Shown: positions 1-42,884 of the stretch, piece after piece | Layout of the letters: every line of letters starts with the position of its first letter | Position numbering within the stretch: position 1 is the stretch's first letter | Source of the DNA: Flavobacteriales bacterium | GTDB lineage: Bacteria > Bacteroidota > Bacteroidia > Flavobacteriales_D > Sanyastnellaceae | Assembly (NCBI GenBank): GCA_947442505.1 | Contig: CANEVR010000017.1 | Location: 1 to 42,884, forward strand | DNA: 42,884 nucleotides | Direction: 5' to 3' | Translations under genes and position numbers: made by a program | The notes under the pieces: model-generated | Seen by the model: only the letters and a program-made list of their open reading frames with translations | Told to the model about the DNA's origin: nothing | Databases searched by the model: none

Positions 1-1
1 A

Positions 2-355
2 ATAACTGAAGGATGGTGCGGTGACAGTGCACAGATATTGCCTTACATGGAAAAGTGGGCATCTGCCAAAGGGCATGAGATGCGGATTGTATTGCGCGAT
101 GAAAATTTGGATTTGATGGATCAATTCCTTACCAATGGAGCACGCGCCGTTCCAATGTTTGTGTTTATCAATGCAGATGGTTCGTTGTTGGAGAAATGGG
201 GTGCTAGGCCCAAAGCTTTACAAGAAAAGGTTGTACAGTGGAAGGCAGAAGGCTTGGAGAAAGAGACTTTTATTACCATGATTCACAAGTGGTATGCTGA
301 TGATAAAGGGAACACATGCATAGAAGAATGGGAGCGTCTTTCATCAGCCAATTGA
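2..355 (+). CDS. Thioredoxin-family protein, 5' end missing
   Basis: The reading frame is open from the first bases of the window, so the N-terminus lies outside. The visible part begins with a WCGDS motif, the active-site-like loop of a bacterial thioredoxin subfamily with one cysteine followed by Gly-Asp instead of the usual CxxC. It continues with the thioredoxin-like stretch ARAVPMFVFINADG, whose cis-proline is the P after AV. About 117 residues are visible. With a single cysteine in the motif it may act as a disulfide reductase through another partner or have a non-redox role; this cannot be decided here. It ends 19 bases before lgt, which has its own promoter box in the gap. An ATG or TTG inside the visible part is not the true start, because the WCGDS motif lies upstream of them. 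Confidence 0.75.
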   Translation: MTEGWCGDSAQILPYMEKWASAKGHEMRIVLRDENLDLMDQFLTNGARAVPMFVFINADGSLLEKWGARPKALQEKVVQWKAEGLEKETFITMIHKWYADDKGNTCIEEWERLSSAN

Positions 356-362
356 TGCGCCT

Positions 363-370
363 TATATTTG
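363..370 (+). promoter_or_regulatory. TAnnTTTG promoter box of lgt
   Basis: TATATTTG matches the Bacteroidota -7 consensus TAnnTTTG and is followed by only four bases before the lgt ATG at 375. Initiation usually falls a few bases after this box, so the lgt mRNA should be leaderless or nearly so. Confidence 0.6.
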
Positions 371-374
371 TCCC

Positions 375-1556
375 ATGTACCCAACTCTTTATCATGCCCT
401 TTTAGATCTATTTGGTCTGGAATTGCCTTTTCTCAAACTGGTTAATAGCTTCGGTTTTTTCGTGGCCCTGGCATTTATTTCAGCCAGTGTTTTGCTTAAG
501 ATGGAAATGAAGCGAATGGAGTTGAAGGGTATCTTCCCTGCTCAAAAGGTAAAGCAGATATTGGGCGCAGGGCCTCAATGGAGTGAGATTATTACCAATG
601 CCTTTTTGGGTTTTTTCTTGGGCTGGAAAATGATTTTTCTATTTGTCAATAGTGATGAGATTTTCGCGCATGGCATGGCTCAGAAAGCTTTGATGTCGGG
701 GGATGGCTATCCATTGTTGGGTGTTTTGTTGGCCTTGGTTTTGGGTGGTTGGAAGTATTGGGAGGATAAGAAAGCCCAATTGCCCCAGCCCAAGGAGCAA
801 ATTGTTGAAGAGCCTGCTCATCTGTTGGTTGGGTCCATCACTTTTGTTGCTGCCATCGCGGGAATGTCAGGGGCAAAGTTGTTTCATCTTTTAGAAAACC
901 CCAATGAATTGGTTGTCTTTTTTAGCAACCCATCGTTGGAGAATTTTACGAGTGGGTTAACCATTTACGGAGGAATAATTGTTGGTTCTATTGTTGTATT
1001 GATTTATGCCAAGAAAAAGAATTTGCCGCTTTTGCATTTGTCGGATGCCGCAGCGCCAGGAATGATTTTGGCCTATGGAATAGGTAGAATGGGATGTCAA
1101 ACCAGTGGAGATGGAGATTGGGGTATTGACAATCCTGCGCCGATGCCCAATTGGATGCAGTTTTTACCAGATTGGATGTGGTCGTATGATTATCCCAACA
1201 ATGTTTTGGGAATGGGCGTCCCCATAGAGCAAGGGGAGATTTTTCCCGGTTACGGAACCCACCTTGAAATCCCTGTTTTCCCCACTCCCTTGTATGAGAC
1301 TATTCTGGCTACTCTGATTTTTTTCATTTTATGGTCATTGCGCAAGCGCATCCAAATTCCAGGAGTCATTTTCGCTCTCTATTTGGTTTTGAATGGCATT
1401 GAGCGTTTTTTTATCGAGCAAATCCGTGTGAATAATTTTGTAGAATATTTGGGCATGAAATGGACCCAAGCCATGGTCATTGCCTTGATGATGGTGGTGG
1501 GAGGAACAGCTGCCATTGTTGTATTAAAAAAATACCATGAGCGCAGCAGGACCTAA
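375..1556 (+). CDS. lgt: Prolipoprotein diacylglyceryl transferase
   Basis: Lgt moves a diacylglyceryl group from phosphatidylglycerol to the lipobox cysteine of prelipoproteins in the inner membrane, the first step of lipoprotein maturation. The protein has 393 residues with several hydrophobic segments. The Lgt signature appears in a Bacteroidota-like form, GRMGCQTSGDGDWG (about residues 237-250), with the key arginine R238 present. The upstream loop reads TIYGG (about 196-200), where the E. coli enzyme has a histidine-Gly-Gly; the tyrosine is a visible difference and may be a lineage feature. The protein is longer than the roughly 290-residue E. coli enzyme because of an extended N-terminal half. 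The start is set by the TATATTTG box four bases upstream. The 3' end overlaps mtaB by 20 bases, which suggests co-transcription. Two lipoproteins in this window (18334, 39674) would be substrates. Confidence 0.9.
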   Translation: MYPTLYHALLDLFGLELPFLKLVNSFGFFVALAFISASVLLKMEMKRMELKGIFPAQKVKQILGAGPQWSEIITNAFLGFFLGWKMIFLFVNSDEIFAHGMAQKALMSGDGYPLLGVLLALVLGGWKYWEDKKAQLPQPKEQIVEEPAHLLVGSITFVAAIAGMSGAKLFHLLENPNELVVFFSNPSLENFTSGLTIYGGIIVGSIVVLIYAKKKNLPLLHLSDAAAPGMILAYGIGRMGCQTSGDGDWGIDNPAPMPNWMQFLPDWMWSYDYPNNVLGMGVPIEQGEIFPGYGTHLEIPVFPTPLYETILATLIFFILWSLRKRIQIPGVIFALYLVLNGIERFFIEQIRVNNFVEYLGMKWTQAMVIALMMVVGGTAAIVVLKKYHERSRT

Positions 1557-2820
1557 AGTGGCTTTTCATACATTGGGTTGTAAATTGAATTTTGCTGAAA
1601 CCAGTGAGATTTCAAAAATCCTCACCAATGCGGGTTATGCCAAAGTTGAAATGACCGAACATCCCGATGTATTGGTCATCAATACCTGCAGTGTTACAGA
1701 TCAAGCAGATCAAAAATGCCGAAACATTGTTCGCCGCGCCATCAAAACCAATCCTGATGTCTTTGTCGCTGTTGTGGGCTGTTATGCCCAATTGAAGCCC
1801 GAAGAAATTGCGCAAATAGAAGGTGTGAGTGTTGTATTGGGAGCCAACGAGAAATTCAATATTTTACAGCACATTCAGAAGAGTGCTGAGGAGCGACAGA
1901 AGATCGTAGTAGGGCATATCAAAGAGGTGAATGAGTTTGTTCCTTCTTTTTCTTCGGGTGACCGAACCCGAACTTTTTTGAAGGTGCAAGATGGTTGCAA
2001 TTATTTCTGTGCTTTTTGTACCATTCCATTGGCAAGGGGGAGGTCGCGTAGCGCAAGTATTGCAGACACATTGAAACAGGCTGAATTGGCCGCAGAGAAA
2101 CGGGCCAAGGAGATTGTTTTGACAGGCGTGAATATTGGTGATTTCGGCACCGCCAATGGAGAAACTTTTTTGGATTTGATCAAAGCCTTGGATGCATTGC
2201 CGCATATTGAACGGTATCGCATTTCAAGTATTGAGCCCAATTTGCTGACAGAGGAAATCATTGCCTTTGTAGCTCAGTCAAAGAAGTTCATGCCGCACTT
2301 CCACATTCCGCTTCAAAGTGGGGATGATGAAATTCTTCGTGCGATGCGCAGAAGGTACCGAACAGATTTGTATCAATCTAGAATAGATAACATCAAGCGT
2401 CTCATTCCGGATGCTTGTATAGGAGTGGATGTAATTACAGGTTTTCCTGGAGAGACAGATGAGTTGTTTCAAAATACAATGAACTTTATTCAGTCTTTGC
2501 CCGTGTCGTATTTGCACGTCTTTACATACAGTGAACGTGCCAATACCACGGCACTCCGCATACAAGAAGTTGTTCCCATTGAAAAAAGGCAATTGCGAAC
2601 CAACCAGTTGAGAATGTTATCCGAGAAAAAGAAGCGTGCGTTTTACCAAGCTTTTACCCAAAGTGAACGTACAGTGCTGTGGGAGGGGGTTGATGAAGAA
2701 GGAAGAATGATGGGCTATACGGATAATTACATTCGTTTGAGCAAGCCATTTGATGCCGCGCAGGTAAATACACTGGAATCTGTTGTTATTGAAAACAACG
2801 GAGTGAAATTTGAATTTTAA
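1537..2820 (+). CDS. mtaB: tRNA t6A37 methylthiotransferase MtaB
   Basis: This radical-SAM enzyme adds a methylthio group to N6-threonylcarbamoyladenosine at position 37 of tRNAs. The 427-residue protein has the three cysteines of the N-terminal UPF0004 domain (about C15, C51 and C82) that hold the second Fe-S cluster. The radical-SAM CxxxCxxC motif follows in DGCNYFCAFCTIPLARGRSRS (cysteines about 154, 158, 161). The flanking IPLARGRSRS is typical of the MtaB branch; MiaB usually differs here. The C-terminal part fits a TRAM-like domain. It starts 20 bases inside the end of lgt, so it is probably translated from the lgt mRNA; no separate TAnnTTTG box was seen. The downstream neighbour is convergent. 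Confidence 0.9.
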   Translation: MSAAGPKVAFHTLGCKLNFAETSEISKILTNAGYAKVEMTEHPDVLVINTCSVTDQADQKCRNIVRRAIKTNPDVFVAVVGCYAQLKPEEIAQIEGVSVVLGANEKFNILQHIQKSAEERQKIVVGHIKEVNEFVPSFSSGDRTRTFLKVQDGCNYFCAFCTIPLARGRSRSASIADTLKQAELAAEKRAKEIVLTGVNIGDFGTANGETFLDLIKALDALPHIERYRISSIEPNLLTEEIIAFVAQSKKFMPHFHIPLQSGDDEILRAMRRRYRTDLYQSRIDNIKRLIPDACIGVDVITGFPGETDELFQNTMNFIQSLPVSYLHVFTYSERANTTALRIQEVVPIEKRQLRTNQLRMLSEKKKRAFYQAFTQSERTVLWEGVDEEGRMMGYTDNYIRLSKPFDAAQVNTLESVVIENNGVKFEF

Positions 2821-2856
2821 TTTTTGTTTGAGCGATTCTTGCGATTCATTGACGCA

Positions 2857-3123
2857 TCAAATGGGTAGTGGCATCCATTTGGTAACCGAAGTGAAAAAGC
2901 AATTGCTATTGCCTTCTCCAGACCAAAAGTGAACCCCATACTTTAACCCGCGCTCACTTTCTGCTGGATAGAAGTCTTGGCAAAATTTCATGATCATGAC
3001 CTCTCGCATTTCAAATTCGCCGCTTTTACCGGGAAGAAAGTGTTTGTTGTTGGGGATGAAAACCAACACACGCTGACCGTCGGCAGGTAGGGCATCTTGA
3101 GGGCTGATCCAGTTTTGTGACAT
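2857..3123 (-). CDS. DUF551 domain small protein
   Basis: This 88-residue protein begins with a pattern typical of DUF551 (WISPQDALPADGQRVLVFIP): a tryptophan, a Leu-Pro and a Gly-x-x-Val-Leu-Val strand. It also has a C-terminal WSGEGNSNCF and VTKWMPLP, where the closing W-x-P-L-P is also characteristic. DUF551 proteins are of unknown function and are common in phage and bacterial genomes. Its ATG lies 3 bases after the stop of the enoyl-CoA hydratase gene on the same strand, so it is the last gene of a three-gene operon starting at 4454. There is no signal peptide, so it should be cytosolic. A functional link to the hydratase is possible but not shown. Confidence 0.7.
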   Translation of the reverse strand: MSQNWISPQDALPADGQRVLVFIPNNKHFLPGKSGEFEMREVMIMKFCQDFYPAESERGLKYGVHFWSGEGNSNCFFTSVTKWMPLPI

Positions 3124-3126
3124 GAT

Positions 3127-3897
3127 TTATTTACCTTGAAAAACAGCTTTTCTTTTTTCTAAAAATGCCTGCACGCCTTCTTTGTGATCTGCTGTAGCCC
3201 CTGCTTCCAATTGGCCTTTGAGTTCGTTTTGCAATTGGGTAGGCAAATCGGCTTGCATGCTTTTTTGCAAAGCAAACTTTGTAAGAGCCAAAGCTCTTGT
3301 TGGCATATTGGACAACTGTGTGGACAAAGCATCAACAGCGTTTGTAAATTGATCATCCTCGACACTTTGATAAATCATACCCATTTGCATGGCCTCATCT
3401 GCCGTGACTTTGTCTCCTAGCATCATTTGGGCCAAGGCTCTTTGGTATCCGATCAAACGAGGCAAGAAGTAAGTGCCACCGCTGTCAGGAATCAAACCAA
3501 TTTTAGAAAAAGCTTGAATAAAGGCAGCGCTTTGTTTGGCAACAACAAAATCGCAGGCCAATGCAATGTTAGCGCCAGCACCAGCTGCCACTCCGTTAAC
3601 TGCTGCAATGACGGGCTTGGGCATTTCTGTTATGCGCAGAATGGACGGGTTGTATCCTTCTTCAATGATTTTTTTTAAACCGGGTCCGTTGGGATCAATG
3701 GCTTCTTGCAAATCCTGACCTGCACAGAAAGCTTTTCCTTCTCCGGTAATGATGACACAGCGGATGTTCTCATCGGAACTGGCCTCTTGTAAAGCGGCAT
3801 TGAATGTATCTGCCATTTCGCGGTTGAAACTATTGAACTTGTCAGGTCTGTTCAATGTGATGGTGGCAATGCCATTGTTGATGTTGTAATCAATCAT
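3127..3897 (-). CDS. Enoyl-CoA hydratase/isomerase, PaaG-like
   Basis: This is a 256-residue crotonase-fold enzyme. The two oxyanion-hole segments are visible as AGQDL (about 59-63) and GAGAN (about 106-110). The segment FSKIGLIPDSGGTYFLPRLIG, with aspartate about D138 rather than the glutamate pair of fatty-acid enoyl-CoA hydratases, is typical of PaaG. PaaG is the 1,2-epoxyphenylacetyl-CoA isomerase of phenylacetate breakdown and of related isomerases. No other paa gene is visible, so a role in phenylacetate degradation is uncertain, and a general 2,3-enoyl-CoA isomerase or hydratase function is the alternative. Its ATG overlaps the stop of the upstream membrane-protein gene by four bases (ATGA), and DUF551 follows after three bases, so the three genes are probably translated from one mRNA. 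Confidence 0.8.
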   Translation of the reverse strand: MIDYNINNGIATITLNRPDKFNSFNREMADTFNAALQEASSDENIRCVIITGEGKAFCAGQDLQEAIDPNGPGLKKIIEEGYNPSILRITEMPKPVIAAVNGVAAGAGANIALACDFVVAKQSAAFIQAFSKIGLIPDSGGTYFLPRLIGYQRALAQMMLGDKVTADEAMQMGMIYQSVEDDQFTNAVDALSTQLSNMPTRALALTKFALQKSMQADLPTQLQNELKGQLEAGATADHKEGVQAFLEKRKAVFQGK

Positions 3898-4454
3898 TTC
3901 TTTTTGTAGTAAAATTCTCTTCCTTTAATAAGTCTCCACAACAGTTGTTGCACCATTAGTAAGAAGGCGCTGAGCATGAGAATGCCCGTATACATGGCTT
4001 TGATCAGTTGCGGCCAGTTTTGATCACCCAATGACTTCATCCAAAAGGCAGAACCCAATAGGATAATGGTCATGCCCAAAACAGCAATCATAAAGTTCCA
4101 CCAAGGCAGATAGGCATCTTTCCACTCGTTGCATCGCGCAGTCACAATGACGGCAGCAATTTCGGCCATCATCATCCCTGGTAAAGAAAGCAGGGCTTTG
4201 ATGGAATAGCCTTGAACATACACGGCGATGAATAGAATGCACAGTTGAAAAACCAACAACGAGGCCAGTGCTTTTCGCCAGTTCAAAGTCAGCGCAACCA
4301 ATGTAATACCGGCCCATTCAAATGGAAGAATGGGCAAACCTTCCCAACGATTGGGAATGAGATAAAACAAGCCCATGGTAACCGCTCCCAAAGCTATTTT
4401 CCCCCAAACATCTACCGTGGGTGAAGAGCCGATTTTAATTTCGCGATCCAACAT
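3894..4454 (-). CDS. Integral membrane protein of unknown function
   Basis: This is a 186-residue protein with about five to six hydrophobic segments, a short basic tail (KGREFYYKKK), no signal peptide and no catalytic motif that I recognise. The arrangement of short hydrophobic helices with a conserved-looking polar loop (LPFEWAGITLVALTLNWRK) loosely resembles small substrate-binding membrane subunits of ECF transporters such as BioY, but the resemblance is too weak for a call. The start is supported by a TATATTTG box four bases upstream. It is the first gene of an operon with the PaaG-like enzyme, which overlaps it by four bases, and DUF551. Confidence 0.75.
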   Translation of the reverse strand: MLDREIKIGSSPTVDVWGKIALGAVTMGLFYLIPNRWEGLPILPFEWAGITLVALTLNWRKALASLLVFQLCILFIAVYVQGYSIKALLSLPGMMMAEIAAVIVTARCNEWKDAYLPWWNFMIAVLGMTIILLGSAFWMKSLGDQNWPQLIKAMYTGILMLSAFLLMVQQLLWRLIKGREFYYKKK

Positions 4455-4458
4455 GCCG

Positions 4459-4466
4459 CAAATATA
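4459..4466 (-). promoter_or_regulatory. TAnnTTTG box of the 4454 operon
   Basis: On the minus strand the sequence reads TATATTTG, then four bases (CGGC), then the ATG at 4454. This matches the Bacteroidota -7 element in the near-leaderless spacing seen at several genes here. The rest of the 4455-4541 gap holds nothing else that I can identify. Confidence 0.6.
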
Positions 4467-4541
4467 GGATTAATCAATGGAACGTAGATTACTTAGATCG
4501 TTTCCAATAAGCCATCAATGATGGGAAAGTAGCAATGCCTA

Positions 4542-6398
4542 TCAATCAATTGTCGATTGCTCATGCTGCATTTGATAGAAGTGGTGGTAGATGCCTTTTT
4601 TCGCAATCAGTTCTTCATGGTTTCCAGATTCCATTACTTGACCATTTTCCAGAACAAGTATTAAATCACAATGTTGAATGGAAGAGACGCGATGTGAAAT
4701 AATGAGACTGGTTCTGTCTTTCATTCTCTTCTTAATTCCACGTAGTATTTTTTCCTCTGTGGCTGTATCAACTGCTGAAAGGCAATCATCCAAAAGCAAG
4801 ATTTGTGGATTGGTAATGAAGGCACGTGCAATGGAAATGCGTTGCTTTTGTCCGCCGCTGATGTTAATCCCTCGCTCTCCCAAGACCGTTTCCCATTGCT
4901 GTGGGAATTGCAATATGTCTTGAAGAACACCGGCATCATCCGCGGCGGCAATCAAATCTTCTTCGCTTGAGTTTTCTTTTCCAAAAAGGATATTGCTTTT
5001 GATGGTGTCAGAAAACAAAAATACTTCCTGAGGCACCCAGCTGATGGATGATCGAATTTGCTTTAGATCCAATTTTGGAAGAGGAATACCCTCAAATTGG
5101 ATTTCGCCTTGTATAGGGTCAAAGTTTCGGGTCATCAATTGGAAAAGCGTTGATTTGCCTGATCCAGTCTTACCAATGATACCCATGGACTGCCCTTTTT
5201 TCAATTCAAAGCTCACATTTTTGAGCGCTTTTATCCCGGTATCGGGGTAAGTGTAAGAAACATTTTCCCATTTGATGTTTCCTTGAATTGGAATGGAACT
5301 GCTTGGATTGTTTTGAATGATGGGCTGTGCTTGCAGGAACTCATTGATCCGTGTTTGGCTAGCTTCTGCCTTCCTAACGAGACTGGTTACCCAACCAACA
5401 CTGGCAAATGGCCATGTTAGTTGATTGACATAAAATACAAATTGAACAATGGTGCCAATAGTGATGGCGCCTTTTTCAACTTGCATTGCTCCAATGTAAA
5501 TGGTCAAAATAGTGCTGAGTCCAACCAATATGCTGATGACAGGCATGAATAAGGCATCAGATTTGACCAATTTCATTTGCAATCCTTTGTATTGATCGCT
5601 TTCCTTTTGAAAGTCATTGGAAAGTTTTCGTTCTTTTCTAAAGGATTTGATAACCCGAATACCACTGAAAGTCTCTTGAACAATGGTGGTCAATTTGCTT
5701 TGCTGCTTCTGAACTTTCTCCGTTCTTTTGTTGATGATGGTGCTGACATAAAATATACCCACCATCATAAGCGGCATGGGTGCCAGAGTGTAAAGGGTTA
5801 GGGTAGCGTCAATGTTCCACATCACGCCTGCACAAAGAACAATAAGTATAATCAAATTGATGGTGTACATGACAGCAGGCCCCAAGTACATTCGGACACG
5901 ATTCACATCCTCACTGATCCGATTCATTAAGTCTCCAGTTCTGTTTTGACGGTAAAATGAAACGTCCAAGGCCTGGTATTGCTGGTATATCTCATTCTTT
6001 AAATCATACTCAATGTGTCTTGACATGACAATGAGACTCTGCCTTTGATAAAAAAGGAAAACCCCCTTGATCAAATAGACCACGATGTATCCAGTAGCCA
6101 AAAGCAAACCGATGTACAGGCTGTAATCCTTCCAATTTTGCGCATTCAGCGTGAGTGCATCTCCCCATCCGGTCAATGAACTTATCCAATACAGCGATTC
6201 AGGGGTTTTTATGACAACATCATTTTTTTGAATGTTTTCTTGCTCTCGGATTAGTGTGGCAACAAAGTCAATTCCTTCACCGATAATTTGTGGAGCGTAG
6301 ACATTGAAAACATTGGTGAGTAGAATGAAAACAAAACCCGCCATCACGCGGCCTCTATACTTCCATAAATACTTGTTGAGGTAGGCGAGTGATTTCAT
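4542..6398 (-). CDS. ABC exporter, fused permease and ATPase
   Basis: This is a 618-residue half-transporter: an N-terminal membrane domain with about six helices (roughly residues 15-340) and a C-terminal nucleotide-binding domain. The Walker A motif is GKTGSGKST (409-417), the signature is ISGGQ (513-517), Walker B is ILLLDD (533-538) and the switch histidine is H569 in SHR. The residue after Walker B, normally a catalytic glutamate, is aspartate (D538, LLLDDCLSAVD). That form is known from MdlA/YheI-type halves of heterodimeric exporters. No second half-transporter is visible, so it either works as a homodimer with slow hydrolysis or pairs with a protein encoded elsewhere. The ATG overlaps the TAA of the upstream TonB-dependent receptor gene by one base (TAATG), so both are probably on one mRNA. 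Substrate unknown; MsbA-like lipid export and drug export are both possible. Confidence 0.85.
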   Translation of the reverse strand: MKSLAYLNKYLWKYRGRVMAGFVFILLTNVFNVYAPQIIGEGIDFVATLIREQENIQKNDVVIKTPESLYWISSLTGWGDALTLNAQNWKDYSLYIGLLLATGYIVVYLIKGVFLFYQRQSLIVMSRHIEYDLKNEIYQQYQALDVSFYRQNRTGDLMNRISEDVNRVRMYLGPAVMYTINLIILIVLCAGVMWNIDATLTLYTLAPMPLMMVGIFYVSTIINKRTEKVQKQQSKLTTIVQETFSGIRVIKSFRKERKLSNDFQKESDQYKGLQMKLVKSDALFMPVISILVGLSTILTIYIGAMQVEKGAITIGTIVQFVFYVNQLTWPFASVGWVTSLVRKAEASQTRINEFLQAQPIIQNNPSSSIPIQGNIKWENVSYTYPDTGIKALKNVSFELKKGQSMGIIGKTGSGKSTLFQLMTRNFDPIQGEIQFEGIPLPKLDLKQIRSSISWVPQEVFLFSDTIKSNILFGKENSSEEDLIAAADDAGVLQDILQFPQQWETVLGERGINISGGQKQRISIARAFITNPQILLLDDCLSAVDTATEEKILRGIKKRMKDRTSLIISHRVSSIQHCDLILVLENGQVMESGNHEELIAKKGIYHHFYQMQHEQSTID

Positions 6399-8815
6399 TA
6401 AAATTCAAAATTCCAAGTTACACTGGGTAAGATGGGAAACAAACTTACTTGGTAGGCTTTGGTTTGAAAATTTCCTTGACTGAAATCACCTTCTGCTGCA
6501 AAGTAGATGAAGTAAGGATTTCTTCTGTTGTAAAGATTGTAAATGCTGAAATTCCAACTGGACACAAAAACACGTTTCTTGAGCTGCGGATTAAGTCTTG
6601 CCATCTCCTGTCTTTCAATGCTGTTCTTAGAAATCAAATTCAATGAAATGTCTGCGCGGTGATAAGGAGCCATTCTAAAGCTGTTTCGATCACCATAAAC
6701 GTCAATGACATTGCCTTGATAGAAATATCGAGAGGTTGGCAAGGTGATGGCATTCCCAGTGGCATAAACGAACACAAAACCGATGTCTGCACGTTCGTTG
6801 ATTTTGTAGTTCATGACAAAATTGAAGTCATGCCTTCTGTCCCATCTGGATGGGAAGGGTCTTCCTTCATTGATTTCATCAAATTGACGCATTGTTTTCG
6901 CCCAAGTGTATCCAATCCAGCCGGTGACATTTCCGGTATTTCTTTTCAAAAAGAACTCTGCTCCATAGCTCCAACCTTTGCCGAACCAAAGCAGATTATC
7001 AATGTTGTCATTTACTGTTTGTGAAGGGTCGGCTCCTTCTTGGTACTCAGATACATTGAACATGTCTTTGTAGTATAATTCAACACTACTTTCCCATTTG
7101 TTTTCTTTGAAATCACGGAAATAGCCGATGCTGTATTGGTCAGAGAACTGAGGTCTGAGTCGATCCGTGCTTGGCAACCATACATCGGTAGGCAATGATG
7201 TAGGCGAAAAACTGTTCAAGTGGATGTATTGGAAATTTCTGTTGTATCCGGCCTTGATGCTGGCTCCTTCTTTTATCAAATATCTGCCGGAGAGTCTGGG
7301 TTCAAATCCCCAGTAGTCAGCAACTTTTTCACCATTGCCATAGGTAATGGTTTCTGGTGATCCCGCACCAATTAGACCTGTAGTTTCTGGATAAACATAT
7401 CTGGTAAATGAACCTGTGTGCAAGAAGTAACTTTGTCTCAAACCAATATTGACCTTCAACTTTTCATTGATGTCCCATTCATCCTGAATGTAAGCAGCAG
7501 ATTCATGTGAATTCAATCGGCTACTGTTGTTTAGATTGAATTGCGTATCACCACTGCTGGCGTAGGTGTTGTTGGGGGTGAAAATGTGATAAGTGTAATC
7601 AACTCCCCATTTGACTTTGTGATTGGGGTTGGGAAAATAGCTGAATTGTATTTTAGAACCATAATCGCGGATGCCACTTTTTAAACCAAATGTGAATTCC
7701 TCTTGACCTCCTTCAAAACTGAATGAATAATCAGTGAAGTAGAACAAGGTGTTCATGAAAAGTTTTGGGCTGAATATATGGTTCCATCTTAATGTACTGG
7801 TGGCATTGCCCCATGGGATTTTGGTGGAAAAACCAGCCTTGACACTGTTAAAGCTGAATACATCTCGACCCAAATAAGCACTGAGTGAAATCCAATCTTT
7901 GGAGCCCAACTTGTAATTGAACTTGGCATTGAGATCATAGAAGTAATATCCAGTTCCTTGAATGTTGGGGCGGCTGTTGATCAGTGGTTTTAAAAGAAAA
8001 TCGATGTAAGTTCTTCGTCCGGAGATGATGAATGATGATGTGTCCTTTTTTATAGGACCTTCTGCTGTAAAACGGGATGCAATGGTTCCAACCCCTCCTG
8101 TTCCGTGAAATTCCTTGTAATTGCCATCACGCAATGAGATGTCCAATACACTGGAAAGGCGACCACCATATCCGGAAGGAACTCCACCTTTGAAGAGCTC
8201 AATATTCTTGACAGCGTCCGCATTAAAAACGGAGAAAAAACCAAAAAGGTGAGAGGCGTTGTAAACGGTTGCGTTGTCCAGCAAAATTAGGTTTTGATCG
8301 ATACCACCACCACGGACATAAAAACCAGTATTGCCCTCTCCTGCACTTTGCACTCCTGGAAGAAGCGCGATGGTTTTTAAGATGTCCACTTCACCAAATA
8401 CAACAGGCAGTTTTTTGATTTGATCGATGGGCAACTCTATTCTGCCCATGTCCGTACTTTCTGTATTTCGATTGCGGTCAGCCTGAATCACCAAATCTCG
8501 GCTATTGTATTCCTCTAAATTAAAATTGATGACATCGTTTTTGATCAATTGCAGAGGCCGAACAATTTCCTGGAAACCAACAAAACTCACTTTGAGTTGA
8601 TATTCTCCTGCTGGCGCCGTGATGCTGTAATAGCCAAAATTATTGGTTGTTGCGCCATATGGTGTACCTGCCAGGAAAACAACGGCGCCAATCATGGTTT
8701 CTCCGGTCCGAGATTCACGTATTTCACCGCTGATGGTATATTTTTCTTGAGCAAATGTAACTGCAGGGGCAAAGGCTATCAGGCAGAACAAAAAGAAATG
8801 CATTAAAAATTTCAT
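6398..8815 (-). CDS. TonB-dependent outer-membrane receptor
   Basis: This is an 805-residue outer-membrane receptor. A signal peptide (MKFLMHFFLFCLIAF, cut near TFAQ) is followed by a carboxypeptidase-regulatory-like beta-sandwich (about residues 25-110: SGEIRESRTGETMIGAVVF), a plug domain (about 115-235, including VRGGGIDQNLILLDNATVYN) and a long C-terminal barrel ending in aromatic residues (WNFEF). Such proteins import large or scarce nutrients using TonB energy. No SusD-like lipoprotein is adjacent, so it is not a typical glycan-uptake pair. The ATG at 8815 is preferred over a TTG nine bases upstream because a TACTTTTG promoter box ends six bases before it. The gene overlaps the ABC exporter gene by one base, and the two may serve the same compound. 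Confidence 0.88.
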   Translation of the reverse strand: MKFLMHFFLFCLIAFAPAVTFAQEKYTISGEIRESRTGETMIGAVVFLAGTPYGATTNNFGYYSITAPAGEYQLKVSFVGFQEIVRPLQLIKNDVINFNLEEYNSRDLVIQADRNRNTESTDMGRIELPIDQIKKLPVVFGEVDILKTIALLPGVQSAGEGNTGFYVRGGGIDQNLILLDNATVYNASHLFGFFSVFNADAVKNIELFKGGVPSGYGGRLSSVLDISLRDGNYKEFHGTGGVGTIASRFTAEGPIKKDTSSFIISGRRTYIDFLLKPLINSRPNIQGTGYYFYDLNAKFNYKLGSKDWISLSAYLGRDVFSFNSVKAGFSTKIPWGNATSTLRWNHIFSPKLFMNTLFYFTDYSFSFEGGQEEFTFGLKSGIRDYGSKIQFSYFPNPNHKVKWGVDYTYHIFTPNNTYASSGDTQFNLNNSSRLNSHESAAYIQDEWDINEKLKVNIGLRQSYFLHTGSFTRYVYPETTGLIGAGSPETITYGNGEKVADYWGFEPRLSGRYLIKEGASIKAGYNRNFQYIHLNSFSPTSLPTDVWLPSTDRLRPQFSDQYSIGYFRDFKENKWESSVELYYKDMFNVSEYQEGADPSQTVNDNIDNLLWFGKGWSYGAEFFLKRNTGNVTGWIGYTWAKTMRQFDEINEGRPFPSRWDRRHDFNFVMNYKINERADIGFVFVYATGNAITLPTSRYFYQGNVIDVYGDRNSFRMAPYHRADISLNLISKNSIERQEMARLNPQLKKRVFVSSWNFSIYNLYNRRNPYFIYFAAEGDFSQGNFQTKAYQVSLFPILPSVTWNFEF

Positions 8816-8821
8816 CGTGTG

Positions 8822-8829
8822 CAAAAGTA
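8822..8829 (-). promoter_or_regulatory. TAnnTTTG box of the receptor gene
   Basis: On the minus strand TACTTTTG lies here, six bases before the receptor ATG at 8815. It sits back-to-back with the plus-strand box at 8836-8843, with six bases between them. Confidence 0.6.
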
Positions 8830-8835
8830 GTAGGT

Positions 8836-8843
8836 TATTTTTG
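8836..8843 (+). promoter_or_regulatory. TAnnTTTG box of the DUF5916 gene
   Basis: TATTTTTG lies six bases before the ATG at 8850, the same spacing as the divergent box on the other strand. Its upstream promoter half would have to lie over the start of the receptor gene. Confidence 0.6.
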
Positions 8844-8849
8844 CTACCG

Positions 8850-11339
8850 ATGAAAAAACAAGGAAACCCGTTTATTGTTTTACAGATTTTGTGTTTTGCT
8901 TTTTGTGCCGTTTCAGGAACTGCACAGAATGTCCTGGACGCTTCCTTGGTTAATCGTCCTCCAAAGCTGGATGGTATTTTAGAACCCGAGATTTGGCAGG
9001 AAGCAATATCAGCTGCAAATTTTACTGAGCAGTTGCCTGTTCCCGGCGGTCCTGTGCGGCAACCGAGTGAGGTGAAGGTGGTTTATACACAGGAAGCGCT
9101 TTACGTTGGTTTCTTTTGTTTTGACAATCAGCCCGATAGTATTTTAAAACAACTTTCAGGAAGGGATGGAGATGGAAATAGCGATTGGTGCGCCATCACT
9201 GTTAACTGTTATCAAGATGGTATCAATGGCTTCTCCTTTGCGGTATCTCCTTGGGGTGAGCAATGGGATGGGCGGGTAACAGCAGGTGCCGAGGATCCGG
9301 ATGTGAGCTGGAATGCAGTTTGGGATTGTAAAGTGAACATCAACGATAAAGGGTGGTGCGCGGAGTTTAAAATTCCTTTTGCTGCCCTTCGTTTTCCGGA
9401 GAAGGACGTGCAAGAATGGGATATCAATTTTGCTAGAGAAATCAGAAGACACCGTGAAATTTCACAATGGAATCCAGTTAATCCCAATGGTCCAGGAGAA
9501 TTGGCACAAATGGGAAAACTTAGAGGTATTAAAGACATCAAGACGCCAAAACGTTTTTTCTTGTTTCCTTATTTGAGTAGTTACTACAACTACTCGGAGG
9601 GCAATCCGTCAAGTTTTTCATACAATGGCGGAGTTGATGTTAAGATGGGTTTAAATGATGCTTTTACCTTGGATGCTACGTTGATTCCAGATTTTGGTCA
9701 AACCATCAGTGATCAACTCATATTGAACCTTACTCCTTTTGAAATTGAATTTCAAGACAACCGACCCTTCTTTATGGAAGGGACTGAACTGTTCAACAAG
9801 TCAGGAATCTTTTATTCTAGACGTGTTGGCGGTACTCCCGTTGGCGCCTATGATTTGTATGGTCAATTGAATGATAGAGATGTTGTGATAGACAATCCCA
9901 TGCAGAGTCAGTTGTTCAATAGTACAAAAATATCAGGTAGGACCAAAGGCAATACAGGGATAGGTTTGATGAATAGTGTCACAGCGCCTTCCTATGCCAC
10001 GGTGCGCGATTCAGCAGGAGTTGAGCGTCAAATAGAGACTCAACCCTTATCCAATTACAATGTTTTTGTGATGGATCAGAACTTGAAAAACAATTCATAC
10101 ATCACTTACACCAATACCAATGTAACACGAGCGGGTTCAATATATGATGCCAACGTTTCAGCGTATAATTTTGAATTCAAGGACAAGGCCAATGATTGGT
10201 CGATTTATTCATGGGGTGCATCATCATTGCGCAGAGGGGATCAGTATTTTTCAAAGGAAAGACTAAATCAAAAAGGGTTTTCGCATGGCGCAGCGTTATC
10301 AAGATTGAGCGGAAATTTGACCGGTTCCGCCGGATACTACATGGAAAGCGATGGTTACAACCCCAATGATCTCGGCTATCTACAGGCCAACAACTCATGG
10401 GGCCAATACATCAATTTGGCTTATCGCTTGTTCAAACCATTTGGTCCGTTCAATAAGATGTGGAGTGAGCTGAATGTTGCCCGAGAAAGTTTGTATGCGC
10501 CGCGTGCGTTTTCAAGTTTGGAGATTGATTGGGAGCTCGGTCTGAATACTAAGAAGTTCACTACCTACAATGTGTCCATTCACACCGAGCCAGTAAGGGC
10601 TTACAATTACTTTGAACCGAGGGTTTGGGGGATGAAGTTTCATGATTTTGCTCACGTAGAAGTTGGGGGCTGGGTTTCTACCGATTACCGAAAGCAATTG
10701 GCCATTGATGTGGGTGGGCGTTATGGAATTTATGAAGATGACCAAAGGTCCATTCAGAATTTCAGGTTTTCACCACGTTACCGAATCAATGACCATTGGA
10801 TGTTGATTTATGTGTACAGCCTACAACAACATTTCGGTGATATTGGTTTCGCTACTTTTCATGACACCAAAGACAACACTCCTGTTTTTGGTCGAAGAGA
10901 TGCAATATCGCATACTAATGTGCTGACGGCAACTTATGCTGTCAATCCTTTGATGTCATTCAATTGCAGGGTCAGACATTATTGGGGATATTCTCGTTAC
11001 CATCAGTTTTATGAGTTGGATAGCAACGGTGAATTAACCTCGACCAATTATGTCGGTTGGCAGGATGGTGTATCGTCTTCACGTGCCAACCGAAATTTTA
11101 ACTCCTTCACGGTTGATTTTTTCTATAAGTGGAACTTTACACCGGGCAGTGAATTGAACTTTGCATGGAAATGGAGTCAAATTGATGAGGTTTCTGAAAT
11201 TCCGAGTGATTTGCTTCAGGACTTCAAGACGACAGCAGAGATACCCATCAGCGGAAGCGTGAGTTTTAGGCTGGTTTACTTTTTAGATTATCGTATTTTG
11301 ACAAAGAATCGGGGAGAGGCCATTTCGAAATTTATGTAG
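8850..11339 (+). CDS. DUF5916 protein with CBM9-like domain
   Basis: This is an 829-residue exported protein. It has a signal peptide (MKKQGNPFIVLQILCFAFCA, cut near GTAQ), then a family-9 carbohydrate-binding-like beta-sandwich (about residues 30-230, including RPPKLDGILEPEIWQEA, SEVKVVYTQEALYVGFFCFD and FKIPFAALRF). A long C-terminal region rich in aromatic and alternating residues, matching DUF5916, is predicted to form an outer-membrane barrel. The function of this family is not established; membrane-anchored sugar or peptide handling is a common guess. The ATG at 8850 is chosen over a GTG at 8817, because the signal peptide begins at 8850 and a TATTTTTG box lies six bases before it. It is transcribed divergently from the TonB-dependent receptor across only 34 bases, so the two may be regulated together. 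Confidence 0.82.
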   Translation: MKKQGNPFIVLQILCFAFCAVSGTAQNVLDASLVNRPPKLDGILEPEIWQEAISAANFTEQLPVPGGPVRQPSEVKVVYTQEALYVGFFCFDNQPDSILKQLSGRDGDGNSDWCAITVNCYQDGINGFSFAVSPWGEQWDGRVTAGAEDPDVSWNAVWDCKVNINDKGWCAEFKIPFAALRFPEKDVQEWDINFAREIRRHREISQWNPVNPNGPGELAQMGKLRGIKDIKTPKRFFLFPYLSSYYNYSEGNPSSFSYNGGVDVKMGLNDAFTLDATLIPDFGQTISDQLILNLTPFEIEFQDNRPFFMEGTELFNKSGIFYSRRVGGTPVGAYDLYGQLNDRDVVIDNPMQSQLFNSTKISGRTKGNTGIGLMNSVTAPSYATVRDSAGVERQIETQPLSNYNVFVMDQNLKNNSYITYTNTNVTRAGSIYDANVSAYNFEFKDKANDWSIYSWGASSLRRGDQYFSKERLNQKGFSHGAALSRLSGNLTGSAGYYMESDGYNPNDLGYLQANNSWGQYINLAYRLFKPFGPFNKMWSELNVARESLYAPRAFSSLEIDWELGLNTKKFTTYNVSIHTEPVRAYNYFEPRVWGMKFHDFAHVEVGGWVSTDYRKQLAIDVGGRYGIYEDDQRSIQNFRFSPRYRINDHWMLIYVYSLQQHFGDIGFATFHDTKDNTPVFGRRDAISHTNVLTATYAVNPLMSFNCRVRHYWGYSRYHQFYELDSNGELTSTNYVGWQDGVSSSRANRNFNSFTVDFFYKWNFTPGSELNFAWKWSQIDEVSEIPSDLLQDFKTTAEIPISGSVSFRLVYFLDYRILTKNRGEAISKFM

Positions 11340-11370
11340 ACGAGCAACCATTTTGGAGAAAAATGCGTTG

Positions 11371-11378
11371 TATATTTA
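11371..11378 (+). promoter_or_regulatory. Possible promoter of the sigma-factor operon
   Basis: TATATTTA differs from TAnnTTTG at the last base and lies 24 bases before the ATG at 11403. It is the best candidate in the 63-base gap, but an ECF-type autoregulated promoter cannot be excluded. Confidence 0.3.
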
Positions 11379-11402
11379 GTTGGACGTTTTGCAACGGTTG
11401 AC

Positions 11403-11954
11403 ATGAAAGAAAAGATGGAGGATATCATCCGAGGTTGTTGTGCTAGGGAGCGCTGGGCACAGGAGCGCTTGTACAAACAATATTCAGGTCTACTCTTTGC
11501 CATTTGTTTGCGTTATGCCAAGAACAAAATGGATGCTCAAGATGTCTTACAGGAGGTTTTTGTCAAAATTTACAATCATATTCATACCTATCATTTTGAT
11601 GGGAGTTTTGAGGGTTGGTTGAGAAGAATTGCGGTGAATACTTCCATTACATTTTACCGCAAGGCTATTAAGAAACATTTAGAGAAAGATATTGATGAAG
11701 GTGTTTTTGAGGTGGCCAATGAACATGATGATTGGAGCCAAGAGTTTTCAATGGAAGAGATGAATACCTGCATTCAACAATTGCCGCACGGATACAAAAC
11801 CATTTTCAATTTGTATGTCATTGAAGGCTACAAGCACAAGGAAATAGCGGAAATGTTGCGTATTGATATCAATACTTCCAAGTCACAACTGTCTCGGGCA
11901 AAAGTGCACATTCAAAATGAGTTACAAAAGATGAATAAAATAATGATCGTATGA
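11403..11954 (+). CDS. ECF-type RNA polymerase sigma factor
   Basis: This is a 183-residue sigma-70 family protein of the extracytoplasmic-function class. Region 2 is visible around residues 22-80 (LYKQYSGLLFAICLRYA, AQDVLQEVFVKIYNHI, FEGWLRRIAVNTSI). Region 4 lies around 125-175 (LPHGYKTIFNLYVIEGYKHKEIAEML followed by a helix-turn-helix ending SKSQLSRAK). It would direct RNA polymerase to a small regulon in response to an envelope signal. The stop overlaps the next gene by four bases (ATGA), the usual arrangement for a sigma factor and its membrane-bound anti-sigma partner. Downstream lie an outer-membrane barrel and a T9SS cargo protein. Confidence 0.92.
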   Translation: MKEKMEDIIRGCCARERWAQERLYKQYSGLLFAICLRYAKNKMDAQDVLQEVFVKIYNHIHTYHFDGSFEGWLRRIAVNTSITFYRKAIKKHLEKDIDEGVFEVANEHDDWSQEFSMEEMNTCIQQLPHGYKTIFNLYVIEGYKHKEIAEMLRIDINTSKSQLSRAKVHIQNELQKMNKIMIV

Positions 11955-12550
11955 GCGAAGGAAAATGGAATCATCCCATGTTTGAACAAATAAGAAATGC
12001 TGAGGTGGAGGCACCTGAGCACGTCATGCATGCGGCAATCAAGAAGAGCAATAGAAACGGTTTTTTCTATTTTCAATGGCATTCATTCAATGTTTGGTAT
12101 TTGGCTTTGGGGCTTAGTTCTTTGTTGACACTGGTGTTTTTCAATGGCAACAATGGACAGAGTGGTCAATTCAGATCTGAAGCAAAAGAAACAAGAACAA
12201 TTGCAACACCTGCCGTGTCTCCAGTTGATGAGAAAATGAAGGTTAGTACCGAGATTCAAGTGATCAATTCACCCGTCGTTGCTTCCAAGAAGAAAAATAC
12301 ACAGGTTAGTGAGGAGTTGAATGCTATTGAACGATCTGTTGCAGCTCATGAAGAAGAGGCTGCACTGCGGAACGATCAAGAACCTTTGAACACCTTATCC
12401 GATGCGGAAGTCAATACAAATACAGCTGTTGCAACAAGTCAGGAATTGCAACAAGATTTGAAAAAAGCGGAGCCACTGCCGATTAAGCGTGAACTGCCCA
12501 AGAAAGGGCGATCACTCCGAGTTAAGATTGGCGACAACGCTAAGCCATAG
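11951..12550 (+). CDS. Putative anti-sigma factor, one membrane helix
   Basis: This is a 199-residue protein with a cytosolic N-terminus of about 45 residues containing a short amphipathic stretch (EHVMHAAIKKS), one membrane helix (about residues 47-65) and a polar, low-complexity periplasmic tail ending in a basic segment. It has no recognised zinc-binding HxxxCxxC motif, so assignment as anti-sigma factor rests on topology and on the four-base overlap with the upstream ECF sigma gene. The tail could contact the outer-membrane barrel protein encoded next. The start is the ATGA overlapping the sigma-factor stop. Confidence 0.65.
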   Translation: MSEGKWNHPMFEQIRNAEVEAPEHVMHAAIKKSNRNGFFYFQWHSFNVWYLALGLSSLLTLVFFNGNNGQSGQFRSEAKETRTIATPAVSPVDEKMKVSTEIQVINSPVVASKKKNTQVSEELNAIERSVAAHEEEAALRNDQEPLNTLSDAEVNTNTAVATSQELQQDLKKAEPLPIKRELPKKGRSLRVKIGDNAKP

Positions 12551-12554
12551 ACCA

Positions 12555-13514
12555 TTGAAAACAATCCTGATGGTTGTAGGTTTGCTCATTTTTTCCAATG
12601 AGCTGTTGTCTTTTGTAACTACCAGTGATACTTTAATTCTAGATGGGCAGCTCATTTATTTGGATCAAGATACACTTTCCGATTCAGATTTGCGTGATCA
12701 TGCATTTGATTCAGATTATCGAAAGATCAGAAAAAAGGGAATTTGGGGGTTGGAGGCCAATATTGGTTCATCAACCATGTCCAATCAGAATTTGGCTAAT
12801 CCCACAGGAGAATCTTCATTGTACAGTTTGAGTCCTGATTTTCGAAAAAGGGCATGGGGAAGAAGTGGGTCAATGATGACCTACTATCATTTTCACGATC
12901 ACTTGGCCTTGCGCACAGGAATAGAGTATAATCAAATTCAATGGAGGTCGATGCACTTGGAGAACACCGATGAGTGGAATGCATTGGATATTTTTGAGAC
13001 GTCTTTTAATACAACAGGATTGCAAGCCTTTTACAGGGTGTTGGTTGACACTAGTCTTGGGCTGTATGAGTTGGATACCCTTACCGTTCAACCTGAAGTG
13101 AACAACCATAAATTTCAATTGATTACCATTCCCGTTATGGCGGCTTTTCATTTGAGTTCGCCCAGCAAGCGATACAGAACGCCCAATGTTTTGATGCTGG
13201 AAATGGGGGTGGTATACCGTTATGGGAGGGTTCAAGCTCCTGCCATTACAGCCTTGTCCAATGGGTATGAATTGGTGACGATTCCCCAGGTGAGCACTGT
13301 TTGGAATAACTGGAGTATGCGTTCTGCCATAACATGGAAACGGATGCTGAGCAAGAAGGGGCAGAATGCTTTTTTCTTTGTTTCGAGAATTCAAATGGAC
13401 TGGCCGCCAAGCTCCTTTGATCAGCGCGGATGGTCTTGGAAGTTGCCCAGTTCATATTTAACATTTGGAATTTTATGGGAGAGAGGTAAATCATTACATT
13501 CGCTTAACAATTAA
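12555..13514 (+). CDS. Outer-membrane beta-barrel protein
   Basis: This 319-residue protein has a signal peptide (MKTILMVVGLLIFSNELLS when the TTG at 12555 is used). An acidic linker follows, then alternating hydrophobic and polar strands with many aromatic residues (SMMTYYHFHDHLALRTGIEYNQ, PNVLMLEMGVVYRYG), the pattern of the small outer-membrane barrels common in Bacteroidota. An ATG at 12570 is the alternative start but would shorten the signal peptide. A longer frame from 12489 would overlap the previous gene and lacks a signal peptide, so I reject it. The start is four bases after the anti-sigma stop, so it belongs to the same operon. It may sense or transmit the signal that frees the sigma factor; that role is inferred from position only. 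Confidence 0.7.
   Translation: MKTILMVVGLLIFSNELLSFVTTSDTLILDGQLIYLDQDTLSDSDLRDHAFDSDYRKIRKKGIWGLEANIGSSTMSNQNLANPTGESSLYSLSPDFRKRAWGRSGSMMTYYHFHDHLALRTGIEYNQIQWRSMHLENTDEWNALDIFETSFNTTGLQAFYRVLVDTSLGLYELDTLTVQPEVNNHKFQLITIPVMAAFHLSSPSKRYRTPNVLMLEMGVVYRYGRVQAPAITALSNGYELVTIPQVSTVWNNWSMRSAITWKRMLSKKGQNAFFFVSRIQMDWPPSSFDQRGWSWKLPSSYLTFGILWERGKSLHSLNN
13495..13502 (+). promoter_or_regulatory. Promoter-like box TACATTCG
   Basis: TACATTCG is a one-base variant of TAnnTTTG and lies 22 bases before the ATG at 13525. It overlaps the 3' end of the preceding barrel gene. Confidence 0.4.
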
Positions 13515-13524
13515 ACCTATTTCC

Positions 13525-14547
13525 ATGAAGGCAATTTCAATGACAGGTTGTTTTCTGATGATTGCAATGTTTTCCATTGCACAAACCTTTCAATGTGGAT
13601 TTGAAAATTATCTTTCATTGCCCAATGGTCTGGGTGAATGGTACCGCATAAGCGGAGTTACCAACCCTTCTTCAAATGGTCAAGCTACGCCTGATTATTT
13701 TCACATTATGGGAAGTGCTGCCTGTGATTTGCCTGAAACTCCCTATGCCATGATTCAACCAAAGGAAGGTCAGGGATTAATGGGTATCGAAGTTTCTGGT
13801 GCAATGGAGGCAACACAAAGAGAATACCTGACCATTGTTTTGGATCAGCCACTGCACGTTGGAAAGAATTATGAGTTTAAAATTTCATGGTCCAATGGAA
13901 AGCTAACGCCCATTTCCAATTCAGGATTGGCCATCAATGGAATGGGATTCTTGTTTACAGAGCAAATACCAGCTCAATCAGGTTCTTTTCCTCTTAGCAA
14001 TGAACCGCAATTTACTTTTTCTAGACCAATTTTTTCCGAGTCTTGGGTAGAAGCCAAAATACAATTTAGAGCAGATGTTGCAGCCAAATTTGTAACCATT
14101 GGTCTATTTGGTAGCAATGGCGGTAGGGCATTGAAAACATCTGCCAAAGCCGGTCAGAAAGTGGCTTATTATTTCTTTGATGATGCCCGCATAGAGCCGC
14201 TTGCAGACTCGTTGGATTTTTCAGAGCCCAAGATATTTGATGGCATGATCAATCCCATAGAGGCAGTGGGCAAGGACGAGGTGTTTGTCCCCAATTCTTT
14301 TTCACCCAATGATGATGGTTTAAATGATGTCTTCTTGTCCAACTCTTTTGAGATTGATGGTTGGAACCTGTCGGTGTTCAATCGATGGGGAAGTCTGGTA
14401 TTTCAGACCAAGTCTGCCTTGGAAGGATGGGATGGAAAGTTCAATGGGAAGAATGTAGATATGGGTTCGTACTATTGGACGCTCATTTACAAGAATGAGA
14501 GTGGTCGCCGCTCTGAGCGACAAGGCTTTGTAAACGTCTTGCGTTAG
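13525..14547 (+). CDS. Exported protein with T9SS C-terminal domain
   Basis: This is a 340-residue secreted protein. It has a signal peptide (MKAISMTGCFLMIAMFSIAQ), a beta-rich central domain of about 200 residues (about 25-230) resembling a jelly-roll adhesin module, and a C-terminal gliding-motility-associated domain of about 90 residues. The hallmarks of the last are FVPNSFSPNDDGLNDVF, FNRWGSLVFQ, GWDGKFNGK and GSYYWTLIYKN. This domain sends proteins through the type IX secretion system to the cell surface. The ATG at 13525 is used because the signal peptide starts there; an upstream extension to 13465 would lie inside the preceding gene. It lies just after the sigma/anti-sigma/barrel operon and may be a target or part of it. 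Confidence 0.85.
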   Translation: MKAISMTGCFLMIAMFSIAQTFQCGFENYLSLPNGLGEWYRISGVTNPSSNGQATPDYFHIMGSAACDLPETPYAMIQPKEGQGLMGIEVSGAMEATQREYLTIVLDQPLHVGKNYEFKISWSNGKLTPISNSGLAINGMGFLFTEQIPAQSGSFPLSNEPQFTFSRPIFSESWVEAKIQFRADVAAKFVTIGLFGSNGGRALKTSAKAGQKVAYYFFDDARIEPLADSLDFSEPKIFDGMINPIEAVGKDEVFVPNSFSPNDDGLNDVFLSNSFEIDGWNLSVFNRWGSLVFQTKSALEGWDGKFNGKNVDMGSYYWTLIYKNESGRRSERQGFVNVLR

Positions 14548-14551
14548 TGCT

Positions 14552-14559
14552 TACTTTTG
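14552..14559 (+). promoter_or_regulatory. TAnnTTTG box of bshC
   Basis: TACTTTTG ends four bases before the GTG at 14564. It begins five bases after the stop of the preceding gene and supports the GTG as the bshC start. Confidence 0.6.
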
Positions 14560-14563
14560 TGCG

Positions 14564-16030
14564 GTGAACATTTGGCACAAAATTCCTTTAAATCAAGTAT
14601 TGCCTTCGGCCAAAACCGTTGAAGTTTCCAAAGAGAGATGGGCTGATTTGATGGAGCAAAGAAAATTCTCATCCTCCCAACGAATGCTGTTGTCTGCAAC
14701 ACTATTAGAACAGCATCGACATATTCAATGCCACATCGAGGTTGAGAAGAACATTTCATCACTGAAGCAAAGCAACACTTTCACCGTTACTACCGGGCAG
14801 CAAATCGTGACTGCTTTGGGTCCTTGGATGGTATTGTATAAAATAGCAACCACCATTAAACTAGCCAAAGATTTAGCCAAGCAATTCCCCGCACATCATT
14901 TTGTTCCTATTTTTTGGATGGCCACAGAAGACCATGATTGGGCTGAAATTGCTGAAATAAAAAAGGGTGAACATCTTCTGCGTTGGGATAACACCGTGGG
15001 AGGAGCTGTAGGAAGGTTGTCCTGTGATACAACCGTTGATGCCCTTCGAGAATGGAATGATTTGTATCCTGAATGGATGTTGAATAATGATGTATTCAAT
15101 GCATACAAGCAGCATGAAACATTGGCAGATGCTGCGCGATGGCTCGTTCAACATATTTTTGGTCACCACGGTTTGGTTGTGGTGGATGGGGACGATGCAG
15201 AACTGAAGTCCATGGCTGAGGATTTGTTCAATGCGGAACTCTCAGAACAAAAGCTCTTTCATCTGGCCCAAGAGCACCATTGCGTTCAAGGAGAGATTGA
15301 AATAAAACCTTACAATGTTTTTCAATTGACTTCAGGGCAACGTATTCGTGTTCAGACCAAAGAGGAAGCCGAGACTTTGTTATCCGAAAATGACTTTACC
15401 TCTTGCAGTCCCAATGTGGCTTTGCGTATTTTTTATCAAGAGACCATACTTCCCAATTTGGCTTACATTGGCGGTCCTTCTGAGCAAAAATATTGGAATC
15501 AAGTGGCTCCTTTTTTTGCTGGCCTCAACATTCCACAACCCCTTTTTATACTGAGAGAGCGGGGAGTGGTGGTGCCTGAGAAATGGTGTCGGAAATGGGA
15601 TGCTTTGCTTTGGAACAAAGACCAATCTCTGCATCCAAAAGAATGTTTCGAATCAGATTTAAGGAATAAATATGGTTCTGCAGAAACGCTCTTTGCGTTG
15701 AAAGATAGTATCCTCTCGGCTTATGAATCACATTATTCAATGATATCGTCGGAAGATGCATCTTTGCTGAATGCCGCAAAAGGGGATTGTGTGAAGAGTA
15801 TCCAAATGGTGGAACAATTGGAGAAGAAAATACAGCGATCGCGCAAAAGAAAGGAGGAAGAAACATTTCAATTTGCACAACGTTGGGAAGAGCATGTCAA
15901 CCCAAAGAATCATATGGCTGAACGCTGGGATTTTTGGATTTTTGAGTGGCAAAAAAATAAGCATATCGTGGATATGCTTATTGATCAAATGGATTGGGAA
16001 GATCCAACTTTTAAAATATGGTCGTACTAA
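14564..16030 (+). CDS. bshC: Bacillithiol synthase BshC
   Basis: BshC adds cysteine to glucosaminyl-malate in the last step of bacillithiol synthesis, making the low-molecular-weight thiol of many Bacteroidota and Firmicutes. The 488-residue protein shows the family hallmarks TTGQQ followed by GPWMVLYKIATTIKLAK, FVPIFWMATEDHDWAEI and YIGGPSEQKYW. A C-terminal coiled-coil-like segment rich in Lys and Glu (about 400-450) also fits. The GTG at 14564 is chosen because a TACTTTTG box lies four bases upstream and the next in-frame starts would remove the conserved N-terminal stretch. bshA and bshB are not in the window. The stop codon overlaps, tail to tail, the stop of the gene on the opposite strand (bases 16027-16030). 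Confidence 0.9.
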   Translation: MNIWHKIPLNQVLPSAKTVEVSKERWADLMEQRKFSSSQRMLLSATLLEQHRHIQCHIEVEKNISSLKQSNTFTVTTGQQIVTALGPWMVLYKIATTIKLAKDLAKQFPAHHFVPIFWMATEDHDWAEIAEIKKGEHLLRWDNTVGGAVGRLSCDTTVDALREWNDLYPEWMLNNDVFNAYKQHETLADAARWLVQHIFGHHGLVVVDGDDAELKSMAEDLFNAELSEQKLFHLAQEHHCVQGEIEIKPYNVFQLTSGQRIRVQTKEEAETLLSENDFTSCSPNVALRIFYQETILPNLAYIGGPSEQKYWNQVAPFFAGLNIPQPLFILRERGVVVPEKWCRKWDALLWNKDQSLHPKECFESDLRNKYGSAETLFALKDSILSAYESHYSMISSEDASLLNAAKGDCVKSIQMVEQLEKKIQRSRKRKEEETFQFAQRWEEHVNPKNHMAERWDFWIFEWQKNKHIVDMLIDQMDWEDPTFKIWSY

Positions 16031-16707
16031 TGGGAGTGGTTTTCTATGCCAAATTGAAAACCAACACGTTTCCCTGTTGCACCATTGATTACATGATTCA
16101 TATTTTGAATATCATCAACGGTTAGTTGTTGTATGGTTTCGTAGGGTGGAATAAATAAATCAAAGTTCAATGTATACAAAATGCTGCTGTCCACAATGCT
16201 TTTAAGCGCCGTATAATCCATGGAAGCGTTGATCATATCTTGGTAAAGGAAACCCAACTGGCGCTTGCCTTGTACCATGAAATGTTTTTCTTTGTTGATG
16301 AAAATACGACCTATTAAATAGCCCAAATCCTGCTCTCGATTGTATTTGAAAGAGTCTGAAAGAAAGTTGTAAATATTGATGACCCCCACATAACTGTTGG
16401 ATTCATCATTTTGAAAATAACTGCTTTTCCAAAGTGGATGCGTCTTGTCAAATTGAAAGACATTGGTGTGCATTTGAAATACCAAGATGTCTCCAGCAAC
16501 TTTGATTTCAGCTTGAAGATCACCTTTGTTTTTGTAATAAAATTCAACACGCTGATCTGTATTGCCAAATTTGGTTTTTATTTCATCGATACTTTCCTGC
16601 AAGGCTTTTTTCAAATCTCTGAATGTATCCGTTGTCAATTGATACACGTCTTGCTTAAGTATGCTCTTTTCTTTGATGAGCTGAAGAATGGTCTCTTGTG
16701 TATTCAT
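16027..16707 (-). CDS. Conserved-looking protein of unknown function
   Basis: This is a 226-residue protein without signal peptide or membrane helix that I do not recognise. It starts with a helical region (MNTQETILQLIKEKSILKQD), continues with mixed alpha/beta sequence with charged segments (VEFYYKNKGDLQAEIKVAGD), and ends with histidines. The ATG at 16707 follows the proS stop by 11 bases, so it is probably in the proS operon. A longer frame reaching back into proS is not supported. Its stop (TAG) shares bases with the stop (TAA) of bshC on the other strand. Dense coding, balanced composition and the operon position argue that it is a real gene. Confidence 0.7.
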   Translation of the reverse strand: MNTQETILQLIKEKSILKQDVYQLTTDTFRDLKKALQESIDEIKTKFGNTDQRVEFYYKNKGDLQAEIKVAGDILVFQMHTNVFQFDKTHPLWKSSYFQNDESNSYVGVINIYNFLSDSFKYNREQDLGYLIGRIFINKEKHFMVQGKRQLGFLYQDMINASMDYTALKSIVDSSILYTLNFDLFIPPYETIQQLTVDDIQNMNHVINGATGKRVGFQFGIENHSH

Positions 16708-16718
16708 GTTTTTTCGGT

Positions 16719-18188
16719 TTAATAGGCAATGGCAAAAAGTACCCGTCCTGTGCTGGGCGCGCCTGTTACCATGCATTTTCCATTCTCCATTTTTTGATCC
16801 AAGGGAATGCAGCGAATAGTGGCTTTGGTTTCCGTTTTGATTTTCTCTTCGGTTTCGGGAGTGCCATCCCAATGTGCGGAAATAAACCCTCCTTTTTCTT
16901 CTAATACTAATTTAAATTCCTCATAGGAATTTACCTCGGTGATATTGTTGTCTCTGAAGGTGCGACACTCTGAAAGCATGGTAACTTGAATGTTTTCCAG
17001 CAAATCATGAATGTGATCAGCAGCACCATCAAGGGATATGGACATTTTTTCACCACTGTCTCTTCTCGCTACTTCAATCGTTCCATTGTCCAAATCACGC
17101 TGTCCCACCGCAATGCGAACAGGAACCCCCTTCAATTCATACTCAGCAAATTTCCAACCGCTGCGTTTGGTATCATCGTCGTCAAATTTCACTGTACACC
17201 CTTTGGCTTTTAAAGCATCAATGGTAGGTTTCATCTGATCATAGATACCTGCAATTTGTTCAACGCCCTTGTAAATAGGCACCACAACCACATGAATGGG
17301 TGCCAGTCTTGGTGGCAGTCTCAAACCTTTGTCATCACTGTGTGTCATGATCAAGGCCCCCATCAATCGGGTGGATACACCCCATGAGGTAGCCCAAACA
17401 TAATCCTGCACGCCTTCTTTGTTGACAAATTTCACATCAAATGCTTTGGCAAAATTTTGTCCTAGAAAATGCGAAGTCCCTGCTTGCAGCGCTTTGCCGT
17501 CTTGCATCAAGGCCTCTATGCACATGGTGTCTACAGCTCCTGCAAATCGCTCATTGGCGGTTTTACGCCCCTTGATGACCGGCATGGCCATCCAATTTTC
17601 AGCAAAGTCTGCGTAGACATCCAACATTTTTTCTGTTTCTTCAATCGCCTCTTGTGCGGTGGAATGCGCTGTATGTCCTTCCTGCCAGAGGAATTCCGCT
17701 GTTCTTAAAAACAATCTCGTGCGCATTTCCCAACGCACCACATTGGCCCATTGGTTAATCAAAATGGGAAGGTCACGGTAGCTCTGTATCCATCCGCGGT
17801 AGGTATTCCAAATGATGGTTTCACTTGTTGGTCTAATGATTAACTCTTCATCCAATTTGGCTTTAGGGTCAACCACCACAACACCGTCCTCCGTCTTCAA
17901 TCGGTAGTGTGTAACCACTGCGCATTCTTTTGCAAATCCCTCTACGTGTGCTGCCTCTTTGCTCAAATAAGACTTGGGAATAAGCAATGGGAAATAGGCG
18001 TTTTGGTGCCCTGTTTCTTTGAACTTTTTGTCCAAAGCTTCTTTCATTTTTTCCCAAATCGCATATCCGTATGGTTTGATGACCATGCATCCTTTTACTT
18101 CACTGTGTTGTGCTAAATCGGCCATCACAACCAATTCATTGTACCATTTAGAATAATCCTGGGACCGGGGGGTAAGTTTCTCCGCCAT
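16719..18188 (-). CDS. proS: Prolyl-tRNA synthetase, archaeal/eukaryotic type
   Basis: ProRS charges tRNA-Pro with proline. The 489-residue length and the absence of an internal editing domain fit the archaeal/eukaryote-like ProS common in Bacteroidota; E. coli-type enzymes are about 570 residues. Class II motifs are visible: motif 2 around [22 protein letters not shown], the proline pocket around [15 protein letters not shown], and a C-terminal anticodon-binding domain (about 290-390, beginning [11 protein letters not shown]). The protein ends in FAIAY, a C-terminal tyrosine characteristic of this type. A TACTTTTG box lies 28 bases upstream, and the leader holds AAGAAGG, one of the few Shine-Dalgarno-like sequences in the window. 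The unknown gene at 16027-16707 follows after 11 bases. Confidence 0.93.
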
Positions 18189-18216
18189 TTTTAACCTTCT
18201 TTCGTTTTATAGACTT

Positions 18217-18224
18217 CAAAAGTA
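18217..18224 (-). promoter_or_regulatory. TAnnTTTG box of proS
   Basis: TACTTTTG on the minus strand lies 28 bases before the proS ATG, so this mRNA has a leader, unlike most genes here. Another TACTTTTG (18240-18247) lies on the plus strand in the same divergent gap and could serve the lipoprotein gene at 18334. Confidence 0.5.
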
Positions 18225-18333
18225 CACGATATTTTTCATTACTTTTGTTTGTAACCAAAGATGTGTAAAAACACGGACAAAATTGTCCAGTTTTTTTAGC
18301 CATCTTGCTACAAAAGTTAATGTGATGATCTCC

Positions 18334-19368
18334 ATGAAAAAAATACAATTCTTGGCTTTATTGGGTTCGATGATTGGATTTTCATCTTGTATTTCAATAC
18401 AACAAAATTCTCAATCTACCGCTTACGAATTTGATGAGGCCTATTGGCAACCCGGTGAACACTTTGGTGAACCTCAGGAACTTTCTGCTCAGGCTTTGAA
18501 AAGCGAGAATGGTGAAGATTTTTACCGCTCAGATAGCCCTAGAAGAAATTCCTACGCTCCTGGCTTGAATGGCGAAAATGAATACAATAGCATGGGAAGC
18601 ATGGTACCCATGTGGGATCCCATTATGGGATGGCGCTTGGGATATCAGAACAATCAGACGCTTTTGGGATGGGGACTAAACAGTACCATAGGCATCAATC
18701 CTTATGGCAGTTATAATCCTTATTATTGGAACGGAACTGGATTCAATAGTTATGGAACTTATCCGGGATATTATTCCAATTATCCGGGTCTGGTTTATTC
18801 TCCTTACGGTGGATATTCTCCCTATGGCTTTGGAGGTTATGGATACGGGAACAATGGTTGGGGATATGGCTACAATGGTTTAGGCGGTGGCTGGCACAAT
18901 CCCTACATCAATAATAACTTTGGTTGGAATAACATTGACAATACACCAACCACTTCGGTAGCCAGACCAAATGGAACAGCTGGGATAGGTAGCACTTATG
19001 GTCAAATCAACCGTAAACCCAAGTCGATGTCACCCAGTCAGGCACAACCCCGAAAGAACTTGATGGTAGAAGCGTTGGAAAACGTTTCCAGACAAGCGGT
19101 AGGAAGTGGCCCACGAAACAGCGGCGATAAATTGGAAAGGAGACAGGAGAGTTTTCAACGAGCCGGAAAAGTGCTCGAACAAGTTGGGAAGGTTGTTGTT
19201 AGCGATATCAATAGTGGTGGATTACAACCATCCTCAGGTGGAGGAAGCCGACCATCAGCACCAAACCATTCTTCGGGAGGTGGAACTAGGCCTGCGCCCT
19301 CTACATCGCCAGCGCGCGGCGCTACACCATCTTCGAAACCCAGTAGCACCTCTCCCAAGCGTCCATGA
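18334..19368 (+). CDS. Lipoprotein rich in Tyr, Gly and Asn
   Basis: This is a 344-residue predicted lipoprotein. Its signal peptide MKKIQFLALLGSMIGFSSC ends in a lipobox with the acylated cysteine at about residue 19. The centre (about residues 125-215) is a low-complexity stretch of Tyr, Gly, Asn and Pro (YSPYGGYSPYGFGGYGYGN), probably unstructured or surface-exposed. The C-terminus is rich in Ser, Pro, Gly and Arg. The ATG at 18334 is chosen for the signal peptide; a TTG at 18283 would put residues before it. The stop overlaps the ATG of the following OmpP1-type gene by four bases, so the two are co-translated and may act together at the outer membrane. I do not recognise a named family. 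Confidence 0.75.
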   Translation: MKKIQFLALLGSMIGFSSCISIQQNSQSTAYEFDEAYWQPGEHFGEPQELSAQALKSENGEDFYRSDSPRRNSYAPGLNGENEYNSMGSMVPMWDPIMGWRLGYQNNQTLLGWGLNSTIGINPYGSYNPYYWNGTGFNSYGTYPGYYSNYPGLVYSPYGGYSPYGFGGYGYGNNGWGYGYNGLGGGWHNPYINNNFGWNNIDNTPTTSVARPNGTAGIGSTYGQINRKPKSMSPSQAQPRKNLMVEALENVSRQAVGSGPRNSGDKLERRQESFQRAGKVLEQVGKVVVSDINSGGLQPSSGGGSRPSAPNHSSGGGTRPAPSTSPARGATPSSKPSSTSPKRP

Positions 19369-20915
19369 GAAGTCTGTCCATCATTGGTTTATTATTCAGT
19401 TGTTTTATTGTACAACCAGTATTGTCTCAATCTTCATTGGATGTTTTTCGTTTGATTGATGACCATCCTTTTATTTCTGCCCGTTCCTATGGAATGGGAG
19501 GAGCTTATGGTGCAGTGGGTGCTGATCCCAGCGCGGCGTTTTCTAATCCTGCAGGTATGGCTGTTTATCGCTCTGGTGTGATAGACATGGGCGCGCGCCT
19601 AATGCTTGATTTTAATACCGGAAATTGGGAAGGTCAGAAGCAAACCACAGGCAATGTCCAATTACCCATTGATCATTTTACCTATGTCAGGAATTACAAC
19701 TCCAAATCAAGGGATTGGCGCTACTTCAACGGGGCTTTTTCATTTGGTAATGTTGATTTCTACAAACGTGATATCGCCATTGATTTTGAGACCAAGGGCA
19801 AGAGTTTGTTGGATGCAATGGCCATTGGTGTGAATGGAATACATGGCGATTCATTGTTGTCTTATTACCCTTTCGATGCTGGCCTAGCTTGGTATACTTA
19901 TGGTATTGATACTTTGCCAGGAAGAGTCGATACATTTTACGCCAACTATGGTGGGGCTGCTACAAGAGTGGTCCAGAAAAGAAGCATTTCTGAAGTTGGA
20001 AAAAAATGGGATTTGAATTACACTTTTTCGGGGAATTTTCGGGATCAACTTTTTATCGGTGGTACTGTAGCCTTGCGCAACATGAGTTTCACCCAAGAAA
20101 TGAGTCATCAGGAAGAATACCCTGATCAAGGAAACGATATGAAGAGCATGATTTATGATCAAAATCTAGACATCAGTGCTTCTGCTTTTCAATTGCGTTT
20201 GGGTTTGATATACATGCCTGAGTTGTTTCCTTGGCTTCGATTGGGAGCTGCATTCCATAGCCGATCCAATTATTTGGTCAGAGATCAATTCTCTTCATCC
20301 ATGATCACTTCGTTCACCAACAATGAGTACAGCGCCACTTCTCCCATCAATGAAATAGAGTACCTCATCAATACCCCGCAACGTTTTCAATTCAATTCCG
20401 CTGTCAATATAAAAGACAAAGGCATTTGGACATTGGATGTTGAAACGGTGAATTTTAGTAAAGGTCGAATCAGTCCCTATGAAAGTGGAGGGTATGCTTA
20501 TGGAACCGAAAATGCTTCTGTGAGGAATGAAGGCTATTCTTCAGCCATCATCAAGTCGGGAATGGAGTTTAGGTTGAATGAAAATTTCAGGGCCCGATTT
20601 GGAGGGATGTACCAAACCCGCCCTTATGCAGATGCCTCTTCAAAGACCATGGGAAATGTGGGCATGGGATACAGAAGTCCAAATTTTTTCTTTGAATTGG
20701 GAGCGGGTATGCTTTTCCAATCTATGCCTTATACTTTGTATGATTTACCTGCTGATCCTGTTGCGGGTTTAACATCGATGTCAAGAGCATCGGTGAGTGC
20801 GCAGCAATTCATTTTACAATTTTCAATTGGTTGGAGAATCTCAGAGCCCGTTGATAAAAAAGACGAATACGAGGAATACAATATACCACCGCCCGTGCCA
20901 GTAGATCCTTTTTAA
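19365..20915 (+). CDS. OmpP1/FadL-type outer-membrane transporter
   Basis: This is a 516-residue outer-membrane protein. After the signal peptide (MRSLSIIGLLFSCFIVQPVLSQ) it shows the family start SARSYGMGGAYGAVGADPSAAFSNPAGMA, the plug-like region of the FadL/OmpP1 group. Barrel strands full of aromatic residues follow, up to the C-terminus. FadL proteins carry hydrophobic compounds such as fatty acids across the outer membrane; the substrate here is unknown. The start ATGA overlaps the stop of the lipoprotein gene. The gene ends three bases from the end of the convergent ribA, leaving no room for a terminator between them. Confidence 0.85.
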   Translation: MRSLSIIGLLFSCFIVQPVLSQSSLDVFRLIDDHPFISARSYGMGGAYGAVGADPSAAFSNPAGMAVYRSGVIDMGARLMLDFNTGNWEGQKQTTGNVQLPIDHFTYVRNYNSKSRDWRYFNGAFSFGNVDFYKRDIAIDFETKGKSLLDAMAIGVNGIHGDSLLSYYPFDAGLAWYTYGIDTLPGRVDTFYANYGGAATRVVQKRSISEVGKKWDLNYTFSGNFRDQLFIGGTVALRNMSFTQEMSHQEEYPDQGNDMKSMIYDQNLDISASAFQLRLGLIYMPELFPWLRLGAAFHSRSNYLVRDQFSSSMITSFTNNEYSATSPINEIEYLINTPQRFQFNSAVNIKDKGIWTLDVETVNFSKGRISPYESGGYAYGTENASVRNEGYSSAIIKSGMEFRLNENFRARFGGMYQTRPYADASSKTMGNVGMGYRSPNFFFELGAGMLFQSMPYTLYDLPADPVAGLTSMSRASVSAQQFILQFSIGWRISEPVDKKDEYEEYNIPPPVPVDPF

Positions 20916-20918
20916 GGA

Positions 20919-21488
20919 TTACAGTTGGTGTCCCATTTGATCGCGCTTGACATCTAGGTATTGCGCATTGTGAGGGTTGCGGTTGTTGGGGGAGGGAATA
21001 ACACTGGCAACATCAAATCCCATGTTTTTCAGAGCTTCTATCTTGTCGGGATTGTTGGTGATGAGGTGAAAAGCAGTGATGTTCAGTTCTGACAAAATTT
21101 CTTTGACCAAGTTGTAATCTCGCGCATCAGCAGGATGCCCCAAAGCCAAGTTGGCCGATACCGTATCATGTCCCAGATCTTGCAGGGCATAGGCCTTGAT
21201 TTTCTCGTTCAAGCCAATTCCACGACCTTCTTGTCGCAAATACAAAATCGCACCGCCATGTTCTTGAATGTACCGCTGTGCATGTTGCAATTGATGACCA
21301 CAGTCGCAACGCAATGAGCCCAAAGCATCCCCAGTGAGACATTCAGAGTGAATGCGAATCGTGGGAATGTCTTTCCAGTTTTTGTTCAATAATACAACAT
21401 GGGGATGGAAGTCATCTCCATTGGGAAAACTGATGAGGGTGAATTCCCCAAAGGCTGTTGGCAGTTGTGCAGTAATTCTTTGCGACAT
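20919..21488 (-). CDS. ribA: GTP cyclohydrolase II
   Basis: RibA opens GTP to 2,5-diamino-6-ribosylamino-pyrimidinone phosphate, formate and pyrophosphate, the entry to riboflavin synthesis. The stand-alone domain has 189 residues. The zinc cysteines are C50, C61 and C63 in SECLTGDALGSLRCDCG. The GTP-binding and catalytic segment LRQEGRGIGL (about 84-93) and the TNNPDKI loop are also present. Many bacteria fuse this domain to DHBP synthase (RibB), but here it is alone, so RibB should be encoded elsewhere. A TATCTTTG box lies seven bases before the ATG, within the 22-base gap after the MFS gene, so ribA has its own promoter. Confidence 0.92.
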   Translation of the reverse strand: MSQRITAQLPTAFGEFTLISFPNGDDFHPHVVLLNKNWKDIPTIRIHSECLTGDALGSLRCDCGHQLQHAQRYIQEHGGAILYLRQEGRGIGLNEKIKAYALQDLGHDTVSANLALGHPADARDYNLVKEILSELNITAFHLITNNPDKIEALKNMGFDVASVIPSPNNRNPHNAQYLDVKRDQMGHQL

Positions 21489-21495
21489 GCGGGCG

Positions 21496-21503
21496 CAAAG
21501 ATA
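21496..21503 (-). promoter_or_regulatory. TAnnTTTG box of ribA
   Basis: TATCTTTG on the minus strand is followed by seven bases and the ribA ATG at 21488, giving a nearly leaderless mRNA. Confidence 0.6.
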
Positions 21504-21510
21504 GAATCAA

Positions 21511-22866
21511 TTAGTTTTTAATGCGAATATTGTTTTGTTCTTTGACAAAAACAACCACCAATGCCGCACAAAGCATGAATATTCCACCCAAGACAATGGC
21601 CATAATAGCGTGTCCATCAAAAAGGTATTTCACCATGGGGCCGCCCAATATTCCGTTCACAATTTGCGGTAGGGTAATGAAGAAATTGAAGATGCCCATG
21701 TATACCCCCATTTTCCCAGCTGGAATGGACCCCGCCAATATCGCATAGGGCATGGCCAGGATGGAAGCCCATGCCATACCAATGCCAATCATCGGAAGGA
21801 TGAGCATGGTTTTATCATGAATAAAGAAAATGCTAATGAGTCCAATTCCTCCAGCAAAAAGCGAGAGTGCATGCGTTCCTTTTCTGCCCAATTTTGTGGC
21901 TATGCGGGGCAGCATCAAGGCATAAATGGCACTAACCCCATTGTAAATACCAAACAATATACCCACCCAATCGCCAGCATCCTTGGCGGCTTGTTCAGCG
22001 GCAGCTCCGATGGGATGTCCATCAGCGTCGACGGGAATTTGAAAAACGTGTTCTACCAATGCTGGAGTCGTAAAGACCCACATGGTGAATAAAGCGAACC
22101 AAGTAAAGAACTGCACCAAGCCCAATTGACGCATGGTAGCGGGCATATTCAGAAAGTCCTTGACGATTTGACCAAAGCCCAACTTCTCTTCTTCCATTTT
22201 GCCATGAATCGCCTCGTACTCTTGGGGAGGATACTCTTTGGTCTTCCATATGGTGATGAGGATTGTGGTAATAAATACCAATGCTCCGATGTAGAATGAG
22301 TAAATGATATTGTCACCAATTCCTCCATTTGCACCCTCATTGGACACTCCAAACCAATTGGTCAACATCCAGGGCAACCATGATCCAACAACCGCTCCGA
22401 TACCAATGAGGAAGGTTTGAATGGTAAATCCATAGGTGCGCTGGTGATCAGGAAGATTGTCGGCCACCAATGCGCGGAAAGGTTCCATGGCGACATTGAT
22501 GCTCGCATCCATCAACATCAATACACCCGCACCAATCATCAAAGCCGATTTTGCGGTGAACCAAGCGCCACTATTGGGCAGCAATATCAAAGCTAGACAG
22601 CAGATCAACGTACCGGCAAGGAAGTAAGGTTTTCTTCTGCCCAAGCGGTTCCAAGTTCTGTCGCTGTAATAACCGATAATGGGTTGAACAATCATTCCCG
22701 TGAGCGGCGCCACCAACCAAAACCATGAAAGCTCATGCACATCAGCACCATATTCTTGAAGAATGCGCGATGCGTTTCCGTTCTGCAAGGCAAAGCCCAT
22801 TTGAATACCGAGAAATCCGAAGCTCATGTTCCAGATTTCCCAGAAGCCCAATTTTTTCATTTCCAT
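21511..22866 (-). CDS. MFS sugar transporter, maltose-transporter-like
   Basis: This is a 451-residue major facilitator protein with about 12 membrane helices. The N-terminal stretch FWEIWNMSFGFLGIQMGFALQNGNASRIL and the loop IGYYSDRTWNRLGRRKPYF are typical of the sugar-transporter group in Bacteroidota often found with maltose-use genes. No alpha-glucosidase, phosphorylase or regulator is adjacent, so the sugar is uncertain. On the minus strand the start is preceded by TATCTTGC and four bases, a near match to the promoter box lacking one T. The Fic gene upstream ends 61 bases away, so this gene is probably transcribed on its own. Confidence 0.82.
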   Translation of the reverse strand: MEMKKLGFWEIWNMSFGFLGIQMGFALQNGNASRILQEYGADVHELSWFWLVAPLTGMIVQPIIGYYSDRTWNRLGRRKPYFLAGTLICCLALILLPNSGAWFTAKSALMIGAGVLMLMDASINVAMEPFRALVADNLPDHQRTYGFTIQTFLIGIGAVVGSWLPWMLTNWFGVSNEGANGGIGDNIIYSFYIGALVFITTILITIWKTKEYPPQEYEAIHGKMEEEKLGFGQIVKDFLNMPATMRQLGLVQFFTWFALFTMWVFTTPALVEHVFQIPVDADGHPIGAAAEQAAKDAGDWVGILFGIYNGVSAIYALMLPRIATKLGRKGTHALSLFAGGIGLISIFFIHDKTMLILPMIGIGMAWASILAMPYAILAGSIPAGKMGVYMGIFNFFITLPQIVNGILGGPMVKYLFDGHAIMAIVLGGIFMLCAALVVVFVKEQNNIRIKN

Positions 22867-22927
22867 GCGTGCAAGATAATCAAAAGTGTATTTTGTACAC
22901 AGCAGTGAATGAAATCAAAATCGATTC

Positions 22928-23476
22928 TTATTCTTCCTTCTTGTATCCTTCGTAATAATAGGATTGTTCGATTCCTTTGAAGATGATTTCGCGGTTATTT
23001 ACCTCAGGCGTAACATGCTTTTGCAATAGCGTTCGCAATTCCAAATCATTGATGGGACTGCGCTCCATGGCTTGCAAGTAGAGGTGCTTGTCAATGTTCT
23101 GCCATTGTATAACGACACCCAATTGTTTTTTCAAGATGAGGTCCAGCCATATCCGCATGCTGCGACCATTCCCTTCCAAAAAAGGATGGGCGATGTTCAT
23201 TTCGACATACTTGGCGATGATGGCATCAAAGTCATTCTCGGGCATGGACTCAATTTTATCCAGTGCTTCATTCAAGTACAATGCAGTTGCAAATCGAAAA
23301 CTTCCTTTTGAAATATTTTGTGTTCTTATTTGGCCAGCGAAGGGAAATAGTCCTTCAAAAAGATGGTGATGGATTTGAAGCAATCCCTTGGTTGTTCCTG
23401 CTTCAATGCGATCGATGGCACCACTTTCAAAAAGGTGAAATGCCTTCAGAATACTTTGCGCATCGATGTTGTTCAT
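22928..23476 (-). CDS. Class III Fic AMP-transferase
   Basis: This 182-residue Fic protein carries the full active-site motif [12 protein letters not shown] (97-108) with the catalytic H97, and a flap region around residues 45-62 ([17 protein letters not shown]). Near the C-terminus lies SYYYEG (S172, E176, G177), which fits the autoinhibitory [S/T]xxxE[G/N] motif of class III Fic proteins such as Neisseria NmFic. The glutamate would block ATP in an inhibited monomer, so no separate antitoxin is needed. Likely activity: AMP transfer to a hydroxyl group of a protein; the target cannot be read from sequence. The gene follows the amidoligase gene by 31 bases with no promoter box in between, so it is the last gene of a three-gene cassette. 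Confidence 0.88.
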
Positions 23477-23507
23477 CTACTTCTATTTGAGTTCTTCAAT
23501 GGTTGTG

Positions 23508-24986
23508 TCAAACGACTACCGGCTCCAATTGCTTCAAATGTTGCTCTACTTGGTACTGATTGAAATTGCTCCAATGTGGGGCCTCTGTCATGGGGCCTCC
23601 CAAAAGCGAATCCATAATTTGATTGTCATTTTGGTAACGGGCATGGAGTTCTTTCAAAATGGAAAAGAAGAAGGCATCCATTCGCTGACCGGAGGTTGCG
23701 TCAACGGTAAGGTGCTCCAAATGGAAAACTTGTAAGAACTCCTTTTGTTCCTCTGCAGTGATTTCGGTTAAATGTCCATCTTTAAGGGATCGGAAAACGA
23801 TGTTATTCCAGTGAATGCTGTCTGTGCACCATGGCACTGAATCAATTTGCAAAGCATGCTCACAGATTAACACGATGGCATTTAGAACAGCAGGTAAATG
23901 TCCCGCGGGGAATTCATCAAAGCTGCGGAACTCAAATCCACTTTGATACAACTTCTCGCGGTTAAAGTCCAATCCCAGGTCGGTCAACAACTCATAAGAT
24001 AAGGCATTCTCAATTTGATCGCGCCACCAGATGTTGTCTTCTTTGTCAAATTTTAAAATCTTTCTAAAATCCTCAACAGGGTAGGTGAGGATTTTTCCCT
24101 TGGCCATGCTTTCGTGATAAGTGCCCACTCCGGTATAGCGAGACATGGCGTTGCGCATGGACCCACAAGCAAATTGGTCTTGCAATCCATGTTTTTTGCT
24201 AATCACCCCCATGATATCGGGACTGCCTAAGGTGCTGATGAAGAGCGGCTCAAACCACTGCAGCAAATAAATGGCATTGCCGTGCACCTTGTCAAATTGC
24301 GCATGGTCCACAATGCGGCTGTCTGATGTAAGGGTAGGCAGTGTAAAGTGAAAGTGAAACGTTCCATTGTTAAATAAGACCAAATTCTTTTGGTTGGTCA
24401 TGAACATGTTGATGCCAACATTGTAATCGGTGAAATGCAAGTGGCTCTGAATGACTTTTGTTTCATTCAATTTATCCAAGAAAACTTTTTTGGTGGCTTG
24501 CAATTCACGAACGGTATCTTCAACTGTGCGGTTCTCGAAATATTTGGTCACAAACTCAATGGTATCTCCATCAAAAATAATGGGTCCATTGGGGTTGTTC
24601 TTTTGGGTCAATAAACTTTGTATAGCATGGGGCTGTTGCTCCAGGAAGGTTTCCAAGATGGACTTTCCGGAATAGTCTGGATTTTCCAAATTGGGGGTTT
24701 TGGAAAGCAAGGTCTTGTGCTCATAGTGCACATCCATTTTATCCAAGGAATGACTGTTGATCATTCTGCTGACGCGGTACTTTTTATCTGGATCAAAAGC
24801 AGCGGCCAATAAAATATCCAAAGTGCCTTCTTTGTAGCAATTCAAATAGTTTATGCTGTATCGCTCACGGCCCATTTCTTCACGGATGAATCGGCCATCT
24901 ACGATAAGCCAGTCTTCCATTTGGAAATAGGTTTCATTCTCTAACCCAATGCCCCAGAAGTGTTTTATAATCGGGTTATTTGTCAT
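23508..24986 (-). CDS. Amidoligase, glutamate-cysteine-ligase-like fold
   Basis: This is a 492-residue cytosolic protein. The N-terminal GIGLENETYF (12-21), the strand FHFHFTLPT (210-218), the helix HGNAIYLLQWFEPLFISTLGSPD (235-257), the loop GSMRNAMSRYTGVGTY (275-290) and FEFRSFDEFP (351-360) match in order the acidic metal-binding and Glu-x-Arg-x-x-Asp elements of the glutamine-synthetase/glutamate-cysteine-ligase superfamily. That superfamily includes COOH-NH2 (amido)ligases that make isopeptide or amide bonds using ATP. I therefore call it a probable amidoligase; the substrate is unknown and the family is not one I can name with certainty. The gene lies between a cysteine-peptidase-like gene (45 bases upstream) and a Fic gene (31 bases downstream) on the same strand, with no internal promoter box seen. 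Confidence 0.6.
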   Translation of the reverse strand: MTNNPIIKHFWGIGLENETYFQMEDWLIVDGRFIREEMGRERYSINYLNCYKEGTLDILLAAAFDPDKKYRVSRMINSHSLDKMDVHYEHKTLLSKTPNLENPDYSGKSILETFLEQQPHAIQSLLTQKNNPNGPIIFDGDTIEFVTKYFENRTVEDTVRELQATKKVFLDKLNETKVIQSHLHFTDYNVGINMFMTNQKNLVLFNNGTFHFHFTLPTLTSDSRIVDHAQFDKVHGNAIYLLQWFEPLFISTLGSPDIMGVISKKHGLQDQFACGSMRNAMSRYTGVGTYHESMAKGKILTYPVEDFRKILKFDKEDNIWWRDQIENALSYELLTDLGLDFNREKLYQSGFEFRSFDEFPAGHLPAVLNAIVLICEHALQIDSVPWCTDSIHWNNIVFRSLKDGHLTEITAEEQKEFLQVFHLEHLTVDATSGQRMDAFFFSILKELHARYQNDNQIMDSLLGGPMTEAPHWSNFNQYQVEQHLKQLEPVVV

Positions 24987-25031
24987 GTGTGTCGTTGTGT
25001 GTTGGTCGATTTGGTATGGTTTGAAAAGTCC

Positions 25032-25769
25032 TCAAGCATGATAATACACGACATACCTTTGATAGCGTTCGTGGTTCCACCAGTCCTTCCTTTTCTTAGC
25101 AAAATAATTGTAGTTCACTTTTCCTGCTTGTGATTGAAGCGGATAGACAACTACACCGTTTTCGCGGTAAGCTTGTTTTTGTTTGGTTTCAGGTACGATA
25201 GGGACAATGTGCCCGGACAATCCAAAGGTGACGCGCTTGGCGCAGATAATTCCCACGCCGCCTTCCTCGTTGACTTTGCGTTGAGCCTCGTCGAAGCTGG
25301 TCATCCGTTGCCATCCGAAACTAATTCCCCACGTTAACAGCCAATCGTGAAGGGCATTGGAATAGATGTGTCCTACAGTATCGTACATGATGGGCTTTAC
25401 TTCTTCACCGTTCAAAACCCTTTTTAAAGAGTCCTCCGTCCACCAAACCGTTGGTAAATATACTTTAGAAAAATGACAATAGTCAAATGAATATACGTTG
25501 CAATAAGTATCTTCCGGAGTCTTCTGATAGCGCAAGTTGTGACTTACGTCCAATTGGGCAATGATGGCATGCAGACTTTTCTTTTTGGATTCCACATCGG
25601 TCAAATCCCGATAAACCATCCCTGTATCGGCCAAAGGATGGTGTTTCAACAACTGCGAGTCCAACCTTGAATCGGGGTGGGGAGGAAGAATGGCCGGCTT
25701 AATGCGGGTATCTACCGTCTTGATTTCTTGCACTGGAGCCAGATGTCTCACTTGATCGTCCTTATTCAT
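25032..25769 (-). CDS. Papain-like cysteine peptidase/amidase
   Basis: This is a 245-residue protein without signal peptide. After a helical, charged N-terminus it shows YCNVYSFDYCHF (89-100), a Cys-Asn start with D96. Then come VYLPTVWW (103-110), a helix with NALHDWLLTWG (138-148), GGVGIICAKRVTFGLSGHIVPIVPE (H187, E194), and finally LQSQAGKVNYNYF (211-223). The order Cys-Asn, GH[IV] and QAG is typical of papain/CHAP/NlpC-like peptidoglycan amidases and peptidases, with C90 and H187 as the likely catalytic pair. Lack of a secretion signal argues for a cytosolic substrate or for release by lysis. It is the first gene of the cassette with the amidoligase and Fic; a TATTTTCG box lies 15 bases upstream. 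Phage-derived lysin is the alternative reading. Confidence 0.55.
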   Translation of the reverse strand: MNKDDQVRHLAPVQEIKTVDTRIKPAILPPHPDSRLDSQLLKHHPLADTGMVYRDLTDVESKKKSLHAIIAQLDVSHNLRYQKTPEDTYCNVYSFDYCHFSKVYLPTVWWTEDSLKRVLNGEEVKPIMYDTVGHIYSNALHDWLLTWGISFGWQRMTSFDEAQRKVNEEGGVGIICAKRVTFGLSGHIVPIVPETKQKQAYRENGVVVYPLQSQAGKVNYNYFAKKRKDWWNHERYQRYVVYYHA

Positions 25770-25784
25770 TGTAAAGATTTTGAA

Positions 25785-25792
25785 CGAAAATA
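25785..25792 (-). promoter_or_regulatory. Promoter-like box of the peptidase-amidoligase-Fic cassette
   Basis: On the minus strand TATTTTCG, a one-base variant of TAnnTTTG, lies 15 bases before the ATG at 25769. It is the only convincing box upstream of any of the three genes. Confidence 0.45.
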
Positions 25793-25884
25793 GAACGATT
25801 GCCCTTCAGGTGCATTTGAAAAAACAAAAGGTAATCGGTAGTCATTTGTTCAAATCTTTCGTTTCATCCCCAAAAGAAATGGTT

Positions 25885-25892
25885 TAATTTCG
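25885..25892 (+). promoter_or_regulatory. Promoter-like box of carA
   Basis: TAATTTCG, a one-base variant of TAnnTTTG, lies seven bases before the carA ATG at 25900. Confidence 0.5.
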
Positions 25893-25899
25893 CAATCTA

Positions 25900-27000
25900 A
25901 TGAATCGCATTAGTCAACCTGCTGTCCTTGTCCTTGCTGACGGCACTGTTTTTCAAGGAAAATCTTGTGGATACGTTGGAGTAACAACGGGAGAAATAGC
26001 TTTCAATACGGCCATGACCGGCTACCAAGAGGTGTTTACCGATCCTTCTTATTTCGGTCAAGTGCTCATTATGGCCACCGCCCACATTGGGAACTATGGG
26101 GTGCACCAGGACGAGATTGAGAGTGAATCTTGCAAGGTTGCAGGGGTTATCATCAAGAAGTTTTCAGATGTCGCCAGTCGCATAGGTCCTATCGGAACAT
26201 TACAGGATTATTTGGTTCGCGATAAGGTGGTAGGTATTTCTGATATTGATACCCGCGCTTTGGTTCGCCACATCCGCAAGGCAGGTGCCATGAACTGCAT
26301 CATCAGCTCGGACGAAAGCAAGAGTATCGAAGAACTGAAAGCCCAATTGGCGCAAGTGCCGTCCATGGATGGCTTGTCGCTTTCGCAGGAGGTGTGTTGT
26401 AAGGAAGCTTTTTTTGAGGGCGATGAGAACAGCGCGATTCGTGTAGCGGTGATAGATTTTGGCATCAAGAAAAATATCGTTCGATGTTTGACAGAACGCG
26501 GTGCGTATTGCAAGGTTTTTCCGATGCACACCACCGCAGCTGAAGTGTTGTCCTGGAAGCCAACGGGCATTATGTACAGCAATGGTCCTGGCGACCCATC
26601 GGTGATGCATTCGAGCATTCAATTGGTGAAAGAGTTGATTGATTCCAGCGTGCCAGGATTTGGCATTTGTTTGGGACATCAGATCATCGGATTGAGTCAG
26701 GGGTTGAAGACTGAGAAGATGTTCAATGGACACCGCGGTATCAACCATCCGATTAAGAATTTAAAAACGGGAAAGGCTGAAATAACCAGCCAGAATCACG
26801 GCTTTGTGATTTCAAAGGAGTCCATTGCCTCTCAAGACAATGTAGAGGTAACGCACATACATTTGAATGACGACACCATCGCGGGCATTGCCTTAAAGAA
26901 CAAAAATGTATTTAGCGTACAATACCATCCTGAAGCCAGCGCCGGCCCGCATGATTCGAGGTATTTGTTTGATCAGTTTGTTGAGGGGATGAAGGGATGA
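25900..27000 (+). CDS. carA: Carbamoyl-phosphate synthase small subunit
   Basis: CarA is the glutaminase subunit of carbamoyl-phosphate synthetase, supplying ammonia to CarB for arginine and pyrimidine synthesis. The 366-residue protein has the N-terminal CPSase domain (ALVLADGTVFQGKSCG..., about residues 6-150) and a class I glutamine amidotransferase domain (about 185-360). The nucleophile is the cysteine in GFGICLGHQ; the His/Glu pair is in QYHPEASAGPHDSRYLFD. The large subunit carB is not in the window. The start follows a TAATTTCG box by seven bases. The last codons run into the GATGAAGG/GATGAGGA array, so the tail (EGMKG) is shaped by it. Confidence 0.95.
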   Translation: MNRISQPAVLVLADGTVFQGKSCGYVGVTTGEIAFNTAMTGYQEVFTDPSYFGQVLIMATAHIGNYGVHQDEIESESCKVAGVIIKKFSDVASRIGPIGTLQDYLVRDKVVGISDIDTRALVRHIRKAGAMNCIISSDESKSIEELKAQLAQVPSMDGLSLSQEVCCKEAFFEGDENSAIRVAVIDFGIKKNIVRCLTERGAYCKVFPMHTTAAEVLSWKPTGIMYSNGPGDPSVMHSSIQLVKELIDSSVPGFGICLGHQIIGLSQGLKTEKMFNGHRGINHPIKNLKTGKAEITSQNHGFVISKESIASQDNVEVTHIHLNDDTIAGIALKNKNVFSVQYHPEASAGPHDSRYLFDQFVEGMKG

Positions 27001-27039
27001 GGAGATGAAGGGATGAGGAGATGAAGGGATGAAAGGATG
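26984..27039 (+). repeat. GATGAAGG/GATGAGGA array after carA
   Basis: An 8-base purine-rich unit (GATGAGGA and GATGAAGG variants) repeats about six to seven times, starting inside the last codons of carA. Similar arrays lie at 31156-31210 (opposite strand) and 42761-42884. Confidence 0.8.
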
Positions 27040-27068
27040 TTGTGATCGATTATGCCGCTTTTTCGAAA

Positions 27069-27190
27069 ACTCTGCGCCCTTTGCGTAATCTCGGCGGGCT
27101 TTGCGTTAAGATATATTTATTTGAAAATCGGGAGTAAAGTGGTAAACGATGTTTTTCTTTAGCGCAAAGGACGCGCCAAGCGCGCAAGAG
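27069..27190. repeat. Palindromic TTTGCG-type dispersed element, copy A
   Basis: The left arm (27069-27111) contains repeated CCCTTTGCG and GGCTTTGCG motifs. The right arm (about 27154-27190) holds the inverted counterparts (AGCGCAAAGGACGCG), with about 40 bases between. The element resembles the dispersed intergenic TTTGCG repeat common in Bacteroidota genomes. Copy B at 29921-30050 is in the same orientation, and the two align along most of their length, including the inner part (xAAAGxGGTxAAxGAT). No transposase is encoded. Confidence 0.65.
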
Positions 27191-27226
27191 ACCTTTTATT
27201 TTTCAGAGCGGCTAAATAATTTAATA

Positions 27227-27238
27227 ATGTATATACAT
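27227..27238. promoter_or_regulatory. Perfect 12-base palindrome upstream of collagen-like gene
   Basis: ATGTATATACAT is a perfect palindrome 20 bases before the TATATTTG box of the gene at 27283, where a regulator could overlap the upstream promoter half. It may be an operator or simply AT-rich chance. Confidence 0.3.
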
Positions 27239-27258
27239 AACATTGAATAAAAGTAGAT

Positions 27259-27266
27259 TATATTTG
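27259..27266 (+). promoter_or_regulatory. TAnnTTTG box of the collagen-like gene
   Basis: TATATTTG lies 16 bases before the ATG at 27283. Confidence 0.55.
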
Positions 27267-27282
27267 AAGACAACCAAAACAC

Positions 27283-29337
27283 ATGAAAAAAGCATTTCTC
27301 TTTTTAGGAATCTCTGTCCTGTTGTTTTCCACTAGCGCAGTAGCGCAAAACCTTCCAGCTTACCTCCCCTCCAACGGCCTAGTCGGCTGGTGGCCATTTA
27401 ACGGCAATGCCAATGACGAGAGTGGGAATGGGAATGACGGAACGGTGAATGGAGCGACTTTAGTGAGTGATAGGGATGGGAATTCAAGTGGCGCATATAG
27501 TTTTGATGGAGTTGATGATTTTATTGAGGCGAATAGAGTTAACAGCCAGAATCATACACTCTCATTATGGTACAAGGTAGATGCGGTAACCCCTTCTTTA
27601 CCTTTAGTAGATGCTTTTGATTCATACTTTGATTTTTTTATCGAGTCTAATGTGATTAAATATGCCAGTTTTTTTGATGTTAATGCATATTATAACATAG
27701 CTTTTGACTTGATTCCAATTGCTGCGAATTGGGTACATTTAGTCTTGATTATTTCTGGAGATTCAGTAAACATTTATCAGAATGGAGTGGTTTCACAATC
27801 TATGTCAATAGAACCTTTGCCATCCTCTATTGGTAGTTTCTTTTTTGGAGCTAGTTTTACAGGAACAGATCAGTACTTGAATGGCTCGTTAGACGACATC
27901 GCCATTTACAACCGCGCCCTCACCCAAGAAGAAATCACCGCTTTGTACACGGGAACGCCTGTCAATGGCGGCGGAAGCACTAGCAGTGCCAATCCTGTTC
28001 CTCCTGGAATTCCTTATCAGGCGGTTGTAAGAAATGCCAACGGACAGGTAGCGGCCAATACAGCCGTGACAACGCGTTTTACTTTGCACCAAACAACAGC
28101 AGACGGCGCAGTGGAGTACCAAGAAACCCACGCCCTCACCACCAATGCGCAAGGATTGATGTCCACCGTCTTGGGACAGGGCACCGCAGTACAAAACACC
28201 TTTGCTGTTATCAACTGGGCCAACACCAACAAGTTCATGCAGGTAGAGGTGGATCTCGGCAACGGCTATGTGGATTTGGGAACGCAACAGCTGATGTCCG
28301 TACCGTATGCGATGTATGCCGCCAATGCGCCGGCCGGTCCTCAGGGTCCGCAAGGTCCTCAGGGTCCTGCGGGGGCGGATGGTGTCGCGGGAGCAACAGG
28401 AGCGATAGGACCGCAGGGGCCGATTGGATTAACAGGTGCAACAGGAGCAACGGGACCACAAGGTCCGATTGGATTAACCGGGCCAGCGGGAGCTACAGGA
28501 GCAACAGGACCGCAGGGACCAATTGGATTAACTGGACCTGCAGGAGCAACAGGAGCGACGGGACCTCAAGGATCAATAGGATTGACAGGACCTGCAGGGG
28601 CAACGGGAGCGACAGGACCGCAGGGACCAATTGGATTAACTGGACCTGTAGGTGCAACAGGAGCAACGGGGCCACAAGGTCCGATAGGGTTGACGGGGCC
28701 AGCGGGAGCTAATGGGCTAAGTGCATATCAAATTTGGTTAAATGAAGGGAATACAGGGACAGAGACACAATTTTTAAGTCAGTTGTCTGGACAAGGCGCC
28801 TCCAGTCATGGAAGTGCGAATTTTAATAGTTCAGGGAATTTTATTGTGCCAAATAACGTTCATTCAATAGAAATTAATATTGCGGGAAGTGTCGGAGGTA
28901 ATGGTGGAACAGCTTATAGCTATTCGAATCAGACATTTGGCGGTGGTTCTGGTGGCTCATTTGGTTTTTCAAGACTGATTATTTCTGTTAATCCTCAGGA
29001 TACAATATCATTTATAATTGGCAACAACGGAATTAATGGAAATAATTGTTGCTATGCTCCATGTCTACCTGATTTCGGCGGCCCTCCAGCTTGCGCAGGT
29101 AGCGCAGGTACTCAAGGTCAAACAACGCAATTGACTATTAATAATCAGCTTCTTTTACAAGTTTACGGCGGATCCGGAGGGGGAGGAGGAGGTTGGACAG
29201 GGAATAACAATTATGGAGGCGTTGCCGGAACCGCAGGATTTGTAGAGTATGATTCAAATTTAATTTCATCGGGTGCTATTCTTTTGCAAGGAAATATCTG
29301 GAATATATCTCAAGGCACAATTTTAATTCGATATTAA
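27283..29337 (+). CDS. Collagen-like secreted protein with LamG domain
   Basis: This is a 684-residue exported protein. It has a signal peptide ([16 protein letters not shown], cut near AVAQ) and a laminin-G/concanavalin-like domain (about residues 30-225: [20 protein letters not shown] and [16 protein letters not shown]). A segment common in Bacteroidota fibre-like proteins follows (about 243-348: [14 protein letters not shown] and [11 protein letters not shown]). Next is a collagen-like Gly-x-y stretch (352-478) built from an 18-residue unit, then [21 protein letters not shown], and a glycine-rich C-terminal domain with cysteines (NNCCYAPC). No T9SS tail was recognised, so the export route beyond the inner membrane is open. 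It probably forms a trimeric surface fibre or adhesin. It lies between two directly repeated palindromic elements and has its own promoter box. Confidence 0.88.
28336..28716 (+). repeat. Tandem 54-base collagen-like repeats
   Basis: Six blocks of the pattern [18 protein letters not shown] (one shorter, one with S, one with V) follow a less regular [16 protein letters not shown] start. The 54-base period is a multiple of three, so copy-number change keeps the frame. The DNA copies differ at third positions, so the array is not very recent. Confidence 0.85.
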
Positions 29338-29340
29338 AAT

Positions 29341-29498
29341 TCAGATGTTTTAAAAGTAACTCTATTAGTTTCTTCATTTTAACCAACAAAAAGCATCTAA
29401 GATTATTGAATGCAAAAAAAATACAAGTTTATACTCCCTCATTGAAATCGGTATCAATTAGAAAAATTTAAAATATAGTGATATTAAAGAAGGGATAT
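29341..29498. other. AT-rich gap with no recognised feature
   Basis: After the collagen-like gene this stretch is AT-rich with no promoter box, hairpin or open frame that I could support. Confidence 0.5.
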
Positions 29499-29729
29499 AT
29501 GAAATACAGATTCCACTTCAATTTTCCAACTGTTAATGAGGTTAGTAAAACCAAATTTGTCATCCACAGCTGCGTATGTGGTTGCAGAAAAATCAAAACC
29601 AATCGCAATGGATTTTGGACAGAGTGTTTTGATAATTATGCTGATGCGCGAAATAGTTTAAGAAAATTGATAGAGAAGTTTCGAGATTTTGATTTTGAGA
29701 TTGCTCCTTGCAAGGGAATTGGGTTATAA
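29499..29729 (+). CDS. Small protein with Cys-Val-Cys-Gly-Cys motif
   Basis: This is a 76-residue protein of unknown function (MKYRFHFNFPTVNEVSK at the start). The cluster CVCGCRK is the only striking motif and could bind a metal, but three cysteines so close are not enough for a family call. The ATG at 29499 is preferred over a GTG at 29478 because AAGAAGGG lies just upstream, one of the few Shine-Dalgarno-like sequences here. It lies in the accessory stretch between the two palindromic repeats and may be a remnant cargo gene. Confidence 0.5.
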   Translation: MKYRFHFNFPTVNEVSKTKFVIHSCVCGCRKIKTNRNGFWTECFDNYADARNSLRKLIEKFRDFDFEIAPCKGIGL

Positions 29730-29920
29730 TGCGGATGCTCGAAAATTGATAAATCAGTGAATCAGAATTTTATTCATTTTTAAATATCTTCTCATTTTCA
29801 TTTTTTTCTTCTTCAGTTTTCACAAGCTCTTTGGAGTGATTTCTTATTTTATAGAGGGCGTTTATTGAATATAATTCCTTGGATGATGAGAAAATATGAA
29901 TTGGGTTAGAATACAAAGAA

Positions 29921-30050
29921 TACTTTGCGCCCTTTGCGCAATCTCAGCGGGCTTTGCGTTAAAAATATTCATAAAAATCTTAAGCCAAAGCGGTGAAAGA
30001 TTTTTTCTTTATCGCAGAGGACCCAGAGGACGCGCAAAGGGCGTGGAGGG
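29921..30050. repeat. Palindromic TTTGCG-type dispersed element, copy B
   Basis: The second copy of the element at 27069-27190 is in the same orientation, with left arm 29921-29966 (TTTGCGCCCTTTGCGCAATC and GGGCTTTGCG) and right arm about 30003-30047 (ATCGCAGAGGACCCAGAGGACG). The open frame that crosses it (29896-30087) is a by-product of the repeat. Confidence 0.65.
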
Positions 30051-30124
30051 AGTTGGTTTTTTTATCAATGCAAAAAATGATATTTGATACGGAAGACTAC
30101 TTTGTTTTTTTAACCAATTTCATT

Positions 30125-30132
30125 TAATTTTG
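30125..30132 (+). promoter_or_regulatory. Isolated TAnnTTTG box
   Basis: TAATTTTG matches the promoter consensus but no normal gene follows; a terminator-like hairpin begins only 11 bases later. A 31-codon frame (ATG 30135) crosses the hairpin. Confidence 0.4.
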
Positions 30133-30142
30133 TCATGTTATA

Positions 30143-30178
30143 CCGTCGGTCCCTGAGCAATCAAACTGGCGGTTTTTT
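30143..30178 (+). terminator. Hairpin with T-run, terminator-like
   Basis: CCGTCGGT (30143-30150) can pair along all eight bases, with two G-U pairs, to ACTGGCGG (30165-30172). A T-run (30173-30178) follows directly. The loop contains CCCTGAGC, which also starts a widespread bacterial intergenic repeat, so a repeat remnant is an alternative. Confidence 0.5.
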
Positions 30179-30195
30179 GTTTTGGGATACAGGTC

Positions 30196-30207
30196 GTATT
30201 GCAATAC
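30196..30207. repeat. Short palindromic repeat GTATTGCAATAC
   Basis: GTATTGCAATAC is a perfect palindrome inside the phrase AGGTCGTATTGCAATACGTCC. It resembles a dispersed intergenic palindrome of the form CGTATTGCAATACG found in many bacterial genomes. Confidence 0.45.
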
Positions 30208-30229
30208 GTCCCTACAAAACGCCTTCCTG

Positions 30230-30566
30230 AATTTTAATTAGGTTCCTTATTCCTAACGGATGATATGTGTGAGGTAACAGAGGCAGTGTATCTTTGAGAA
30301 AAGCCAATGATGCAATGGTTTTTCATTGACGCAAAATTACAGGGTGCTTTTTACATTAACAAGATTCATATAAGCCCCATATGACTGCCAAGCATGACTA
30401 TTTATTACAACACCTATTCACAATTTAATCAGATTGTATCTGTAGCCTTCGTTGCGTTTTATTGTTTCGTTTTGTGTTAGGTTAAAATGCATATTATGCC
30501 TCATTGTCTTTTATGCCACCTTATGTGTTTCTTGACTCTTGGAACAGCGCTTATTTGCTTTGCACC
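30230..30566. other. Gap of about 340 bases, nothing recognised
   Basis: This stretch lies between the hairpin/palindrome region and the DUF6934 gene. It holds an isolated TATCTTTG (about 30289-30296) with no following gene, and otherwise no supported feature. Confidence 0.4.
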
Positions 30567-30983
30567 ATGGAACAACATTATCCAGTGCATTACCGATCAG
30601 GTGAAACCCATCAATTCTGGTTTGTGAGCGTAGGGAGGAGGAATGTAATTAAGTGTGTACAATTGGACTTATTAGAAGTGAATCCTGATGTTTATAATCT
30701 TTGTTTGTATGACGTAGATGAAGATTCAGGGGAACTTTCAGATTCATTGGTGTCCAATAATGGTGATCTTCCGAAACTGTTTTCCACTATAGCAGTTTGC
30801 TTGAAGTCCTTTTTTTACAATTATTCATTTGCATCCATCTCCTTTCAGGGAAACACGGTCTCCCGAAATCGCCTTTACCGAATGTGGATTTCTAATTTCA
30901 AACCTTATTGGCAAGATGAATTTGATATCGAAGTACAAGAGAATAATGGCAATGAGTTTGTTTTTATCATTAAAAAAAAGTAA
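30567..30983 (+). CDS. DUF6934-like protein
   Basis: This protein has 138 residues from ATG 30567. The sequence HQFWFVSVGRRNVIKCV followed by VYNLCLYDVDEDSGELSD, SLVSNNGDLPKLFSTIA and GNTVSRNRLYRMWIS matches what I know of the DUF6934 family, whose members show VYNL, D-x-D-x-x-(S/T)-G, SNNGD and R-x-RLYRM in this order. Function is unknown; members are small, cytosolic, patchily distributed and often beside small companion genes. An ATG at 30513 or a TTG at 30504 would add residues not expected for the family; 30567 is my choice. It is followed after 10 bases by a 53-residue gene. Confidence 0.65.
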   Translation: MEQHYPVHYRSGETHQFWFVSVGRRNVIKCVQLDLLEVNPDVYNLCLYDVDEDSGELSDSLVSNNGDLPKLFSTIAVCLKSFFYNYSFASISFQGNTVSRNRLYRMWISNFKPYWQDEFDIEVQENNGNEFVFIIKKK

Positions 30984-30993
30984 GTTTGTGTGT

Positions 30994-31155
30994 ATGAAAT
31001 GTTCAAAAGACAATAAGATAATTTCCGATCAAAAACTCAGAGAAATCATGGAAAAAACACCCATGGTGCGATCAGCTAAGACAGAAAAGATAATGGAGGA
31101 TTTGCCAGCTTTTATGGAGTTGATCAACGATAAGAGTAAATGGAGGAAATTGTAA
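30994..31155 (+). CDS. Small partner gene of the DUF6934 protein
   Basis: This is a 53-residue, highly charged, helical protein (MKCSKDNKIISDQKLREIME at the start). It begins 10 bases after the DUF6934 stop and is probably co-transcribed. I do not recognise a family. A longer frame starting at 30829 lies mostly inside the DUF6934 gene and is not used. A small charged protein right after the DUF6934 gene looks like a toxin-antitoxin arrangement, but there is no direct evidence. Confidence 0.5.
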   Translation: MKCSKDNKIISDQKLREIMEKTPMVRSAKTEKIMEDLPAFMELINDKSKWRKL

Positions 31156-31210
31156 TCATCCCTTCATCCCCTCATTCCCTCATCCCTTCAAATCCCTCAT
31201 CCCTTTTTCC
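31156..31210 (-). repeat. GATGAGGG-type array, opposite strand
   Basis: On the plus strand this reads as CATCCC/CTCATCCC repeats, the reverse complement of the arrays after carA and terC. It begins right after the small gene's stop and ends just before the TATCTTCG box of the next gene. Confidence 0.7.
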
Positions 31211-31211
31211 C

Positions 31212-31219
31212 TATCTTCG
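31212..31219 (+). promoter_or_regulatory. Promoter-like box of the DUF2231-like gene
   Basis: TATCTTCG, a one-base variant of TAnnTTTG, lies four bases before the ATG at 31224. Confidence 0.5.
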
Positions 31220-31223
31220 CCTT

Positions 31224-31718
31224 ATGAACGGCGTACAACTGCATTTTCTTTTCAATCACGTGCCCATGTTTTTGGCATTGTTTGCATTGATCCTTTGGGT
31301 AGCGAATATTTTCCAACCCAACAAAACCTTGAAAAATTTGGCTATCCTATTCATGGTGGTGATGGGATTGATGAGCTTGGCCGCCATGGCCACGGGCGAA
31401 GAAGCCGAAGAAGTAATGGAACAATGGGGCATGAGCCACAGAGCCATCCACGAGCATGAAGAACTGGCTGAAGTGGCCCATTTCAGTGCATTGGGCATGG
31501 CCGCATTGGCCTTGGTGGTTTTCTTCATCGAAAGAAAAAAAGGAAAAGCCATTTCTGCATTTCCTTGGATTGCCATGATTGGTCTCTTGGGTGTGTTGAT
31601 CACCATGTCCATCGCCGCGCATGAAGGCGGAAAATTGAGTCACCCCGAGTTGTATCAAACACCACCAGCAGGATTGGAAAATGGTGGTGAAGAATCCCAT
31701 GAGTCAGAAGAACATTGA
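31224..31718 (+). CDS. DUF2231-like membrane protein
   Basis: This is a 164-residue inner-membrane protein with about four helices. The first follows a histidine-containing start (LHFLFNHVPMFLALFALILW). A loop EEAEEVMEQWGMSHRAIHEHEEL follows after the second helix, and the C-terminal tail is rich in Glu and His. Membrane histidines at these positions resemble DUF2231 and other predicted haem- or metal-associated membrane proteins, but function is not known. The ATG at 31224 is used because a TATCTTCG box lies four bases upstream and the upstream frame from 31140 would read through the CATCCC array. The gene before it ends at 31155 and dnaN follows with its own promoter. Confidence 0.7.
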   Translation: MNGVQLHFLFNHVPMFLALFALILWVANIFQPNKTLKNLAILFMVVMGLMSLAAMATGEEAEEVMEQWGMSHRAIHEHEELAEVAHFSALGMAALALVVFFIERKKGKAISAFPWIAMIGLLGVLITMSIAAHEGGKLSHPELYQTPPAGLENGGEESHESEEH

Positions 31719-31827
31719 TGCCCCGCATCCCGCTGTTATCTAGCCCGGTTTGGATTGGTTTGCGCCATTCCATCTTTGATTGTTGATAAACTATCCTCGG
31801 GTAGTAGGGTTTGCTTTTATCCCATCT

Positions 31828-31835
31828 TATATTTG
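31828..31835 (+). promoter_or_regulatory. TAnnTTTG box of dnaN
   Basis: TATATTTG lies 22 bases before the dnaN ATG at 31858, so this mRNA has a short leader. Confidence 0.55.
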
Positions 31836-31857
31836 CTCCAATTAGAATACTAACGAC

Positions 31858-32979
31858 ATGAATATTATAGTTAACAGCTCGATCCTGCACAAGTCATTGC
31901 AATTGTTGGGAGGTGTATTGAACAGCAACAACTCATTGCCCATCTTGGACAATTTTTTGTTTGAAATTCGTCCCCAAACATTGACGGTGAGCGCATCCGA
32001 TTTGGAAACCGCCATCACAGTTACCTTGGATGGCATTGATACCAAAGGAGAAGGTGTATTGTGTGTGCCCGCCAAGCTGTTGATGGATATTTTGAAATCG
32101 ATTCCAGAGCATCCTTTGAATTTCACCATCGATTCTAAAACCTATGGCATTGAAATTTCATCGGATTTCGGAAAGTATAAATTGACCGGTGTCAATGGTG
32201 ATGATTTCCCCAAAGCACCTGCCATGGACAGCGACAAGTCGTTCAAAGTGCCCGGTGACGTGATGTCCCGTGCCATCAACAAGACTTTGTTTGCTGCAGG
32301 AAACGATGACATGCGCCCAGTGATGAGCGGTGTTTATTTTGAAGTACACGAGAATGAAACGCGTTTTGTGGCCACTGATGCGCACAAGTTGGTTCGTTAT
32401 ACCAGAACCGATGCGGGTGGAGATGCAGCAACCTTTATCGTACCGAGAAAGCCTTTGAATTTGATGAAGGGCATTTTGGGTTCAGTGAAGTCTGATGTCA
32501 GTGTTGCTTACTCAGACAACAACGCTCAATTTACATTTGACAATGTTTCTTTGATGTGCCGTTTGATTGAGGGCAAGTACCCCAATTACGAGGCGGTTAT
32601 TCCAAAAGAGAATCCATTCAAGTTGACCATCGATCGTGCGGACTTATTGCAGTCCATTCGTCGTGTGAGCATCTTTGCCAATAAGACAACTCATCAGGTT
32701 CGTTTGAAAATGGGCGGCAGTGAGTTGCACATTTCAGCGGAGGATTTGGATTATAGCAATGAGGCCAATGAGCGTTTGACTTGCACCTACGTCGGTGATG
32801 ATATGGAGATTGGATTCAATAGCCGTTTCTTGGCGGAGATGTTGAGCAATTTGGATTGCGACAATGTGACCATGGAAATGAGCGCACCCAATCGTGCGGG
32901 TATCATGCGTCCGTTGGAGTTGGTGGATGAGAGCGAGGACATTTTGATGTTGGTTATGCCGGTGATGTTGAACAGCTAA
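31858..32979 (+). CDS. dnaN: DNA polymerase III beta sliding clamp
   Basis: This is the ring-shaped clamp that holds DNA polymerase III on DNA. It is 373 residues long, the usual size, with three repeated clamp domains. It has the typical start (MNIIVNSSILHKSLQLLGGV), LPILDNFLFEI, the central SGVYFEV and FVATDAHKL, and the C-terminal MLVMPVML. dnaA is not adjacent, so this is not the classic dnaA-dnaN origin layout. The stop overlaps the start of the nucleoside phosphorylase gene by one base (TAATG), so they are probably co-transcribed. Confidence 0.95.
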   Translation: MNIIVNSSILHKSLQLLGGVLNSNNSLPILDNFLFEIRPQTLTVSASDLETAITVTLDGIDTKGEGVLCVPAKLLMDILKSIPEHPLNFTIDSKTYGIEISSDFGKYKLTGVNGDDFPKAPAMDSDKSFKVPGDVMSRAINKTLFAAGNDDMRPVMSGVYFEVHENETRFVATDAHKLVRYTRTDAGGDAATFIVPRKPLNLMKGILGSVKSDVSVAYSDNNAQFTFDNVSLMCRLIEGKYPNYEAVIPKENPFKLTIDRADLLQSIRRVSIFANKTTHQVRLKMGGSELHISAEDLDYSNEANERLTCTYVGDDMEIGFNSRFLAEMLSNLDCDNVTMEMSAPNRAGIMRPLELVDESEDILMLVMPVMLNS

Positions 32980-33860
32980 TGAAGGCCAGTAGACTTCGAT
33001 CTGCATCGGAAATCATTCCGAATACCCATTTAATAATCAATTCCGACTCCTCTGTATATCATCTGGGGGTGACGGGCGACCAAGTAGCCGATGACATTTG
33101 GATTGTCGGTGACCCAGAGCGTGTTCCTAAAATCTCAAAGTACTTTGATTGTATTCAAGTACAACTGCACCGCAGGGAGTATGTTTTGCATACCGGTTTA
33201 TTGAAAGGCAAACCATTGACCGTGGTTTCATCAGGAATTGGCGTAGACAACATCGATATTCTGATCAATGAGTTGGATGGCGCTGTTAACGTGGATCCCA
33301 ATACCCGTCAAATTCGAACAACATTGCGTCGCCTTCGCTTTTTGCGTTTGGGAACATCAGGCACCATACTTCCAGAGATTCCAATTCACACAATAGTAGC
33401 CGCGCGTTATTCCTTTGCCCATGATGGCGTTCCATTGAGCTATGAGGCCGAGATGGAAGGCAAAGAAAAGGAGTTGCTGACAGCGTTGAAACAAAGGGTG
33501 TTGACTTTTGATACCACTTACGTTGCCCAATCGAGCGAGGAGTTGTTGCAGCGATACCCCATTTTTGATTTACAAGGCATTACCTACACAGCCAATGGGT
33601 TTTATGGCCCGCAGGGTAGGTCGGTCCGTCTGCATTCCAAGAACGAAGATTGGACGCACATGCAGAGATTTGAATGGGAAGGGATGGGGATAACCAATAT
33701 TGAAATGGAATCGTCAGGCATGTATGCATTGGCCAGTATGTTGGGGCATCAGGCATTGACCTGTTGCGTGCTGTTGGCCAATCGAGCCACCCAAGAATTT
33801 ACAGACACACCAGAGCAGGCCGTTGAGGACTTGATCCAAAAGGCCATCGCTGCCTTTTAA
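32979..33860 (+). CDS. Nucleoside phosphorylase, uridine-phosphorylase type
   Basis: This is a 293-residue enzyme that splits nucleosides with phosphate. The phosphate-binding start GDPERVPKISKYFD (about residues 44-57), VVSSGIGVDN and the RLGTSGT loop are typical of the PNP/UDP family. The segment TNIEMESSGMYALASMLG carries the acidic ribose-binding residues. The arrangement is closest to uridine phosphorylase, but purine specificity cannot be excluded. The ATG overlaps the dnaN stop by one base, so both are read from one mRNA; a functional link between the two is not obvious. Confidence 0.85.
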   Translation: MKASRLRSASEIIPNTHLIINSDSSVYHLGVTGDQVADDIWIVGDPERVPKISKYFDCIQVQLHRREYVLHTGLLKGKPLTVVSSGIGVDNIDILINELDGAVNVDPNTRQIRTTLRRLRFLRLGTSGTILPEIPIHTIVAARYSFAHDGVPLSYEAEMEGKEKELLTALKQRVLTFDTTYVAQSSEELLQRYPIFDLQGITYTANGFYGPQGRSVRLHSKNEDWTHMQRFEWEGMGITNIEMESSGMYALASMLGHQALTCCVLLANRATQEFTDTPEQAVEDLIQKAIAAF

Positions 33861-33915
33861 AAAATTGGTGTGAATAACAAATTGTTTTCTTAAAATTCTC
33901 CCATCTTCTTCCCGT

Positions 33916-33923
33916 TAGTTTTG
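33916..33923 (+). promoter_or_regulatory. TAnnTTTG box of the SirB1-like gene
   Basis: TAGTTTTG lies 19 bases before the ATG at 33943. Confidence 0.5.
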
Positions 33924-33942
33924 AAATACCAAAACGAGCAAT

Positions 33943-34788
33943 ATGCAGGGAGAAGTAAGTGCATTGATACAGTTGATAGAAGATCCGGATGAGGAGATAT
34001 TTGCACAAGTGCGGACGGAGCTCACCCGATACGGGGAAGCATTGATTCCTCAGCTCGAGCATTATTGGGAGTACAATGTTTATGGTCCGTTGTTCAATAA
34101 GCGCATTGAGTCGCTCATATTGGAGTTGAATCACAAAGCTGTTTACAAACGTTTGCGTGAATGGAAAGAAAGTCCTGAACAGGATTTGCTGGAGGCGATG
34201 TTGATTTTGAATCGGGTGAATCATCCATCAGTAAGAGAGGAGGAATTGAAGGCGCAAGTTTTGAAGATGAGGCAGGACATTTGGTTGGAGTTGAATGATT
34301 TTTTAACTGCTATAGAAGCCGTTAATGTTTTCAATACAATTCTTTTTAAAGTTTATGCCTTGGAAGGTGTCACACACGTCAGTCAAGGGCACAATACATT
34401 GGGGGAGCTTCTGAATACACGCAGAGGAGAGCCATTGATTGTTGGAGCCTTGTATTCATGGTTGGCGGAGAGTTTGGAGATTAACATGCGCGCCATCAAT
34501 GTTCCAGGCGATTGTTTGTTGGCTTATCAGGAAGATGATTTGGAAGGAGATATCGAGACATTGTTTTATGTTCATCCCCATCAGCATGGGGCCATATTGT
34601 CAAGAGAGGATATCATTGATTTGTTGCATGAGAAGCAATATCCTTTGGATGAAAGGTTCTTTCACAACTGCACCAAGGAAGAGTGGGTAGGGCGAATGAT
34701 CAATTTGTTAATCAATCAGTCCATTGCTTTAAAAGACAACAACAAAGTGAGTGAATTGCGCGCGTTGCAGTCGCTTATGATGGAATAA
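33943..34788 (+). CDS. SirB1/YchA-like transglutaminase-core protein
   Basis: This is a 281-residue cytosolic protein. The N-terminal half is helical, HEAT-like (ALIQLIEDPDEEIFAQVRTELTRYG). The C-terminal half matches the transglutaminase-like core of SirB1/YchA proteins (LGELLNTRRGEPLIVGALYSWLAESLEI, NVPGDCLLAYQ and FYVHPHQHG). In this group the classic transglutaminase catalytic triad is often incomplete, and the biochemical role is unknown. The start follows a TAGTTTTG box by 19 bases. The gene ends directly against a convergent 42-residue gene. Confidence 0.8.
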   Translation: MQGEVSALIQLIEDPDEEIFAQVRTELTRYGEALIPQLEHYWEYNVYGPLFNKRIESLILELNHKAVYKRLREWKESPEQDLLEAMLILNRVNHPSVREEELKAQVLKMRQDIWLELNDFLTAIEAVNVFNTILFKVYALEGVTHVSQGHNTLGELLNTRRGEPLIVGALYSWLAESLEINMRAINVPGDCLLAYQEDDLEGDIETLFYVHPHQHGAILSREDIIDLLHEKQYPLDERFFHNCTKEEWVGRMINLLINQSIALKDNNKVSELRALQSLMME

Positions 34789-34917
34789 TCAGCAGGCAAA
34801 AAACTGCGAACCTGCCCAAAGAATGAGCAGGGTGGAAATGGTTCCTTTGATGACAAAGAACCAGAAAGTGGTCCATCCCAATTTCTTGATCCAGGGGGGA
34901 GTTTCTTTTTTTTTCAA
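34789..34917 (-). CDS. Tiny single-helix membrane protein
   Basis: A 42-residue frame reads from TTG 34917, just before a nine-A run (KKK), into ETPPWIKKLGWTTFWFFVIK and then a hydrophobic stretch ending SQFFAC. It has a basic, amphipathic start and one membrane helix, like the 35-45-residue small membrane proteins often found next to housekeeping genes in Bacteroidota. Its stop follows immediately after the SirB1-like gene on the other strand. There is no ATG in the frame; the TTG is the only common start. An ATT further upstream (34947) would follow TAACTTTA by four bases but would be unusual. It fills what otherwise looks like an intergenic gap. Confidence 0.55.
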   Translation of the reverse strand: MKKKETPPWIKKLGWTTFWFFVIKGTISTLLILWAGSQFFAC

Positions 34918-34930
34918 TTTTTTTTTGCCT

Positions 34931-34955
34931 TGTAAATCCTTTACAATGGTGTAAA
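34931..34955. promoter_or_regulatory. Alternating TGTAAA/TTTACA half-sites
   Basis: TGTAAA (34931-34936), TTTACA (34940-34945) and TGTAAA (34950-34955) alternate in orientation in the gap between the tiny membrane gene and the 34992 gene. The last pair forms CTTTACA-ATGG-TGTAAAG. This looks like a repressor operator for a divergent promoter region; chance in AT-rich DNA is the alternative. Confidence 0.35.
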
Positions 34956-34991
34956 GTTAGTTTGTATCGTTAAACAAAACATTGTTGCGAT

Positions 34992-35231
34992 ATGAATAAC
35001 TTATCAGAAGTAAAAAGGTACATAGACACCTTCTCTCGTCCAGATGGGTACAACCATTATGCTTGGGACGTAACCAAACGATTGGCCATGGAAGTTTGGG
35101 AAAGTTATTTGGAGAATAGGTCGTTTAATCGATCCTTGAATTATCTGTGTCAAGAGTTCTATCAGATGATTCAGGATCCTGGCAATGGCGAGTACATTGT
35201 TCCCAAGTCGCGGATACGCGGCATCAACTAA
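34992..35231 (+). CDS. Small protein of unknown function
   Basis: This is a 79-residue, helical, charged protein (MNNLSEVKRYIDTFSRPDGY at the start) with several aromatic residues and a basic C-terminus (VPKSRIRGIN). I do not recognise a family and see no signal peptide or membrane helix. It starts after a 74-base gap holding TGTAAA/TTTACA repeats. No exact TAnnTTTG box was found; TAGTTTG, one T short, occurs about 25 bases upstream. Confidence 0.5.
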   Translation: MNNLSEVKRYIDTFSRPDGYNHYAWDVTKRLAMEVWESYLENRSFNRSLNYLCQEFYQMIQDPGNGEYIVPKSRIRGIN

Positions 35232-35290
35232 ATGAAGCGTTAGAGAACACTCCTCGTCTGGGTCACTTGTTTTCGGTTTGAGTACCTAAG

Positions 35291-35458
35291 ATGGGGGGTG
35301 TTACTTTTTTTCATTCTGGGCGCTTCTATCATATTTCGTTTATCACGCTGCAATTTTTGATTGCATTTCTTTTGTCTGTTGTGGTCAATTTCACAATGAA
35401 AAATGGATTAAGAGAAATGTGTGATAGGCTCTGCCAAGCAATGGGAATTAACAATTAA
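35291..35458 (+). CDS. Candidate 55-residue membrane peptide
   Basis: A 55-residue frame has a hydrophobic stretch (ISFITLQFLIAFLLSVVVNF) and a charged C-terminus (MKNGLREMCDRLCQAMGINN). No promoter box or ribosome site was found before it, so it may be a chance frame. The 35232-35290 stretch holds nothing I can name. Confidence 0.25.
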   Translation: MGGVTFFHSGRFYHISFITLQFLIAFLLSVVVNFTMKNGLREMCDRLCQAMGINN

Positions 35459-35471
35459 ACAACAGAATTAT

Positions 35472-35479
35472 TATATTTG
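35472..35479 (+). promoter_or_regulatory. TAnnTTTG box of the DUF4160 gene
   Basis: TATATTTG is followed by only two bases before the ATG at 35482. Confidence 0.55.
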
Positions 35480-35481
35480 TT

Positions 35482-35730
35482 ATGCCTACGGTGTTATTTG
35501 TATTTGGTTGGAGATTCTTTTTTTATTCCAATGAAGGAACAGAACCCATTCACATCCATGCGGAATAAGGAGACATGGAATGTAAATATTGGATTTTGGT
35601 GGATGAAGTAGAAATTAAAGAAGCGTTCTCCCACAATCTTACACCAACGGCGCAAAGGGAAGTGAAAAAAATAATATATCAGCATTTCGATATTATTGTT
35701 TTGGCTTGGAATGAACATTTTAAAAAGTAA
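35482..35730 (+). pseudogene. DUF4160 gene broken by an in-frame stop
   Basis: The frame starts MPTVLFVFGWRFFFYSNEG and reaches PIHIHAE, the hallmark N-terminal region of DUF4160 proteins, then meets TAA at codon 29 (35566-35568). In the same frame it continues GDMECKYWILVDEVE up to a normal end at 35730, giving 82 codons in all, the usual size of the family. DUF4160 proteins normally have Lys before Gly-Asp, so a single A-to-T change (AAA to TAA) explains the stop. An ATG at codon 32 with AAGGAG two bases upstream could restart translation, but the spacing is too short to be efficient. The partner DUF2442 gene follows. The gene is probably a recent pseudogene. Confidence 0.8.
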
Positions 35731-35734
35731 GGGC

Positions 35735-35968
35735 ATGTTGGCAACGCACAAAATTCAGGACGTGACCTTTGAGAGCGACATGCTTAGTTTGAGGGTTGAC
35801 GGTAGATTAATCAAGATTTTGCTCGATAAGATTTCACCTCGATTAAAGTCGGCTGATGAAGAGCAACGAAATTTTTACAAGATTTCTCCTTCCGGTTATG
35901 GCATTCACTGGCCTCTTATTGACGAAGACCTTTCTGTTGAGGCGTTGCTCAGACAATCTGAGATTTGA
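35735..35968 (+). CDS. DUF2442 domain protein
   Basis: This is a 77-residue protein. The order DVTFESDMLSLRVDGRLIKI, PRLKSADEEQRNFYK and GYGIHWPLIDEDLSVEALL is diagnostic of DUF2442: a DGR strand, Pro-Arg-Leu, and IHWPxxDEDxSVxxLL. DUF2442 genes commonly stand directly after DUF4160 genes and are thought to form a two-gene module, in some descriptions toxin-antitoxin-like. Here the partner is broken by a stop. The ATG at 35735 comes five bases after the DUF4160 stop; an ATG at 35711 would overlap the partner. Confidence 0.85.
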   Translation: MLATHKIQDVTFESDMLSLRVDGRLIKILLDKISPRLKSADEEQRNFYKISPSGYGIHWPLIDEDLSVEALLRQSEI

Positions 35969-36053
35969 CCATCATCTTGGGCTGTGATCGATTGGTGTCA
36001 ACACGGAGACTTGAAAATAGTGAACGCAGAAAAATGGAACAAAATGGCTGCTT

Positions 36054-36284
36054 ATGAAAGAAGATGAAAGTTTAGAACGGTTTTCGGCCGAATGGATGAT
36101 CGATCAAATTGAGCGCTGCAAACCCATGAAGTGGAAAGCGCTTATTGACTTTAAGCGCTACAAAGGCACGCCCATCATCATCAAGGAAGGGGATGAAATA
36201 TTGGAGCTAACCCCTGACGAATTTCAAGAAAGGGTGGATCGTTACCTAGCGGAGCAGGGCCGAGATCCATCTTATTATTATTGA
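36054..36284 (+). CDS. Small acidic protein of unknown function
   Basis: This is a 76-residue protein with a charged helical N-terminus (MKEDESLERFSAEWMIDQIE), a beta-like segment (GTPIIIKEGDEILELTPDEF) and a tyrosine-rich end. I do not recognise it. It lies between the DUF2442 gene and the helicase gene, on the same strand as both, and may be part of the small accessory patch. No promoter box was found nearby. Confidence 0.5.
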   Translation: MKEDESLERFSAEWMIDQIERCKPMKWKALIDFKRYKGTPIIIKEGDEILELTPDEFQERVDRYLAEQGRDPSYYY

Positions 36285-36338
36285 GAATAAAAATATCAAC
36301 ATTGGAAAACTTTTTTCCATGTGCGCGAAGGACAAAGC

Positions 36339-36346
36339 TAATTTTG
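36339..36346 (+). promoter_or_regulatory. TAnnTTTG box of the helicase gene
   Basis: TAATTTTG lies five bases before the ATG at 36352 and supports that start over an in-frame ATG at 36319. Confidence 0.55.
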
Positions 36347-36351
36347 TGAGA

Positions 36352-38697
36352 ATGTCTTTCTTGAACGAACTCAACGACGCCCAAAGGGCTGCCGTTACCC
36401 ACATCAAAGGTCCACTCATGGTCATTGCGGGCGCAGGCTCGGGCAAAACCCGTGTATTGGCCTACCGCATTGCCCATTTGATTCAGAATGGGGTAGATCC
36501 TTTTCAGATTTTGTCCTTGACTTTTACCAACAAGGCTGCTGCGGAGATGAAACACCGTATAGCTTCGCTTGTAGGCGAGGCAGATGCCCGAAATATTTGG
36601 ATGGGCACTTTTCACTCCATTTTTGCGCGCATCCTGCGGAATGAAGCTGAGCGCATCAATTACTCCCGCAACTTTACCATCTATGATACCAATGATGCGA
36701 AGAGCATGATCAAAGACGTGCTCAAAGAATTGGGGTTGGATGATAAAATTTACAAGCCGAGCAATGTCCTAAGCCGCATCTCCTCTTGCAAGAATAATTT
36801 GATTGGTCCAGAGGATTACCGCAATAACATTGACCTCATCAATGAGGACCACATGAGCGGCAAATCTAAAATGGTAGACATCTATGAGCGCTACAACAAC
36901 AAATTGTTCAACGCCAGTGCCATGGACTTTGATGATTTGTTGTTTAAGACAAATATTCTTTTTCGCGACAATCCCGATTTGTTGTTGAAGTACCAACACA
37001 AGTTCCATTACATCCTGGTGGATGAGTACCAGGATACCAATTTTTCGCAATACCTCATTGTGAAGCAATTGGGGAAAATGCATGAGAATGTCTGTGTCGT
37101 GGGAGATGACGCGCAGAGTATCTATTCTTTTCGCGGAGCCAATATTCAAAACATCTTGAATTTTAGAAGGGACTATCCCGACTACAAAATGTACAAGCTG
37201 GAACAGAATTACCGCAGCACGCAAACCATCGTCAACGCTGCCAATGGCATCATTGCCAAGAATAAAGATCAAATCAAAAAGAATGTTTGGACATCCAACG
37301 ACCAAGGTTCTGTGATTGGATTGTACAAGGCGGTCTCAGACAACGAAGAAGGCGCCTACGTGGCCAATCATATTTTTGCAACCAAAAAGGAAGAGGGCAT
37401 AGATTACAACGGTTTCGTTATTCTATACCGCACCAATGCACAAAGCCGCTCGTTCGAGGAATCATTGCGCAAGCTGAATATTCCATACAAATTGTACGGT
37501 GGCACGAGTTTCTATCAACGCCAAGAGATCAAGGATTTGATTGGTTACTTCCGTTTGGTGGCCAACCACAAAGATGAAGAGGCGTTGAAGCGCACCATCA
37601 ACTATCCCGCACGTGGCATTGGAAAAACCACTTTGGAGAAGGTTCAGGTGATATCCGCCGAACGAAATACCAGCATGTGGGAAGTTATTCTGACGCCACA
37701 GCAAATAGGAGTCAATAGTGGAACGGCTTTAAAGTTGTCCGAGTTTACAACCATGATTCGCAGCTTTGCCGTTGGCTTGGAGACAGCGCCGGCATATGAG
37801 GTGGCTTACAATATTGCGAGCAGCAGTGGGTTGCTCAAAGAATTGTACAATGATAAAACACCCGAAGGTGTGGCGCGCTATGAGAACATACAAGAGTTGT
37901 TGAATGGTATCAAGGAATTTTCTGACAAAATTGACCCTGCCAATCCGCACAAAGTCAATACCCTTTCCGAGTTTTTGATTGATGTAGCCCTGCTAACCGA
38001 TGCCGATAATGAAGATTCAGCGGAGAAAGAAAAGGTCAGCCTCATGACCATCCACGCGGCCAAGGGATTAGAGTTTCCTTTTGTTTACATAGTAGGATTG
38101 GAAGAGAATTTATTCCCCTCCATGATGGCGTTGAATTCCAGAGAGGAGTTGGAGGAAGAGCGACGTTTGTTCTATGTGGCATTAACAAGAGCCGAGAAAA
38201 AAGTTACACTGAGTTATGCTACCACAAGATACCGTTGGGGGCAATTGACCTACGGAGAACCATCCCGATTCATTGATGAGATCGATGACAATTTCATTGA
38301 CAAAAAAGGAGTGTCCCTCAACAAACCATCTGAGTTTAGTCGACCCAAAATAGATTTCGGAAAAGAGCGACAAGGCTTTAATTCCGGCAGAGTGGGAGAG
38401 CGTGAACCCCGCATGCTCAGTGATACACCGGACATTCCGGTCAACTTTACACCGCCGGTCAAAAAAGACGCTATCCCATCGGGAAATTTCAAGAAGGTGG
38501 ATGCGGCTCAGTCCAAACCTGCCGGCCCTATCCTGCAGTTGGAATCAGGCATGACCGTCAGCCACGAGAAATTTGGCAAGGGCAAAGTATTGAAGGTGGA
38601 AGGGGAAGGCGCAGACGCCAAGGCCACCATTTTCTTCCCATCTGAAGGACAAAAGCAATTACTGCTTAAATTCGCCAAACTGACCATCATCGATTGA
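36352..38697 (+). CDS. UvrD/PcrA-type DNA helicase
   Basis: This is a 781-residue superfamily 1A helicase that unwinds DNA in repair and replication. Walker A is GAGSGKT (27-33), the Walker B/DExx box is DEYQDTN (224-230), GDDAQSIYSFRGA follows, and later motifs include YRTNAQSR, TIHAAKGLEF and YVALTRAEKK. Length and motif order fit PcrA/UvrD rather than RecB or AddA, which are longer. The C-terminal tail holds a Tudor-like region (GMTVSHEKFGKGKVLKVEG) typical of PcrA-type proteins. The ATG at 36352 is chosen because a TAATTTTG box lies five bases upstream and the family N-terminus (LNELNDAQRAAV) begins there; the extra eleven residues from 36319 are not expected. Confidence 0.92.
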   Translation: MSFLNELNDAQRAAVTHIKGPLMVIAGAGSGKTRVLAYRIAHLIQNGVDPFQILSLTFTNKAAAEMKHRIASLVGEADARNIWMGTFHSIFARILRNEAERINYSRNFTIYDTNDAKSMIKDVLKELGLDDKIYKPSNVLSRISSCKNNLIGPEDYRNNIDLINEDHMSGKSKMVDIYERYNNKLFNASAMDFDDLLFKTNILFRDNPDLLLKYQHKFHYILVDEYQDTNFSQYLIVKQLGKMHENVCVVGDDAQSIYSFRGANIQNILNFRRDYPDYKMYKLEQNYRSTQTIVNAANGIIAKNKDQIKKNVWTSNDQGSVIGLYKAVSDNEEGAYVANHIFATKKEEGIDYNGFVILYRTNAQSRSFEESLRKLNIPYKLYGGTSFYQRQEIKDLIGYFRLVANHKDEEALKRTINYPARGIGKTTLEKVQVISAERNTSMWEVILTPQQIGVNSGTALKLSEFTTMIRSFAVGLETAPAYEVAYNIASSSGLLKELYNDKTPEGVARYENIQELLNGIKEFSDKIDPANPHKVNTLSEFLIDVALLTDADNEDSAEKEKVSLMTIHAAKGLEFPFVYIVGLEENLFPSMMALNSREELEEERRLFYVALTRAEKKVTLSYATTRYRWGQLTYGEPSRFIDEIDDNFIDKKGVSLNKPSEFSRPKIDFGKERQGFNSGRVGEREPRMLSDTPDIPVNFTPPVKKDAIPSGNFKKVDAAQSKPAGPILQLESGMTVSHEKFGKGKVLKVEGEGADAKATIFFPSEGQKQLLLKFAKLTIID

Positions 38698-38719
38698 GGG
38701 TTTTAATTTTTAAGAATCA

Positions 38720-39418
38720 ATGAGAGCATCGAGTTCATTTCGTGAACCAGGAGAGGCGTTGAAGCCGCATATTTTGGAGATCAACAGTTTAAGAAAGGAT
38801 TTAAAAATTCCTGAATACGGTCGCAACATTCAAAAAATGGTAGAGTATGCCATGACTTTGGAAGACCGCGAACAACGCAACCAATGTTGCAAAGCCATCC
38901 TATCCGTGATGGGGCAATTGTTTCCCTATCTCCGCGATATGGAAGATTTTCAGCACAAGTTGTGGGTGCATTTGATGATCATGTCTGATTTCAAATTGGA
39001 TGTCGACAGCCCTTATCCCATGCCGGCCCGTGAAGAGTTGGTGGTGAAGCCAGATCCGATTCCTTATCCGCAAGGAGATATGAAGTTTGGACACTATGGT
39101 CGCTATGCCGAGAAGATGATCACCAAGTGTAGCGCTCTGGAAGAGGGAGAAGAGAAGAAACAATTTGCGCAAGCCATTGCGAATTTGATGAAACAAAATG
39201 CATTGAACTGGAACCGCAATACGGTGACAGATGATGTTGTATTAAAAGACCTTCAGTATTTGAGCAAAGGGCGCATAGATGTTACCCACATTCAGGATTT
39301 GACTGCGGTGAAAACCATTCAAGGAAACAAACTAAATGATTTCCTAGAAGATGGATTCAGAAAGGTGAACAAGAAAAACAAAAAAAGAAAATTTAAGAAA
39401 CCACTCAATCATCGGTGA
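38720..39418 (+). CDS. DUF4290 family protein
   Basis: This is a 232-residue cytosolic protein. PEYGRNIQKMVEYAMTLEDREQRNQCCKAILSVMG is the hallmark of DUF4290, a family largely confined to Bacteroidota, of unknown function. A basic, lysine-rich C-terminus (KKNKKRKFKKPL) could bind nucleic acid. It lies 22 bases after the helicase stop without a clear promoter box, so co-transcription with the helicase is likely. Confidence 0.85.
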   Translation: MRASSSFREPGEALKPHILEINSLRKDLKIPEYGRNIQKMVEYAMTLEDREQRNQCCKAILSVMGQLFPYLRDMEDFQHKLWVHLMIMSDFKLDVDSPYPMPAREELVVKPDPIPYPQGDMKFGHYGRYAEKMITKCSALEEGEEKKQFAQAIANLMKQNALNWNRNTVTDDVVLKDLQYLSKGRIDVTHIQDLTAVKTIQGNKLNDFLEDGFRKVNKKNKKRKFKKPLNHR

Positions 39419-39420
39419 TT

Positions 39421-39428
39421 TATATTTG
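39421..39428 (+). promoter_or_regulatory. TAnnTTTG box of yidD
   Basis: TATATTTG lies ten bases before the yidD ATG at 39439, immediately after the stop of the DUF4290 gene. Confidence 0.55.
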
Positions 39429-39438
39429 ACCCGAAACA

Positions 39439-39672
39439 ATGACCAAGTTCTTTGTCTTCCTCATTCGATTGTACCAACAATATTTATCACCTTTGTTGGG
39501 ACCCAATTGCAGATATCAGCCTACTTGCAGTCATTACACGATTGAGGCACTGCAAGAGTGGGGATGGATAAAAGGAACTTGGATGGGAATGAAAAGAATT
39601 GGAAGTTGCCACCCTTGGGGAGGATTTGGTTTTGATCCGGTACCGAAAAATGAAAACAAAAAAAGGAAATAA
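39439..39672 (+). CDS. yidD: Membrane protein insertion efficiency factor YidD
   Basis: YidD is a small inner-membrane-associated protein that helps the YidC insertase. The 77-residue protein shows the family pattern [31 protein letters not shown] and [15 protein letters not shown]. yidC and rpmH, its usual neighbours, are not here. The start follows a TATATTTG box by ten bases. The next gene starts one base after its stop, so they form an operon with hemB. Confidence 0.93.
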
Positions 39673-39673
39673 A

Positions 39674-40129
39674 ATGAAAAATTATCGTGGATTGGCCATT
39701 TGGTTAATGGCAGTTTTGGTGATGGCTTGCGCCTCTTCAGAGAGTGAAATGATGAAAGAAGCCCGCAACATTCAAACGGGACTATTGAAACAAAAATCAG
39801 ACTTGGATTCCGTATTGAATGTGGAATCTGCCAATGTAGAAAAAACCATTGCGATGATGTCGGAAGACAGCACCATGGCCAAGGACACCATCAAGTACAA
39901 AGAGTTTGTGTCTTTGATGTCCAAGAAGGAGTTGATTGAGTCGGCCAAAAGCAAATTGGAAGATTGGAAAATCAACAGCAAATTATTGCCTACTGAAGAG
40001 GAACAAAAGAACGGAGTTGAGAATCCATTTGGTCCAGAGGCCAAGGATTTGGATATTTTGAAATCCATCAAAGAAGCCCAGAGCTCTTTCAATGATTTGC
40101 GTTCACAAATTGAATCTGAAATTCAATAA
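39674..40129 (+). CDS. Small lipoprotein of unknown function
   Basis: This is a 151-residue predicted lipoprotein (signal peptide ending LVMAC, cysteine at residue 19). The mature part is helical and charged, possibly coiled-coil. The ATG at 39674 is preceded by AAGGAAAT, a Shine-Dalgarno-like sequence; a frame extending upstream to 39599 lies inside yidD and is rejected. Its stop overlaps the hemB ATG by one base (TAATG). No family recognised. Confidence 0.7.
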   Translation: MKNYRGLAIWLMAVLVMACASSESEMMKEARNIQTGLLKQKSDLDSVLNVESANVEKTIAMMSEDSTMAKDTIKYKEFVSLMSKKELIESAKSKLEDWKINSKLLPTEEEQKNGVENPFGPEAKDLDILKSIKEAQSSFNDLRSQIESEIQ

Positions 40130-41094
40130 TGATTCGTCCAAGAAGAAATCGGAAGTCGGAGGCCATCCGCTCCATGGTAAGGGAAACAAGTGTTTCCCTT
40201 TCTTCATTTATTTATCCTTTGTTTGTCTTTGAAGGCAACGGTACAAAAATCCCCATTGCCTCCATGCCCGGTATTTACCGTTGGTCGGCAGAGGAAGTGT
40301 TGAAAGAAATTGAGGAGTGTGTGCAATTGGGCATTCAATCCTTTGTCCTGTTTCCGGTTTTCCCCGATGCTCAAAAAGACAAATTGGCCACCAAGAGTTT
40401 TGCTGAGGATAATTTTTATTTGCATTTAATTACAACGATAAAAAAACACTTTCCTCAAGTTGCCTTGATGAGCGATGTGGCCATGGATCCTTACAGTTCG
40501 GATGGTCATGATGGTTTGGTGATTGATGGCGAGATTGTCAACGACGAGACCTTGCCCATTTTGGCTAATATGTCTGTGGCGCAGGCGCAGGCAGGAATAG
40601 ATATTATCGGCCCTTCTGATATGATGGATGGTCGTGTTGGTTTTATTCGTGACGCATTGGACCAAGCCGGTTACGAAAACGTCTCCATCCTTTCCTATAC
40701 CGCCAAATATGCCAGCGCATGTTACGGTCCTTTCCGAGAGGCTTTGGATTCAGCGCCACGCAGTGGAGACAAGAAGACTTATCAAATGGATCCTGCCAAT
40801 CGCATCGAAGCCTTGCGTGAATTGACTTTGGATTTGAATGAGGGGGCGGACATGGTGATGGTGAAGCCGGCTACTTTGTATTTGGACATCATTCGCGAGA
40901 TTAAGGATCATTCCGATGTTCCGGTTGCAGCATATAACGTGAGTGGCGAATACGCGATGGTGAAGGCAGCAGCGCAAAATGGTTGGTTGGACAACGATCG
41001 CATGATGCATGAGATGTTGCTGTCCATCAGCAGAGCGGGAGCAGATATTATTTTGACTTATTTCGCCAAGGAATACGCGCAGAAGTTCAAGTAA
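40129..41094 (+). CDS. hemB: Delta-aminolevulinic acid dehydratase
   Basis: HemB condenses two 5-aminolevulinate molecules to porphobilinogen in haem and other tetrapyrrole synthesis. The 321-residue protein carries both active-site lysines, K193 (YTAKYAS) and K246 (MVKPATLYLD). The metal site reads DVAMDPYSSDGHDG, with aspartates where zinc-type enzymes have cysteines, so this is the magnesium-type or non-zinc form. It begins with a one-base overlap on the preceding lipoprotein gene and is followed after one base by the GH13-like gene, so yidD, the lipoprotein, hemB and the GH13-like gene form a compact operon. Confidence 0.94.
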   Translation: MIRPRRNRKSEAIRSMVRETSVSLSSFIYPLFVFEGNGTKIPIASMPGIYRWSAEEVLKEIEECVQLGIQSFVLFPVFPDAQKDKLATKSFAEDNFYLHLITTIKKHFPQVALMSDVAMDPYSSDGHDGLVIDGEIVNDETLPILANMSVAQAQAGIDIIGPSDMMDGRVGFIRDALDQAGYENVSILSYTAKYASACYGPFREALDSAPRSGDKKTYQMDPANRIEALRELTLDLNEGADMVMVKPATLYLDIIREIKDHSDVPVAAYNVSGEYAMVKAAAQNGWLDNDRMMHEMLLSISRAGADIILTYFAKEYAQKFK

Positions 41095-41095
41095 G

Positions 41096-41962
41096 ATGGT
41101 TGTCTTTGAAGTCAATCCTTGTGCGTTGGGACATGCCCAACAATGCCAACAATTGACCCGCATTTTACCCCAATTGAAATCCATTGGAGTGGAAGTCATC
41201 TACCTCATGCCGTTTTTCAAAAAGGGATCGCTGCATGCAGTGGGATCTCCTTATTGCATCGCAGATTTTGAATCCATGGAAAACACTTGGGGTTCGGTGG
41301 AGGATTGGAATGTTTTCAGAGATACCTGCGAAACCTTGGGATTGCGAATTTGGATGGACTGGGTGATGAACCACACGGCGTGGGATCATCCTTGGGTAGA
41401 AGAACATCCTGAATTTTATGACCAAGATGAAAATGGAAAGCTGCACCATCCTTTCGGAACCGATTGGACGGACGTTGTTCAATTGAATGGAGCGCATGCG
41501 GAAGTGCTTTTGTATTTTCAGCGGTTGGCCGAGAAGTGGGTAAATCGCGGAGTGACTGGATTTCGGGTGGATGCGGCTTACCGAATGCCGGTCAGTTTTT
41601 TATCCCGTTGGATCAATCATGTCAAGGAGTTGTCTTTGGATACAACAGTGTTGGTGGATGCCCAGGAGGTCATGATGCAACAGCCCTTGTGCGATGGTTT
41701 GATGACCGCCGATTCAACACTCTGGAACAAAGAGAAGGTGTGGCCTGTATTATATGGGCATGATGCAGCTGTCTTTGGTCCATTGTGGAGTGAGCGTTTT
41801 CCAGAAGGCGACACCGAGTGGAGGAAGGTGAGTGGTGGAGGTCGCGTGGTGTGGAGTTCAGCCATGTGGCATCCTAGTGAGCGGATTTCATTTTTCGAAA
41901 CCCGCGAATGGGATCAAGCGGCATGGGAACGATGGTTGGGTGAAATGGTCGGTCAAGGTTAA
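41096..41962 (+). CDS. Short GH13 alpha-amylase-like protein
   Basis: This is a 288-residue protein with a GH13-like barrel: the start VIYLMPFF, region I DWVMNH (D88, N92, H93), FGTDWTDVVQLN, and region II GFRVDAA (R157, D159 as nucleophile). A glutamate at residue 191 (VLVDAQE) may fill region III. The usual region IV Asn-His-Asp was not found. Typical GH13 enzymes are over 400 residues, so this is a minimal or altered member with possibly changed activity. There is no signal peptide. It starts one base after hemB, but a shared metabolic role is not evident. Confidence 0.75.
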   Translation: MVVFEVNPCALGHAQQCQQLTRILPQLKSIGVEVIYLMPFFKKGSLHAVGSPYCIADFESMENTWGSVEDWNVFRDTCETLGLRIWMDWVMNHTAWDHPWVEEHPEFYDQDENGKLHHPFGTDWTDVVQLNGAHAEVLLYFQRLAEKWVNRGVTGFRVDAAYRMPVSFLSRWINHVKELSLDTTVLVDAQEVMMQQPLCDGLMTADSTLWNKEKVWPVLYGHDAAVFGPLWSERFPEGDTEWRKVSGGGRVVWSSAMWHPSERISFFETREWDQAAWERWLGEMVGQG

Positions 41963-41974
41963 GCCGTTCCGACT

Positions 41975-41982
41975 TATATTTG
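41975..41982 (+). promoter_or_regulatory. TAnnTTTG box of terC
   Basis: TATATTTG lies seven bases before the terC ATG at 41990. Confidence 0.55.
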
Positions 41983-41989
41983 TGACCAT

Positions 41990-42769
41990 ATGACAGCATC
42001 AGATTTTATCGCTCCATTTCAGAGCATTTCCGGAGTCATCGACTTGTTTACTTTGATCTTGATGGAGATCGTGTTGGGGATAGACAACATCATTTTTATT
42101 GCCATCATTTGTGGTCAGATTGCGGACAAGAAAGAAGCGGCACGTGCGCGTTTCTTCGGATTGACATTGGCCTTGGTGGTGCGCATCATTTTGTTGTCAA
42201 CGATATCATTCATCGCGCACATGGTAACTCCATTGTTTCATTTGGGAGAATATGGCATCACAGGACGCGGCTTGATATTGTTTGGTGGAGGGATCTTTTT
42301 GTTGGTCAAGACTACCAATGAGATTTACCACAAGTTCAAAGAAGCGGACAATGAGGAAAAGCCGAATGCGCGCAAGATGACTTGGGTTCAAGCGATTTTG
42401 CAAATCACCATCATCGACATAGTTTTTTCATTTGACAGCATCATCACGGCTGTTGGTTTATCTAACAACATTCCGATCATGGTCATGGCGGTGATTGTAG
42501 CAATGGTGGTCATGTTGTTGTTCGCCCCATATGTTAGCGAGTTCATTGAGAAGTATCCGACATTGAAAATGTTGGCCTTGGTCTTCTTGGTGGTGATAGG
42601 ATTGATCTTGTTCTTGGAAGCGTTGGAAGATGCGCACATTTTACATTTGCCCGAAGGCGTGGACATCAAGACCTACGCTTACGTTGCCTTGGCCTTCAGC
42701 TTATCGGTTGAAATGCTGAATATCCGCATGCACAATGTGAAGATGAAGCGGGAGAGGAATAAGGGATGA
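41990..42769 (+). CDS. TerC family membrane protein
   Basis: This is a 259-residue membrane protein with about seven helices. The family pattern LMEIVLGIDNIIFIAIICGQI near the N-terminus and IVFSFDSIITAVGLS in the middle are diagnostic; the aspartates within the helices are typical. TerC-family proteins are linked to tellurite resistance and metal (manganese) handling in the membrane; the role here is open. A loop between the helices (KFKEADNEEKPNARK) is charged. The start follows TATATTTG by seven bases. The stop TGA at 42767-42769 is inside the GATGAGGA array. Confidence 0.88.
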   Translation: MTASDFIAPFQSISGVIDLFTLILMEIVLGIDNIIFIAIICGQIADKKEAARARFFGLTLALVVRIILLSTISFIAHMVTPLFHLGEYGITGRGLILFGGGIFLLVKTTNEIYHKFKEADNEEKPNARKMTWVQAILQITIIDIVFSFDSIITAVGLSNNIPIMVMAVIVAMVVMLLFAPYVSEFIEKYPTLKMLALVFLVVIGLILFLEALEDAHILHLPEGVDIKTYAYVALAFSLSVEMLNIRMHNVKMKRERNKG

Positions 42770-42884
42770 GGAGATGAAGGGATGAGGAGATGAGGGGATG
42801 AGGAGATGAGGAGATGAGGAGATGAGGAGATGAGGAGATGAGGAGATGAGGAGATGAGGAGATGAGGAGATGAGGAGATGAGGA
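42761..42884 (+). repeat. GATGAGGA array at the window end
   Basis: About 15 units of the 8-base repeat follow terC, the last ten or so almost identical (GATGAGGA). The array begins in the last terC codons and is cut by the window end, so its full length is unknown. Confidence 0.9.

Follow-up and report, generated by a model that had tools for sequence, protein, structure and literature searches.

The 34 bases between two divergent genes, one for a TonB-dependent receptor and one for a DUF5916 protein, very probably hold two sigma-ABfr-type promoters set back to back, both near-leaderless, each driving its own gene and the two competing only mildly. The gap occupies positions 8816–8849 of the window, the whole 42,884-nucleotide stretch of DNA that was analysed, and its parts are listed in Table 1. 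On re-check, the coordinates in a preliminary description of this DNA, along with its box sequences, its two six-base distances from box to ATG and its six-base spacer, were all exact. The same description took the boxes for promoter elements, a view borne out by their −7 consensus, their spacing from the ATGs and their conservation despite synonymous divergence.

Table 1. Features of the receptor/DUF5916 region, in positions of the window.
Feature	Position	Strand	Remarks
TonB-dependent receptor with carboxypeptidase-regulatory-like domain	6398–8815	minus	805 aa; ATG at 8815; PF00593, PF13715, PF07715
Box-to-ATG interval, receptor side	8816–8821	minus	predicted start at 8817 or 8816, leader of 2 or 1 nt
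−7 promoter box TACTTTTG of the receptor gene	8829–8822	minus	invariant in the six gap-holding genomes of the genus
Inter-box spacer	8830–8835		6 bp (7 bp in G006)
−7 promoter box TATTTTTG of the DUF5916 gene	8836–8843	plus	invariant in the six gap-holding genomes of the genus
Box-to-ATG interval, DUF5916 side	8844–8849	plus	predicted start at 8848 or 8849, leader of 2 or 1 nt
DUF5916 protein	8850–11339	plus	829 aa; ATG at 8850; PF19313, E 1.6e-177
ECF-type sigma factor, directly 3' of DUF5916	11403–11954	plus	PF04542, PF08281

Both boxes fit TAHHTTTG, the −7 consensus of the sigma-ABfr-type promoter. Reading the sequence upstream of either box revealed no recognisable −33 TTTG/TTG element; a strong motif in the −33 region is also absent from 100 comparison promoters of the same genome. 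A scan of positions 8600–9100 for sites of the E. coli sigma-70 type found one, against 0.9 expected. The genome of the window (G000) was sampled in 40 pieces of 20 kb, to which the window was added, giving 842,884 of 2,637,451 bases, and on both strands of this sample TAnnTTTG has 583 matches, about 3.5e-4 per position. By simple arithmetic, two boxes would then fall by chance at two specified places with a probability of about 1e-7. The motif is nevertheless short, and its 583 matches leave a slight probability, the smallest that we assign to any alternative, that one box is a chance match whose gene is transcribed from elsewhere. Against this, TACTTTTG and TATTTTTG are the only right-facing TAnnTTYG matches within 400 nt upstream, one for each start; both are invariant in the genus, and a sister lineage also has them, 6–7 nt (DUF5916) and 16 nt (receptor) before the ATG.

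The genus set comprised seven genomes (G000–G006), six of which hold the gap; G004, which is 64% complete, gave no DUF5916 match. All 16 box bases and both six-nucleotide intervals between box and ATG are unchanged in the six. The gap is 34 bases long in five of them and 35 in one, and it is identical throughout in four (G000, G002, G003 and G005). This conservation stands beside 31–73% identity to the window's sequence at fourfold-degenerate sites of both flanking genes. G002, G003 and G005 keep an identical gap at a fourfold-site identity to G000 of 40–73%, and the boxes are unchanged even in G001 and G006, where such sites are near saturation (31–37% identical); the comparisons are partial for G002 (223 DUF5916 codons) and G006 (232 receptor codons). 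G006 has seven bases instead of six between its boxes, and each box still lies six nucleotides from its own ATG.

This last change bears on a reading of the gap as regulatory rather than promoter DNA. The boxes can be taken together as an imperfect inverted repeat, GCAAAAGTA-N6-TATTTTTGC, whose nine-base arms, with one mismatch, lie in the middle of the gap as would an operator bound by one dimeric regulator of both genes. However, both arms are −7 consensus sequences at promoter distance from the ATGs, and a spacer that shifts while the distances from box to ATG stay fixed points to two independent −7 elements and not to one rigid operator. In addition, CAAAnnTA-N6-TAnnTTTG occurs once only in the 842,884 bp, in this gap, with one occurrence for a spacer of five and none for seven. 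On the six-to-seven spacer change and the single occurrence, the dyad was rejected as a single operator, a reading that we hold to be very improbable. What selection seems to preserve, to judge from these alignments, is each box and the interval that separates it from its own ATG, not a rigid dyad.

Bidirectional boxes with a shared TA (CAAAnnTAnnTTTG) were also considered; there are two in the 842,884 bp, and they were treated as chance. One lies inside a called ORF (L112) and the other at window position 36333, beside a UvrD-like gene, where no opposite ORF fitting the box was noticed. At this second site (36333–36354, CAAAGCTAATTTTG) two opposed −7 boxes share the TA, and 5 nt downstream of the plus-strand box comes an ATG (36352). 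Translation of the UvrD-like helicase (PF00580) probably begins at this ATG and not at 36319, where the listed ORF starts.

The boxes also bear on the start codons. They had been said to fix both starts, and it is fair to say that they favour the ATGs at 8815 and 8850. Conserved protein beginnings match these ATGs, MKK for DUF5916 and MKF or MKN for the receptor; to our eye these N-termini read like signal peptides. Several other candidate starts were set aside. Wherever TAnnTTTG stands six bases ahead of an ATG, an in-frame TTG at −9 necessarily results, as is the case for both genes in all six genomes, and this TTG sits inside the box, upstream of the predicted transcript start. G006 lacks the GTG at −33 of DUF5916, and upstream in-frame ATGs, present in some relatives, are not common to all. 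The position of the box is a simple aid in choosing a start codon, one of use where gene callers may pick the in-frame TTG at −9.

The available part of the Flavobacterium johnsoniae promoter study (PMC6847099) reports 4–5 nt between box and transcript start at probable promoters, a near absence of G at the two free positions of the box and a −33 motif that is also weak. Applying its 4–5 nt spacing to the present boxes gives the predicted leaders of 1–2 nt and, by arithmetic from the box positions, divergent starts 31–33 bp apart. Ranked against the 100 comparison promoters, with a score matrix built from those same 100, the boxes stand 42nd (receptor) and 54th (DUF5916). The upstream regions fall below the median, at 11th and 34th from the bottom respectively, and the full promoters come 13th and 26th from the bottom. 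These low upstream and full-promoter ranks suggest that both promoters may be average to weak.

In the mechanism that we propose, the main Bacteroidota sigma factor (sigma-ABfr type, recognising TAnnTTTG) would read two separate promoters within a minimal gap. Each promoter would drive its own gene from a transcript start 1–2 nt before the ATG or at the ATG itself, making both mRNAs nearly leaderless. The upstream half of each promoter would extend into the first codons of the opposite gene. Geometry makes an overlap of the polymerase sites at the two boxes likely, and two polymerases would then be unable to open both promoters at the same instant. At ordinary promoter activity, the predicted outcome is mild competition and not an on/off choice, with both genes expressed by turns in one cell.

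The preliminary description had gone further and thought a built-in switch between two outer-membrane functions likely, with initiation in one direction blocking the other. In a genuine switch of this kind, polymerase bound one way would shut off the opposite promoter, and a cell would yield only one of the two transcripts, receptor or DUF5916. Predicted starts 31–33 bp apart, at which polymerase sites should overlap, and a gap length kept at 34 or 35 across the six genomes are both in keeping with such a switch. The E. coli work on bidirectional promoters (PMC12825309), in the portion available, speaks on both sides: a side that was substantially activated could repress its opposite, which leaves some room for a regulated switch here, but basal activity was too low for polymerase competition at all five promoters tested. 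The two boxes of the gap are moreover of one sigma type and of average score.

The sampled genome shows how common such layouts are. Its 647 genes were called by a simple script as the longest non-overlapping ORFs of at least 110 aa, with any ATG in the first 40 codons taken as a candidate start, so that individual calls may be in error; a box pair joined the closest box within 60 nt on one side to its counterpart on the other, and pairs with a negative gap were dropped. Boxes were present on both sides within 60 nt in 15 of 92 divergent pairs, and in six of these 15 they lie less than 25 bp apart (6–23 bp). Receptor/DUF5916 is the tightest of the 15. The other five close pairs are a ribBA-like gene/argS (9 bp), DUF349/RecX (14 bp), an acyl-CoA dehydrogenase/DUF4153 (18 bp), a tRNA_anti-like gene/DUF4886 with PKD (22 bp) and an enoyl-ACP-reductase-like protein/histidine kinase (23 bp); in tgt/era the boxes are 38 bp apart. 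The predicted starts of the ribBA-like gene and argS are about 34 bp apart, an overlap almost equal to that of receptor and DUF5916, and that pair should both be on; argS, tgt or era must be expressed. A candidate ATG with TAnnTTYG 3–7 nt away was found at 15 minus-side and 16 plus-side starts of the 92 divergent pairs, and four pairs have such boxes on both sides, against 2.6 expected if the sides were independent. There is hardly any excess of leaderless-type boxes on both sides of one gap, and since boxes front many starts in this genome, two in one gap are unsurprising. Opposed TAnnTTTG motifs at most 40 bp apart are back to back in 22 cases and face to face in six, the surplus expected if many of them are divergent promoters. 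The receptor/DUF5916 layout is a tight case of common compact divergent promoters, a neat but ordinary pair. A literature search found no paper joining divergent promoters with TAnnTTTG; for overlapping divergent promoters in Bacteroides it returned one match, unrelated by its title and abstract.

Nor is the close spacing kept outside the genus. In the sister lineage (L086–L091 and L095) the boxes are 50 bp apart at all seven loci, the DUF5916 TAnnTTYG box 6–7 nt and the receptor box 16 nt before its own ATG. Two loci from two other genera, L061 and L062, have both boxes, 218 and 116 bp apart; L060 and L063 have a box for the receptor only, and L057, L059 and L064 have none on either side, L057 still lacking one when re-examined. 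A survey of starts at L051–L080 gave 28 of the 30 loci, with L057, L071, L073 and L074 lacking a usable ATG. A relative of the receptor is divergent from DUF5916 in 12 of the 13 loci L052–L064, which cover six genera (the contig of the thirteenth, L056, ends inside DUF5916), and it is so placed in none of 16 more distant loci (L065–L080, with flanks of at most 1.5 kb). Among the loci seen, tight packing of the boxes belongs to one genus and not to the gene pair. Given this spacing, the similar pairs within the genome, the ordinary boxes and the E. coli data, the likelihood claimed for a switch is unsupported, and we regard a genuine switch as improbable.

In the same seven sister loci the box upstream of DUF5916 keeps its place but reads TAnnTTTG in some close relatives and TAnnTTCG in others; going by these sequences, C seems to be tolerated at the seventh box position. 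Among named relatives the closest are uncultured Flavobacteriales MAGs, the isolate codes of which we take to stand for freshwater reservoirs. Three MAGs labelled Chryseobacterium gleum contain DUF5916 genes with 98/94% (L085/L094), 49% (L090) and 51% (L095) identity to that of the window. These values are too far apart for one species, and the label is probably wrong.

The DUF5916 domain match spans residues 232–817 of 829. A comparison with solved structures gave no match at an E-value of 0.001, and a literature search found no paper mentioning DUF5916. The ECF sigma factor gene that follows is possibly on the same transcript. It lies downstream of DUF5916 at 11 of 16 named loci, and two of the five loci without it (L090 and L094) end inside DUF5916; it is also retained beside DUF5916 in the sister lineage. 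The region after DUF5916 in the window (11403–13514) encodes the sigma factor and two proteins without a Pfam match, which are perhaps, as guesses, an anti-sigma factor and an outer-membrane protein. The 200 bases upstream of the sigma factor gene contain no TAnnTTYG box.

Beyond the gene pair itself, the interest may lie in its family setting: leaderless-type promoters seem plentiful there, in contrast to the few that surveys of the phylum have found. Over the 647 sampled genes the distance from TAnnTTTG to ATG peaks at 4 nt (29 genes), followed by 9, 7 and 5 genes at 5, 6 and 7 nt; the reversed pattern gives 0, 0, 2 and 2 genes at 4–7 nt. A second, broad hump lies at about 15–19 nt. Altogether 53 of the 647 genes have TAnnTTTG 3–8 nt before a candidate ATG, against six for the reversed pattern, and TAnnTTCG peaks at the same place (nine genes at 4 nt, none reversed). 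The genome thus has a promoter box at a fixed short distance from the ATG, enriched over the control.

The 4-nt spacing (TAnnTTTG-N4-ATG) was compared with a 10-nt spacing in 40 whole genomes, G000 and 39 relatives, on both strands and irrespective of gene starts. G000 has 149 occurrences at 4 nt against 40 at 10 nt, with reversed controls of 32 and 27. Each of the 24 relatives from the same family shows a 4-nt count that exceeds the 10-nt count by a factor of 2.3 or more and its own reversed control by a factor of 1.5 or more. Another 15 genomes came from other families of the order, and in 14 of them the 4-nt count is again the higher, by 1.3 to 3.8 times, the exception being G040 (48 against 59); two of the 15 fall below the reversed control (G040, 48 against 54; G042, 59 against 65).

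Published shares of short leaders, which have different denominators from the counts given here, are about 3.7% of 5' UTRs under 10 nt in Bacteroides thetaiotaomicron (PMC7366714) and 5.5% in the same category in F. psychrophilum (PMC9723704), while leaders exceed 10 nt in 87% of predicted transcripts with a probable promoter in F. johnsoniae (PMC6847099), each as reported in the part of the source available. According to the accessible text of a 2011 survey, leaderless genes occurred in one of 37 Bacteroidetes/Chlorobi genomes; it sought Pribnow-like boxes only and itself names Bacteroidetes as possibly undercounted (PMC3160421). A search for leaderless mRNA in Flavobacteriales returned one match, the visible text of which concerns Shine–Dalgarno depletion. 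The 4-nt peak points to an undercount of leaderless genes in this family, and the counts suggest that leaderless-type promoters may be commoner in it than in the species mapped so far. A broader proposal is more doubtful: this family of uncultured Flavobacteriales may use leaderless transcription at large scale. If so, divergent genes could share gaps as short as 34 bp in which the promoters overlap, each reaching into the opposite coding sequence, and polymerase competition would necessarily couple the expression of the pair.

Three known systems offer a comparison. Leaderless bacterial genes, as described in the available text of the 2011 survey (BMC Genomics, PMC3160421), likewise have a promoter box about 10–12 bp upstream of the start codon; the survey sought the Pribnow-like TAnnnT, whereas the box here is TAnnTTTG and leaderlessness is predicted from sequence. 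The E. coli bidirectional promoters (Warman et al. 2026, PMC12825309, in the portion available) share with the gap divergent mRNAs and, by our reckoning, overlapping polymerase sites. Their starts, however, are mostly 10–23 bp apart around a shared −10 element; in place of such a pseudo-symmetric element the gap has two separate boxes 6 bp apart, with starts predicted at 31–33 bp. The third is the sigma-ABfr promoter (−33 TTTG / −7 TAnnTTTG, in the accessible part of PMC6847099), with which both sides of the gap share the −7 box, the G-free positions and a plausible start distance, but from which they differ in having no recognisable −33 element and a predicted start 1–2 nt before the ATG in place of a typical leader.
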